DNA of 57,318 nucleotides from positions 1-57,318 of the forward strand of contig QZWS01000005.1 of the NCBI GenBank assembly GCA_004114245.1, given 5' to 3'. How positions within the stretch are numbered: the first letter of the stretch is position 1; each line of letters opens with the position of its first letter. Positions 1 through 57,318 of the stretch are shown one piece after another. The stretch comes from Zoopage sp. CT-All (lineage: Eukaryota > Zoopagomycota > Zoopagomycetes > Zoopagales > Zoopagaceae). Position numbers and translations under genes: made by a program. Under the pieces are notes generated by a model. That model was not told the DNA's origin, ran no database searches, and saw only the letters and a list, made by a program, of their open reading frames with translations.

Positions 1-907
1 AATCCGGACCACGTTGCGGGCATGATTCGTGCGGCGCGAGACCGCGTGGTGGAGGCATATGGGGCCGAGGCCGCGCAGGAGTTGAATCTAACGATCAAGT
101 GTCGCGGCGGGATTATACATTCGTCGCGAGCGGATGGTGATACCGACGCCTTTCTTCATGATTTTGTTCGGAAAGTTACGGCCGATGGCATCGTGAAGCA
201 TATCATTATCCACAGCCGTCCAGCTATCCTTGGAATCAGCATCTCGCCAAAACAGAATCGCACGGTGCCGAAACTCAACTACGAGCGCTTTTTGCGAATC
301 CGACAGTTGTTTCCCACCGTCAGGTTTACGCTCAACGGCGGGATTGGATCGATCGAGGAGATTCGTCGAGCATTGGAAATGGCCGACGGCGTTATGGTTG
401 GGCGCAAGGTTCAGGATTGCCCTGGATTTGTGTCCGACGTGGCCCGTGGTTAGTATGCCGCCCTATTCTAAGCATGCTGATGGTATGGCGGCAGGGTTAT
501 ACGGCGATGACCGAGTATCGCTCGAAAGCATCATTGACCAATATTTTAGTAAGTAAGCAGCGTTTTAGTGGTCGTCTGACGGCATTGATGCAGGCTACGC
601 GACGGATTCCCTAGACAATATGAACGCCTCTCGAACACGAAGCCTCTTTGGCCACTTTCTCCGTCCCATTGCGACAGTGTTCCACGGCCATCCCCTTGCA
701 TCAAAAGCCCGCAATCACGTGCACGAATCGATTAACGAGGCTATTAATGGTATTAAAACAGGGCGGGTGCAATGGCGCGAGGCGGTGGCGTTCGTCCGAC
801 AGCAAGTGAACATTGCCAGCGAGATGAATGTCGACAGTGTTGGCGAGTCGCTTCGAGTATTAGATAGCTCTGCGCAAGGAGAGCGGCTGTTGCAAGCAAA
901 TGGATGA
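1..907 (+). CDS. tRNA-dihydrouridine synthase, DusA-type (5' end outside window)
   Basis: The enzyme reduces uridine to dihydrouridine in tRNA with an FMN cofactor; this is the C-terminal half. Exons 1-448, 495-548 and 594-907 join in frame across introns of 46 nt (GTTAGT..CAG) and 45 nt (GTAAGT..CAG), each with a CTGA-type branch site. Recognisable DusA-family blocks are IIHSRPA..LGISISPKQNR, LNGGIGSIEEI and DGVMVGRK (FMN phosphate-binding end of the TIM barrel). They are followed by a helical C-terminus (LFGHFLRP..VFHG) matching the DusA tail. The reading frame is open from base 1, so the catalytic cysteine and N-terminus lie upstream. The block order fits bacterial/plastid-like DusA better than the usual fungal Dus1-4. 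That subfamily call is from memory of family motifs. Confidence 0.85.
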
Positions 908-965
908 ATTTGATGGGGAATGTGGCGGTGCTAAATGTGTATTCTATAAGATTGCGTGCCATGCG

Positions 966-1021
966 CAGGGTGCTTATTTTAGGCACTTGGCTCTTTTGAA
1001 TAATTAAGGCAGGCACCCCTG
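966..1021. mobile_element. 56-bp hAT-like mini-element with 8-bp target duplication
   Basis: The segment starts CAGGGTGC and ends GCACCCCTG, so its ends are imperfect inverted repeats of the CAGGG type used by hAT transposons. It is flanked on both sides by the identical octamer GCCATGCG (958-965 and 1022-1029), the 8-bp target-site duplication expected for hAT insertion. It has no coding capacity. Its left end resembles the hairpin at 23154-23192 (GGTGCTTATTT..AGGC). It lies just after the dihydrouridine synthase stop codon. Confidence 0.6.
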
Positions 1022-1088
1022 GCCATGCGCAACCAATGAATTGCAGACGACGAAGCTAAATAATGACCGCTCGTGACATTTGCGACTC

Positions 1089-2063
1089 ATGCCAACGGCT
1101 AACGACATCCGCCGCCACAATCGCGCCTTCAGGCCCAGCATTTTCGGCTCGCGCGCGCTGCTATGGATGTATCTTATCGAGCAAAATCACCTCATCCTGC
1201 TCCCGACCAATGGAGACACGCGAGATGGCGGCCTGCGCGCTGTTGCTGCTGTTGACGAAAACGCGTCCATCGAGACCTCAACGTGTCGCGCCGCCACGCT
1301 GCCAAAAGATTGCGACGGCAATGAGAATTTCGCATTTAATGTTATTGATGTCAAAGGAGGCCAGTTAAACGCGTCGCCAGCTGGTTTTAATGGCGGAGCC
1401 AGTCGGGCGAGTAGCACCAAGATGGGTGCGCTGCCGCCAAGTGCAAACACAGCTCTGGAAGGGTACAGTGCACTGGACTTTATCATGCTTATCTTTAACA
1501 GCATTAGCGCTCAGAGCATGGGCTGCAGTGATATCTGCCAAGACATCGAGATGAGCCATACTGCCTCTGCCGAACAGGAGTGTGATGCTACTGCGCTGTA
1601 TTCGGATCAATATTTTGGAGCCGTTGGCACCTGCCTATACGTGGATGATGTTGACGGTGTCAGCATACACCAGAGTCCTTTTGTGACGACCTACACTCGC
1701 GGCGGATCAAATATAGCTGCCCCGTTTGAGTGCCGGTCGGATTTCCCTATAACGCATCGCACTGCGTTTGAGCCATATAAGCTCTCAGCGGACGACAAGT
1801 TCATTGCCGGCGATTTGGCCAAATATTTGGATGCAGACAAGGAGAACTATTTCCCCCATGACACGAGGACTATCAATCACAATTATCGCACCAGCACTAC
1901 TCCTCGTCGCGAGCGCAAGCCTTTAGAAGCGCTTGGAAAAGTGAGGGTCAAGTCCTGGAGACGGCGGTGGCGCGAGGCCGCAGCAATACGCACGAGCAAG
2001 ACTGTCGATCCGTTTGCTGCGATTCGAAAGAACCCATTCAGTTCTCTATTGGCGCCAGAGTGA
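1089..2063 (+). CDS. Hypothetical protein with a KEN-box-like motif
   Basis: This is an intronless open frame of 324 aa. The first in-frame ATG is at 1089; the frame opens slightly upstream only through a TTG. I do not recognise the family. The N-terminus (about residues 1-50) is compact and hydrophobic-basic (RRHNRAF, LLWMYLIEQNHLILL). The middle is low-complexity and probably disordered. The C-terminal 80 residues are basic and contain DADKENYFP followed by RRERKPLEALG. KEN is the canonical APC/C-Cdh1 recognition motif, so a cell-cycle-regulated protein is possible, but that is an inference from one short motif. The next gene converges from the minus strand, with stops about 100 bp apart. 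Confidence 0.55.
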   Translation: MPTANDIRRHNRAFRPSIFGSRALLWMYLIEQNHLILLPTNGDTRDGGLRAVAAVDENASIETSTCRAATLPKDCDGNENFAFNVIDVKGGQLNASPAGFNGGASRASSTKMGALPPSANTALEGYSALDFIMLIFNSISAQSMGCSDICQDIEMSHTASAEQECDATALYSDQYFGAVGTCLYVDDVDGVSIHQSPFVTTYTRGGSNIAAPFECRSDFPITHRTAFEPYKLSADDKFIAGDLAKYLDADKENYFPHDTRTINHNYRTSTTPRRERKPLEALGKVRVKSWRRRWREAAAIRTSKTVDPFAAIRKNPFSSLLAPE

Positions 2064-2166
2064 CCATCGCAGTCTCTATCATTTGCAAATATACTACACT
2101 AGCATGATTCATGAATATAGTCAAGGAGAACTACAATGATGAAACAGCACGCCAAGTTCAGCCTTA

Positions 2167-2721
2167 TCACTGTCCCAGCCCTAGGCCATCAGCAATGGCG
2201 TCATACGATTCCTCTGATGGCTCGATATATCTGTCAACCGTGGCCAATGCCGCGGTAGATGCCGTCCCATCATTTGCGCGTTGCCCCGCGACTTCTTCTT
2301 CGTCATCCCAGTCGGACCACGCCTCATCACCTTCGTCATCCCCAAATTCACTCGACGACGAGTCCGAATCATTGTCGTCGGTTGCTTGAGACGCGGTGTC
2401 GGCAGTGCCGGACTGCACACCTGGTGCATTATCGCCAACTACTGCGACATTTGAGGATAAGAGCGCTCCAGCGCTTCCCATCGACGCACTAGCCTTGTCC
2501 GCATCAGCATCACCGATTGGGCCAAGCCCGGCCGAGTCTGCCGTCGCTCCTGATTGCTCAGAGATGGCGCCGCTCGAGGAGAAGCCATTGGTCCGAGGCG
2601 TCGGGAACGCGGCAACGTCCATGGTATGGAAAGCAATAGTTGATAAAAGGCTGATGGCAAGCAACGGCATGGCGACGACCAGCGCCGCAGAAAAGGGGCC
2701 TACAGCGCCAAAAGGGCGCAT
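2167..2721 (-). CDS. Small secreted or membrane-anchored acidic protein
   Basis: The frame encodes 184 aa from an ATG at 2719-2721. The N-terminus has a clear hydrophobic signal or anchor segment at about residues 8-30 (ALVVAMPLLAISLLSTIAF). It is followed by a Ser/Ala/Gly-rich low-complexity body and a strongly acidic stretch (DDNDSDSSSSEFGDDEGDEA, then WSDWDDEEEV) near residues 115-145. No catalytic motif or known domain is visible. The composition resembles cell-wall or secreted fungal proteins of unknown role. Its 5' end lies about 190 bp from the 3' end of the subtilase gene on the same strand. Confidence 0.5.
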   Translation of the reverse strand: MRPFGAVGPFSAALVVAMPLLAISLLSTIAFHTMDVAAFPTPRTNGFSSSGAISEQSGATADSAGLGPIGDADADKASASMGSAGALLSSNVAVVGDNAPGVQSGTADTASQATDDNDSDSSSSEFGDDEGDEAWSDWDDEEEVAGQRANDGTASTAALATVDRYIEPSEESYDAIADGLGLGQ

Positions 2722-2909
2722 CTGGCGGAGAAAAGAAGAATAGAAAGTTGCACAGACCGCGGGCTGCCGGGACTAGGCCCAATGAAGGTACAGGGTGGTG
2801 GGCACCGAAATGGGGTTTGAGTGGACGCCACGGCACATGCCATCCATTGGGCAACTTCCACACTGTCTGCGCATTAGAACAATATAATTATGCCGCCTTA
2901 CATACACCA

Positions 2910-4535
2910 CTACAGAGCCACTCCGGTGGGCCCAGTGCTCAGCATGCCGCTGAACGCGGGGAAATCAAACCCACGCCATTTGCGACAGTTGTAGGTCAGC
3001 TCGGGGCCGGGAAACACATACGCAATCCGGTTTGGCGTCCCAGGCCGCGGGTTATCCACCTTTCCGCGCGTGCTATACTTGACCAGCGCCGAGTAGAGTT
3101 CGAACTTGGTCAGCGTGGGGCAGAAGGCGAGGTAGATCGCGGCAACGCCGGCGACGACGCCCGATGCCTGGCTAGTACCGTCAAGCGACCGGGGTGTGGT
3201 TGGGTTGAGCGAGTCGAGGGATATGGCCGCGACTCCAGGTGCGTAGAGCTGCACGCAGGAGCCATAGTTGGAGAAGAAAGCAGCCGTGTCGCGCACATCG
3301 GTGGCGCCAACGGCGAACGCGCCCGGGGAACCGGCCGGAGTGACCGTGCAGGCCTCGAGGGCGAAGAAGCCAGCGACGTTGGTGACGCCGTTGCCGGCGG
3401 CGGTGATGATGGGTACCTTGAGCTTCTTGACCACATCATCAAAGGTGTCGAATCGGCCGTTGGCTGTCAGCGACATGTTGATGATGACCGGGTCGTCGGA
3501 AAGGGCGGCCTGTATCTGGACGTATTGCACGCCGGCGAGGATGGACGAGAGTGTTCCCGAGTCGAATGAGTACAGCACCTTGACCGCCACGAGCTTGACG
3601 TGCTTGGCCACCCCATACGTTTTGGAGCCGACCAGGCCAGCAACATGCGTGCCGTGCCCGTTGGTATCAACAAAGGGATCGTCGAAGAAGGGGTCAGGGA
3701 GGACAGTGGGCGGCGGCAGGGTAGACACCCCGCCAATGACCCGGCCCTCGAAATCCGCAATGTCCGCCTGGATGCCGGTGTCGAGCACGTACACGGTCAC
3801 GCCCTTTCCGGCCTTGCGTGGAAAAATGTAGTCCTTGTAGCCTTCGGACACGCGGTGAGATATCCGGTTAAGGCCGTAAAAGGCCGGATCCTTTTGTCGA
3901 CGGAGGTTAGCGGGCGCATACATGCTCGACGATGACGATGAAGATTGCGTGGTCTGGAACACATAGTCGGGGTAAATATCCGCAACAGAGGGATTCGAGT
4001 CCAAATAGGTCAACTGATCGTTGGTGAACGATCCGGCAAAGCCGACAAACCCGTCAAGCGTGAATATTTTGTCGATGGTCGTGATGGTTGCTTTAAACGA
4101 GTCGGGGGCAACGGACGCGGTTGAGGCGAGACGAATGACGAATCGGCCGGGGTAGACAGCCATATTGAGGACGCGGAGCTTGGTAAGTGAGAGTGTTTGA
4201 GTGGTCTGCTGCTGTGTGTGGAACGGGGAGTCCGGAGTCGGAGTCGGAGCCTGGACCGGGACCTGAATTTGGGGAGCGGTGATTGGTGGCAAATTGAATA
4301 TCGGTGCGAACGAGGGGGGGGAGGGAGAGATAGGTGCAACAGAGGGCGTCTCTGGCGTCCCTGGCGCCATGGATGGCGAGTTGTTCTGGTCCACGGATAC
4401 GGGGATCGACACTTCAGCGGATATATCCGGCGCGGGGATATCTTCAGCGGAGCTCTGGGCGCGCACATCTGGCAGCGCCGCAATTATCAAGGCCGCCGCC
4501 AAGACCAATAGCACTAGCGACCGGGGCCGATGCAT
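2910..4535 (-). CDS. Secreted subtilisin-like serine protease (S8, proteinase K-like) with I9 propeptide
   Basis: The 541-aa protease starts at the ATG at 4533-4535, which opens directly into a signal peptide (MHRPRSLVLLVLAAALIIAA); the frame extends upstream without an ATG. Order: signal peptide 1-27, Pro/Ser-rich linker about 30-115, inhibitor I9-type prodomain about 127-195, S8 catalytic domain about 240-520. The triad is visible: Asp252 in VLDTGIQ, His294 in NGHGTHVAGL and Ser455 in LDGTSQASGVVAG, with oxyanion Asn382 in ITAAGNG. The usual GTSMAxPHVAG around the serine is changed to GTSQASGVVAG, so the conserved Pro-His after the serine is missing although the triad is intact. No intron is needed. 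The likely role is extracellular proteolysis; substrate unknown. Confidence 0.92.
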   Translation of the reverse strand: MHRPRSLVLLVLAAALIIAALPDVRAQSSAEDIPAPDISAEVSIPVSVDQNNSPSMAPGTPETPSVAPISPSPPSFAPIFNLPPITAPQIQVPVQAPTPTPDSPFHTQQQTTQTLSLTKLRVLNMAVYPGRFVIRLASTASVAPDSFKATITTIDKIFTLDGFVGFAGSFTNDQLTYLDSNPSVADIYPDYVFQTTQSSSSSSSMYAPANLRRQKDPAFYGLNRISHRVSEGYKDYIFPRKAGKGVTVYVLDTGIQADIADFEGRVIGGVSTLPPPTVLPDPFFDDPFVDTNGHGTHVAGLVGSKTYGVAKHVKLVAVKVLYSFDSGTLSSILAGVQYVQIQAALSDDPVIINMSLTANGRFDTFDDVVKKLKVPIITAAGNGVTNVAGFFALEACTVTPAGSPGAFAVGATDVRDTAAFFSNYGSCVQLYAPGVAAISLDSLNPTTPRSLDGTSQASGVVAGVAAIYLAFCPTLTKFELYSALVKYSTRGKVDNPRPGTPNRIAYVFPGPELTYNCRKWRGFDFPAFSGMLSTGPTGVAL

Positions 4536-4677
4536 GTTTATGTATAAAGGGGCACTAGTAATAACAGAGCGCGGAGGTATTAGCGCGGATCCGGGGAGGA
4601 TGGCGCTCTGAGATGGTGATGATTGTAAATTGCCGATTGGATGCCAAAAAACTGCAAGCACAGTTTACACATCGTCG

Positions 4678-5819
4678 TTACATTTTCTTCGCGATCCCAA
4701 GAGCAAGCGGATCCATGATCCATTCGGCAGAGAGCGACGCTTTCTTCCGCTTCTTTTGCTGTCTGGAAGCAAAGAGGTAGGTGCATCTGAGACCCGCAAG
4801 CAAGGCGTCAGATTCCGTTGCAACTGACGATTGCCTGGTGGCGGACGTGGCGGATTGGAGAAGGGCGGCAAATTGCTGTTGATCTGAAATGGTTGGGGAT
4901 CATTTGAGCAGACAGCCATGGCAAGTCATGCCTTGATAGGAAAGTGCCTGAACCATAGCAAGACCGGGAGGAGGAGCGTCTCCTGCAACCAAAGAAGGTA
5001 TTTGGGATCGCGACCGAACTTGGAATGTAGATGCAAGGTAGTGGTAGATGTTGCGGACGAAATCTGCGTTTACATCATCGTCTACGGGAAACAATCGCAT
5101 CAGCACTGGTGGTTGCCGAGGACTTATCGCATACCATTTACAGCGTCAGCCATTTGCCGCAATTTCTACAAATGATTGGTCACATTGCATGAAGCATAAA
5201 CGGAGCCATTCGCACGTTGGAATAAGATTGCGCTAGCTTGATATAAACCTCCTCTGACCCCGGGACAATGATGCTTTCAATGGTGTTGACAACAGCATCC
5301 AAATTGCCTACTAGAGGTCATCACACACAGCGTTGCCACAGAGGAGCAGCGAATCATACCCGAGGCTTGATGTGGCGATGCATCGAGAACGGGTGGATCA
5401 GGAAAAGATAGCATGGCGCCGCCAAGCTCCGCAATCGCCGAATGAGCAGAAGGCGCTTGCCGAAGCTCATCCAAATCCTCGATTGTTGCGGTGCCGGAGC
5501 CACTAATCGGGATTGGCACACGCATTACGCGTTGGCGTTTAGCAGCAGGATGCAGTGCTTGCGCCGCCATTCCCGCAGCATATGATGGGGCGCTCGCGTT
5601 GGAAAAAGCTGCGTGATGCTGCTTCCCTGAAGCTGGCTTGGCCGAGGCTGCCTGATCCAGGGGATGTGCGCTGGGCTGACCGGCATTGTCCCTGCCATCA
5701 ACGAGCACCGTCGCCCGCGATCGTATCTACACAGGTGCGACATCGTGGCTGTCAGCGCTTCAACGGCTACGGTCAACTTGCACCTGGGGAATGGTCAGCC
5801 GCGTGGATGAATGACTCAT
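4678..5819 (-). CDS. Hypothetical protein, six-exon gene
   Basis: A hand-built model joins exons 5784-5819, 5360-5726, 5216-5307, 5135-5165, 4954-5081 and 4678-4875 (minus strand). The introns are 57, 52, 50, 53 and 78 nt. All splice phases close, giving 283 aa with a terminal TAA at 4678-4680. The protein starts MSHSSTRLTIPQ and has an Ala/Ser-rich N-terminal third with a possible nuclear signal (PAAKRQRVMRV). A helical middle follows (NLDAVVNTIESIIVPG, EEVYIKLAQSYSNKLRQMA, ADFVRNIYHYLASTF) and then a basic C-terminus (QQKKRKKASLSAEW). I do not recognise the family. The last intron has alternative junctions: donor at 4953 or slightly upstream, acceptor at 4876 or about 6-9 nt away. Confidence 0.6.
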
Positions 5820-5998
5820 CAGGATACGGCGAATGGACCCCCATTGCTCTCCGTGTCTATGCAAATAAGCGGCTGTTCATATTTGGACGCGATGCGTGCG
5901 ATTCAAGAAGCGATTTGAGCGTAGCGTCGAGGTCGGCCGTCCACAACTGCGCGGCATCTGCGGCTTGCATTTGACTCCCAAGCTCGGCTCACACCGTC

Positions 5999-8900
5999 AT
6001 GTCGGCCGACGATCGTGACCACCGCGACGACCCTGGCCCGCCGGCGTCCCCCGCCGCATCGGCCTGCTCGCCAAAGAAATACGCGTCCGACACCCCAACG
6101 GATGCTGCTGCCCGGTTTGCTCTGGGCGTCTTGCGCGACGATATTCGAACGCATCTCGCTACTTCGCTGGCCAAGATATGCGAGGGCGCGCTCATCAAGA
6201 ATCGCATCCCCGACGAAGTTCTTCGGTTCTTCATCGAAGTGATTGGAGAGAATTACCATGTAAAGATTGGATTCGGCACGGCCAAGCGGATGGCGAGGGA
6301 AGAGCTGGCCGGTGGGGCCTGGATCGAGATGCGGCATAATACTTTCAAGGAAGCATGGCAGGTTTTGCATGACGTTGAATTCGGCAATGTTTGGCGCGAG
6401 ATTTTAAACGAGTGCGACGCCGCGGAACCGCCGATGTTGAGCCCTGAGACGATGCCGGGCAAGGAGCCACTATCGACGGCTGCACAGCATGCCATCACGT
6501 CAGCGTCTGTATGTCCATCCTTTTTGACTGTATGTTACTATCAAAGGGTGTAGAATGTGTGTCGGGTGCGACCACACACGCCACAGGACTCGGAGGATAT
6601 GTACGAGAGCGGTAATGAGGTGGAATCTGATATCAGCACCGCTGCCTCCGCTGCCTCCTCTATCCTGGCCGGATCATTTTTGCGCACGACAACGAATGCC
6701 ATCGGTTATTGCGGGTCGATGCAGCTGTCAGATGACGAAGAAGTAATGGACGAGGGATCTATTCTTTCTCCGTCGACGACGTTTACCAAGCAACGTACTA
6801 TGTTTCAATCAGAGCCTTTGCCTTCTGGCGCTTCCCTGGTGACGGAAAAGGGCCGAGCTAAGCGATATATGCGCCCGCGCCCGCGCCCAAACCCTCTGAT
6901 TTTGCAAGTCCCACGCATCGTGGACATTGCCGACATCCTTGAGCCTGGCGATACCACCTGTCTTGATCCACTGGCGAGTCGTAAATTTCGCTCAACGCTC
7001 ATGATACAGCGTTCAATGTGCCGCCAGTTTATTGCGCAGGATGATAGGGAATATCCCGACGGCGAGTTCATTCCCCGGTGCATTCACTGTAAAAGCAGGA
7101 ATAAGGATTCGTGCCGATTCAACGGTCTGCGCGTTATAGACACCAACGGGAATGCCAAGCTTGTCGGGTACTCCTCGTCGCTCCTGATGCCCGCTCCATT
7201 GGCAGTCGACGCAAGTCGCCAAACGTTGGAATCGGTGGCCGATGCCTGTCTGGCTAAATATACAGCTCCAGCCTGGGCGTGCGGCGCTGACATGCCTGAT
7301 TTGCTTGCGACAAACGCATGGATTCGATCTACAATGGCCGCATCGTTAGCTACAGTGCTGAGTCGTGAAATCGAGCACGCTTTTGGTGATACCAATGGCT
7401 CGATAGTATTCACGCGCGGAACGCAACCCATGCCTAATCTGCGGGCGGCGCTGCGTGTGCCAAGTGTTGGTCGGTTTCGCGTATCCCACATGCCAGATGG
7501 ACCAACCCTCGAGGTCGACCCCAAGGCGAAATCCTCGCAGATGCCTGGACGAGTTGAAATGATCCTGCGCATCACCCGCGCGTTTTGCGATATCTGTTCG
7601 ACGACGATCGCTAATGGATACTGGGTTGCACAATGTTGTGGCCTCGAAATATGTCTAACATGCATGGAAGAATGGAGCAATGAAGTCGACAGCGACGGCC
7701 CGCCTGATAACGTCGACGTGCTAAGGAGACACGCCGAATTGGTCCCGCCACGAGCACATGTGCCTCGCACAGATATAAGCGCTCGAATACGATGCAGCTA
7801 TCAGAACGAACATTTAATTACGTCGTTCCTGCGAGCGGGATGCGGAGGCATCGCGCCTTGGACACTCTTAAAAGTGTACGAACAAGTGCACGCAACCCTT
7901 TCTCAGACACTGACGCCACTGGAGAGTAAGCCCCGGCGTGCGATCAGCTGGCCATTCATGGTTCCTAGACATTCACCAGTTGCTGCCGCCAATTTCTGTC
8001 CTGGATTCGGGCCCAATGCGCCCAGTCACGCGAATCTCTAGTGGAACGGAAACTGCGGACCATTTTCGATGCCACATGGGTCGTGCTGAGCCATTTATGG
8101 TTACAGGAATTATACCAGACCCATCGATATGGTCTCCAGCGTACTTTATAGAGCGCTACGGTCACAATCCGATCGAAATTCTTGACTGCCGCAGAAATCA
8201 TGAACCTATGCAAGGCAATTTTGAAGCGCAAGATTTTTTCCGAGGGTTTATGGACGCCAACAATCGCATCAATGGCCCCGACTCCATACTCAAGCTGAAG
8301 GATTGGCCTGATAAGACAGAGTTTCACCAAGCGTTCCCCGACCATTTCAAATCTTTCGTTGCCATGCTGCCATTCAAATATTTCTGCGCAGCCGATGGTC
8401 CCGGGAATCTGGCAAGCCGAACTCCTGCTGGCATTGTTCCGCTCGACCTTGGGCCCAAGATGTACAACGCGTACGGCTCGGGTGATGACGAAGAAAACGC
8501 TCCTGGCACAACATGCTTGCACATGGACATGGCCGACGCGATCAACATTATGATGTATGCGATCGATGCAAAGAGCGGCGTTGTTGTGGAAAATGGCCAG
8601 CGGCCAGCCGACTTTTCGGCCTCTGCGCTTTGGTATATCTTCCGGCCTGAGGACGCGAGTAAAATACGTCAGTTCATTCGCTCCCAATTCGCATCTTTCG
8701 ACATCGATGATCCTATCCACGACGAAGCGTTTTACTTGACAGCCCCTCTGCGCAAGCGGCTCTATGAACAGTATGGTGTTGCGGGCACAATGGTTTTGCA
8801 AAATCCAGGAGACGCTGTGTTCATTCCCGCTGGTTGCCCACACCAGGTGTGCAACTATGTGAGCTGCATCAAGGTCGCCATGGACTACGTTTACCCGAAG

Positions 8901-10521
8901 AATGTGAGTCGATGCCTTGAGCTGACAGGGCAGTTTCGTATGCTTGGACCCGAACATCGCCGTCGTGAGGATTTACTTGGGATTAAGCAAATGATGTGGC
9001 ATGGCTGGGTTTCAACCATGTCGTTGGATGAGCGACTGGATGCAGTCGAAGCAGTTGCAAGCGCGCTGCACACAAGTTGTCTCTATATTTCTAGTAACCG
9101 TTTGATTTGGTTTAGCCCCCAAAGCTGGACGAATGACGAAAGGGGCCGCTCAACCTGAGGTAACCACGCACGCTGCCTTCCCAGCTATTAATACGGATGC
9201 AATACAGACCGCAAACGAGACGCCAGGTGAATCCAGCAAAGTTGACACCAAGGACAGTGTTTTATCTGTTCGTATCCTCAAACGAAAGAGGACTTCACAG
9301 CCATCAGAGGATCCAACTCTCCAGAAACATGCAACGAGCAGAGATGATGGCGCGTTTGAATTCTTTGGAAACTCGAGCGCAGCAAAACGACTTATTCAGA
9401 CTCACGCTTCTGCCACCTTTGTAAGTCCTATAGCAGGTGAGCAAACAATGGATGCCCCCTTGTATGGCTGTCGAGGGGATGAGCACGCATTTCCGATGAA
9501 TGATGTTACAGTGATGTCAACTACAGCTGATGGAGAAGACAAAGATATCGCTGATATTCCTGCCAAAGGAATAGATATATTGGTGAATGATTCCTTGCTT
9601 CCTAGGCGGAGTGTGACGCTGGAAGAAGACAGAACTGTTGATGGAGATAAGCATGACTTGGCACCAGAGAAAGGCCATTGCGCGCCTGAGGTCGCATCAC
9701 AAGAGCCTCCAGGTTTGACCGATGGCCGACTTTTCATTGAGGCTGGCATTCAACCGAGTTCACCCACGCAGCATGATGTTGACGAGAATCTAACATTGCC
9801 GAATCAATCTGCCCCTGATGTAATTAACAAGACCATTGAGCATATAGGTGAAGCGACTCCTGCTCTGCTCTCAAGGCCGATGCCAACTGTTGTGTCGCCA
9901 AAAATTGATGGCATTTTGGACCAATCTGCGACAGGATATAAGTATATGCCCCAAGCTGGTACTTTGATCCAATGTGACCAGCAGCTGGATCCGGCAGCTG
10001 CCAGTGCTGTAGCTCCGCCCATTGCATCGGATAAAGACAACGTGAGCATCGATCCGACGGCATTAGACGCACCCGCAGTCTCGAAATGTAGCAGCCCAAG
10101 TCGCTGCACTGGCAGTGCGTGCATCACTGTGCTAATTCCGCCGATTTCTTCCTTCAATAAGAGCAATCAAGATACAGCAAGCACCAAGTCGTCATATATT
10201 GATCTCTCAAGCGACTCTGCTAGAGCTGCTGAACGTAACGATGATGGCACTGAATCTGATCTTCCTAGGAAGAGAGCTAAAGTCGGTCAGGTAACGCACG
10301 AGGGGTGTGATCAAATTTCACAGTCGCGTTTGAGATCTCTTCGACCAGGTGTTGGCCATAGATTGGACGACGGACGAGACACAGCGCTGTATAGCGGTTG
10401 TCAGCAGCAGCGCGCATCTCCTGTGATAGCCAATCGATGCAAAGGGAGACCAAAGTTGGAGGGGCCCAATCGTGATGGAGCATGTGGACGTAGTCGTGGA
10501 CATCGTCGACATCGAGGTTGA
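5999..10521 (+). CDS. JmjC histone demethylase, KDM3/JHDM2-like
   Basis: Exons 5999-6508, 6554-7925, 7969-9075 and 9116 onward join through introns of 45, 43 and 40 nt. The protein has a Cys-rich zinc region in exon 2 (RCIHCKSRNKDSCRF, FCDICSTTI, CCGLEICLTCMEEW) and then a JmjC domain from about residue 640. Fe(II) ligands are visible in this model: His812 and Asp814 in CLHMDMADAIN, and His919 in PAGCPHQVCN. The motifs match KDM3-type H3K9 demethylases (DAVFIPAGxPHQV, CIKVAxDYV). The last exon (from 9116) encodes about 390 residues of Ser/Thr/Asp-rich, probably disordered tail with nuclear signals (LKRKR, PRKRAKV). The 3' end is unresolved: the frame is open to 10521, but a splice near 10285 could end the protein earlier, and an antisense frame overlaps here. 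Confidence 0.85.
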
Positions 10522-10561
10522 GTCTACCGAAGGAGCTGTCGCGGATCGCGTAGTGTTGCAT
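10277..10561 (-). CDS. Possible small hypothetical protein overlapping the JmjC 3' end
   Basis: A 94-codon frame begins at an ATG (10559-10561). It reads as ordinary globular protein (LVSLCIDWLSQEMRAAADN). A 48-nt GTGAAA..TTTAG segment near its end could be an intron, giving a shorter C-terminus that ends just before 10277. It is complementary to the tail of the JmjC gene. Plus-strand reading of the same bases also gives plausible peptide segments, so coding strand cannot be decided by eye. Confidence 0.25.
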   Translation of the reverse strand: MQHYAIRDSSFGRLNLDVDDVHDYVHMLHHDWAPPTLVSLCIDWLSQEMRAAADNRYTALCLVRRPIYGQHLVEEISNATVKFDHTPRALPDRL

Positions 10562-10809
10562 TTAGTTGCCTGTACAGCCCGTGAATTTACTTGCATTCCA
10601 GATTTCTTGCCGACCCGAATATTATGTTCAAGTTATACGCTGCATATTGCCTCCTCCAGGTATGACTATGCCGGTGGGTGTCCTCTGTATTAGATAGATG
10701 CCAAAGGTCAGACAAAAATCATTGCTTGGAGCGTCAAGGCCAGATCTCCCTGATGACACCGCAGTTGGCGTTCTGCCTCATCCTTGGAAGTATCAAACTC
10801 TCGCATCTA

Positions 10810-11281
10810 TTATGTTGTAAGAAGTGGGCTCATGAACGACGCCAAACCAACCACGACGGCAATAGCATCGGGGCTGATGCTGAGAGACAAGTCACCCTGC
10901 TCCTTGGCGGCCTTCTCCTTGGCCCTACCAAGCGCTCCAAACAACGCATACAGGGATGGAAACTTACAGCCTCTCTCGCTCTGCGATAATCTTCTTGGCT
11001 CCGTCTTGGATGGTGCTCACGATCTAGACGGGCAGCATGCAGCAGTCGAAGGGCAACCGAGGCCAAGCGGAACGCACCAGCTCCAGCTCGCTCTGATCCA
11101 GCGGCGCCGATCTCACCGAATTATGCTGCGTTGCCGCAGAATTCATCAGCCCGGTCATCTCCTTGCGGACTCGGGCGTCGGACGTGTCGTGGTCGGCGGG
11201 AGCGTCGTCGCCATCGACATCGTTGACAGCGGGGTCCTCTGCGTCCGATCCCTCACGCATGTTCTTGGTGGATGTCTGCAT
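10810..11281 (-). CDS. Hypothetical small protein with a C-terminal hydrophobic anchor
   Basis: Exons 11078-11281, 10968-11023 and 10810-10924 (minus strand) join in phase through introns of 54 nt (GTGCGT..CTAG) and 43 nt (GTAAGT..GTAG), giving 124 aa. The N-terminal half is acidic and disordered (GSDAEDPAVNDVDGDD). A charged helix follows (STIQDGAKKIIAERERLAK) and then one hydrophobic segment at the very C-terminus (DAIAVVVGLASFMSPLL). That layout is typical of a tail-anchored membrane protein. The first in-frame ATG after the last stop-free stretch is at 11279-11281. Upstream coding exons cannot be excluded, because the frame continues open. The family is not recognised. Confidence 0.5.
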
Positions 11282-11588
11282 GGGCTCGCGCTGCGGCTGG
11301 GCGGTCTGGCCGGTTGTCGAGACGGCCGATGGGCTGCTTGTGTTGCGAGGGAGAAGTTTGCTGCATAGTCGTGCTGACCGACCAGCCTTGGCTTGTCCTG
11401 GCTGCCCATCTATGGCGCCTGACTGCCCAGCGCACCCCGGGTCTCCGCGGACTCGCTGCGAGTGCATGCTCCATTGTGGAAGTGAAGCGTCACGTGAACA
11501 CACGCTCCCATGTCTGGGCCGCCATCGGCATGCCGCAGATCCATCGGTGATGTGTGGCTGATGTCGGTGTTTTCGCTCAACGCCACTC

Positions 11589-12779
11589 ATGACGAAGAAG
11601 CATACCGCCTCGTCGGGCCCGCAGCCGGTCGCCGCAGCCGCCGCCGCTATTATCCCGTCCGCCGTTGTCCAGCGCTCCCCGGACGACGTCATCGCTGAGC
11701 TGGCCGCGCATCCGGGCGTGGTGAACCCCGCCGCCATTGCCACCGTGCTCGTCTCGCCCCTCCCGCTGCTGCGCATCACCTCCTCCCCCACCCAATCCGG
11801 CATTCTCTTGGGGCTGGACAACGGCGCGGTGCTGGAGGTCACGCATGCGTTTGCGCTGCCGGCGGGCGAGGAGCCGAACGGGGCGTTCGCCGAGGAGATG
11901 GTCCGTGCGCTGCGCGATGTCAACGTGGATGCAAACATTGTGGGCTGGTATCTGCAGATCAATGGCCGGGAGGTGCCGGTACAAGCACGAGACTACAAGG
12001 ACTACTCCGCTGGGCTGGGCGCGTGGTGCACGCCGCAGGTGGTGGAGCAGATGGCCAAGATGCAGCGCGCCCACGGCAACTCCACGGTGCTTCTTGTGCA
12101 CGACGCGTCCAAGGCCGCAATGGGCCAGCTGGCAGTGAGCGTGCATCGGCTTTACCCGAGCTTCCTTCAGGCCATGACGCCCTCCAATCCGATGCATCCG
12201 CGGCCAAAGTTTACCACCGAGACGATCCGCGCGCATCACCTCAACGCCGAGCGCCTCATCGACTCGTCCCTCCGCGTCGGCGTGCGCGCCGACCCACTCA
12301 CCCGCGTCTTGCTGCACCACCCTGCATTGGCGGTGGTGCCGAGCGGGGCGGATCAACAGCGCGTGCCGTTGGCAGCGGATATGCGCCGACTCGCACTTTC
12401 TGGCCCCAATGTCAGCGGCTCGGCCGCCGCCAACCCGCTGCACGCTGACACGGCGTCGCTGCTCGCCCATATCGATGCAATGCAATCCGACCACGGCGCG
12501 TGGATGTACTGGCATCGTGGCGCCCAGCGCGAGCTCTCCCGCCAGTCCCAGGCCCTGTCCCGTCGTCGCGCAGAAAACGTCACTCGCGCTGCACAAGGCC
12601 TGCCACTGCTCCCCGAGGACGACGTTGGCATGGAGCGTGCCAAGACCCAGCCGGAGCCGGAGCGCTTCGATGCCATCGTCAATGCATGGCTGGGGGCCAG
12701 AGCCGTTGGGCTCGAGGTCGAGGCTGGCGCTGTAGCAGAGATGGTGCGTGTCAACATGGCCAAAGTGCTGCAGAGCTAG
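11589..12779 (+). CDS. Eukaryotic translation initiation factor 3 subunit H
   Basis: This 396-aa intronless frame encodes a non-catalytic MPN-domain subunit of eIF3, the 43S preinitiation scaffold. The MPN domain covers roughly residues 35-190. Its family signature reads GILLGLDNGAVLEVTHAFALP, then EEMVRALRDVNVDANIVGWY, where active JAMM enzymes would carry a metal site. There is no HxHxnD JAMM motif, as expected for eIF3h. The C-terminal half has the helical eIF3h tail (RELSRQSQALSRRRAENV). The N-terminus is Ala-rich and slightly longer than usual. The start ATG at 11589 is the first in frame. The Nuf2 gene follows on the same strand about 110 bp downstream, as a separate gene. Confidence 0.85.
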   Translation: MTKKHTASSGPQPVAAAAAAIIPSAVVQRSPDDVIAELAAHPGVVNPAAIATVLVSPLPLLRITSSPTQSGILLGLDNGAVLEVTHAFALPAGEEPNGAFAEEMVRALRDVNVDANIVGWYLQINGREVPVQARDYKDYSAGLGAWCTPQVVEQMAKMQRAHGNSTVLLVHDASKAAMGQLAVSVHRLYPSFLQAMTPSNPMHPRPKFTTETIRAHHLNAERLIDSSLRVGVRADPLTRVLLHHPALAVVPSGADQQRVPLAADMRRLALSGPNVSGSAAANPLHADTASLLAHIDAMQSDHGAWMYWHRGAQRELSRQSQALSRRRAENVTRAAQGLPLLPEDDVGMERAKTQPEPERFDAIVNAWLGARAVGLEVEAGAVAEMVRVNMAKVLQS

Positions 12780-12891
12780 GGAGCTGGGGGAGGGGTGGAG
12801 GTTATGCAGAGGCAGGCCTGTGTTTGGTAAAAATTACACCGTGAGGATCATCCCCTTGGCCTTGGCTCACCCACAACAACCACCCGTCCGC

Positions 12892-14268
12892 ATGGCCACC
12901 CAGCGCATGCAGCGCAAGTACGCGTTCCCAACGCTCAAAAATGCAGAAATCATCAGCTGCCTCAAGAACAGCATCGCCATCGCCGAGGAGGACCTCGTCA
13001 AACCATCGCCACAGCGCGTGCAGGCCATCTACGAGTTCTTCCTGCTCCAAATCGTCGGCATCTCGCGCGAGGTGTACACCAACTCTGGCGGCTGGAAAGA
13101 CGCTGTTGCGCATCCAGAGATATACGCGGAGGCCATCGCGTTTCTTGGGTTCTATAGGCAGGTTGCCCGCCTGATGAACGTCGTGGGCATCTTTGACTTC
13201 TCCATGCGCGATCTCACAAAGCCCGAGCCCGCGCGTCTCAAGCGCATCATCAGCGCCATGATTAACTTTATGCGATATGCCGAAGACCAGATGGGCATTC
13301 TGGAGGAGCTTGAGCTGAAGGCGGAGGACATCAAGGACCAGTACGAGAAAACGAAGGACCAGCACGAGAGTCTTCATATCCGGCTGCACAATCTGAGTGA
13401 GCAGCGAGAACGCGAGAAGCCCACGCTGGAGCAGATGCACCAGCAGCGTGCGGATCTCCACCAGCAGCTCCGAGGGCTGAAAAAGGCCCAGACGGCGCTG
13501 TGCATCGAGGTCGATGCCCTGAAGGCGCGGCGCATCGAGGTAAGCGACCATGTCTCGGTGCTCGAGTTCCGGACGCAAGAGATGCGCAAGGAGTGCGAAA
13601 ACTTAGAATCTCGCGTGGTGCATTCCCCTGAAAAGCTGAAAGAGGTGTTGACGGAGCTGAACGAGCAGGTGGTCCTGGCCAAGCAGCAATTGGCCGAGAA
13701 CGAGGGCACTTTGCGCAGCAATCGGCTGCTCTTGGAGCGTCTCATGGCAGTCGATGATGAAATCGTGCAGTGCGTGAGGCAGATGCAGGAGTGCCAGGGG
13801 GAGCGTGCCCGGGCCGATGGGTTGGTGCGTGCGTTGCGTGACGATGAACAAACTGCGAGTCAGCGGAGCAAAGAGTTGCACGAGATCGAGCGCAAACTCG
13901 CCAACCTTCAACGCCAGTATGACACGACCAAGGGGCGGATGAAAGGATTGCAGGATGAGCGAGAGGAGCGTGAGCACATCTATAATAACCGCAAGGCCGA
14001 GCTCGACTCTGCATGGACGCGTACCGGAGCGGAGCGTGCGTTAGTGGAAGAACGTGTGCACCAGCTGACCACCAAGGCGCAGGAATGGGAGAAAGAGGCG
14101 GCCACGACGCGCAAGAAGCTGGATGCATGGATGGCGCAGGTGGGCGATGAGGTGAATAAGCTATCATGGCAAATTGGAGCATACGAAGCGGCGATGCGTA
14201 CGGTGATGGATGCCACCGACGCGAATGAGCTTGACGGAGATCTGGACAAGTTCAATTTAGATGCGTAG
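12892..14268 (+). CDS. NUF2: Kinetochore protein Nuf2 (Ndc80 complex)
   Basis: The 458-aa protein is close to the usual Nuf2 length. The start is set at the ATG at 12892 (MATQRMQRKYAFPTL); the frame is open upstream but lacks homology there. The N-terminal calponin-homology-like Nuf2 domain spans about residues 8-150 (YAFPTLKNAEIISCLK, RVQAIYEFFLLQIVGISRE, ARLKRIISAMINFMRYAEDQ). It is followed by a continuous coiled coil to about residue 430 that would pair with Ndc80. Its role is microtubule attachment at kinetochores. No intron is seen. Confidence 0.93.
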   Translation: MATQRMQRKYAFPTLKNAEIISCLKNSIAIAEEDLVKPSPQRVQAIYEFFLLQIVGISREVYTNSGGWKDAVAHPEIYAEAIAFLGFYRQVARLMNVVGIFDFSMRDLTKPEPARLKRIISAMINFMRYAEDQMGILEELELKAEDIKDQYEKTKDQHESLHIRLHNLSEQREREKPTLEQMHQQRADLHQQLRGLKKAQTALCIEVDALKARRIEVSDHVSVLEFRTQEMRKECENLESRVVHSPEKLKEVLTELNEQVVLAKQQLAENEGTLRSNRLLLERLMAVDDEIVQCVRQMQECQGERARADGLVRALRDDEQTASQRSKELHEIERKLANLQRQYDTTKGRMKGLQDEREEREHIYNNRKAELDSAWTRTGAERALVEERVHQLTTKAQEWEKEAATTRKKLDAWMAQVGDEVNKLSWQIGAYEAAMRTVMDATDANELDGDLDKFNLDA

Positions 14269-14829
14269 TGTGTAATGCGTGGTGGACGTAGGTATGGCCG
14301 TGTCATTCAAAGCTGAGTGGTAGAGATGTTGTGGTTACATGTATGTAGTACTAATTGTCACACTCGGGCATGCTTCCGTTGCCCATGACCGAGGCGTAGA
14401 GCCGGGCGCACTTCACCACGTGGTGCTCATGCTGCTTGACGGGTCTCCTTGCATTCCCGGCGACAGTCGCACTGACTACGGGAATGCTAGCGCTTTACTC
14501 TCTCACTCCCGGCGACAGTCGCGCTGGCAGCACACAACGATCCATGACGCGTTGAGTCAGCAGACTTTAATTCTTGTGCGACGCTGTCTACTCATCTCCT
14601 CCATCCACCCCGCGGCCTTGTCTGTCCTTTGCACCGTGAGAGTCTGTGACCGGTAGTTTTTCGTCGTCGTCGTTGCCTTCCATCGCCGTCTTTGGCCGCT
14701 GCCACCGTCGGCCCACGCCGGAGCGCCTCCCCGCCTTCCTGTACACCGCCTTTCCACCCACCTACCACCCACCACCCTCCGCCTCACCTAACTCCTGCAG
14801 CTTACCACCATCCACCAACGTAGACTACA
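14269..14829. other. Intergenic region with a GCATTCCCG hairpin and a repeated 14-mer
   Basis: No convincing gene is present in this 0.56-kb gap. It holds a perfect 9-bp inverted repeat, GCATTCCCG at 14451-14459 and CGGGAATGC at 14479-14487, with a 19-nt loop. The motif CCCGGCGACAGTCGC occurs in the loop region and again about 50 bp downstream. The last 200 bp are C/T-rich on the plus strand, like a promoter or 5' leader of the next gene. Confidence 0.5.
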
Positions 14830-15324
14830 ATGCAGCCACCCACCACATCCAGCTTCATCTCCCGCGTATGGACGCACGCAGCTGCCGCTGTTCTCTCCCA
14901 CGCCTATCTCGTCGGCCTAATCACCGCCGCCACCGTCACGCTTGTGATCGTTCTCGGCGTGCTCGTACCACGGGCGTCTCCAATATCGCTCTACAGCCTC
15001 ACTCGGCGCGGTGGCATGCTGGGGCGATTGCTCTATCAGCGTCATCGGAGCACTCTGCTGCCAATAAGGGCGTCCACCCGACCCCGCAAGCACCGCGACT
15101 CCAACACCTCGTGCCCCGCCACCACGCCGATGTTTCACGACGACAAGCGCACGGCGTTGGCCATGGCTGGCTGGACAGTGCATTCAGCGCTAGAGTCCAA
15201 GCGAGAGCGGTCGGATGCGACGTGGGTGCGTGGACGCGTGCAGACCGATGTGAGCGGCGGCGCGGATGCCGCCATGGCCCCGCGCGGGCTCTGGGGGGAT
15301 GAAGTGGGTGTGTGGGCACAGTAA
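14830..15324 (+). CDS. Hypothetical single-pass membrane protein
   Basis: The 164-aa frame starts with ATG at 14830 after a pyrimidine-rich leader. One hydrophobic segment at about residues 24-47 (YLVGLITAATVTLVIVLGVL) follows a short polar N-terminus; it could be an uncleaved signal anchor. The remaining 115 residues are basic and polar with no recognised motif. Part of the downstream frame also reads through in another frame, so the 3' half is less certain than the membrane segment. Confidence 0.4.
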   Translation: MQPPTTSSFISRVWTHAAAAVLSHAYLVGLITAATVTLVIVLGVLVPRASPISLYSLTRRGGMLGRLLYQRHRSTLLPIRASTRPRKHRDSNTSCPATTPMFHDDKRTALAMAGWTVHSALESKRERSDATWVRGRVQTDVSGGADAAMAPRGLWGDEVGVWAQ

Positions 15325-15413
15325 GCTCGAGGTGCGTGGTTAGTTCGCAAATGAATTAGTATCTTCTAGCCAACATGGTCGGGCAAGATTAGTCAGCCGC
15401 TTGTCCCACTCCC

Positions 15414-17372
15414 ATGCCCAATATCCCGGACGACAGCCCCGACGACGCCAGCTACCTCGCCTCCTCGTCTAGCCACTCTGATGATAGCGAGTACCACGAC
15501 ATGGACGAAGGCGAGGAGGGCATTGCCGGGCCGGCGATGTCCATCCCGCTGCTGGACGACCTGATGGACATATTCCTGGATGCTGACGACGTCGATGAGA
15601 TCATCTCTGATGACAATTACGACGAGAATGAGGAAGATGCATGTCCGGATTCATGGGCGCAGCCTTCACCGCCATCGTCAGCAGCAGCCCCGCTCAACCC
15701 CCGGGAGTATAGGGACACGCCGGGGCGCAACGTCATGTTTTCGGGCACGTTTGCGCCCTCCCTCACATCCCCTCGCGCGCCATCCATTCCGCCACACGCC
15801 TACGTCCCGCCGCCGCTCACTTGCCGTCTACGGGATCGCGAGCTGGGGCTGCGTCGTGCGTCACGGTACCATCTTGTGCACGACTTGATCCCCGGTATGC
15901 CCTCGCCAACCACCACCACTGGATATGTCTGCGTCAAGGCAGATGCACGCGCCTACAGCGGCCAATTTTCCGACGACGGCTCCATGTTCTTCGCTGCGAT
16001 GCAAGATTTCACCGTCCGGCTGTACGACACTACGGATGCAACCCGGTGGCGGCTGTACAAGACCGTGAGGTCCGATGTCGGTCGATGGACGGTGACGGAC
16101 GCTGCATTGAGCCTTGATCGCCGCTGGCTGGCATTCACCACCATCGCGCCCACCGTCCAGCTCGCCACCACTGTGCCCGAAGACGACACCTCCATTTTGC
16201 TGGACTTCCGCACCAGAGCTTTAGATGACTTTGGGCTTTGGTCAGTGCGGTTCTCCGGCGACGGCCGCGAGATTGTCGCTGGAGGGAGTGATGACTGCAT
16301 ATACGTGTACGATGTGGAGCGCCGCAAGGTGGTGGTGCGCCTTGCCGGGCACATCGATGATGTCAACGCAGTGTGCTTTGCTGAGCCCAAGTCAACGCAT
16401 GTGCTGTTCAGTGGCAGCGATGATGGATACGTCAAGGTCTGGGATCGGAGATCGATGAGGTCGACGGCCGCTGCATCATCGCGCACTACGCGCTGGAAAA
16501 GCGCCGGGCCAGATCGGGCACGCCCGGCGGGCGTCCTCGCCGGCCACACAGAGGGCGTCACCTATGTCGCGTCGGCGCTGGAAGAAGGCGGCCGCTATTG
16601 TGCCTCAAATGCCAAGGATCAGACACTCAAGCTGTGGGATATCCGCAAGATGCTCGCCTCGACCGCATTCGACGCAGCCAGTAATCACAGTCGCTTGGAT
16701 TTGCGCGAACGCGGGTTCGACTACCGCTGGGCTCGCTACCCACATCGCCCCGGTGCCAAGCGACATCCCCTGGATTGCTCTGTAACGACCTTTACTGGCC
16801 ACTCGGTGCTGCGGACCCTCATTCGGTGCCATTTCTCGCCGCCAGCGACCACCGGACGCAGGTACGTGTACAGTGGGAGCGAGGATGGAGTGGTGCGAGT
16901 CTGGGACTTGGATGGCGAACTGGTGGCCGCCCTCAATACGGCTCCCATTGTGAACGGTGCGTCCGAGGCCGGTTCACCCGCTGAAGATGAGCTTGGCTCG
17001 GAGGGGGATCAGCATACTATGGCCATTCACGACCTATTCCGCCGCATAATTGGCGCCACCCGACGGCGGTACAACTCGCGCCATGTGAGACCACTGGTAC
17101 GTGACGTCAGCTGGCACCCAACCGCCCAGGTGCTGGCTGCGACGGCATGGATGGGCACTGAAGGCTGGGAAGGCGAGGGTGGTGTGGTGCTCTTTGGTGC
17201 AGATAAGCGAGGTGCGACAAAGTCGGTTGATGACAGCGATTGGCTAGCGTCGCCGCTGACATCGATGCAAGAGAAATCAATAAACAGGAAAAGCCGGAGA
17301 TCAAGCAATGCTGAAAGGGGTACATCCTCGGCAATGCGCTCCAGGCTACGACCCCGGATGCAGCGCCCTTGA
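15414..17372 (+). CDS. WD40-repeat protein, DCAF11/WDR23-like
   Basis: The 652-aa intronless protein has an acidic N-terminus (residues 1-80, many Asp/Glu/Ser) followed by a beta-propeller of WD repeats. Clear repeat endings are FTVRLYDTTD, DCIYVYDVERRK, DGYVKVWDRRS, QTLKLWDIRKM and DGVVRVWDLDG. The segment FSDDGSMFFAAMQDFTVRLY and the order around it match DCAF11/WDR23, substrate receptors of CUL4-DDB1 ubiquitin ligases; plant LEC14B belongs to the same group. The last 150 residues end in a Ser/Arg-rich basic tail. A role in CRL4 substrate recognition is inferred from family membership. Confidence 0.8.
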   Translation: MPNIPDDSPDDASYLASSSSHSDDSEYHDMDEGEEGIAGPAMSIPLLDDLMDIFLDADDVDEIISDDNYDENEEDACPDSWAQPSPPSSAAAPLNPREYRDTPGRNVMFSGTFAPSLTSPRAPSIPPHAYVPPPLTCRLRDRELGLRRASRYHLVHDLIPGMPSPTTTTGYVCVKADARAYSGQFSDDGSMFFAAMQDFTVRLYDTTDATRWRLYKTVRSDVGRWTVTDAALSLDRRWLAFTTIAPTVQLATTVPEDDTSILLDFRTRALDDFGLWSVRFSGDGREIVAGGSDDCIYVYDVERRKVVVRLAGHIDDVNAVCFAEPKSTHVLFSGSDDGYVKVWDRRSMRSTAAASSRTTRWKSAGPDRARPAGVLAGHTEGVTYVASALEEGGRYCASNAKDQTLKLWDIRKMLASTAFDAASNHSRLDLRERGFDYRWARYPHRPGAKRHPLDCSVTTFTGHSVLRTLIRCHFSPPATTGRRYVYSGSEDGVVRVWDLDGELVAALNTAPIVNGASEAGSPAEDELGSEGDQHTMAIHDLFRRIIGATRRRYNSRHVRPLVRDVSWHPTAQVLAATAWMGTEGWEGEGGVVLFGADKRGATKSVDDSDWLASPLTSMQEKSINRKSRRSSNAERGTSSAMRSRLRPRMQRP

Positions 17373-17475
17373 ACACTGCTGCTCATGTATAGTGTATTAC
17401 TCAGAGCACAAATTGTAAACTGGATATTCTTGCAATTTACTCCTTCCGTTTTCAAAACCAACACATCCAAGGCCC

Positions 17476-19242
17476 TTATATGGATTTGATACTGACCAGA
17501 AACGCCATGTGCAGCAGCTTGGCAATCTGGGCGTTCTTGACTCTCAGCGCATGCGGATAAAGGCGCCTGGGTGCGCCGGCTTCGCGTTCAATCTCGCCGA
17601 ACAGCGCCCGCTCGTCATCATCCGGCAGCGGCGCTAGGAAATGCACTGCGTTGCCATCCAGCCGTATCGCCATCGAGCGGCCAATGTTTGCGTTGAGAAT
17701 CAGCCGCTGAGTGACTTCCGATCGCATAATCATGCGCATGCTCGACCAGGGATTCAGGTTAGGCGCGAGCCAGCCGAAAACGGACGGTTCTGGCGGCGAC
17801 GGGGGTGGCGAGTATTTGCTGAGGATCTTGAACTCGCCGAGGCCACGCTCGCGCCACTCGGCGTCCTTGGCATCCTTGCGGATGTAAAGCTTGCCGCGGC
17901 AGTTGAATTGGACCACTTCGTCTTCCTCGCCGGTGAAAACTACAAGGCGTGTCAGTTCGCAAAGATTGGCGACGCACAGGACCAACCCGGGACTTGGCTT
18001 TCTTTCCGTTGCCCCGTCTCGCCAAACTTGATGACATCAATAACCTGCTCCTCCTCGCTGCCAGCATTTTCCTCGCTGGCCTCACCAGCATCACTGGCGT
18101 CTTCATTGGTCGAGACGGACAACGGATCCTCCTTCTTCTTGTCGGCATCGGACAGCACCTCGGAAATGGGTTTGGGCGGATGCGTTGCCTGAGAGAATCC
18201 GGCGCCTGTGAGCTGCGATGACGACTGGGAGAGCCAGGAGGGGCCCTTGGCGGCGATAGCGAATGGCGATGCGGTCTGCGAGGCAGCGGCAGCAAACCCG
18301 CTGATCTGGGACAGCGCCGAGAAACCGCCGGTGTTTGGCAGCGAAGCAAAGCCCGATCCAAACGACTGCAATACTGGGTCAGCACACGAAGGGATGCCAG
18401 CCTTGCTTACGCGTATCTGCGAAGGAGGGGTGCTTGGACGGTCGATATCTGCCGTAACAACCGCCTCAGAGCTCGCCTCGTCATCGTCCAGTCCAATCTT
18501 GGCAGCCGCATCTGGGGTATCGGAGACGCGAATCCGCTTTGCATCGGCCTCTGGGGTTGCGCGGTCCTCGCTCCCTTCGCGCGCACCACCACGCGGCTTC
18601 CTCGGCGTCATTTTCCTCTTCTGCCTTGCTTCTGCCCCGCCGGAACGCGAAGACGAGGGGCGAATGCCACTGTCGCTCAACACGTTCGCGGGAGCAGCCT
18701 CGTCTTGGTCCGACATGCTCAGAATGCTCGCATCGTCGTCCGAGTCGGAGGGGTGCCGGGCGGTGCCGGCACGGTACATTTCCGGCTCGGACATGATGTC
18801 CTTTTCAGCTCCAGTGAGAGCGCTGCGTTTGGATGAGGAGGGTTTGGAGGAGGGGTCGGCACTGCGCGCTTCCTTTCGACCGCTTGGGTATTCCTCGGGG
18901 ATATCCACCGCGACGGGCATATCCGCGTCCTGCTCGTTTATAGCGCCTTGCAGGAGCTTCCTAAGGGTGGGGCGTTAGTGCGCGGTTGGCAGGATGCGGT
19001 CGGGGACCGACAAACGGACAATTTGTCTGGGACGGCGCGGGCCTTGAACACCCGCTTCTACCAACCCAGCATCACTCAGTCACAGCGCCACTGTATGCGG
19101 CAGCTTCGCACCTTGGCAGGAGGACTGACCTCCGCAGCGCCGGGCTCGACGCCAGCACCGGCAGGAGTGGTGGGCGAGGCAGAAATGGGGCCGGGCGATG
19201 GCGAATCGTCGTCCTTCGCGTCGCGCTTCTTCGGCACCCGAA
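17476..19242 (-). CDS. Ran-binding-domain protein, RanBP3/Yrb2-like (5' end unresolved)
   Basis: Supported exons on the minus strand are 19112-19242, 19057-19020, 18960-17987 and 17939-17476. The introns are 54, 59 and 47 nt and all phases are compatible. The N-terminal part is disordered and basic (VPKKRDAKDDDS, AKKRVFKARA). The long middle exon is Ser/Ala-rich with FG-like patches (QSFGSGFASL, SQISGFAAAAS). The last exon carries a RanBD1 domain: TGEEDEVVQFNCRGKLYI, WRERGLGEFKIL and RLILNANIGRSMAIRL. Nuclear location and a role in Ran-dependent export are known for Yrb2/RanBP3. The exact first exon and start codon upstream of 19242 could not be fixed. The intron at 17940-17986 has an alternative donor 9 nt downstream. 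Confidence 0.78.
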
Positions 19243-19586
19243 CTATCGACAGCGCTCAGTATGTATCAGCTGGGCGGAAGGGAGGCTGCCTGGATGAGTC
19301 ATGTGGAGGATCGGTTGGCGATGCGGGCAAATTTGTGGCAATCGAATCGTGTGACGATAGTTCGAGACTGCAGGGATGGATGTTTGGGTATGAAAGTGCA
19401 TATTAGCCTTGACACGAGTGCTGACGGTGGATTAGGGGCTGGTAGTGGAAAATGCAGAGCTGGATAATCTAGAATATAAGTTAAATATATCAGCTATCTT
19501 GGGCACTATGCCTCAAGCTTGTCTAATACACGCTGAAAGGCGTATTTGTATTGCCCTCATATGTCATGCATTATGCTAAGCAACAT

Positions 19587-20048
19587 TTATATGGACTCTT
19601 CCAACACGTCATCATGCTCTTGCGCAATTCCTTTATAAACTTGAAACTTGCTGGCAGAGGGTCCTCCGCGCTCGAATAATACTTTGCCGATGGCCATCAG
19701 GTGCAGATCAGCCTTATCCACCTGCGGGTACCTTACTACTGCGTCAAATCTGACCTTTTCTACCATCCAGAAAAACAATTGCGGGTCAACGCTGCCAGAC
19801 ATTGATGCTTTCACAGTGCCTTGGCCAGATTTCAGCGGACGCCCTTCAAATAACGCGCCGAGGGCCATCGCGCGTACGCAATCTGCTCCCATCCAACTGT
19901 ACTTTTCGAAATCAGACTTGTATAATCGTATCAAAGCTAGCAGCTTGCGGTTGCTGTCAATCGCGTCAGATGCAGAGATAGGGGTAAGCATGGTCGCAGC
20001 GATGGCGGCAATGGCAACGGTGGAGAGGAGGAGAGTGCCGATCTTCAT
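19587..20048 (-). CDS. Secreted protein, local family B, copy 1
   Basis: The 153-aa protein starts at the ATG at 20046-20048 with a strong signal peptide (MKIGTLLLSTVAIAAIAATM, cleavage near ISAS-DAID). The mature part shares blocks with two paralogs at 22576 and 26390: ALGALFEGR, VKASMSGSVD, YPQVDKADLHLMAIGKVLFE and RGGPSASKFQVYKG. I do not recognise the family outside this window. The untranslated leader is also shared between copies, with a conserved GGGCGTTATTGTAGCTG-like stretch 20-60 bp upstream of the ATG. This suggests recent duplication of whole transcription units. No cysteine-rich scaffold is present. Confidence 0.7.
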   Translation of the reverse strand: MKIGTLLLSTVAIAAIAATMLTPISASDAIDSNRKLLALIRLYKSDFEKYSWMGADCVRAMALGALFEGRPLKSGQGTVKASMSGSVDPQLFFWMVEKVRFDAVVRYPQVDKADLHLMAIGKVLFERGGPSASKFQVYKGIAQEHDDVLEESI

Positions 20049-21932
20049 CGTGGAGTGTATGGTGCTGTATTGGTTATGGGCGTTATTGTAGCTGTGCTGG
20101 CTGCGGCGGAGAGGACGGTGGGGCAGATGGCCTTTGTTTGACGTAGCAGCCAGGGATGTGCGGTGTTGACTGTTCTCAATGACATCTGCTTGAACATTGT
20201 TGGCTGCATTGGCCACTGAGCAACAGCAGTATTCTGCTTTTTACAGTGAATAATTGCACAGTTACTTCCTAATTTCTATCCCTAAATATTCTTGAGATTT
20301 GGCTATCTGCATACTATGCTGACAAACAGCAGGTAAGGATGGAGTTCTTGGGCTAAGCTGATGTATTTTCTGGTTCTAGGAGATTTCCTTTTTATGGGGA
20401 GTATAATGTATGTAGTAAAGATGGAATTGTCCAGGTAGGGGATTTGTATCTTGTGGAATATAGTGTGCATTTGTCAGCTTATCTACAATCAAAGCAGCCT
20501 TGAATACTACTTTTTTACTTCTATAATGCTCTAGAATATTCCAGAATACTACAAAAAGTAGCAACTTATCTTACTTATGCATAACTATGTAGAATAGTAA
20601 ACAAAAAACATGTGTTACCTATTCCATATAAATAACTCTCAAATAGATAAATATGCTGTAATTAAATTATATAAGAGTGATTGTTAGCACTAAATCATGC
20701 ATGAAACCCTATGGGAAAATACTTAGTCACTGGATAGCTTACTGATTGTTTAAATGGTGATGGCAATTAATATGCAATGTGGGGCTTGACTATTATAAGA
20801 GCCTTATATTTAGTAAGCCTTTTCCTCAACTATATGAGGGGATGGTAATGAGAAGAGTGGCAGAGAAGGTGGAGGGGGGACCAAGAATCTGCAGAACTCA
20901 ATGTATTCTTATGAACAGAAAAGAGACTGCTCTTCAGCCATCTATCTGCTCTACACTATAAAGGCCAAGTAATTACAGTCACTCTCTCTTGCCCTTTCTC
21001 CTTGCCCAACAACCAGTACACTACTGCTTGGGTCTGCATTATGACAAAAGTACATAACCTTGCTACTTAAAGTCCAGAATAATAAAGAATCCACAGGCAT
21101 CTGGTGCGTGTGTGAAAGAAACCTGAGTCACAATTGGTAGTCCATGGTGGCACCTCGCTCAGTATGAAGATTTGAGATGCATCAAAATTGGTAGCCGCCA
21201 TGTCGCGTTCTAAGTACAAAGAAGAAAAATCCCGTGTATACATTCCGTAGAATATATTGCAGGTCACCACACACACTTTTTTATTTTTACTTTTGGGGGC
21301 GAGACACCAGAAGTACCAATTCCTGGATCTCCTGGTGTAAAGGCTGTAGTGAAGCCTGAAGGACCGTGCTGGATGAGGCCGGCTTGGGGGTGGATGGACA
21401 GTATGATGCTCGTATGATTTGAGGAGACGGAGGTGGCCACCCGACGCCCACGTGTTCGTCCACGCGGCAGCCACGCGGCCGCAAATGCCATCGCCGCGCC
21501 ATGCCCACCACTGTCATCATCCCCATGACAATAGCAGACGCCATGCCATAGACAGGGCATGGGATCACCTCTTCACCAGCCACTTCATCCATCACCTGGT
21601 GAGGCCCCTGGTCCTTGTCCTTGCTTCCTTGCCGCCAGCCATTGCCGAGATGTTGAAGCACCCCGACTCCTGGAAGGGCTCGCTAACCGCTGTGTAATGG
21701 CGCGGCCCTTGTGGTGTGGCACCAGTCACCAAAGCGCATTGCTCCAGTTGATGGACTAGAGGAAAGAGAGCCGAGGGAGAAGGTTAAGAGGTCTGCGGAT
21801 GATGGGGGATGGCGGCGAACGAAAAAGAGGAGATGCGCGTTCTAAGTACAATTGAATTAGTGGACAGCTTCCGGGCACAACGCCACACGCTGTCAGCAAC
21901 GCCTCTCAACATCTCCACCTCGTGCATTTGCC
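20049..21932. other. AT-rich intergenic region with a GC-rich island
   Basis: From about 20220 to 21060 the sequence is AT-rich with only short frames, and I see no gene. Between about 21290 and 21700 base composition switches to GC-rich, and several overlapping frames of 90-135 codons appear on both strands. None has an ATG start combined with a recognisable domain, so this may be a decayed gene or captured fragment. The last 150 bp are the promoter side of the secreted A gene. Confidence 0.4.
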
Positions 21933-22508
21933 ATGCCTCGCATCACGATCTCCCTTGCCACTCTCATCCTTATCCTCGGGTGCACTGCCACTATATCTCC
22001 CGCAGCAGCCGGCAGTCGCCTTAATGCCGTGTCATGGACCGCCAGCACCCTGCGCTCTCTGCTCGCCCATGCCACCAATCCGCTGTCCACCAATCCGCTG
22101 TCCGAAGATGATCCTCCCCACCGCTGTCTGCGCACCCCAGACGGCACCACTATATCATGCGTTTTGCCCGCCGCCATTGAGCCCACTATGCCCCGCAATG
22201 CTGCATTTGTGTCCAGTATCGCTGATGCACTCCGCGCTCACTCCAAGTTGCCTCCTGGGTGTGCGTGGGAATTTTCTACCGTGTTCTGGGGCGATCGATC
22301 CGTGCCCAGGCTGGTAGATGCGTTGCATCACAAGTCTGGAGGAAACCCGAGCAAGAAGGCAGTAGGATATTGGTCGCTGGATATCGTGTTGCCCGTCCAA
22401 CCCGATGCGCTGCAGCGAGTAAATGTGGTTGTTCTACCGGGTGTCATGTGGGATGGCAAGGATGCAGTGGTGGCAGGGGTCGGGGATGGTAAGAGCAGAC
22501 GGTATTAG
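21933..22508 (+). CDS. Secreted protein, local family A
   Basis: The 191-aa protein starts with ATG at 21933 and a signal peptide (MPRITISLATLILILGCTAT, cleavage near PAAAG). The mature region contains a short internal duplication (NPLSTNPLS), one pair of cysteines around RCLRTPDGTTISC, and the blocks FVSSIADALRAHSKLPPG and PDALQRVNVVVLPGVMWDGK. The family is not recognised. It is convergent with family B copy 2, with stops 67 bp apart. A decayed second copy of this gene lies at 26089-26338, again convergent with a B gene. Confidence 0.65.
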   Translation: MPRITISLATLILILGCTATISPAAAGSRLNAVSWTASTLRSLLAHATNPLSTNPLSEDDPPHRCLRTPDGTTISCVLPAAIEPTMPRNAAFVSSIADALRAHSKLPPGCAWEFSTVFWGDRSVPRLVDALHHKSGGNPSKKAVGYWSLDIVLPVQPDALQRVNVVVLPGVMWDGKDAVVAGVGDGKSRRY

Positions 22509-22575
22509 TCTGTTGAAGAGTCATAGCAGGATGCTCTTGGAAGACGTAAAATCTATTTGCGCCACAGTTCAGCTC

Positions 22576-23025
22576 TTACTGCGTATCATACTCAAAATAT
22601 CGTTTAGAGGGTGCTCCACGCTCAAGCAATGTTTTGCCGATGGCCAGCTGGCGCAGATCAGCCTCATTCACCTCTGGGTATTGTATTCGGAACTTTTCTA
22701 TGTTTATACGTACCAAATTTTCAAAATCAACATCTCTAACGCTGCCAGTTATTGATACTTTCACCTGAAAGCTGATATTTGAGCCAACTACTGGCGATGT
22801 GTTCCCTATAAATAACGCGCCAAGGGCAAACATGGTACGATGCTCTGGTTTCATCCAAGGAAGCGTAATTTTGCATTTCCTTTCGATGGGTTTCATCAGA
22901 TCTTGAATAATGTGGGTATTTTTAATCATGTGATGTGAAGCGGTAGAGGCAGAGGTAGAGGTAAGCATGGTCGCAGCCATGGCGACAATGGCGACAGCGG
23001 AGAGAAGGAGAGTGCCGATCTTCAT
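22576..23025 (-). CDS. Secreted protein, local family B, copy 2
   Basis: The 149-aa protein starts at the ATG at 23023-23025. The signal peptide MKIGTLLLSAVAIVAMAATM is nearly the same as in copies 1 and 3, but the mature sequence is strongly diverged. Shared blocks are MFALGALFIG, VKVSITGSV, YPEVNEADLRQLAIGKTLLE and RGAPSKRYFEY. The 5' leader matches that of the other copies. It sits tail-to-tail with the intact A gene. Secretion is inferred from the signal peptide; function is unknown. Confidence 0.7.
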   Translation of the reverse strand: MKIGTLLLSAVAIVAMAATMLTSTSASTASHHMIKNTHIIQDLMKPIERKCKITLPWMKPEHRTMFALGALFIGNTSPVVGSNISFQVKVSITGSVRDVDFENLVRINIEKFRIQYPEVNEADLRQLAIGKTLLERGAPSKRYFEYDTQ

Positions 23026-23153
23026 CAAGGAGTGTATGGTGCTGTATTCGTTTTGGGCGTTATTGTAGCTGCGCTGGTTGCGAAAGGCTGCAGTGGGGAG
23101 GGAAGACAGCAGTTGCTGCAAAACATATGCAAATTTCCGTGAATGTAATTTTC

Positions 23154-23192
23154 CAGGGGTGCTTATTTAGGCGCCAAAAATAAGCACCCCTG
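23154..23192. repeat. Perfect hairpin with hAT-like CAGGGGTG termini
   Basis: CCAGGGGTGCTTATTT (23153-23168) and its exact reverse complement AAATAAGCACCCCTGG (23178-23193) flank a 9-nt loop. The CAGGGG..CCCCTG ends and the GGTGCTTATTT core match the 56-bp mini-element at 966-1021. No 8-bp target duplication is visible here. It marks the distal edge of the duplicated A/B block. Confidence 0.6.
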
Positions 23193-23379
23193 GTGATTAC
23201 GCAGTCACTCCCAATCTAATATTTGGCTGCTTCGACTGTCTCAAATATCTACTACCTCCTACCTGTAAGGTGCCTGGGGAGGTGTGGCTGGGCAGACATG
23301 ATCTAACCAGCTGCTTCCTCCCGGCTCTCTGAACATCTTACAAGAACAAAATATATTCAATATACAGCTCAATGACATC

Positions 23380-26032
23380 TCAGACATACGCCTCCCGCTC
23401 CTGTCTCTTGGTCTTCATCTCCGTATCTCGCTTCCTAAAGAGCAAGTGTCGCTCAGACTTCTTCACCGCCTTCTTGCGGTCTTGCTCCTCGTACGCCATA
23501 TCGGCTCCTCCACTCAGCCCCTTGAGTGAGCCCTTGGTGCGCTTCACCGTCTTGTTGATCACCACTTTCTTGCCAGTGCCGTCTACCATAAAGTCCTCCG
23601 CTAATGATTCGTCCCGCGCACAGGCAAGCAGCGTGGCCTGCAGCAGCTCAAGGCGCGCTCGCGGTTCCCGATACACCAGCCCCTCCATCTCGCTCATCCC
23701 TTCCAGTCGCGTAATCACCTTGAATGCATAGCCTTGGTCGATCAGAAACCGCTGTCGGCGGGTCGAATACGCCATCTCCTGCGTGTCTTTCGATACGAGA
23801 CTGTAGAAAAAGGCATTGAAGCCTTCGTCGTTTCGCCGCTTTGCGCGCAGAATGCGTCCCAGTCGCTGGGCTTCCTGCCGTCGCGAGCCATAGTGCGAGG
23901 AGATCTGGATCAAGCACGTCGCCTCGGGGAGGTCAATCGATGTGTCGCCGACCTTGGAAAGGAAGATGGTGTTGAGCTGCGGGTTGTGCTGAAACTGGTG
24001 CAGCACCCGCATGCGCTCGTCTTGGCCCGTCGCACCATAGATAAACGGCCGGCCCATCAGCAATGCGTAGCGTTCTAGCGCATAAACATTGTCCGAAAAC
24101 ACAATGATTTTATCTCCGCGTTTCTCGTGGTAGTTGATCAGGAACTGACAGCTCTGAATCTTGACAGGGTTCATCGTGTAGAGCAGCGATCGCTTCTTGC
24201 CTTTCATTCGGAGATACTCGCGGTAAAACTCTGGCGACATGGTGCACCAGACTTCGGCGCATTGCACATTCGCAATGTACCCGCGGCGAGACAAATCCAT
24301 CCAATTGGCCTCGTACAGCTTGGGTCCGATCAGGAAATTCAAATCGGCAATCTTGTTGTCCTCGCGAACAAGGGTCGCGGTGAGTCCAAGCTTGGCATGG
24401 GTGGCCACGGTGGTGACGACCTTGCGGAACATGTCCGCAGGGACGACGTGGACTTCGTCAAGGAGCAGGAAGCCCCACTCGCGCTCTTGCATGAACCGCA
24501 TCATTTGCTGCGCGCCATACGATCTCTTGCCGGTGTAGGCCAGCATGGTGTATGTGCTGATGACAACGCCTGCTTTGCCCTTGAACTGGAAAAGGCATCA
24601 GTGTGGGCATAGAGGCTCTAGCGCAACTCACCCGCTCCTGGTGCTGCGAGGTAAAGACAGCAATGTCCTCCTCCTTGATGGTGCTCCACATCAGGAATTG
24701 CTGCTTCCATTGCATGACCGAGACGGAGCTGGTGCACAAGACAAGCACGCTCTTCCTGATCGTGCAGGCAGCGGTGATGCCAACCAGCGTCTTGCCGGCA
24801 CCACACGGCAACACGATGACACCACTGCGCGCCCGTCCATTTCCAAACATCTTGCTTAGGCTGCGCTCCTGGTACGGCCGAATGACGGTTACGGGGCGCA
24901 GATCAATCTCCAGGTCAGGGTTATCCAGGTCCTGTCGGAAGTCGTACTCCTCGAGCACTGGGAGATCAATGACCGCGCAACGGCGCTTGACGCGTTCGAC
25001 GTGATCACGACTGATTTCGAACGAGTGGACGTGTTCGCTCTCACCGCCGTCATCGTCCATGGCATCTCGGTTCAGGATATCATCAATGACGTTGCCTTCG
25101 GCGGAAGCGGGCTCCAGGGTGTCTTGCATTTTCGAGGTGCCTGGAATAGTGATGGGGGTGACAAGCGGCGCAGACGTTGTGACACCAGCGGGCAGTCCAG
25201 TTGCTGCAGATAGGGACTCGGTCTCGACGGATGGGATGCGAGCGTCTCGAATGATCTCATCTTGGAGCAGCCGTCGCACGACATCTGCCCATGTACTCTC
25301 CAGGTAGTACCTATTTCCTTTCAAAACCAGCTTGACCTTTCCATACGCCTGTGTACACCGCTGGATAAATTCAACCACCGTTGCTGGGAGATAGGACTTT
25401 GACAGGCGTTCAAGCACCGAGACAATCGAGTCTGGATCCAGCCCGACCGAGATAGCCGCATAGAGCGAGTACGGAGACAGCTTGTACTCGTGTATAAAGG
25501 ATGGCCGTGACACCGGCTCGGCAATGGCGGTGAGGAAATCCTGGGCCTGCTCGGCAAGGGGCGAGAAGGCCTCGAGGAGGATGGAGCCAGAGTCGGGCAG
25601 CACCCACAATGGGCGCTGCGCGTGGTCTGGCTTAAGCGGCAAGTGGCGATAGTTTTCCTTTCCATAGAACAGTGCATCGGCGAGATCCGGAGCAGCAGTG
25701 GATGCAGAGTGCGTGAGACGAAGGTGGGACACGCGTGGGATCAAGTCATCCGTCGCGGGATCCGCGTGGTCTAGAGAACAGCATCAAGGATGTGGATTGC
25801 TGCCGTATGTGCTTTGCCGTATTCCTCGTCGTCCTGGTCGCTGTCAAAATCGACATTATCACCGAGATCGGCGTCGAGATCGGCCTCGGAGGCAGCGGCA
25901 GCGGAGGCAACAGGCGTGGTTGAGCGCGAGCGCTTTGGCTCGACTGCATCGGTAGTTGTGGCTAGACATGCAGGGTCATTACAGTATAGTGGGGGGTTCA
26001 GGGGTACAAAGCGGGCGGCGCTTGGGCGGCAT
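23380..26032 (-). CDS. TFIIH DNA helicase/translocase subunit XPB (ERCC3/Rad25)
   Basis: XPB is the 3'-5' translocase of TFIIH used in promoter opening and nucleotide excision repair. Exons 26008-26032, 25818-25961, 24632-25770 and 23380-24585 give 837 aa, with introns of 46, 47 and 46 nt. The second intron (25771-25817) must use a GC donor (GCAAAG..CTCTAG) to keep frame. The N-terminus reads MPPKRRPL, then an acidic stretch and the XPB N-terminal domain ([20 protein letters not shown]). Helicase motifs: CGAGKT near residue 380, DEVH near 480 ([14 protein letters not shown]), [22 protein letters not shown] and [11 protein letters not shown]. The C-terminal region is basic. The gene lies between two copies of the duplicated secreted-protein cassette, and its start codon is about 57 bp from the decayed A copy. 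Confidence 0.95.
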
Positions 26033-26088
26033 CTCGGATGTGGTGGATAATCAGGTCGGTGACTCTGGCCAGTCTCGACATGTTTCGA

Positions 26089-26338
26089 ATGCTCTGTTTG
26101 TGTCCAGTGGTATCGCAGACGCACTCCGCGCTCACTCCAAGTTGCCTCCTGGTGTGCATGTGAATTTTCCACCGTGTTCCGGGGCGATCGATCTGTGCGC
26201 AAACCGGTGGATGCCGTGCTGCCTGTTCAATACAACATGCTGCAGCGAGCAAGTGCAGCTATTCTACCGAGTGTCATGTGGGATGGCAAGGGTGCAGTGA
26301 TGGCAGGGGTCAGTGATGGTAAGAGCAGACGATATTAG
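26089..26338 (+). pseudogene. Truncated, frameshifted copy of secreted family A
   Basis: This stretch is homologous to the 3' half of the intact A gene at 21933-22508. It begins at the segment encoding NALFVSSGIADALRAHSKLPPG and ends at the matching SDGKSRRY and TAG. The signal peptide and N-terminal half are absent. One G is missing just after the PPG codons, which shifts the frame. About 65 bp are deleted further on, where the intact copy encodes HHKSGG to DIVLP. It therefore cannot make the A protein. It stays convergent with family B copy 3, as in the parental arrangement. Confidence 0.75.
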
Positions 26339-26389
26339 TTCTAAAGAGTCATGACAGGATGCTCTTGAAAGACGTAGAATCTATTCGCG

Positions 26390-26821
26390 TCACAGTCTAG
26401 CTTTCAATGGCAGTCTATACTCATAATTTGGATCTAAGGGTGCTCCATGCTCAAGCAATGCTTTGCCGATGGCCAGCTGTTGCAGAACAGGCTTAATCGC
26501 CTTTGGGTATATCTCTCTAAAAGCTACTATGAACCGATATACCAGCGAATTAAAAGCCTCGGTTTCAATCTGGCCAGTGATTGATACCCTTGTCCGGAGG
26601 TTGAGGGTTTCGCCAATTACCGACGATATCTTCTCGTCTAACAATGCGCCGACTTTAATATAGTCAAGATGCTCTGGTTTCAACCAAGAATGCGTATTGT
26701 GGATTGGGAGTGTGAGTTGTTTCAACATGGTTCGCACATGGCTGTCGCCCGTTGCAGAGATCGAGGTAAACATGGTCGCAGCGATGGCGACGGTGGAGAG
26801 GAGGAGAGTGCCGATCTTCAT
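26390..26821 (-). CDS. Secreted protein, local family B, copy 3
   Basis: The 143-aa protein starts at the ATG at 26819-26821 with signal peptide MKIGTLLLSTVAIAATMFTS. The mature domain shares VKVGALLDEK, RVSITGQIE, YPKAIKPVLQQLAIGKALLE and HGAPLDPNYEY with the other B copies, but most positions between these blocks differ. The upstream region to about 27014 is homologous to the region upstream of copy 2, including a shared ATTTCCGTGAAT stretch. It ends at the boundary of a different mobile element. Confidence 0.7.
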   Translation of the reverse strand: MKIGTLLLSTVAIAATMFTSISATGDSHVRTMLKQLTLPIHNTHSWLKPEHLDYIKVGALLDEKISSVIGETLNLRTRVSITGQIETEAFNSLVYRFIVAFREIYPKAIKPVLQQLAIGKALLEHGAPLDPNYEYRLPLKARL

Positions 26822-27019
26822 TGTGGAATGTATGATGCTGTATTTGTTATAGGCGTTATTGTTACTGCGCTGGCTGTGAGCAGAGGCTGCGGCGGAGGGA
26901 GGAGAGGAAAACGGAGCAGATGGTCTTCAGGTCTAAATTAAGAATTTATACTAACCAATTACGTGAATGGCGCAAAACAATATGCGAAATTTCCGTGAAT
27001 ACAAATTTCCGCCATCAAT

Positions 27020-27435
27020 AGGGTGTTTGCGCAAAGTCATTCCAGTTCCATAACATTCCATTAGCTGGGTCATCAGAATGACTGCCCAGCAGCACGCCAG
27101 GGTGAACTTGCCTAGTCGGCTGGATTTACATTGTAGCTCAGTGGATGCAGTCAGATGGAGGGACACATATGACAGCCCAAGTCAGCAAGAGACAGACACA
27201 CTGCTGTGAATAGCTTTGCTTGCAGGAAGTCATCATGGCAATGGTGTTTGTGTGCAAATTCTTTTGAGTCCTCCCTTGATATAGTGACACCTAATTGTTC
27301 AGCAGGTTAATGCCACTATATCAAGGGTGTCACTATGTCAAGAGAGAAATATAAATGTTGAAATCTAATTGTCCAGTGGTTTGATGTCACTATATCAAGG
27401 GAGAACTCTGTATTCCGGTTCCGTTCCGATAATAC
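27020..27435. mobile_element. Truncated copy (X2) of TIR element X, with a nested MITE
   Basis: The left end AGGGTGTTTGCGCAAAGTC (from 27020) matches both ends of the element at 55505-57065. The far part (TTCTTTTGAG.. and GGTTCCGTTCCGATAA near 27250 and 27412) matches sequence just inside the right end of that element. The right terminal repeat is missing, so this copy is truncated. A 133-bp MITE interrupts it between CTTTTGAGTC and AACTCTG. The copy ends about 65 bp before the start codon of the next gene. Confidence 0.55.
27271..27403. mobile_element. 133-bp MITE with 19-bp perfect terminal inverted repeats
   Basis: The ends are CTCCCTTGATATAGTGACA (27271-27289) and its exact reverse complement (27385-27403). 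Inside, the TATATCAAGGG motif recurs at 27316-27327, followed by a degenerate copy (GTGTCACTATGTCAAGAGAG). A 38-bp direct repeat beginning CTAATTGTYCAG occurs at about 27291 and 27366. The termini look like Tc1/mariner/pogo-class ends. No coding sequence and no clear TA duplication are visible. Confidence 0.7.
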
Positions 27436-27499
27436 ACCGGTGGCTTTCTCCGATCTCGAGCAACTCCAACCCAGCCCATCCCATCCCATCACGGCGACC

Positions 27500-29225
27500 A
27501 TGCTGTCAGCGTTCTCCGCCGCAACCTCTACCGCGCCAGCAAAGGACCTCGAGCACGCGAAAGCTCCTGCTAAATATCCGGCGAATTCATCCGCCAGCGT
27601 TGGACTGCTTGCTGCGCCGAGCAGCAGCGTTCTTCGCCGTGCATTCTCCGCTTCCGCTGGGTCGCTGTTTTCCCTGCCCACCCGCCTTTTCCTGCCATCC
27701 TCCCCTGCCACCGATGCCACCGAGCCGGAAGAGAGACGACCGGCGATTGCACTGAGCCCGCCACTGACTCCGAAGCCCCGCGCCACCTCCATCTCTCAGT
27801 CAATGGACGATGTCCAAATGTCCGAAAGTGAGGCATTCACGTCCACCTTGAATTGCGGGAACCCTTATGTGGCGGACAAAGGCCAACGGCAGCGCATGTT
27901 TGTGCGCTGGTGCCCGGATGATTCCAAGGCGTGCGTAACTGCTCTCTCTGCTTTTTTGCATCGAGCAGTTGAAGATCACAAGGATGGCGATGACAAGGCG
28001 GCCTCGTCGCTCATCTCGATTGCCACCGTGTCATCGCTAGTAAGAGTTGGTACTCTGGCTTGCATCGCTATTGCTAATGTAGGACGTGCTGGTGTTGGTG
28101 TACGAGAAGCAAAAGTCTATTCAGCGGCGCACGAAATCGAACCCTGCTGTAACAATCAATCAAGACTCTGCTGCTGTATCGTCTACTTCTGATATTGCGA
28201 GTATCGAATCCGCCATCATGGGCTTTGTGAATCATGCGAGTCGGAACCGCAATGCCTCCATAGATGCCACTCATTTCCTTGCTCGAGCCCTTCAGGTTCT
28301 CATCTTGATGTATGCCAACAGCTCCCAATCTAGCTAACGCCCTACTAGTCGATTTGCAAATGTGCAGGCAAGGTTCGGATGCGACCTCTCGTCCATTTAC
28401 CGCGCCTCCTTACCTGCCGACACGCCGCTTAAGCTCGAGCTCGAGTCGCTCTCGCGTCTCGTCACCGATCTCACAGTCGTCGCCGCGATTCATCCCACCA
28501 TTGTATTCTTTTTCTCGCTCGTGCTCACCCGCGGCGCCATTCTCGCACGAAACCTATGCCATGACCCTGGCGCTGCAGATTACTACGACTCATGCGCAGC
28601 ACGCCTGCACTCCCACCTTGACGCCCGTGCTGGCCTCGGAATCAACATCAATGACATGGATCCGCGGACCTCCCTTGAATGGGACCTGATCATCTCCTCC
28701 ACGCTGATGAGCACCACCCATGTTGCTGGAAGCGGTGCCATGCACGTGGATATGCTGATAGCGTCCAAGCTCAGCATGGATGCGTCCTCTGCCCTGGTCA
28801 ACACGGCACCCGACCACTCGCCCGCAGAGTTTGCCCTTAAACACGCCCTGCTGGCCCGTGCACAGCTCCTGCTTCCTAACCTGCAGCATGCCATCACCAC
28901 TGCGCCTCCTCGCAAAGACGACGACTGGCACGTGAGTGGATCCGATAAGGATGATTCGCCACGACACCATGCAGACGGCGAAGAAACTGAAGACGCGTTT
29001 GACGAGTTTGCGTCCATTGGCTCAGGAATGCTGATGCTGCGTGGGAAGGTCGAGGTTGCCAAGTGCCGCAACATAGCCATACGCCACATCAACGTCGTGG
29101 CAGGCATCTTGCCGTACTTGCTGGCAGGAGAGGCTGCGTCATTGGTAGAGCTGGACGTGGTGCGAGTGCGCGCCGTGGCTGCTTTCCTCAACGCGGCCGT
29201 TTCCACACATGATGGTAATGTGTGA
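27500..29225 (+). CDS. Hypothetical alpha-helical protein
   Basis: Exons 27500-28039, 28083-28309 and 28349-29225 join in phase through introns of 43 nt (GTAAGA..GTAG) and 39 nt (GTATGC..CTAG, branch GCTAAC), giving 547 aa. The N-terminal 110 residues are Ser/Ala-rich and probably disordered, with a proline-rich patch. From about residue 130 the protein is helical and folded (MFVRWCPDDSKACVTALSAFLH, LVTDLTVVAAIHPTIVFFFS, AGILPYLLAGEAASLVELDV). An acidic linker lies near residues 450-475. I do not recognise the family. The promoter region consists largely of mobile-element sequence. Confidence 0.6.
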
Positions 29226-29422
29226 GAGTGGCGGTGGCCCCGTTTCCTTCCGTATCAAATGAATGCATACTAGATTAGTTTCTTGAAGCATCGGGAATGC
29301 TAGCTGAAAACAGGTGTATTGATGATCATCGGGAGTTGGACAGAGCAAAGCCACATTACACACGTCTCTAATCAGCACGAATCAGCAACCCGTCTGAAAG
29401 GGAGGAGGAAGCGATCAGACAG

Positions 29423-30027
29423 TTCAAATCCACACGATAGCAACATCGGAAAATGTAGGTAAGGAAATTATGATATACGGTCATCATCTCATAGGCGAGC
29501 GTGCGAATGGCAAAACTACCTTGTGCAGAACAATGGAACGAAGCGACGCGGTACAGCTGCAGCCGATCCACCAACCCCTCGAGAAGCACACAACACACCA
29601 GGTAAGAAGAACCAGAGCCTAGAGAATGAACACGGTCAGGGTCCTGCGTCGGTGAAAACGGGATCGCAAAAAGTCGAGGGCAGGTCAGAAAATTCAAATC
29701 CACACGATAGCAACATCGGAAAATGTAGGTAAGGAAATTATGATATACGGTCATCATCTCATAGGCGAGCGTGCGAATGGCAAAACTACCTTGTGCAGAA
29801 CAATGGAACGAAGCGACGCGGTACAGCTGCAGCCGATCCACCAACCCCTCGAGAAGCACACAACACACCAGGTAAGAAGAACCAGAGCCTAGAGAATGAA
29901 CACGGTCAGGGTCCTGCGTCGGTGAAAACGGGATCGCAAAAAGTCGAGGGCAGGTCAGAAAATTCAAATCCACACGATAGCAACATCGGAAAATGTAGGT
30001 AAGGAAATTATGATATACGGTCATCAT
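29423..30027. repeat. 270-bp direct tandem repeat, two full copies plus a partial
   Basis: Copies run 29423-29692, 29693-29962 and 29963-30027 (partial). By eye the two full copies are identical. Because 270 is divisible by three, reading frames stay open across copies; this explains the long minus-strand frame at 29368-30027 and the two identical plus-strand frames. I do not take these as genes. The array ends about 40 bp downstream of the RPS18 stop codon. On the minus strand each unit holds ATGATGA followed about 70 nt later by CTGA, like a box C/D snoRNA, but no terminal stem is clear. Confidence 0.85.
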
Positions 30028-30069
30028 TCAAGCACGGCACACGACGCGAGAGCAGGAACATACCCTGGT

Positions 30070-30534
30070 TTACTTCTTCTTGGACACACCGACGGTCTTT
30101 CCACGACGGCCAGTCGTCTTGGTGTGCTGGCCCCTGACGCGCAGACCCCAGGCATGACGCAGCCCGCGGTGATTCCTGATCTTCTTCAGCCGCTCCAAAT
30201 CCTCACGCATCTTGTTGTCCAGACCGTTGGCCAGCACCTGGGTGGTTGACCCGTCACGAATATCCCGCTGCCTGTTCAGGAACCAGGCGGGGATCTTGTG
30301 GTCGAGCGGGTTCTGGATGATGGTGATGATGCGCTCGAGCTCGCTGTTGGAGAGGTCGCCGGCGCGCTTGGTGTGGTCAATGTCGGCCACCTTGAGCACC
30401 AGGTTGGAGTAGCGCCTGCCCACGCCCTTGATGGCGGTCAGTGCGAACATGGTCTTCTGCTTGCCATCGACGTTGGTGTTGAGCAGACGGAGGATGTGCT
30501 GGAACTGCGTCTTGTCGGGGACGACGAGCGACAT
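30070..30534 (-). CDS. RPS18: Cytosolic small-subunit ribosomal protein uS13 (RPS18)
   Basis: The 154-aa protein matches the usual RPS18 length. The start ATG at 30532-30534 gives [20 protein letters not shown]; the frame is open further upstream but without homology. Family blocks are [52 protein letters not shown] and the basic C-terminus [20 protein letters not shown]. It is located in the head of the 40S subunit. No intron interrupts the coding part. Confidence 0.97.
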
Positions 30535-30933
30535 GGCGGGCGGTGGAGAGGGCGAAGCAAAAAGGCCGGTGAGGAGGCCGTCACGCCACCGCACCCCTGG
30601 CAGATAGCTGGCTGAGTTGAGGCGCCGCCAGCCAGCTTGTGTGCAGACGGTGAACGGAGGTATTAATTGGCGCCTCTTTGGAGATTGTGGGATGGAGCGT
30701 GCCGTTGCGTCCGTGACATTGTCGTATCTCTGCAAGGCCTATTGTCGTTCGGTCCTAGAAGGCTGCAGCGCAACACGCCGAGTAGAGCGCGCCTGATGAC
30801 AATCTCAGGAATAGCCAACACGGCCCACTGCATCGAATAATGGCACAATAGAACGCAGCAAGAGCAATCGAGACAACAATCGCGCGTTGACGCGACGACA
30901 TCACACATCCTAACCATTCAACGACACCCGAGC
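30535..30933. other. RPS18 promoter/leader and RPL19 3' region
   Basis: This 0.4-kb gap separates RPS18 and RPL19, both on the minus strand. I see no gene. The 5' side of RPS18 has GC-rich sequence in the first 100 bp. No clear TATA element was identified. Confidence 0.4.
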
Positions 30934-31556
30934 CTAAGCCTCGGCACCGTCCAGGAACGCCTCCTTCTTGGCCTTGATCCTCTCGGCACGCCTCTCCCTG
31001 GCAGCCTTTGTCTTCATCCTGTGGGCCTCTGCTTGATCGGCGATTGCCTTTGACCTGGCCTTCTCGGCCTTTGCCTTGTGGATGTACTCCATCAACACGC
31101 GCTTGTTCTTGAACACGTTGCCCTTGGCCTTGGCATACAGGGTGCGGTACAGATGACGATCAATCTTTCCCTGCTCGCGGTACTTGCGCAGCAGACGACG
31201 CAGGACGCGCTGGCGACGCATCCAGATGATCTCGGAGGGCATGCGCGCCTCCGCGGTACCCCTGCGCTTACCGAGTCCCATATGACGACCCTTGCGCTTC
31301 GCGGCCAAACGCACGCGCACGCGCAGACGCGACGCGGAGACCTTTGGGCGGCGCATGATGAGACCGTCGCGGAAGGCGCGGCGCACAAGCTTGCGGGAGT
31401 TGGCGGCGGCAAGGGTGGTGGTCTCGTTCGGGTCGAGCCAGATCTTGCGCTTGCCGCATTTGAGCACCGAAGCCGCGAGGCGTTTCTGCGTCAGCAGGGA
31501 GACCCTAGCGGCGGGTGGTTAGTAGGAGCGGGGAGGAGGGATGAAGGCCCGTACAT
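30934..31556 (-). CDS. RPL19: Cytosolic large-subunit ribosomal protein eL19 (RPL19)
   Basis: Exons 31555-31556 and 30934-31504 give 190 aa, the normal eL19 length. Exon 1 contributes only the bases AT. A 50-nt intron (GTACGG..CTAG, with a perfect TACTAAC branch site) follows, and exon 2 begins with the G that completes the start codon. The spliced N-terminus [20 protein letters not shown] aligns with the conserved eL19 start, which supports the model strongly. Other blocks are [37 protein letters not shown] and a long basic helix at the C-terminus. It belongs to the 60S subunit. Confidence 0.95.
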
Positions 31557-32597
31557 GATGTTCGCGGCGGATGGAAAAGGGAGGATCAAGCAGGCCGCGG
31601 CAGTCAACACGACCCCTGGCACGATGGCAGACTGCCCTTGCCCGATCCTCGTGTTGTGGCGCAGAGTGGGGATGTTTGGAACTTTTACAGTGCATGTTGA
31701 GCACCCAGTTCGTTCATGCATGCTATGAATGATAATAAAGCTGAGAGCTGAAATATTAGATTACTATACTATATTGCAGAATAGGTATCTTTATGTGCAC
31801 TATTCTGCATCATTAAATACTGTATTTCTAATATAAACTCTAATGAGCATACTGTAATAGTATGTTTTTTTTATTGTATTACTAATGATGTGTGCAGCGA
31901 GAATGCATAGGCAACCAGGCATATATTTCTCAAACTTCAGGTATTGGCCCTGGCTCCACTCCATAGCAGGTTAGCTGGGAAAGGAGAACTGTGCAAGAAT
32001 GCGGATCTGTGGTCTTGCAGCATACAATTGTATCGCCATTCTCGCTGTCTGCAATTGCTCCATGGACGCGTGTGACACTCCATTTGTAAACATCTACAAC
32101 TGAGCCAGGGTTCTGAATTGCTGTAGAATACTCTGTCGGGGTCATTTTAATGCACCATGAATTGCCCCTGGGTCTGCCGGGGCGGGAGGTGAAAAAGCGC
32201 AGCAGTCTTTTCAGCCCATATTGTATTTATCATTTCTTGATCCCAATCCAGCCACCCCAATAAACTCGGTGTATCTACCATTATGCTGGCGGAGGAACAT
32301 TGCGTAGGAGAAAGAATGCTGCCATCGTGCCAGCATGCGCAGCCGTCTACGGCGATCTGGTTATCGGTCCTCGATCTCGGTCCAGATCGAAGAGCCAGCC
32401 GATGCCAATCTCGTACTTGCTCGTTCAACGGCGCTGGATGCCCGATCGAGTATATTGCAGATTGCAGCGGCAGATCGATCGAGAGAGTGAGCATATCGAT
32501 CGAGGGAGTGAGCGATGGCGATCGATTTAATATCAGCGAATCAGCTAAAAGCATCCGCGGCAGCCCTGTTTCCCACCGCCCTCTTCTCTCCACCACA
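31557..32597. other. Intergenic region, AT-rich core, with repeated motif upstream of the CsbD-like gene
   Basis: About 31720-31900 is very AT-rich. A 71-codon ATG-started minus-strand frame at 31930-32145 has no recognised motif and is doubtful. Close to the next gene the motif ATCGATCGAGRGAGTGAGC occurs twice as direct repeats, at 32474-32492 and 32495-32513, on a 21-bp period. These could be regulatory sites for the stress-type gene downstream. Confidence 0.4.
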
Positions 32598-32909
32598 ATG
32601 TTTTCCAACCCATCTCAGCAGCATGCCCAGGGCAAACTCGACGAGACCAAGGGCAACATGAAGTCCTCGATTGGCGACGCGGTCGGCTCCCCCGGCCTCA
32701 GCACCGAGGGCAAGTACGACCAGGCCAAGGGAATTGCGCAGCAGCAGGCGGCCGCCGGTGGCGGGTATGCCGCCGGCGTGAAGAACCAGGTGGTTGGTGC
32801 GGCGAATGAATATCTGGGAAAGATGACGGGAAGTGAGGAGCGGCAGCTGGATGGAGCGGTGCAGAAGAACCAGGGCATTCTGCAGAAGGATATGCACAGC
32901 GGCAACTGA
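32598..32909 (+). CDS. CsbD-like stress-response protein
   Basis: The 103-aa hydrophilic protein (MFSNPSQQHAQGKLDETKGN) has the CsbD-family signature of repeated K-x-D/E-x-A/T-KG motifs: KLDETKGNMKSSIGDAVG, KYDQAKGIAQQ and GVKNQVVGAANEYLGKMTG. Fungal members are small soluble proteins often raised under stress or in spores; a Ustilago relative was described as binding cruciform DNA. The biochemical role here is not shown by the sequence. The ATG lies in a good context (ccacaATG), and duplicated motifs occur 85-125 bp upstream. Confidence 0.8.
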   Translation: MFSNPSQQHAQGKLDETKGNMKSSIGDAVGSPGLSTEGKYDQAKGIAQQQAAAGGGYAAGVKNQVVGAANEYLGKMTGSEERQLDGAVQKNQGILQKDMHSGN

Positions 32910-33189
32910 GGTGTGTGTGTTGCCAGCGAATATGTACATATTTCGTTGCTATTATGTGTTGATTTGCGGTGACATGCAGAAGGCAGATTACTTAACACAT
33001 CGCGTCCGTGGCTGGAGCGAAGGATGAGGCACTCGTAGTATGAAACGGCGGCGTATAGTGAGCAATGCATTCTTCTTTGCCGAACTGAGCTTATTGCCCC
33101 ACGCATCCAGTACCTTCTGACCAATCCAAGGGCCAGACCGTGGTCATCCATGGGCTACGATGGGCAAACACTCTTAGCCTTCCCATCAC

Positions 33190-35101
33190 ATGTCCACTGC
33201 CACCGCCACTCCGCCTCGCGTCAACAACCCAGAACCACGCGCCTCCCGCTTCCACCGGCACCGCTTCGACTATATCATCATTGGAGGCGGTACTGCCGGC
33301 TGCATCCTCGCCGCCCGTCTCTCCGAACGCCCGGATGTTTCCGTCCTCCTCCTCGAGGCCGGCATCAGCGATGCTTCCTACATATTCAGCCGCATTCCGC
33401 CAACCCTAACCCGACTGTTCAACACATCTGCTTCGTGGGATTTCCACAGTGAGCCAGAAGCAGGGCTCGGCGGCAGGAAGATATTTAGCCCGCGCGGCAG
33501 AATGCTTGGCGGGTGTTCGTCGCTCAACGCTATGATTTACCATCGCAGTGCTCCGAGTGATTATGACGCGTGGGCAGAAATCACCGGGGATGCGTCTTGG
33601 CGGTACGAGAATATGATTGGGTGCTTCACGCGCTCGGAGCATTTGCATCGGCACAAAGACATGCAGCCTCTGTCAGGCGACGAGCATCGCTATCATGGTG
33701 TGGATGGGTTCTGGCACTTGACCTATCCCGAGGTATGGGCGCCGCAGACAGCGTCCTTTTTGCAGGCATGTGCAGAGGCTGGTGTTCCGCTGCTAAAGTA
33801 TTTCAGCAACGGAGAGGCCGGGACCCTCGGTGCGGCCAAGTTCCCGCGCAGTATCTACAAGATGGAGCGCATGACAAGTCGGCGTGCGATGCTGTCAGAT
33901 TCCGTGTTGAAGTCACGCAAAAACCTCGTCGTTGGCGTCAGATGCCATGTGACGCGAATCCTGTTCGAGGATGTCGGCAGCGCTGCGGGACCGCGCGCCG
34001 TTGCAGTTCAGTTCAAATCACTGCAGAATGGAAAGTCATACACTGTGCACGTCAATCAGGAGATCATTCTATCCGCCGGTGCTATCCAATCGCCACATCT
34101 TCTCCTGTTGTCCGGCGTTGGGCCAAAGCAGCAGCTAGCCGAGCACAGTATCCCGCTTGTCCATGACCTCCCAGGCGTCGGTGGCTCGCTCTTCGATCAT
34201 GTCGCTTGCTCACTGACCTTCCATGCTCGCAATGGTACCACGTTCAACAGAGTCGACAAATTCCCGTATGCTGTGCCCGACATAGTCAAATGGCTAATTG
34301 GCGATCCCACCTCGCGCATTCAGTCCAATCTCGGCGAAGCAGCCTGCTTCATTCGTGTATCATCCGGCCTGGATGGACGTCCAGAGGCTGGTGAGCGCAT
34401 GGATCGTGCCAGTAGCTCGAGCGCACCACATGTCGAGATATGCAACATTGCCGCGGCTTTGATTGACCATGGAAGAGTTCGTCCCTCCGGCGATATGTTC
34501 ACCTTATCCGTTGTCCTGCTCAACCCTCGATCTTCTGGTCGCATTGTCCTCTCGTCCAAGGATCCCATGAAGCCGCCAAAGATTTGCGGGAACTATCTGT
34601 CAGATCCTCGCGATATCGAAGTTCTTACGGAAGGCGTTCAGCGCGCATTGGACATCGCTAATCAGCCCAGCCTCAAAGCATTGTATCCAGCTGACGCCAA
34701 GCACCCGATGTTTCATCCGTCGATGGGATTGCATCGCGATGACACTACTGGTATTCGTAAATGGATCCGAGAGACGTCAAACACCTTGTATCATCCAACG
34801 TCAACATGCAAGGTACGCTGATATTGTTCCTGGCGCAATCGTTTACCGCAACGTAGATGGGTGCCGTTGACGATGGAAAGGCAGTTGTTGACTCCAAGCT
34901 CCGTGTGCGTGGTGTCCGTGGCCTTCGCATTGCTGGTTTGTATATATTCTGTCAAGTCACCTTGCTCATAGCTGCACATCAGATGCAAGCATTATGCCGT
35001 ACATCGTTTCGGGCCATACCATGGCGCCAGTGATCGCCATTGCGGAAAAGGCCGCAGAGATGATTATTCAAGATTCAAAGATTCCTGTCAAGCTTAGCTA
35101 A
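33190..35101 (+). CDS. GMC-family FAD oxidoreductase (choline dehydrogenase-like)
   Basis: Exons 33190-34812, 34857-34935 and 34983-35101 give 606 aa, with introns of 44 nt (GTACGC..GTAG) and 47 nt (GTTTGT..TCAG). The N-terminal Rossmann motif is [19 protein letters not shown] followed by VLLLEAG. The two GMC signatures are present as [17 protein letters not shown] and [15 protein letters not shown]. The C-terminal catalytic region reads TLYHPTSTC then, after splicing, [16 protein letters not shown], with the expected His/His pair. It oxidises an alcohol; the substrate cannot be inferred. No signal peptide is visible, so the enzyme is probably intracellular. Confidence 0.93.
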
Positions 35102-35188
35102 TGCTCGATTTGTATGTCAGTTACATCACTTCCAGGGCTGCTTAAAATACGCAGCCTGATCATGCCCAATAAAATAGATCGCTTTTCA

Positions 35189-38100
35189 TTATACAATATA
35201 GATAGGCTGATTTACGCATCTCGCACAACATTCAGCATACCGCGCTTCTCCTGCTCCCGTGAACGTTGTAAGAGCGGTGCCTACGCTTGGTACTGCTGCC
35301 GTCACCCGCCCGCCCAGCGCCGCTTCCAGTGCAACCACTGTTCGCTCCAGACGTCTTGTGCTATTGCGCCAGGCATCTCGCTCGTCTTCGACCATAGCAA
35401 GCCTCGCCAAGCGATGATCCGCTTCGGCCAGCTTCTCGCGCACACGGAAATGCTCTGTCAGCAGGGCCTCGTACTGGCTTTGCTGCAGGAGATCGGTGTC
35501 ACTCACGCCAGGAATTTCTTCCAACAAGCGTGTACGTTGCTGAACTTGATCCAGGTCTGCCTGCAACTTCTTACGCTCTTTGGTCAGCTGTCCGACTTTG
35601 GCCGTCATAGACTGAGACCGTGCCTTCTGAGCATCTCGATCTTGCACTGCTGCTCGCAAGTCAGTTTCCATCTTGAGACGATACTGTTCATGCTCGTGAC
35701 GCGTCTGCTCCAACTCTGATGTATACTCATCCTTCTCTTTCTCCAAAGCATCCTCGGCGTCACTCAGCCTAGACCGAAGTTCATCGGCACGATGCTGCAA
35801 ACTATTGACCTCCGATGTCAGTGAGCTAAGCATCTCCTCCATCTCCGAGCGAGTTTTCTGCTCCGCTTCCAAGCTTTGCACTGTTAGGCTGAGCTCATTC
35901 CGGAGTTCCACGTTGGCGACATTCTGTTCCTCTAATGACGAATTCGCATCCTTCAACTCGACTTGGCAGCTCTCCGTTGCTGCTTCAAGTTGCTGGACTG
36001 TCGTCTCCAGCGCACGAACGCGGGCTTGCGATTCCTTTTTCTCGCCTTGGATACCCTTCAGTTTCGCCTTCAGTTCTTGAGATGTAGTCACGCTCCGCGA
36101 CAGCTCGGTATCTTTTTTGGCAAGCGATTCCTGAAGCGCAGTGACTCGCTGGTGCCAATCCTTCTCTGCCTCGGCCTTTTCCACCTCAGCCTTAGTAACG
36201 ACGACCGTCATATCGTTAACTGCTTTCCGCTGCCCCTCCAGCTCGATAAGGGCACGCTCGTGCTCTTTCTTCAAGTCGCTGGTGGTGCTTTCGAGTCGAG
36301 TCTTGGCTTCTAATTCACCCTGAATCTGCTTTTGCAGCTTGCTTATCTCAACCTGAGCCTGGTCAGTATCGCGCAATGCCTTACTGAGCGCTTCTTCTGC
36401 AAGCTCTGCTTCACCTCGGTTTGATGTGATTTTCTCGCGCAGTAGGACAATTTCAGCTTGGGTTTTATGCAATTCTTTCTCCTTCATCTTGGCTTGTGCA
36501 ACCGACTTTCCCTTTTCCACTTTTATCGACGTGATTTCACGTTGACGGTCATCGGCTAGTTTTTGCAACGTTTGCTTGGCCTTGACAAGTGTCTCTTTCT
36601 CTTGCGTGAGCGCGGTGCTCTGAGAATTTAGCGCGTCGATATTCTTTGTCAACTCGTCGCTATGGGTCAATGCATTTTGAAGAAGATCTCCCTTGGCTTG
36701 AATGTCCGCCTCGAGTTGGGTAGATTTCTTCGTCAATTCTTCCATCATAGATAGCTTTCCGGCTAAATCCTCTCGAATCTGTTCCAATTTTGCTTCTAGT
36801 GATTGAGAATGCGTTGCATCTGTCGCCAATCGGCCCTCAAGGTCGGCGATAGCCTGTCGCAGGTCAAGTTCTGCAGTTTTATGGGCGGCGGAGCTTTCCT
36901 CTGCATCGCATCGAAGTTGAGCCGTTTCAACAGAAAGCTCCTTGACCTTTGCTTTATGCATCTCGATATCGCTCTTTCGCTGCAAGACATCAGCGGCGGA
37001 ATCTGCAAGCTCGGTCGACAGTGTTTCACACCGTGCGGTAGCTTCATCGCGCTCCTTGCTAATGCTGACAATCTGCGCGCTCGACGATGCCAAGTTTTCA
37101 TCAAGCTCGTCCTTCTCTCGCCTCAGGGAGGCCAACATCTGCTCCGTGCTTTCTTGCTGCGAATTAAGCTTCTCAATTTGTTCAGTATGCTGATCCTTCA
37201 GCTGCTGCAGTTTCCGTGATACGTCATCCCTCTCTATAGTAATCGCTTTGATATCCGCCTCAAGGGTTTCCACCTTTTGTCGTTCAACCGTCAGGCTTTC
37301 CTTGACCAAATCTTGGTCCTGAAGCAATTGGTAGTATTTTGTCTTTGACGACTCGAGCGTCTTGTTGACTGATTCCAACTGGCCAACTTTGGCAGCAAGA
37401 TCGCCTCGAACTTGATTCGCTTCCTCATTTGACTGCTCCAATCGAGACTTCAGTTCGGCTACCTGCGCGATATATAACTCGGTTGAATTGCGTGATTTTT
37501 CCGTCATGGCTTTTTCGGCACTTGTCGATCGCTCTTTTTCTGCGACGAGTTCGGTTTTCAGCTCTGAGAGAGTCGCGCTCGCCGAGTCACGCTCAATTTC
37601 AACAGCCTCTAGTCGGCGAGATGCCTCAGCCGCTTGCGTTGACATGTCCTTTTCGAGCTGAGCGATCTGCTCTCGTAGGCTACTCATCTGACTTTCCGCG
37701 GCGGTCAACGACGTTTTTAGCTTGGCGCCATTCGTAACTTCTTGATCGAGCTGGGATCGATGAAGATCAGCAGTGCTTTTTGATTCACGTTTCAAACCAT
37801 CGATGAGCTCGTTAGAATGCTGCAGCTGGTTGGAAAGGGCGTCGATTTTCTTCTGCTTCTTATTCATCGCCGACGTTAGCTCATCAATGCGCGCCGATAA
37901 CTCTGTGGCAGAACTTATTTTCCCAGACCGCTCCGATTCCAGTTGCTTTTCCAGGTTTGCCTTCTCGGAGGTACTGAGGTCAATATCAGCCTCTAATTCA
38001 TCGACACGTGCGTTGCGAATATCCAGCCGATCTTTGAGCGACTTCAGCTCTTCTTGCAATTTTGCACTGTCGGCTTCGTGCTGATCGATCTGCGCCTTGC

Positions 38101-40101
38101 TAGTATTGCGCTCCTTGTCTAGCGTGTTTGCAATCGCATCGCAATCAGTTCGCAGTGTCGCGACTTCACCTCGAAGTTCTGCCTCAAGAGCGCCAAATTT
38201 GCTCGTATCCGTAGTCAATAGCTCGCTCGCCTTTAAAAGGTCGGCTTGGACCGCAGCAAGCGACTTGTTTGATGCATCCAGTTCTTTCTTGATGCGGCTG
38301 GCCTCTGATGTCTGCTTTGCCAGCTTTGCTGTCAATGACTGAACAGACTTCTTCGCGTCCTCATGGGCAGAGTTCGCGGTGCGCAGAGTGCTAGACTCGT
38401 TCTCTAGTGCGACTTGTTTAGCAGACAGATCACGTTGCGCTTTGAGAGCAGATTCTTCGAGCGACGCAATCGAGGCCTTGAGGTCCGATACCTCCTTCTC
38501 AAAGGTACCTTTAACTTTCAAGGACTCTGTCTCGGTCGAGCTGGCAGCTTTCTCAAGCGATGCGATCTTAGACTTTAACTCGGCGGATTCTTTATTCAGT
38601 TTAGCTTGTGACTTGCTGAATTCGGCTTCGGCGATGCGGGCCTTGTCTTCTATAGACTTTATACGAGCTTGCAGCTCAACGACCATCGCAGATTCCTTCT
38701 GCAAATTGGTCTTGAGCTCAGCCATAGTGGATGCGTGTGCAGCAGCCGCACGGACAGAATCCTCTCGCTCAGCATTGAAACCGTCTTCTAACGTTGTCAT
38801 TTTAACATTGGCGGTCGAAAGCGACTCTGTTGCTGTAGTAAGGGCGGTCTGGACCGATTGCTTCTCGGACGTTATCGTTTCGATTGTCTGTCGAGAGCTA
38901 TCAAGTGAGGCCTGCAGCTCTGATACTAGAATGGCTCGCTCGGCGTCAAACGATTGCCGCGCAGCAACGAGCGTGGATTCATTTTCAACTGTCAAGGACG
39001 CACGAGCGGCGTCTACGGCTGTTTGAAGCTCAACTTGACTCGCATTGCGCAGGTCCTGCAACTCGCGCTCCAATTCTGTACAGCGAGAGCGAGAAAGCGC
39101 TAGATCATTCTCGATAGCTTGCCAGGCGATCCCAGTATCCGCGGCAGCTTTATCCTCAACGGATTTTGAATCTTCTAGTAAGCCGTCAGCAATGTGATTC
39201 ATAATTTCGAATGTATGCCTTTTGATGTGGATGATTCTTGGGATTTGAGGGTGCTGCCTCGTCGAGGACGAACAGAAACGACCAGTTTGGCATCGTCAGC
39301 CAACACACCAGGGTCCTCGTCATCCAGCTGAGCCGGCGTCGGTATTTCCCGCACAGATCGCTCTAGCGTCTCCACCGTTCGACTGACAGGAGGCGCAGGT
39401 ATGCGATCCGAAGTGGACAGATCCATGCCCGAGTTCCCACGAGACCGCGACGACGAGGGGGCCATCGTTTCCTCGGTCGCCAGATCGTTGCCAGCGTACG
39501 TGTCGATGGTCAATGGCGCCGACGGACGCTGGGAAGAGGTGCGCCGCGCCATGGGAGTTGTCGACATAAAGTCGATACCACGATTATACGCCGGCGGGCT
39601 GCGATTCATCGTCGCTGGTGCAGACCCGGGAGCCATCCCGCCATTGGGCATCATCGGTCGATGATAGTGCTGGTTCATCATCATCATCCCGCCAGGTGTC
39701 GCCTGCATTCGGGGCGATATCCCGTCTGATTGCTGCGGCACCATTGACCCGGGATTCGGGGGTCTTGGACTGGCAGCGATGCCACCGCCGCCTTTGGATG
39801 GCGCCATGCGCGGGGACATGGCAGCCGCCGCAGCCGCAGCAGCAGATTCCGCCACGTCGTGTCCATACGGGTTCATCGACAGTGATCCGCGGGAAGCTGC
39901 GGGGGGCATTCCCGCGGTGGATGGCTGCGAGGTGGATGGTGGCGACGCAGGATGCAGGGATGGTGGCGCGGGGGTTGCCCCGGCGACGCGCTTCTCCTGA
40001 AACGTACGCAGCTGCAAGACGTCAGCCGAGGCGCTGCTGGATGAGGGACACACTTTTCTACGCGCGGCCTCAACTTGGCGGCGCCGGTCATCGGTCGACA
40101 T
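35189..40101 (-). CDS. Very long coiled-coil protein, golgin/GM130-like N-terminus
   Basis: Exons 40054-40101, 39219-40011 and 35189-39174 give 1608 aa. The first intron is 42 nt (GTGTGT..GCAG). The second is 44 nt and uses a GC donor (GCATAC..CTAG); without it two frames appear to overlap by ATGA. After splicing the N-terminus reads RRRQVEAARRKLRTFQEKR, close to the basic N-terminal motif of GM130-type golgins. About 250 disordered Pro/Ser/Met-rich residues follow. Then comes an almost uninterrupted coiled coil of about 1250 residues, and a short non-coiled C-terminus (LERTVVALEAALGGRV). The architecture fits a membrane-tethering golgin. A spindle-pole or myosin-like coiled coil is the main alternative. 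Confidence 0.7.
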
Positions 40102-40317
40102 GCCGAAGAATGGAAAGAGTACAGCAGCGCCATTTACCTACGGTTGATTGCGCGTCGACGACGCTCAGCAAGGACTTGCATAGGCCATCAGCCAATTGCT
40201 TGGCACGTGTACAAGCTGCAAGCTACAAAGGTCTATGTAATTGTACAAGCTGGGACCGCACAATCGACTCTGTCCATCTCCTACTTCAGACAGCGTCCGC
40301 TCTCGCTGCGAGTCCGC

Positions 40318-41991
40318 TTAACCCAGATTGGGCTGCCAAGGCTGGTCATGTTCAGACTTGGCCGTGTCAAAAACGATGCCGAATGACCCGCCTTTGATCC
40401 CGAGACTTGCTCCGGCGGCATCAATCAAGGCACATCTTTCCTCAGCCCTTTCCATTTTCCATTGTGCCAGCGGCGAATGGTCTGAAACGATGTCATACAA
40501 GTATCCGGTGATGTTCGTCAGAAACTCGCCAAGCAGCGCGCACGATAATGCTTGCCTCCCAACTGTCTCGTCAATCACCATATGTCCGCCCTGATGGATA
40601 AGACGGCTGAGGATGCCGAATACGACAGGGAATGACGCAAGTATTATGGCGACTAGTGCCAAAATGATGGCCCACACGGCGACCTGCGTTCCATTACGAG
40701 TCTCTCCGACCCGATAGCCGGGGGCAGACTCGGCATCGACTCGGGATCCGCCAGCAAGACCAGCAAGCGTCGCGCGACTCAACTCTTGCGCCGCGACTTC
40801 GGAGAGCGTCAGGCTATCTCCTTGCAGTCCGATCTTGAACAGGTCCTGGTATACTCTGTCCTGGGTCTTGGACAAAGCATAGAGCCCAGCGTGCGCCATG
40901 GACACGTTGGCAGCGGAAAGCGTGCTATTCACTCCATCAGCATACCCGAGGCTGAATTCGCGGGTTAATAGCCGGCCGAAGCATACCAAGAGGATGGCAT
41001 CGTCGCCGCCTGGGGTGCGCACGTATTGTTTGTCCTGGCTGCTCAATCCGCCGCCGGAAAAGGACATACCGAGGTGAACAATGTACAGCCCGTCGTCCGA
41101 TACTGGTGTTGTCGTTCCGTTCAGTCCTGCAACCTGAATACTCGCCTTTCCCCATTGTTGCGCGTTGCCGGCAAAGCTGCCAAGAAATGATGGGCATGTA
41201 TAGCTTGTGAGACTCGCACCGCTATTTGTTAGATTGCACGCTGCTGAACGAGCGGTGCACTCAAACACAGCGGAGAGACCAGCCTGTTTGATCGAATATG
41301 CATCGGATGGCGTCCGTGTCGTAAGCGAGTAGCCAATATCAGAGGAGGTGATGCGAGCGACCGAGTCGGTGTCGTCCATTAGACGCTGAAAAAGCGAAGG
41401 GTTGCGCAGGGCAGAGGTCGAGCCAGTGCTGGAGACAGTGCTGGAGGCAGCGCTGGAGACAGTACACGTATGAGCACCAGCACCATCACATGCAGCATAG
41501 TCCAGCACGACATTGTAATTGTTGGGCTTTATAGCGATAGCAGATGTGACCGGGATCATGGTGTTGCCAACAGAAGACGCCGCATGAAGGACGACATCGG
41601 CCCCGCTAAAAAGGTATGCCGAGCTCAATGCCACTGTGACAGCAACCGCAAGCTTGGTTCGGTCTCCAAGACGCAGTATAGCTCCTGTAAGCGAGCGCGT
41701 TGATATTGCGCTCAGGAGCCCGCTGAAGCCAGGGCCGCCAGGAATAGACCCGGTTCGCGTTGCTCGCAAAAGCCCGGTGAGAACGGTGCACCACGCTGCG
41801 CTGATCAGCACTGCAAGCACCCGCAGTGCTACCGTGGATATTAAGAGAAAGTACTGTAGCTGGATGGGGACTAGGATGTATCCATTATTTTGCGGCAGCG
41901 ACGATAGGAGAGCGATGAGTGCAGCGCAGACGACAGTGGCGGCCACGAGAAATGCGGCCTCCCCGACCAGCTGCCGTGCATTCCGTGCCAT
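40318..41991 (-). CDS. Fungal-type integral membrane protein with large lumenal domain
   Basis: The 557-aa frame starts with ATG at 41989-41991 and needs no intron. Hydrophobic segments lie at about residues 10-31, 45-72 and 113-133. A Ser/Thr-rich region of about 290 residues follows, with several cysteines and possible N-glycosylation sites (NLT, NGT, NST, NVS). One more transmembrane segment lies near 445-467 (VAVWAIILALVAIILASFPVVF), before a cytosolic tail of about 90 residues. The family is not recognised. The layout suggests a plasma-membrane or vacuolar protein. Confidence 0.65.
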   Translation of the reverse strand: MARNARQLVGEAAFLVAATVVCAALIALLSSLPQNNGYILVPIQLQYFLLISTVALRVLAVLISAAWCTVLTGLLRATRTGSIPGGPGFSGLLSAISTRSLTGAILRLGDRTKLAVAVTVALSSAYLFSGADVVLHAASSVGNTMIPVTSAIAIKPNNYNVVLDYAACDGAGAHTCTVSSAASSTVSSTGSTSALRNPSLFQRLMDDTDSVARITSSDIGYSLTTRTPSDAYSIKQAGLSAVFECTARSAACNLTNSGASLTSYTCPSFLGSFAGNAQQWGKASIQVAGLNGTTTPVSDDGLYIVHLGMSFSGGGLSSQDKQYVRTPGGDDAILLVCFGRLLTREFSLGYADGVNSTLSAANVSMAHAGLYALSKTQDRVYQDLFKIGLQGDSLTLSEVAAQELSRATLAGLAGGSRVDAESAPGYRVGETRNGTQVAVWAIILALVAIILASFPVVFGILSRLIHQGGHMVIDETVGRQALSCALLGEFLTNITGYLYDIVSDHSPLAQWKMERAEERCALIDAAGASLGIKGGSFGIVFDTAKSEHDQPWQPNLG

Positions 41992-42106
41992 TTATTTAAT
42001 ATTAATCTCGATTCGGCCTGTCTCAGGCGCGCTCTGTAAATCGCCGTGGCTGATGGCAACTGGATGTCTATGGTGCTAATTCGGTGAGCTTCGATGTCCA
42101 GAACTG

Positions 42107-43683
42107 ATGAGCGGTTTTCGAAATCCATTTGCGGTGGTCCACGACACCCGCTGCGATCCGCTCTCGGATATTTTTGGCGTAAAGCAATCCGATGGCGTTT
42201 ATAAAGACTGCGATGATACTGGATCCTCAGGATCGAGTCTGCAGACGAAGCCTCGGGTCCATGGCGATCTTGCAGACGTGGATGACTGTAATCGCGACCC
42301 GCTGTCTCCCAGAAGAAAGCGCGAAATTGTCGAAGGAAAGGCTGATTCATACTCGGCGTTGGTTGAAACGCAAGAAGGCTTGTTACAAGCGCATGTACCT
42401 TGCGGTGCTCGACATGATGCCGTCGTCGAACGTCCTTTGAAGCGCTCGAAGAGCACCTCTGACTCGTCCAAAGACATGGAAATGGATCCAGAAACGGTTC
42501 AACATATCGACGCTGTCCCTGAGGATACAGTACACCGAACAATCGATATTGCTGACATCGCCTTGGAGTCCCTTCCTCAGCGAGCTGACTGGCCGGTCAC
42601 GAGAATCGTCATTACGTCGGATAGCAGGCACGAGTTTCTCGGAGACAATGACTCGCCTGATGTCGCTGCTCGCAATTGTCGCATCGGCCTCACAGAGTTC
42701 ATCGTGTCAGGACTGAAGTTGCCTGGTGCTAGTGGCAGCCAGACCCCAGAAAGCTCGTCACGGCTCTATCATGCTCTATGTTGTTGGCAGTATCCATCAT
42801 CCGAGAATGCAGTCATCAATTTGGATACGTCGTCCAAGGCATCGCAGGACTTGCGTACAAAAGCTCGGCGCTTGGAGGCGATTCTTGCGCGTGCCCGTAG
42901 CGGTGCCAAGGAAAGACTCACATTTGAGGAGCAAGCCGAGTATCGAAGCTTTCTTTCATGCGAACGACAGTGGCAAGCTACTGCTTTAGGTCATTCAAGC
43001 GATAACGGTGCTAGGTCCAACGTTTTCTCCGATGCCTGGGACTCGGTTGTCAACTGCGGTCACGATGGGGCTCAGCTTTGGTGTCTGGCAGGTACATTTA
43101 TGCTCGAGCTCCGAAATTCCTGGGGCACGTCCAATTACGCTTCGCTTGAGTGCGTTTTGCGCAAGGTTACGCCCGGTTTTGTGCGTATGTTGGCTTCCAA
43201 AGGTGAATCATTCTCTGCAACAGCTTGTTCAACAGTGGGCTCGTAATAGATGTTCAATTCGTTTCGGTTGAATCCAACCATGCTGACTTGCCCCATTTCA
43301 AGTTGGCTAGTTGCTCCAACATCGCGGTCCGCGAAGCTGAGTCATTAGCGGCATTGAAGAGGGTGATGATGGAATGGGTGGAGCCCAATACCTTGCTTCG
43401 CTCTCGTGGTCAGCCGTTGCTTATAGCGTCGCTGCCATTCCCGAATGCTATCATCTCGCAAGCAAAGGTATACTTGAATATGGGCTAGTGTGAATTTGCT
43501 TTACACCCATACTAGGTCACTCGTCAAGAAGTCGCGACATCCACTGAAAGTCGAAGCCATCGCTGTACCATAGACGGCTTCATCCTCAGCGATGGTGTGG
43601 AGAGTATTCAGATGCTGGCCGCTGGTGCTGGTATTCTTCCCAAAGGAATTTCAAGGAGCAGTATATGGAAATTGTACAAGTAA
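42107..43683 (+). CDS. DONSON-like replication protein
   Basis: Exons 42107-43202, 43250-43467 and 43516-43683 give 493 aa, with introns of 47 nt (GTGAAT..ATAG) and 48 nt (GTATAC..CTAG). The N-terminal 140 residues are disordered and contain SPRRKRE and PLKRSKS. The folded part resembles DONSON/humpty dumpty. Matching features are SLPQRADWPVTRIVITSD (family LPxDWxxKTRxxxTS), RLYHALCCWQYPSS, then DAWDSVVNCGHDGAQLWCLA leading to LRKVTPGFVRMLASK, and a C-terminal TIDGFILSDGVESIQML block. DONSON acts in replication-fork assembly and stability. The assignment rests on motif order recalled from the family, not on an alignment. Confidence 0.6.
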
Positions 43684-43732
43684 AATCAACAAGCTCATTG
43701 TTAAATTATACCAATACACTATTGCTTTTGAC

Positions 43733-45249
43733 TCATTTGTGAACCCGCTTGACTACGCCGACCCTGGGATTGGGATTGGGCTTGTTGATACCGTTCTTTA
43801 CAGCTAGATCTTTGGCAACGGACGGTAGCGTGGCCGGAGCCGACAGGTTCGGACCATGCCGGAATTCATCCTCCATAGCTTGACAGCGCTGCCTCCACAT
43901 CTCACTCTCCTTCAAGGCGGCCTCAAGCTCTCTTTCCAAATCCTGCTGAACCTGAGCCTGCTCTCTTAGCAGGTCTCTCCAGCCACTAAAGCAAGGGACA
44001 TCAGCAAACATAACGATATGCAATATCATGCAACTCACATTTCACGTTCCTCTGACAACTTGAGGATAGCATCCATGCGTGCTTCTGCCTTGATGGACTC
44101 GATGAACTTATCCTGCTTAAGCTGGGCCACCTGAGCCTCAAGCTCGAGAATACGCACGGGGTTGCCGCGATGCTGCTTCCCCTGGACCTTTTCCACACTC
44201 ATTACGCCTGCTGTTCGATTGCTGCTACGACAAAGGTCGGCATTCATGCGCTTCAACTCGCGGTTCTCGTCCTTGAGGCGGTGAATTTCTGCGGCAGACT
44301 CTTTCTGAGATTGCACCAGATCTTTGATGGCATCACCGGCCACAAACAGATCCGTGGTGAGCTTGGCCACCTGATTCCCTGTCATTGGGACCGTCGTGTC
44401 GTTGGCAGCCGTACTGGATCGGGCAGCCTTGGGGGTCTTGAGCATGGCGGTTGCGTGAGTGGCAGTGGTGACGGCATCGTCGAGGTGCTGCTGTAGCAGT
44501 CGTATGCTTCTACGACGTGTAGAGGTGGCGGAAGGCGCAATAACAGATGACGCGTTGAAGCTAGCCCCCGAGTCGTCTTCGTTGCTTGCTGCTGTCGACA
44601 TGACGGCGATGGGAACGGTGGCAAGGATATCGCGTGGTGTCATGGTGATACGGCGGCGACGCTTCAGCGCACTTGCCGATAAGACTGGTGTGCTGCGCGT
44701 TGGTGTGGTAGCGATGGCCGAGACGAGGAGCGAGTCGATACTGGACTCGCTCTCTTCTGGAATCACGGAGAGTTCGTCAACCGGCAATTCGTCAATCATT
44801 GATTGCTGTGACTTGGACTGCATCGAGTCATCGTCGGCGTCTGACACAGGATCCGGGTCCCAGACTTGCTCGGGAGCGAGGCGAGGCACCACCACGCTGT
44901 CGTCCAAACCACGCCGACGACCCATGGATATCTGCAGAGGCAGTGGTGGCGGAGGGAGACGCGATAGCGATTCCTTAGACGGCTGTACCTCCCTAGCAGC
45001 CGCAAGCGGTTTAATGCGGAACGGCGGTCGTCGCGAGATACCAGCATTTGATGTCACATTCGCACCATCGCGGCGCGACACTTGGCTCGACTCTTGGCCA
45101 AACGCGGAGCTAGCCGTTTTTCTCTTCTTGGAAGCGTCTTCTTTAGCCACTTTGATCGCACCAGATGCCTGCTTGGAGGATGCATGGTGGGCGGCAGCAG
45201 TTGGCAGTGGACGGGAGTGATGGCGAGGTGATCGACGCGATTTATCCAT
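43733..45249 (-). CDS. Coiled-coil protein with basic disordered N-terminus
   Basis: Exons 44039-45249 and 43733-43985 give 487 aa across a 53-nt intron (GTGAGT..TTAG). The first ATG in frame is at 45247-45249 (MDKSRRSPRHHSR); the frame extends a few codons upstream without ATG. The N-terminal 330 residues are Ser/Pro/Arg-rich with possible Cdk sites (SP/TP) and a basic patch (LKRRRRITMTPRDILATV). The C-terminal 150 residues form a coiled coil (SAAEIHRLKDENRELKRMNA, EREIGWRDLLREQ, QDLERELEAAL). I do not recognise it. A cytoskeletal or mitotic role is a guess from composition only. Confidence 0.6.
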
Positions 45250-45316
45250 GTCTGGCGATGCTACCGTAGGCTGAGCCAACGAGCTGACGTCAGCATAATG
45301 CAGAGAGGAGCGTAGG

Positions 45317-45750
45317 TCACCGACGAACCATTTTACGAGAGCGTGGTGGAGTCGCTTGATGTGCCACCCCGTTTGACATTGGCAATGCCAATGAGGCGCT
45401 GTCGGTCGCTAATCGCCGCTGAACACCATTTATTGCCTCCACTGGTCGTTTTCGCTTCCCGGATCCCATTGAAACCGAGGAAGAGGACATGGCTGCCATT
45501 GAATGCGAATCCTCAGACGCCGCCAATGGCTTGGCTGCAGTAGGAGTTGGCCGGGCCTGTGCACTCTGCCTTAGTTTCTCGTTCTGTTCGTCCAACTGAA
45601 ACCGGTCCCAATCAGTCGATGAAAGAAGGATGGTGGAAGTGAGGCTACCCAGACGGTGAACTGGATGCCGCCGACGCCGACATTGGTCGTGTCCTGCGAA
45701 CGCTTCGCGGCAGACTGCGCAAACAGCATCTGCGGTATAACAGACGACAT
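45317..45750 (-). CDS. Small hypothetical nuclear-type protein
   Basis: Exons 45649-45750 and 45317-45595 give 126 aa across a 53-nt intron (GTAGCC..TTTCAG). The ATG at 45748-45750 gives MSSVIPQMLFAQSAAKRSQD, and the splice joins FTVW to LDEQNEKLRQSAQ in phase 0. The C-terminus is basic (GSGKRKRPVEAINGVQRRL, PPRSRKMVRR), which suggests nuclear import. No domain is recognised. It sits 100 bp downstream of NOSIP and 68 bp upstream of the coiled-coil gene, all on the minus strand. Confidence 0.55.
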
Positions 45751-45850
45751 TGTTCAGTAGTGAACGGGGTAGCGGGTGGGCATACGCGGCGGGTGCGGTC
45801 GGCCATTTAGCCAAATGTACACAACATCACGTGTTACTGCTGCCTGATTG

Positions 45851-46883
45851 CTACCCTTGGAAGGCCACATCCCACTTGTTGACTTGCACACAGCCACCCG
45901 CCGCAGCAAATCCCGTGCCCTCGCCCGCAAGCCGTACGCCATCTCGTTCCGCCACGCACCGCTTGCTGCACACCGAGCAACGGGACACAGGGGCAATAAA
46001 GTTGGTGAAGCATGTTCCGCAAAAAACATGTCCACAGGTCTTGGATACTAGCAGCGTTATGTGACGGGAGTGGCGAAACCAAGTCCTACAGGTGATGACG
46101 GTGCCGTTGCGCAGCGTCTTGCAGCATGACGGGCACATCTTGGGCGCTCGGCTGGGCGATTCAATCGTGGCGTCGTCATCCTCGGCAACTGGCTCGTTCG
46201 TTTCCGCCGTGCTGATTGACTTGGGCTCACTGATGTTACTGGACTCGGTGTGAAAATGCACCGGGTAGAGCTTTTTGCGGGATATCGGATGCGGCGTGCC
46301 GCCTGCCATGCACACGGGTCCGGCCATCTCTGCCTCCTTGGGCAATGATCTCAATAATGACGCTGCTGTACTTGCATCATCAACTGCCGGCATAAGCCCG
46401 GGCTAACATCCACAGCGTCAGCACTACAATAGGCACGATGGAAGCGCTCACCACCCAGAAACTCGCCATCGCCAGCTTATCACCAGCACGCTCCGCATCA
46501 GCACTCCTCCCTTTACTCCCAACAACACTGAGCAGCGATGTTTGCGATTCGACAAACTCCTCGCGCTGCTTCTCCTCCCGAGCCAATCGCAAGACTTCCT
46601 CGCGCCGTCTCTCCCGCTCTGTCGCCTCGTTTATCCCTGCCCGCCTCGCAGCAATATCCTTCGTCTGTGCCAATAACATCTCGTAGGCGCACTCCCGGCA
46701 CGCAATATGACCTTGGGGACAAGCCACTGGGGTGCTGGCTGGAGAAAGGCAGAGGTGGCAGGTGTCGAACGACCGCAGGCTGTCGCGCCCCATGCGCTGG
46801 CGTTTGGTGCCGTAGGCGAGTCGCTGGCGTTCCGCATAAGTGAAGACCGAGGATGCCGTATTGTTCTTCGAGTGGCGCGTCAT
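45851..46883 (-). CDS. NOSIP-family U-box-type protein
   Basis: Exons 46452-46883, 46090-46402 and 45851-46047 give 313 aa, near the family length. The introns are 49 nt (GTGAGC..TTAG) and 42 nt (GTAGGA..CTAG). The N-terminus MTRHSKNNTASSVFTYAER is a strong NOSIP signature, followed by the first degenerate RING/U-box (FDTCHLCLSPASTPVACPQG) and its helix. Splicing restores ASFWVPGLMP, equivalent to the conserved SFWIPSLTP. The second U-box half reads CPSCCKTLRNGTVIT, then SKTCGHVFCGTCF, and the end is GEGTGFAAAGG. NOSIP proteins are ubiquitin ligases linked to the spliceosome. The second box here keeps more Cys/His than the animal protein. Confidence 0.88.
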
Positions 46884-47075
46884 CTTGCGAGGGATGCAGC
46901 GAGTGTTGATTGCCAGTCACATGAGTCGAGACTTGGACTGTAGACAGGAACCAGATCAGGCTGCTACACTGACATTGACAGAAACGCTCATGTTAACCAC
47001 TCCATAGAATAATTAAAACATTTCTGATCATAGATATGCTCTTTTCGCTACTCTTGTGCCTTTGGCTATCCGCAC

Positions 47076-48440
47076 TCACGCAGACTCGGCATCCAGCACA
47101 GTCGCGGCAGCAGCACCTCCGCTCTTCACCGCCCGCTCAAACATCTCTCGCAGCTCTTGCAGATCATCCTCATGCTTCTTCATGGCACGGTCCAGCTTCT
47201 CCAGCTGCGCATCGACCTCAGCGGGACTGGCGGTAGCACCTGTGGCGCAGAAATACCCGTTGTCCTTGATCAGCCCCTTGATCAGCTTCTTCTCCTTCTT
47301 GGCGGCCTTCTTGCGCGCCTCCTTATCCTTCTTGGCATCCTCGCGGGCTTGTCGCTCGGCAGCTTCCGTTGCCTCGGCCTCCTTGCGCGCAGTCTCCTCG
47401 GCAGCGGCCTTGGCTTCGGCCGCAGCGCGCTCCTCAGCCTCGCGCGCGGCCTTCTTTGCACCACGCGCAATCTTTTCTTCCTCCTTGAACTTTTGGATGC
47501 GCGGATCCAGCTTCATGGCGTGATCGATGAGCTTGCGCAGACGCTCGTTATCGGCCTGCTTTGCCTTGGCGCGCTCCGCCTTGTTCTTTTTATCCTGCCA
47601 GCGCTTGTGGTCCCGGTTCTCGTCTCCGTCACCCACGTCCTTGTCGTGGTACTCGAACGAACGCCAGGACTCGAACGCGTACCAAAAGCTATAAAAGGCC
47701 TCGACGTCGGCGCGTCCAGTGTTGATGTCACCAAAGGCGGGCACGGGACCGCGGCCGGCATGGAAGCGCGACTCGCGGTCAAACACGGGCGCGAATTTCG
47801 CGATAAACGTCTCGGGCTTTGCAGTCTTGGGCACGTCGTCGGCGACGCCCGAATCGACACTGTCCCACTGGCGACGCTTGACGGGATCCGTGAGAATCTC
47901 GAAAGATTTCTGCACGCACTTGAAGAAACGGTCCGATTCGTCGGCAGCAGCCAGTCCGAGTGCGGCGGCCGCCGAGACGGCCTTTTTGCCCTTGGGCGTC
48001 GACGCCCCGGACCCGCTCGCGGCCTTCTTATCCGGATGGTGTCGCAGCACCTTCCTACGATACGCGCGCTGAATGTCGTCGTCGGTGGCGCGATACCTCA
48101 GCTTGCTCAGGCCCATGACTTGGTAGTGATCCAGCGCCTTCCAGTTCCGGGGGTCGGATTTCAGCAGCGCCTCGGACTCGACCTCATCCTCGCCCTCCAG
48201 CGCCGCCAGCCTCAATTTTTCCGCCGCTGCCTTCGCGTCCAGCTCGGCCTGGATGGCGTCGTGGTGGCGCTCGTCTTCGGAGAGGGTGCGCGCAAGCTGG
48301 ATGCGGCGGGCGTGGGCATTGAACGACGGGCCGATAGGTTCGAGCGAGCGCTGGCGGGGGGCGGAGGCGGAGGCGTGGATGGTGGTGGCCGGGATCGAGG
48401 CGGGTGCGGACGGGAGCAGGAAGCTGGCAACGGCAAGCAT
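47076..48440 (-). CDS. ZUO1: Zuotin-type ribosome-associated J-protein
   Basis: The 454-aa intronless protein corresponds to yeast Zuo1 and the N-terminal part of DNAJC2. The J-domain lies at about residues 105-185 with the required HPD motif (LRHHPDKK). A short Ala/Gly/Lys insert (GSGASTPKGKKAVSAAAALG) separates helix III from the HPD loop, as in zuotins. The zuotin homology domain follows (FAPVFDRESRFHAGRGPVP, WYAFESWRSFEY), then a highly charged ribosome-binding region (residues about 300-410). The C-terminal SANT repeats of animal DNAJC2 are absent. Its role is co-chaperone of Hsp70 at the ribosome exit tunnel. A long antisense frame over it is a composition shadow. Confidence 0.92.
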   Translation of the reverse strand: MLAVASFLLPSAPASIPATTIHASASAPRQRSLEPIGPSFNAHARRIQLARTLSEDERHHDAIQAELDAKAAAEKLRLAALEGEDEVESEALLKSDPRNWKALDHYQVMGLSKLRYRATDDDIQRAYRRKVLRHHPDKKAASGSGASTPKGKKAVSAAAALGLAAADESDRFFKCVQKSFEILTDPVKRRQWDSVDSGVADDVPKTAKPETFIAKFAPVFDRESRFHAGRGPVPAFGDINTGRADVEAFYSFWYAFESWRSFEYHDKDVGDGDENRDHKRWQDKKNKAERAKAKQADNERLRKLIDHAMKLDPRIQKFKEEEKIARGAKKAAREAEERAAAEAKAAAEETARKEAEATEAAERQAREDAKKDKEARKKAAKKEKKLIKGLIKDNGYFCATGATASPAEVDAQLEKLDRAMKKHEDDLQELREMFERAVKSGGAAAATVLDAESA

Positions 48441-48679
48441 GGTAATCGCGGGGCTGAAAAACGCGAAAAAGAAAATAGCGTGGTCCGAGAGAGTAATGCA
48501 CCAAGCGAGCTGAGGCCGAGCTGGCCGCGGAGGAGCAACGAGGCCAAGGCAGCGTGAAATACATAATACTGCATGATGGCATTCAGCCCAGGCACATGCA
48601 GGATGCCGCGCAGGGCATCAAGGCGTCGACGATTCACCAGCACCTCCCGCCGCTGCCGCTGCCACTGCCGCGTCCCACC

Positions 48680-48937
48680 TTACCGGTTCTTCGTTTGCCG
48701 GTAATGAAACTTCTTCCGCGTCAGACTGAACTCACCCAGCTTATGCCCAACCATCTCTTCGGTCACGTTCACCGGAATATAGTCCTTGCCGTTGTGCACC
48801 AGGAAGCGCGCGCCAATGAACGCGGGCAGGATGGTGGTGGCGCGCGACTGGGTACGGATGGGCGTCTTGGCGGCGATGAGCGCGGCGAGGTTGGGGATCG
48901 GGGCGAAGAACGGGCCCTTCCAGACGGAGCGCGGCAT
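48680..48937 (-). CDS. Mitochondrial ribosomal protein uS19m
   Basis: The 85-aa protein is of the bacterial/organellar S19 type. It starts [11 protein letters not shown] and contains [39 protein letters not shown] and a basic end ([12 protein letters not shown]). The length and the MxRSxWKGPF start fit bacterial and mitochondrial S19 rather than cytosolic RPS15. It lies in the head of the mitochondrial small subunit. The short N-terminus serves as the import signal in many fungi. No intron is present. Confidence 0.93.
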
Positions 48938-49644
48938 GGCAGGTGGGCGTGAGCAGTCAGGGCCGCGATGAACAGCCCCAAGTCAGTGGCCTATGGCTGG
49001 TGAGCAGCTGCCCTTCACCCCACAGCATTTATATTTCCCGCCTGCAGGCTGGCCGTGATTGCCGGTATCTCTTGGATCCCCGCCTCTCCCCTAACGACGT
49101 GCAGCTGGCGCGGGCGCTTTCGCGCTGGCAAAAATCGAGATTGATAGGCGGAGGCGTGGACAGACCGCGGCCGGCGCTCGATCCCTCAACCAGAACTCTT
49201 GTGCTCTTTGACGTTTATTTTCTGAGGTGCTGATGGTGTGCGGCTTATAGGGCAGGAGAGGGCACAGGTGGGCGAGGGAGGAGAGGCTCGAGGGCTGAAG
49301 CCTCCCGTCGCCGCCACCTCCTCTCCCAACAATGGAACATTTCCCTCGGCATCTGCATCGGACAAGCAAAAGAATTAGGCTTTGGATAGTGGTTGTCGGG
49401 TATTTTACCGTTGACTCCTTGGTCTTGTTCGTCTAATCAGATGCTTGCCTAGCGACTGCGACTGCGACTGCGACTGCGACTCCAACGACGATGGTCATGT
49501 ACTCAATCTAGTATAATCTGGAATTGGTTACTGATAAAGATGCAATATATGCACATAGAAAGCTGAGCATATGTTATTCCGCAGCCCCTCCACTGTGATT
49601 GGTGGCATTTTGGTCAACGCGTCCTCACAACTCTCCTTGGATTT
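48938..49644. other. Divergent promoter region with GCGACT hexamer array
   Basis: This 0.7-kb region lies between the uS19m gene (minus) and the methylmalonyl-CoA mutase gene (plus), which are divergently transcribed. I see no gene. A simple repeat of about five GCGACT units lies at 49452-49481. The last 70 bp before the mutase start are weakly pyrimidine-rich. Confidence 0.5.
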
Positions 49645-51876
49645 ATGCGCGTTCTTCTTCGCCGCGGCCTTGGCCCCGGCCCGTCCCAGCTCCGCCATGC
49701 CCGCCGCTCCTCCTCTGCTGCCACCGCCACGTCCCTTAGCTCCACATGGTCGGCTCTGGCTGCCAAGGAACTCCGCGGCAAGGACCCCGCCTCGCTCATC
49801 TTTCCCACCGCCGAGGGCATCCCCATAAAGCCCATCTACACTGCCGCCGACATCCCGACAGCCACCCTTCCCGAAAACGCAGATGAACACGTTCCGGGCG
49901 TGAGGCCATACACCCGCGGCGTCTACGCAACCATGTACACCCACCGTCCGTGGACAATTCGGCAGTACGCGGGCTTCTCGACCGTGGAGGAATCCAACCG
50001 CTTCTACCGCAAGAATCTTGCAGCCGGGCAGCAGGGGCTGAGCGTGGCCTTTGATCTGGCTACGCATCGTGGCTACGACAGCGATCATCCGCGGGTGAAG
50101 GGCGATGTGGGCATGGCGGGCGTCGCCGTCGACACTGTCGAGGATATGCGGGACCTCTTCGATGGGATCCCCTTGGGTGACATCTCGGTGTCCATGACCA
50201 TGAACGGGGCTGTGCTCCCCGTGCTGGCAATGTACGTCGTCGCGGCAGAGGAGCAGGGCGTGCCACAGGCAAAGCTTGCCGGGACCATCCAGAACGACAT
50301 TCTCAAGGAGTTTATGGTGCGCAACACGTTTATATACCCGCCGGATGCGTCCATGCGGATCATTGGGGATATATTTGAGTACACGGCCGGACACATGCCC
50401 AAGTACAACTCGATTTCCATCTCCGGGTACCATCTGCAGGAGGCTGGGGCCGACGCCCGGCTCGAGCTGGCGTTCACCATCGCTGACGGAATCGAGTACA
50501 TCCGCACCGGAATGCGCGCCGGGCTCAGCGTGGATGATTTCGCGCCAAGATTATCCTTCTTCTTTGGCATTGGAATGAGCTTCTACATGGAGGTGGCCAA
50601 GCTGCGGGCGGCGCGGCGTCTGTGGTATGATCTCGTCACCAAGCTCTTCCAGCCCAAGAGCGCCAAGTCAACGCTGCTGCGCACGCATTGCCAAACATCG
50701 GGATGGTCACTGACTGAGCAGGATCCGTACAACAACATCATTCGCACCACGGTCGAGGCAATGGCGGCCACGCTCGGTGGAACGCAGTCGCTGCACACCA
50801 ACGCATACGACGAAGCCGTCGGGCTCCCGACCGAGTTTTCTGCTCGCGTTGCAAGAAATACCCAGCTTATCCTGCAAGAAGAGAGCGGCATCACGCGTGT
50901 GGCAGATCCCTGGGGCGGCTCCTACATGATGGAGGCGCTCACTAATGATTTGTACAACGCCGCCATGGAGATTATCAATGAAGTAGAGGAGCTCGGCGGC
51001 ATGGCCAAGGCAGTGGCGTCCGGCATGCCAAAGCTCCGGATCGAAGAGTCCGCGGCCCGGCGCCAGGCTCGGATTGACAGTGGCAAGGAGGTGATCGTCG
51101 GCGTCAACAAGTATCGCCTCGAGACCGAGGATCCTATGGATGTGCTTGCGATTGACAATACCAAGGTGCGGGAGGGCCAGGTGCGACGGCTGCAGGAGCT
51201 CAAGGCACGCCGCAATGCAGCTGAAGCAAAGGCAGCGCTCGATGCGTTGACCGAAAGTGCCCGAACGGGCGAAGGAAACCTACTCGGGCTGAGCATCGAT
51301 GCGGCCCGAGCACGCTGCACGCTCGGAGAGATTTCCGATGCACTGGAAAATGTCTACGGACGGCACAATCCTACGCTGCGTGTCATCAGTGGCGCGTACA
51401 GGTCCGAGTATGGAGACGATTCCGAAGTCGCCGAGACCCTCAAAGTCGTGGAGGAGTTTGCCAGTGTGCATGGTCGTCGCCCCCGAATGCTGGTTGCCAA
51501 GATGGGCCAGGACGGGCACGACCGAGGCGCAAAAGTCATCGCATCTGGGTTCGCCGATCTCGGCTTCGATATTGACATTGGCCCGCTGTTCCAAACCCCC
51601 GAGGAGGTCGCTCGCCAGGCTGTCGATGCTGATGTTCACGCAGTGGGCGTGTCTTCTCTCGCGGCAGGTCACAAGACGCTGGTGCCCGAGCTCATCGAGG
51701 CGTTGAAGAAGGCTGGTGCCGCCGATAAAGTGATCGTATGCGGTGGCGTAATTCCGCCTCAGGATTATCCTTTCTTGCGGGACGCAGGTGTCGATTGTAT
51801 CTTTGGGCCTGGGACAAAGCTGCCCGATGCCGCACGAGAGGTAGTCAGGGCCATTGACAAAGCGTTGGAAAGTTAG
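49645..51876 (+). CDS. Methylmalonyl-CoA mutase, mitochondrial
   Basis: The 743-aa intronless protein matches the full-length single-chain mutase. The first 35 residues are Arg/Ser-rich without acids ([20 protein letters not shown]), a typical mitochondrial targeting peptide. The TIM-barrel substrate domain follows, with [40 protein letters not shown] and [17 protein letters not shown]. The C-terminal cobalamin domain carries the DGHDRG motif near residue 623, where His is the lower cobalt ligand. It interconverts (R)-methylmalonyl-CoA and succinyl-CoA in propionate catabolism. The enzyme needs B12, so the organism must acquire it. Presence in early-diverging fungi and absence from most Dikarya is established. 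Confidence 0.97.
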
Positions 51877-52073
51877 TGGAGGGGAACGTATATTGCCAAT
51901 ACATATGTAGGACGAGTTGATTGTGTTGAAGCCGTCGCCCATGCCAGTGACAGAAGAATCCTCCTAGGAGTGCTTTCATGTGGCCATGTGTATTCACAAC
52001 ACTGCAGCATCTACTGCACAACTTGGCGACTGCTGGTCACATTTGTTTTTCGCTACCCAGCCAGACAGCCACC

Positions 52074-52760
52074 ATGGACATCATGCTTGACGTCGCGACG
52101 CTGCCGCTCGCGCCTGCCGTTTCTGCCGCCGATAACGACGCCGACATGTCCTCGGATGCCGATGCCGCGGATTTCCGCCCCTCCTTCAAACCACTGACGG
52201 GCGCCGCTGCCACGACAGTGCACCACCGCAAGATCCTCATTCCCCCGAACCGCGTCACCCCGCTGCGGCGCGACTGGCCGCAGCTCTACGCCCCAATCGT
52301 CGAGCAGCTCCAGCTGCAAATCCGCTACGATACAAAGACACATCACGTGCATGTGCGGTCCAGCAAAGCTACGGCCGAGGTGGGGGGTGTGCAGCGAGCG
52401 AGCGATTTTATCCGGGCCTGGGTGCTAGGCTTCTCCGTCGAGGATGCCGTGGCACTGCTACGGCTGGATGAGTTGTACGTGGATTCGTTTGAAATTAAGG
52501 ACGTCAAGACGTTGGAGGGTGATCACCTCGCACGCGCAATCGGACGGATAGCCGGCAAGGATGGCAAGACTCGCTTTGCAATCGAAAATGCCTCGCGCAC
52601 CCGTATTGTGCTCGCCGACACCAAGATACATATACTGGGGACCGTGCAGAATATAAAGGTGGCGCGGACAGCAATTGTAAGCCTGATATTGGGATCGCCG
52701 CCCGGAAAGGTATACGCCAATCTGCGGACGGTGACGTCGCGAATGAAGGAGGCGTTCTAG
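52074..52760 (+). CDS. PNO1: Ribosome-assembly KH protein PNO1/Dim2
   Basis: The 228-aa product starts at the ATG at 52074, which has a strong context (ccaccATGg). An upstream in-frame ATG at 51978 would add 32 residues without homology. The N-terminus is acidic. The conserved core runs from KILIPPNRVTPLRRDWPQLY through a first KH-like fold (RASDFIRAWVLGFSVEDAVA) to the C-terminal KH domain with the GKDG loop (IAGKDGKTRFAIENASRTRI) and ending LGSPPGKVYANLR. PNO1 binds the 3' end region of 18S rRNA and recruits Nob1 and Dim1 in late 40S maturation. Confidence 0.93.
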   Translation: MDIMLDVATLPLAPAVSAADNDADMSSDADAADFRPSFKPLTGAAATTVHHRKILIPPNRVTPLRRDWPQLYAPIVEQLQLQIRYDTKTHHVHVRSSKATAEVGGVQRASDFIRAWVLGFSVEDAVALLRLDELYVDSFEIKDVKTLEGDHLARAIGRIAGKDGKTRFAIENASRTRIVLADTKIHILGTVQNIKVARTAIVSLILGSPPGKVYANLRTVTSRMKEAF

Positions 52761-52812
52761 ACGCCTTGTGTCTGATGAATGTACGAAGGATGCGCTGGCT
52801 ACCATTGCTTTA

Positions 52813-53538
52813 CTACGTCTGATTCTGGGTGCGCTGCGCGATGGTGACAGCTTCTCGCAGCCCGCGAATCACCCCTCGCATGCCCCCGTCGACCTCCTTG
52901 GCGCCAAACACCGCGGTCCCGGCGACGATCACATTCGCACCGGCCGCAGCCGCAGCCCCCACCGTCGCTAAATCCAGCCCACCATCGACCTGGATGTTCA
53001 TATGGGGATGCTCACGGCGAACGAGGCGAACCTTATCCAGACAGGACGCCATGAACTTTTGCCCACCAAACCCGGGATGCACCGTCATGATAAGCACCTG
53101 GTCGAGCGCAGCGCAGTATGGCAAGACGGTAGCGACGTCCACGTCTGGCGAGACAGCCATAGATGCCTTCATCCCATGCGAATGAATTGCCTTGATTGTG
53201 TCCGACGGAGACGGGGATGTCTCTCCGTGGAAGGAGATCTGATTGGCACCGGCCTTGGCAAACGCATCCAGCCATTTATCTGGATCCGATACCATCAGGT
53301 GGCAGTCAAAAAATGTGCCTGGGAGTGCCCGCCGTAGCGATGTGACAACGACAGGTCCGATGGTGATGTTGGGAACATGATGACCATCCATCACGTCGAT
53401 GTGGAGGCTGTCTGCGCCCGCGTCCAGAGCAGCGGTGCATGAGGCGGCGAGCTGGCCAAAGTCTGCCGAGAGAATGGACGGGGCGACGACGGCCTGCAGG
53501 CGACCGCCGGCTGCAGTGCCCAGTGCGGATGACAGCAT
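52813..53538 (-). CDS. RPE1: Ribulose-phosphate 3-epimerase
   Basis: The 241-aa TIM-barrel enzyme starts at the ATG at 53536-53538 (MLSSALGTAAGGRLQ); the frame is open upstream but lacks homology. It converts D-ribulose 5-phosphate to D-xylulose 5-phosphate in the pentose-phosphate pathway. Family blocks in order: VAPSILSADFGQL, LHIDVMDGHHVPNITIGP, DCHLMVSDPDKWLDAF, VLIMTVHPGFGGQKF and IQVDGGLDLAT. The metal and catalytic residues (Asp of DVMDGH, His of DCHLM, Asp of VDGG) are intact. It is divergent from the secreted F-box-like gene, with 248 bp between the start codons. Confidence 0.96.
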   Translation of the reverse strand: MLSSALGTAAGGRLQAVVAPSILSADFGQLAASCTAALDAGADSLHIDVMDGHHVPNITIGPVVVTSLRRALPGTFFDCHLMVSDPDKWLDAFAKAGANQISFHGETSPSPSDTIKAIHSHGMKASMAVSPDVDVATVLPYCAALDQVLIMTVHPGFGGQKFMASCLDKVRLVRREHPHMNIQVDGGLDLATVGAAAAAGANVIVAGTAVFGAKEVDGGMRGVIRGLREAVTIAQRTQNQT

Positions 53539-53786
53539 GTGCTGATGGATGCTGTGATGCTGGTGTAAGAGCAAGCTCCCCAGCCAATAGCATCCCTGCT
53601 CTCTGCTATCCTGATTGGCTATGTTTGTGCATCGAAATAGACGAGCTCTAACTCTACTCATTCTGCAGGCTTTGTTAAAGCACAGTAGCACAGTAGTGAT
53701 GGCAACACTGGCATGCCTATGTGGCTTTTTCCTCTCTCTCCATGTTCTAGACAGCGCCATCACGCACCGACACTCACGACCACCAA

Positions 53787-55385
53787 ATGAATATTCTTCC
53801 ACACTGCATTCTTGTTGCTCTGCTATGGGCAAGTGCTGTCACAGCACCCAATGGAAAGAAGCCTCCTGGCACTGGCTTGATGGCGACTCCTGTCGGCCAT
53901 GCTCCCTCATCCGCCACTGGCGATTGTTTGCCAGCAAGCAACCTTCTTGATCTCCCGGGCCACAGCGACATTTTGTCTCTTGTGTCCAAGCATCTATCAG
54001 ATAAGACTCTCGTCGACTGGCAACGAACCTGTAAGACTGCGTATGCCGACGCAAGCAAACATGTCCGCATGGCACTTGCCCAACAATTGGCACTCAGTTT
54101 GCTCAATCCAAAGATTGACAAGGTGGTTGCCGCCCTAACCAAAATACGCGATGCCTTTAAGGGTGATCCAAGCAAGTACGGTACAGAGCCTCTGCATTTA
54201 CCATCCTGCTTCAATCCCGCCTATACTCCTAAGCAGCGCACACTTTGCCTTGAGAATCTATGGCTCACTACTCAGGGACAGCACAGCATCCTCTTGCCAG
54301 ACTGGGTAATGCCATCGCTGAAAGACCTTGCGCATGCTCTCGCCATGGGCTACTCTATGGATAATCACGTATACACAAACTGGCATATAGACTTTGTACT
54401 GAAGCAACGGGAGTCACTGCTGACCGAGATTCAGCCAGACGATGAATGGTCCGCTGACGCATATAAATGGCTCATTATGGCGCTCGAGCACATTCAACAC
54501 CATTATAGGAGTCGCATTGTAAACCGCTTTGCAATCCAGCAAACATCCGTCGCCGAACCCCTCCAGCATGCTATATCTGCTTTCATCTGTCGCCTTGTTG
54601 CAGATGAAATCAAGCCTTATGTCAAGGGCCAACGTGTCACTGGCGGTTTTACGACATTTGAGAGCGTTATATCGCGCGTTATATCGCACGTCTTCAATGA
54701 GCTGAATTTGCGGACTATACAAATATCAGGCTTTCTCCAGAGCAGCCTATTGTATCCTGGTTATCGGTTCAATCCTTTGGAGAGCATGCGCAAATCAGGC
54801 CGTCACCACCCAAGCCTCCGCGATATTGTCACTGGGTTGATCAGCGTCTTTGACCCGCCCATTTCGACCGCCGACAAGAATAACCTCGTCAAAAAGTGGT
54901 TAATTGACTCTGTGATCCCTCAGAGTGATGTTGTCCATGATAAAAAGCGCGTTTCAGATCGTCAACTAGTCAAGAGATTTTCATATTACCTGATGGCAGC
55001 ACCTCATCTGAAGACACTTATGGAGACTGTTGTCATCTCTGCGCTTCTCGGTTCAGGGCCATCACAAGACTTGTCAAGCAGGATTGGTCCAATCAGTGCA
55101 CAACAGGTAGACGAGATTTTGGAATGGGAATGGAAGTACGCAGCGCTTAAGTGCCTTGCAGCCCTTGGCAGAGCGGAAGTGTCATCAGAACTGGTGCGTA
55201 TCCTTGATAAGAAAAGGCATATTCCGGGATGGGTGGATCGTGCTCGTTTAAGGAAAGAAATGAAAGCGCCGACCACGTCTCCTTGGAAAGTGTTTGTGTC
55301 CAAGCTCAAGTCTTGGCTAGGTCAGCGCAAACCAGGCAAGAAGAAGCAGTCAGATGCAGGTGCAAAGTCTGTTATAGTTGAATAG
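53787..55385 (+). CDS. Secreted protein with an F-box-like segment
   Basis: The 532-aa intronless frame begins with a signal peptide (MNILPHCILVALLWASAVTA) and would be exported after cleavage near residue 20. At about residues 52-90 a segment resembles an F-box: LLDLPGHSDILSLVSKHLSD, then a hydrophobic-spaced WQRTCKTAYADASKHVRMAL. The remaining 440 residues are helical (AYKWLIMALEHIQHHYRSRI, FESVISRVISHVFNELNLRT) and end in a basic tail (GQRKPGKKKQSD). No enzyme motif is seen. A signal peptide together with an F-box-like segment is unexpected for a normal cytosolic ubiquitin-ligase subunit. It would fit a secreted effector or a repurposed domain; the F-box call is tentative. Confidence 0.6.
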   Translation: MNILPHCILVALLWASAVTAPNGKKPPGTGLMATPVGHAPSSATGDCLPASNLLDLPGHSDILSLVSKHLSDKTLVDWQRTCKTAYADASKHVRMALAQQLALSLLNPKIDKVVAALTKIRDAFKGDPSKYGTEPLHLPSCFNPAYTPKQRTLCLENLWLTTQGQHSILLPDWVMPSLKDLAHALAMGYSMDNHVYTNWHIDFVLKQRESLLTEIQPDDEWSADAYKWLIMALEHIQHHYRSRIVNRFAIQQTSVAEPLQHAISAFICRLVADEIKPYVKGQRVTGGFTTFESVISRVISHVFNELNLRTIQISGFLQSSLLYPGYRFNPLESMRKSGRHHPSLRDIVTGLISVFDPPISTADKNNLVKKWLIDSVIPQSDVVHDKKRVSDRQLVKRFSYYLMAAPHLKTLMETVVISALLGSGPSQDLSSRIGPISAQQVDEILEWEWKYAALKCLAALGRAEVSSELVRILDKKRHIPGWVDRARLRKEMKAPTTSPWKVFVSKLKSWLGQRKPGKKKQSDAGAKSVIVE

Positions 55386-55504
55386 TTTATGCTGCTATTT
55401 TTAAAGTGTTTCTCCCGTTTTGAGGCTTGAATTTGGGGATTTGGCAGCCTTGATAGACCTTTCCAGGCTACACCAACAGGATGCTTGTGCAGAATCATTT
55501 CAAT

Positions 55505-57065
55505 AGGGTGTTTGTGCAAAGTTGTTCCATTCCCATTCCGCTAGCATTCTATTAGCATTCTGTTAGCTGGGCCCACCTGTAACAGTCTCTTTTCTCCTTG
55601 TCTTGTCAACACCAGTGTTGACCCTAATACACCTAATTACTACAGCACCTCCTTTCTGCCTCCTCTCCTCCCTACCTTTCCCTCCTGGTTATCCTCCCCG
55701 TCAAGCCGGTCATCATACCACCTATTGGAATAGACCACTTTCCAACTCCCAGCCTCCCCTTTACTCCTGCACCCTTCCCTGCCTCTTTCATGAGTAGAAC
55801 CCATGTTTTTATTGGAAGGAGTACTGGTATTGAACCCCAAGTAGTAGATCATAGGGATTACCAGAGGTGTGTGACTGGGTAGTTTTTCTTTTCTATATCT
55901 AACCAGACACATCATCCCAGACTAGGGAGTATCATCAAACTACAACAGTTTTTTAGATAGAGCATATCTTAATATATTTTTGATACCAATTCTGACCCTT
56001 GGGCTACAGTTGAGGCTGCTGCCAAAGATACATCTATGCTGGAGTAGAGGCCAAGGAAGCCACAGCAAGTCTGATGTATTTTATTACATGCTAATAATCT
56101 AACAGGCAACTGAAACAGAGCACCACCAGTGGCTGAATGATGCAGATGGCAAGTGGAGTGGTTGCATATGTTGGCCACATAAACAGAATTTGTCTTCCTC
56201 ATACAAAGCCTCAATGCATCATAGCATGAGCATGAATGGGCATTTACAGTAGTGTATAGAATACATTTTGATGATTGATTTAGCAATCTCTGCCCAAAAA
56301 TGTGGCACAATGGCATCAAGCTTAGGCAAGGCATACTCCTATAGCTTGGCTTTAGGCTCCTCCAGCAGTAATATAATCCCTTCTAGTGTGTGCCAGAGTA
56401 TGGCAGAATAAGGTAAGGCATGATAGACCAGTGGAGAAAAGCATAACAGTGGCCATTTTGTGGTGCACAAAATTGGTTAAAGAGTAGTCTCTTTTTTAGT
56501 CATCTAAATATACAGAGAGTTCCGTCAATTCTGACCCCCTTCCCTAACACACAACACCCTAACCCAATCTAGCACTACACATTTGATGTGATTGTTATGG
56601 CTGAGAAGCTGATAAGGACATGAGCTACCCTGCAATAACTAGTCAACATTGCCACCTATGACCACAAACCCCACATACCCATGCACTAGCTATATGTCAC
56701 AACCATTTACCATGCCAAGGCCCTATAGGATGTAAGCAACCTATTTGACATAGTAAGTGGTGAGCACTGTGAGCACAGATTTGAATACCCTTAATGGTGC
56801 CATGACAAGCAGCTTGTAAGTGGAGAAGGGTGCAGTATTCTTCCTTAGCAGCTGCAGCCAGTAAAAGCAAAGTGGAAGCATTAGGGGTGCAAAGGTGAGG
56901 TGGCAGTGAATGGCATCAGGGGCAGTGAAGCAGGAAGTGAAGCTAATGGAATGGGTGTATTGGAATGCACTTGTGCAAACTCTTTTGATCTATTCTGGTT
57001 CCGTTCCAATAAAGCTATCAGAATGGGAATAGAATAGGAATGGAATGACTTTGCGCAAATACCCT
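55505..57065. mobile_element. 1.56-kb element X1 with about 34-bp terminal inverted repeats
   Basis: The left end AGGGTGTTTGTGCAAAGT (55505 on) matches the reverse complement of the right end (57032-57065), with roughly five mismatches over 34 bp. Inside both ends are further ATTCC/GGAAT-rich imperfect palindromes. The interior is AT-rich and holds only short frames with no transposase motif, so the element looks non-autonomous. A truncated relative is at 27020-27435. No 8-bp or TA target duplication is evident. The flank to 57318 contains one ATG-started 61-codon frame (57119-57304) with a hydrophobic start; I do not accept it as a gene. Confidence 0.6.
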
Positions 57066-57318
57066 GATAGCTCCTATTCCTGTCTATACACTCTAGTTTT
57101 GCACAAATTCTCTATTGCATGGCTTTTTCCTGCCTTGCCATTTTGTTTTTGTTTTTAATGCCAAGTGGGCCTAACATTGGGGAGTACACATACAAATTGC
57201 AGTCCAACTACAACCCGCGCGTGCACCAGAGTGAAACACCCTCCCAGAGAGACAGAATGTCCCGAGGCCGCCACCTGTACGTTGATGGGGAACCTCGCAG
57301 TTAGGTTATCCGCTCAGA

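Follow-up and report, generated by a model that had tools for sequence, protein, structure and literature searches.

The analysed window, a stretch of 57,318 bases corresponding to contig C253 of an 8.6 Mb assembly in 419 contigs, probably carries members of an orphan family of small secreted proteins, termed B, that combines a shared leader, local duplication, leader conversion and a diversifying mature part, with the A-B 'cassette' of the original prediction as one such duplication. Its probability is put no higher because dN/dS covered four of the 45 possible pairs of intact B members. The genes B0, B1 and B2 form a same-strand cluster of this multi-locus family, in which a 5' leader, consisting of about 55 bases of upstream DNA and a putative signal peptide of about 27 residues, is common to members and the mature part differs. 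Copies may arise by local duplication, their leaders may be kept alike partly through gene conversion, and their mature parts may be pushed apart by diversifying selection. One such duplication would have ended within the adjacent gene A, of which a dead remnant was left.

The B family and its products

Three intact B genes occupy the minus strand of the window. B0 (19587-20048, 153 aa), found in genome searches, is the third member of the cluster; it lies 2.5 kb to the left of the A-B block, was absent from the earlier two-copy account and has no A match beside it. Its upstream leader DNA extends over 20049-20105, and the interval 19968-20105 is 89% identical to that of B1. B1 (22576-23025, 149 aa), described from its open reading frame (ORF), a structural model and profiles, has a leader peptide at about residues 1-27 followed by two putative helical repeats of about 45 aa each, and B2 (26390-26821, 143 aa) was identified from its ORF and the genome search. 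Genome searches with B proteins and B 5' DNA identified at least 11 loci on six contigs, comprising three on C253, three on C256, two on C375 and one each on C282, C414 and C373; the counts for both A and B are lower bounds, as best-scoring candidates were counted and the assembly is possibly incomplete. The loci on C253, C256 and C375 (8 of 11) are clustered, and all 11 were recovered by the 5' DNA search. An open frame of 97-153 codons with the leader peptide is present in ten of them. The C373 copy is frame-broken; several ORFs that presumably belong to a copia-type element follow, the first of them about 0.6 kb beyond its start.

At their N-terminus B members carry similar leader peptides of about 27 residues, and in front of the start codon they have some 55 bases in common. 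The hydropathy peak within the N-terminal 35 residues reaches 2.2-2.8 in the B members in L028-L031, where two listed C256 ORFs start further upstream; from this leader, assessed by eye for the members in the window, we infer that the products are secreted. The mature part is cysteine-poor, with 0-2 cysteines in 10 proteins. Two units of about 45 residues, ending in an A[LIV]G-type motif, are present in B0, B1, C282, C256a and C256b, and in several distant members the motif appears in the first half and again in the second. Two profiles, one of first units and one of second units, were built from these members, with B2 added to the latter; they matched each other with a score of 48.0, which became 35.4 without C256a and 21.0 (probability 42%) without C256a and C256b. 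In each set, none of 100 column shuffles reached the observed score, the highest shuffle scoring 12.8-14.8. Two clear repeat units are lacking in the C414 member and the C375 pair, all of which are shorter. The model of B1, computed from a three-sequence alignment (pLDDT 62.9, pTM 0.60), predicts two pairs of helices connected by a small pair of strands. Separately, the member at 2923-3360 of L029, on C256, shows an internal duplication of the repeat unit; the position of its stop codon corresponds to a coding site in the first unit, and sequence resembling the repeat extends beyond the stop.

Searches for relatives covered sequence, profile and structure. No Pfam-A family exceeded the curated cut-off for B0, B1, B2 or A1 (best E 0.11). 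A single-sequence search with B1 against a collection of 5.8 billion proteins gave no match at E 0.001, none of the 7992 candidates scored with a 10-member B profile against the same collection reached E 0.01, and phage records contained no match to B1. Among eight matches up to E 10 in a profile search of PDB sequences none was significant; the best of them, to a beta-lactamase at E 0.045, covered profile positions 1-43, which are mostly leader, and was taken as chance. For B1, Foldseek listed 27 matches with E values of up to 10, of which none reached 0.001, and VIA likewise produced nothing convincing. The literature searched, at the level of titles and abstract openings, does not describe the B family.

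Conversion, divergence and selection

The leader and mature segments carry different histories in the C375 pair and among B0, B1 and B2. In the C375 pair, 273 bases are identical (4538-4810 of L031), spanning upstream DNA, the leader and the first mature codons; 44 of 192 bases differ in the remaining coding part (4810-5001), and the bases just left of the identical tract also differ. Mature synonymous sites of this pair differ at 4 of about 39 positions, versus 0 of 273 bases in the tract (p 0.0002). Among B0, B1 and B2, two-against-one sites unite B1 with B2 in 2 of 21 cases in the leader block versus 64 of 142 in the mature part (p 0.0016). The C375 tract and this site pattern point to gene conversion of the leader segment; the conserved leader could also reflect constraint on the promoter and signal peptide, rather than conversion alone.

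All segments of the duplicated A-B block are of one age unless converted later, which allows B1 and B2 to be compared with their flank. The two copies differ at 48 of 313 aligned bases in the dead A plus spacer, and B1 and B2 differ at 9 of 71 bases in the leader, 20 of 83 upstream and 135 of 346 in the mature part. Nonsynonymous change in the mature part amounts to about 106 of 263 sites versus the 48 of 313 in dead A plus spacer (p 2e-11). Since the flank sets intact A1 against dead A2, and A1 is possibly constrained, it may underestimate neutral change by as much as half. Most changes in the flank are transitions (42 of 48), and these occur in both directions, with 24 G>A or C>T versus 18 T>C or A>G, so RIP-like directional mutation of the copy is not claimed.

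Estimates of dN/dS were obtained with a pairwise codon model written for this analysis. For the mature part of B1/B2, omega was 2.66 (p 0.0027), and over the 108 gap-free codons it was 2.83, with a likelihood ratio reached by 1 of 200 simulations at omega = 1. The mature part of the C375 pair gave an omega of 4.52 over 63 gap-free codons (p 0.0026; 0 of 200 neutral simulations). No significant result was obtained for B0/B1 (1.11), for B0/B2 (0.82) or between the internal repeats of C256a (1.97), and the two pairs with omega significantly above 1 are the two least diverged of the four. Nei-Gojobori counts with a Fisher test were not significant for either B1/B2 (p 0.145) or the C375 pair (p 0.052). 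Diversifying selection on mature B is supported in two of the four pairs tested.

Paralog recombination can mimic positive selection, and signs of recombination are present. The differences between mature B parts might stem from ectopic recombination, by which paralogs exchange or acquire segments behind the common leader, rather than from selection in favour of point changes, leaving the amino-acid excess as a by-product. Leader and body histories are indeed discordant in B0/B1/B2 and in the C375 pair. The dS of the B1/B2 mature part, 0.40, also exceeds the flank divergence of 48/313 (about 0.17, Jukes-Cantor corrected by hand), and transversions are far commoner in the mature part (75 transversions to 60 transitions) than in the flank (6 to 42). 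However, recombination among neutral or constrained paralogs should not alone lift omega above 1 over long gap-free stretches, as is seen in two separate pairs, and the 11 loci yielded no paralog whose mature part matches closely enough to have been a donor. Segment exchange as the main source of the differences is considered unlikely, and diversifying selection on locally duplicated copies is retained as the preferred reading.

A weaker account takes B as relaxed, nearly neutral orphan genes without strong function, alike in the leader only through recent conversion. An omega near 1 in B0/B1 and B0/B2, weak codon bias and the broken frame of the C373 member would fit it, but 10 of the 11 copies keep an open frame with an intact leader, the A[LIV]G-type motif is repeated across several distant members, and neutrality does not account for the two pairs in which omega is significantly above 1, making relaxation very improbable.

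The A-B block and its surroundings

Self-comparison of the window aligned 22375-23109 with 26205-26906 (70% over 740 columns, E 7e-86), 22197-22321 with 26088-26214 (85%, E 8e-35) and 23118-23154 with 26972-27010 (87%). Order is kept, with 22197-23109 colinear with 26088-26906 and XPB, an essential helicase gene of DNA repair, in between. The E values of 7e-86 and 8e-35 exclude chance as the source of the match, and the A-B block duplication is confirmed. The duplicated block comprises about the last 103 codons of A, the A-B spacer, B and the B 5' region. The original prediction placed a convergent A/B pair at two sites, copied as one block of about 1 kb with XPB between the copies, and the single colinear match agrees with it, extending beyond the B coding sequence into the 3' part of A, the spacer and the B 5' region. 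The convergent spacer between A1 and B1 (22509-22575, 67 bases) shows 12 mismatches in 65 aligned bases against the second copy. Upstream of B1 (23026-23154, minus strand), the segments 23026-23109 and 23118-23154 match the segments 26822-26906 and 26972-27010 upstream of B2 (26822-27010, minus strand). Homology of the spacer and of the region upstream of B, as predicted, is present in the alignment; the upstream similarity, however, is a property of the whole B family, the first approximately 55 bases matching all of it, and being family-wide it says nothing about A.

A1 (21933-22508, plus strand) is an intact ORF of 191 codons and the only intact copy found; with its hydrophobic N-terminus, it was judged by eye to be putatively secreted. 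Its codon-usage index exceeds that of 493 of 500 random synonymous draws. A1 has no Pfam family above the curated cut-off and no homolog at E 0.001 in the protein collection search, and its single-sequence structure model (pLDDT 35.6) was unusable. A2 (26088-26339, plus strand), recognized by self-comparison and genome search, is a broken, partly deleted remnant of about codons 88-191. It is without the first approximately 87 codons and matches A1 in three pieces spread over two reading frames; a gap of about 18 codons separates the second piece from the third. The expectation that only B is intact in the second copy is borne out, A2 being a broken remnant and B2 remaining open over 143 codons. 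The genome search with A1 returned one intact copy and one remnant, A1 and A2, both in the window.

The co-duplication had also been taken as a sign of a linked functional or regulatory unit, for example convergent co-regulated secreted genes copied because the pair works together, and a genome-wide search for further A/B pairs bears on this directly: A was found nowhere else, and B multiplies without it. Contiguity, convergent orientation across a 67-base spacer and copying in one block would suit such a unit, but no A match was found at nine of the 11 B loci, neighbouring B0 among them, only B2 of the ten loci other than B1 has A beside it, and there A died as B2 stayed open, so a linked unit is rejected on copy numbers in this assembly (one intact A found, ten other B loci without intact A) and is judged highly unlikely. 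As B multiplies without A and no second intact A is found, the co-duplication is best read as one block duplication within the B cluster with its edge inside A, for which no functional link is needed. The duplication itself is ordinary.

XPB separates the two copies, as had been proposed. Its ORFs at 23380-24546 and 24458-25129 (23380-25129, minus strand) encode an XPB/ERCC3 helicase, the C-terminal domain being confirmed by a Pfam match of the first ORF to ERCC3_RAD25_C (E 4e-121); read by eye, the 5' end of the gene may lie near 26034-26081, reached through introns. A 41-base near-perfect palindrome with the arm AGGGGTGCTTATTT, detected as a self-inverted match at 23153-23193, lies upstream of B1 and adjoins the end of the B1/B2 upstream similarity. 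The 14-base arm has 25 exact matches in the genome, including C373:14203-14263 and others, with 0 for a reversed control, and it occurs as facing pairs in five contigs, 23-54 bases apart start to start. The palindrome at 23153-23193 may be a MITE-like element. Upstream of B2, nested inverted repeats of a CTTGATATAGTGACA unit occupy 27266-27408, with four copies at up to one mismatch and none in 100 shuffles, and possibly represent a second small palindromic element.

Other features of the window were recorded alongside the cluster. The interval between B0 and A1 (20170-21100) is AT-rich, with 36.6% GC versus 54.9% for the window. At 29423-30027, a 270-base unit is repeated 2.2 times with 100% identity, and these repeats account for the greater part of an open frame of 219 codons (29368-30027, minus strand); the adjoining small ORF at 30070-30534 is what we take to be ribosomal protein S18. 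Further candidate secreted proteins include a subtilase with a weak inhibitor I9 match (2910-4535) and an ORF of 532 aa whose N-terminus is hydrophobic and which matches no Pfam family above cut-off (53787-55385). An Rfam scan and a tRNA scan with the bacterial setting gave no matches in the window.

Relation to known systems and significance

Many fungal small secreted proteins are cysteine-rich. The B proteins are cysteine-poor and, in several members, have a helical two-repeat layout, which sets them apart. They nevertheless resemble fungal small secreted proteins regarded as candidate effectors (PMC9723739) in length below 200 residues, an apparent signal peptide, no relatives found and no known domain. 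RXLR and Crinkler effectors of oomycetes (PMC3820680, PMC3726527) are likewise small and secreted, with a conserved N-terminal and a fast-changing C-terminal part, and for RXLR families there are reports of positive selection, of duplication and of gene conversion or recombination between paralogs. No sequence or fold match connects B with either family, the organism group is probably different, and B has about a dozen loci (at least 11) versus several hundred. Membership of B in these families was rejected: an RxLR motif after the signal peptide was found in none of the 10 intact proteins, nor was an LFLAK-like Crinkler (CRN) motif, scored under our assumed form [LI][FY]LA[KR]. Families such as conotoxins and frog skin peptides (on which see PMC8066144, PMC7106915) share with B a near-uniform leader and a diversified mature product; B differs in its longer mature part (about 70-126 residues), in not being cysteine-rich and in its fungus-like genome, and no homology was found.

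The B family is multi-copy and without relatives found, and its mature-part dN/dS is above 1 in two of four pairs. It is probably a rapidly diversifying family of small secreted proteins, of a general kind already known. Taken together, the absence of relatives, the clustering, the keeping of frames and dN/dS above 1 fit proteins that confront a host, a prey organism, a competitor or a mating partner. We infer that selection on B is exerted by a host, prey or competitor encountered outside the cell; most likely the B products are secreted and owe their diversification to such a host, prey or rival. The suggestion of a host-interaction locus is plausible for B, given the dN/dS results. A bolder and quite unlikely extension treats upstream-plus-leader as a recombination cassette, in which conversion would keep renewing one common promoter and leader in clustered as well as dispersed copies, and any diverged mature segment would thereby stay expressed and exported. 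A small-genome fungus would then possess a compact means of diversifying secreted proteins for recognition or attack, built on a new type of helical repeat.

Many early-branching fungi parasitize other organisms. The window contains, at 49645-51876, an open frame for methylmalonyl-CoA mutase with a B12-binding domain. Cobalamin is used in non-Dikarya fungal lineages and was probably lost at the base of Dikarya (PMC8085122). The mutase together with that loss suggests an early-branching, non-Dikarya fungus, in this case one with a small genome. If the reading of B as a locally duplicating, diversifying family is right, a fast-evolving secreted family without known relatives is present in a small and probably early-branching fungal genome, and the A-B duplication and the C375 pair serve as natural experiments in which the histories of leader and mature part can be told apart within single genes.
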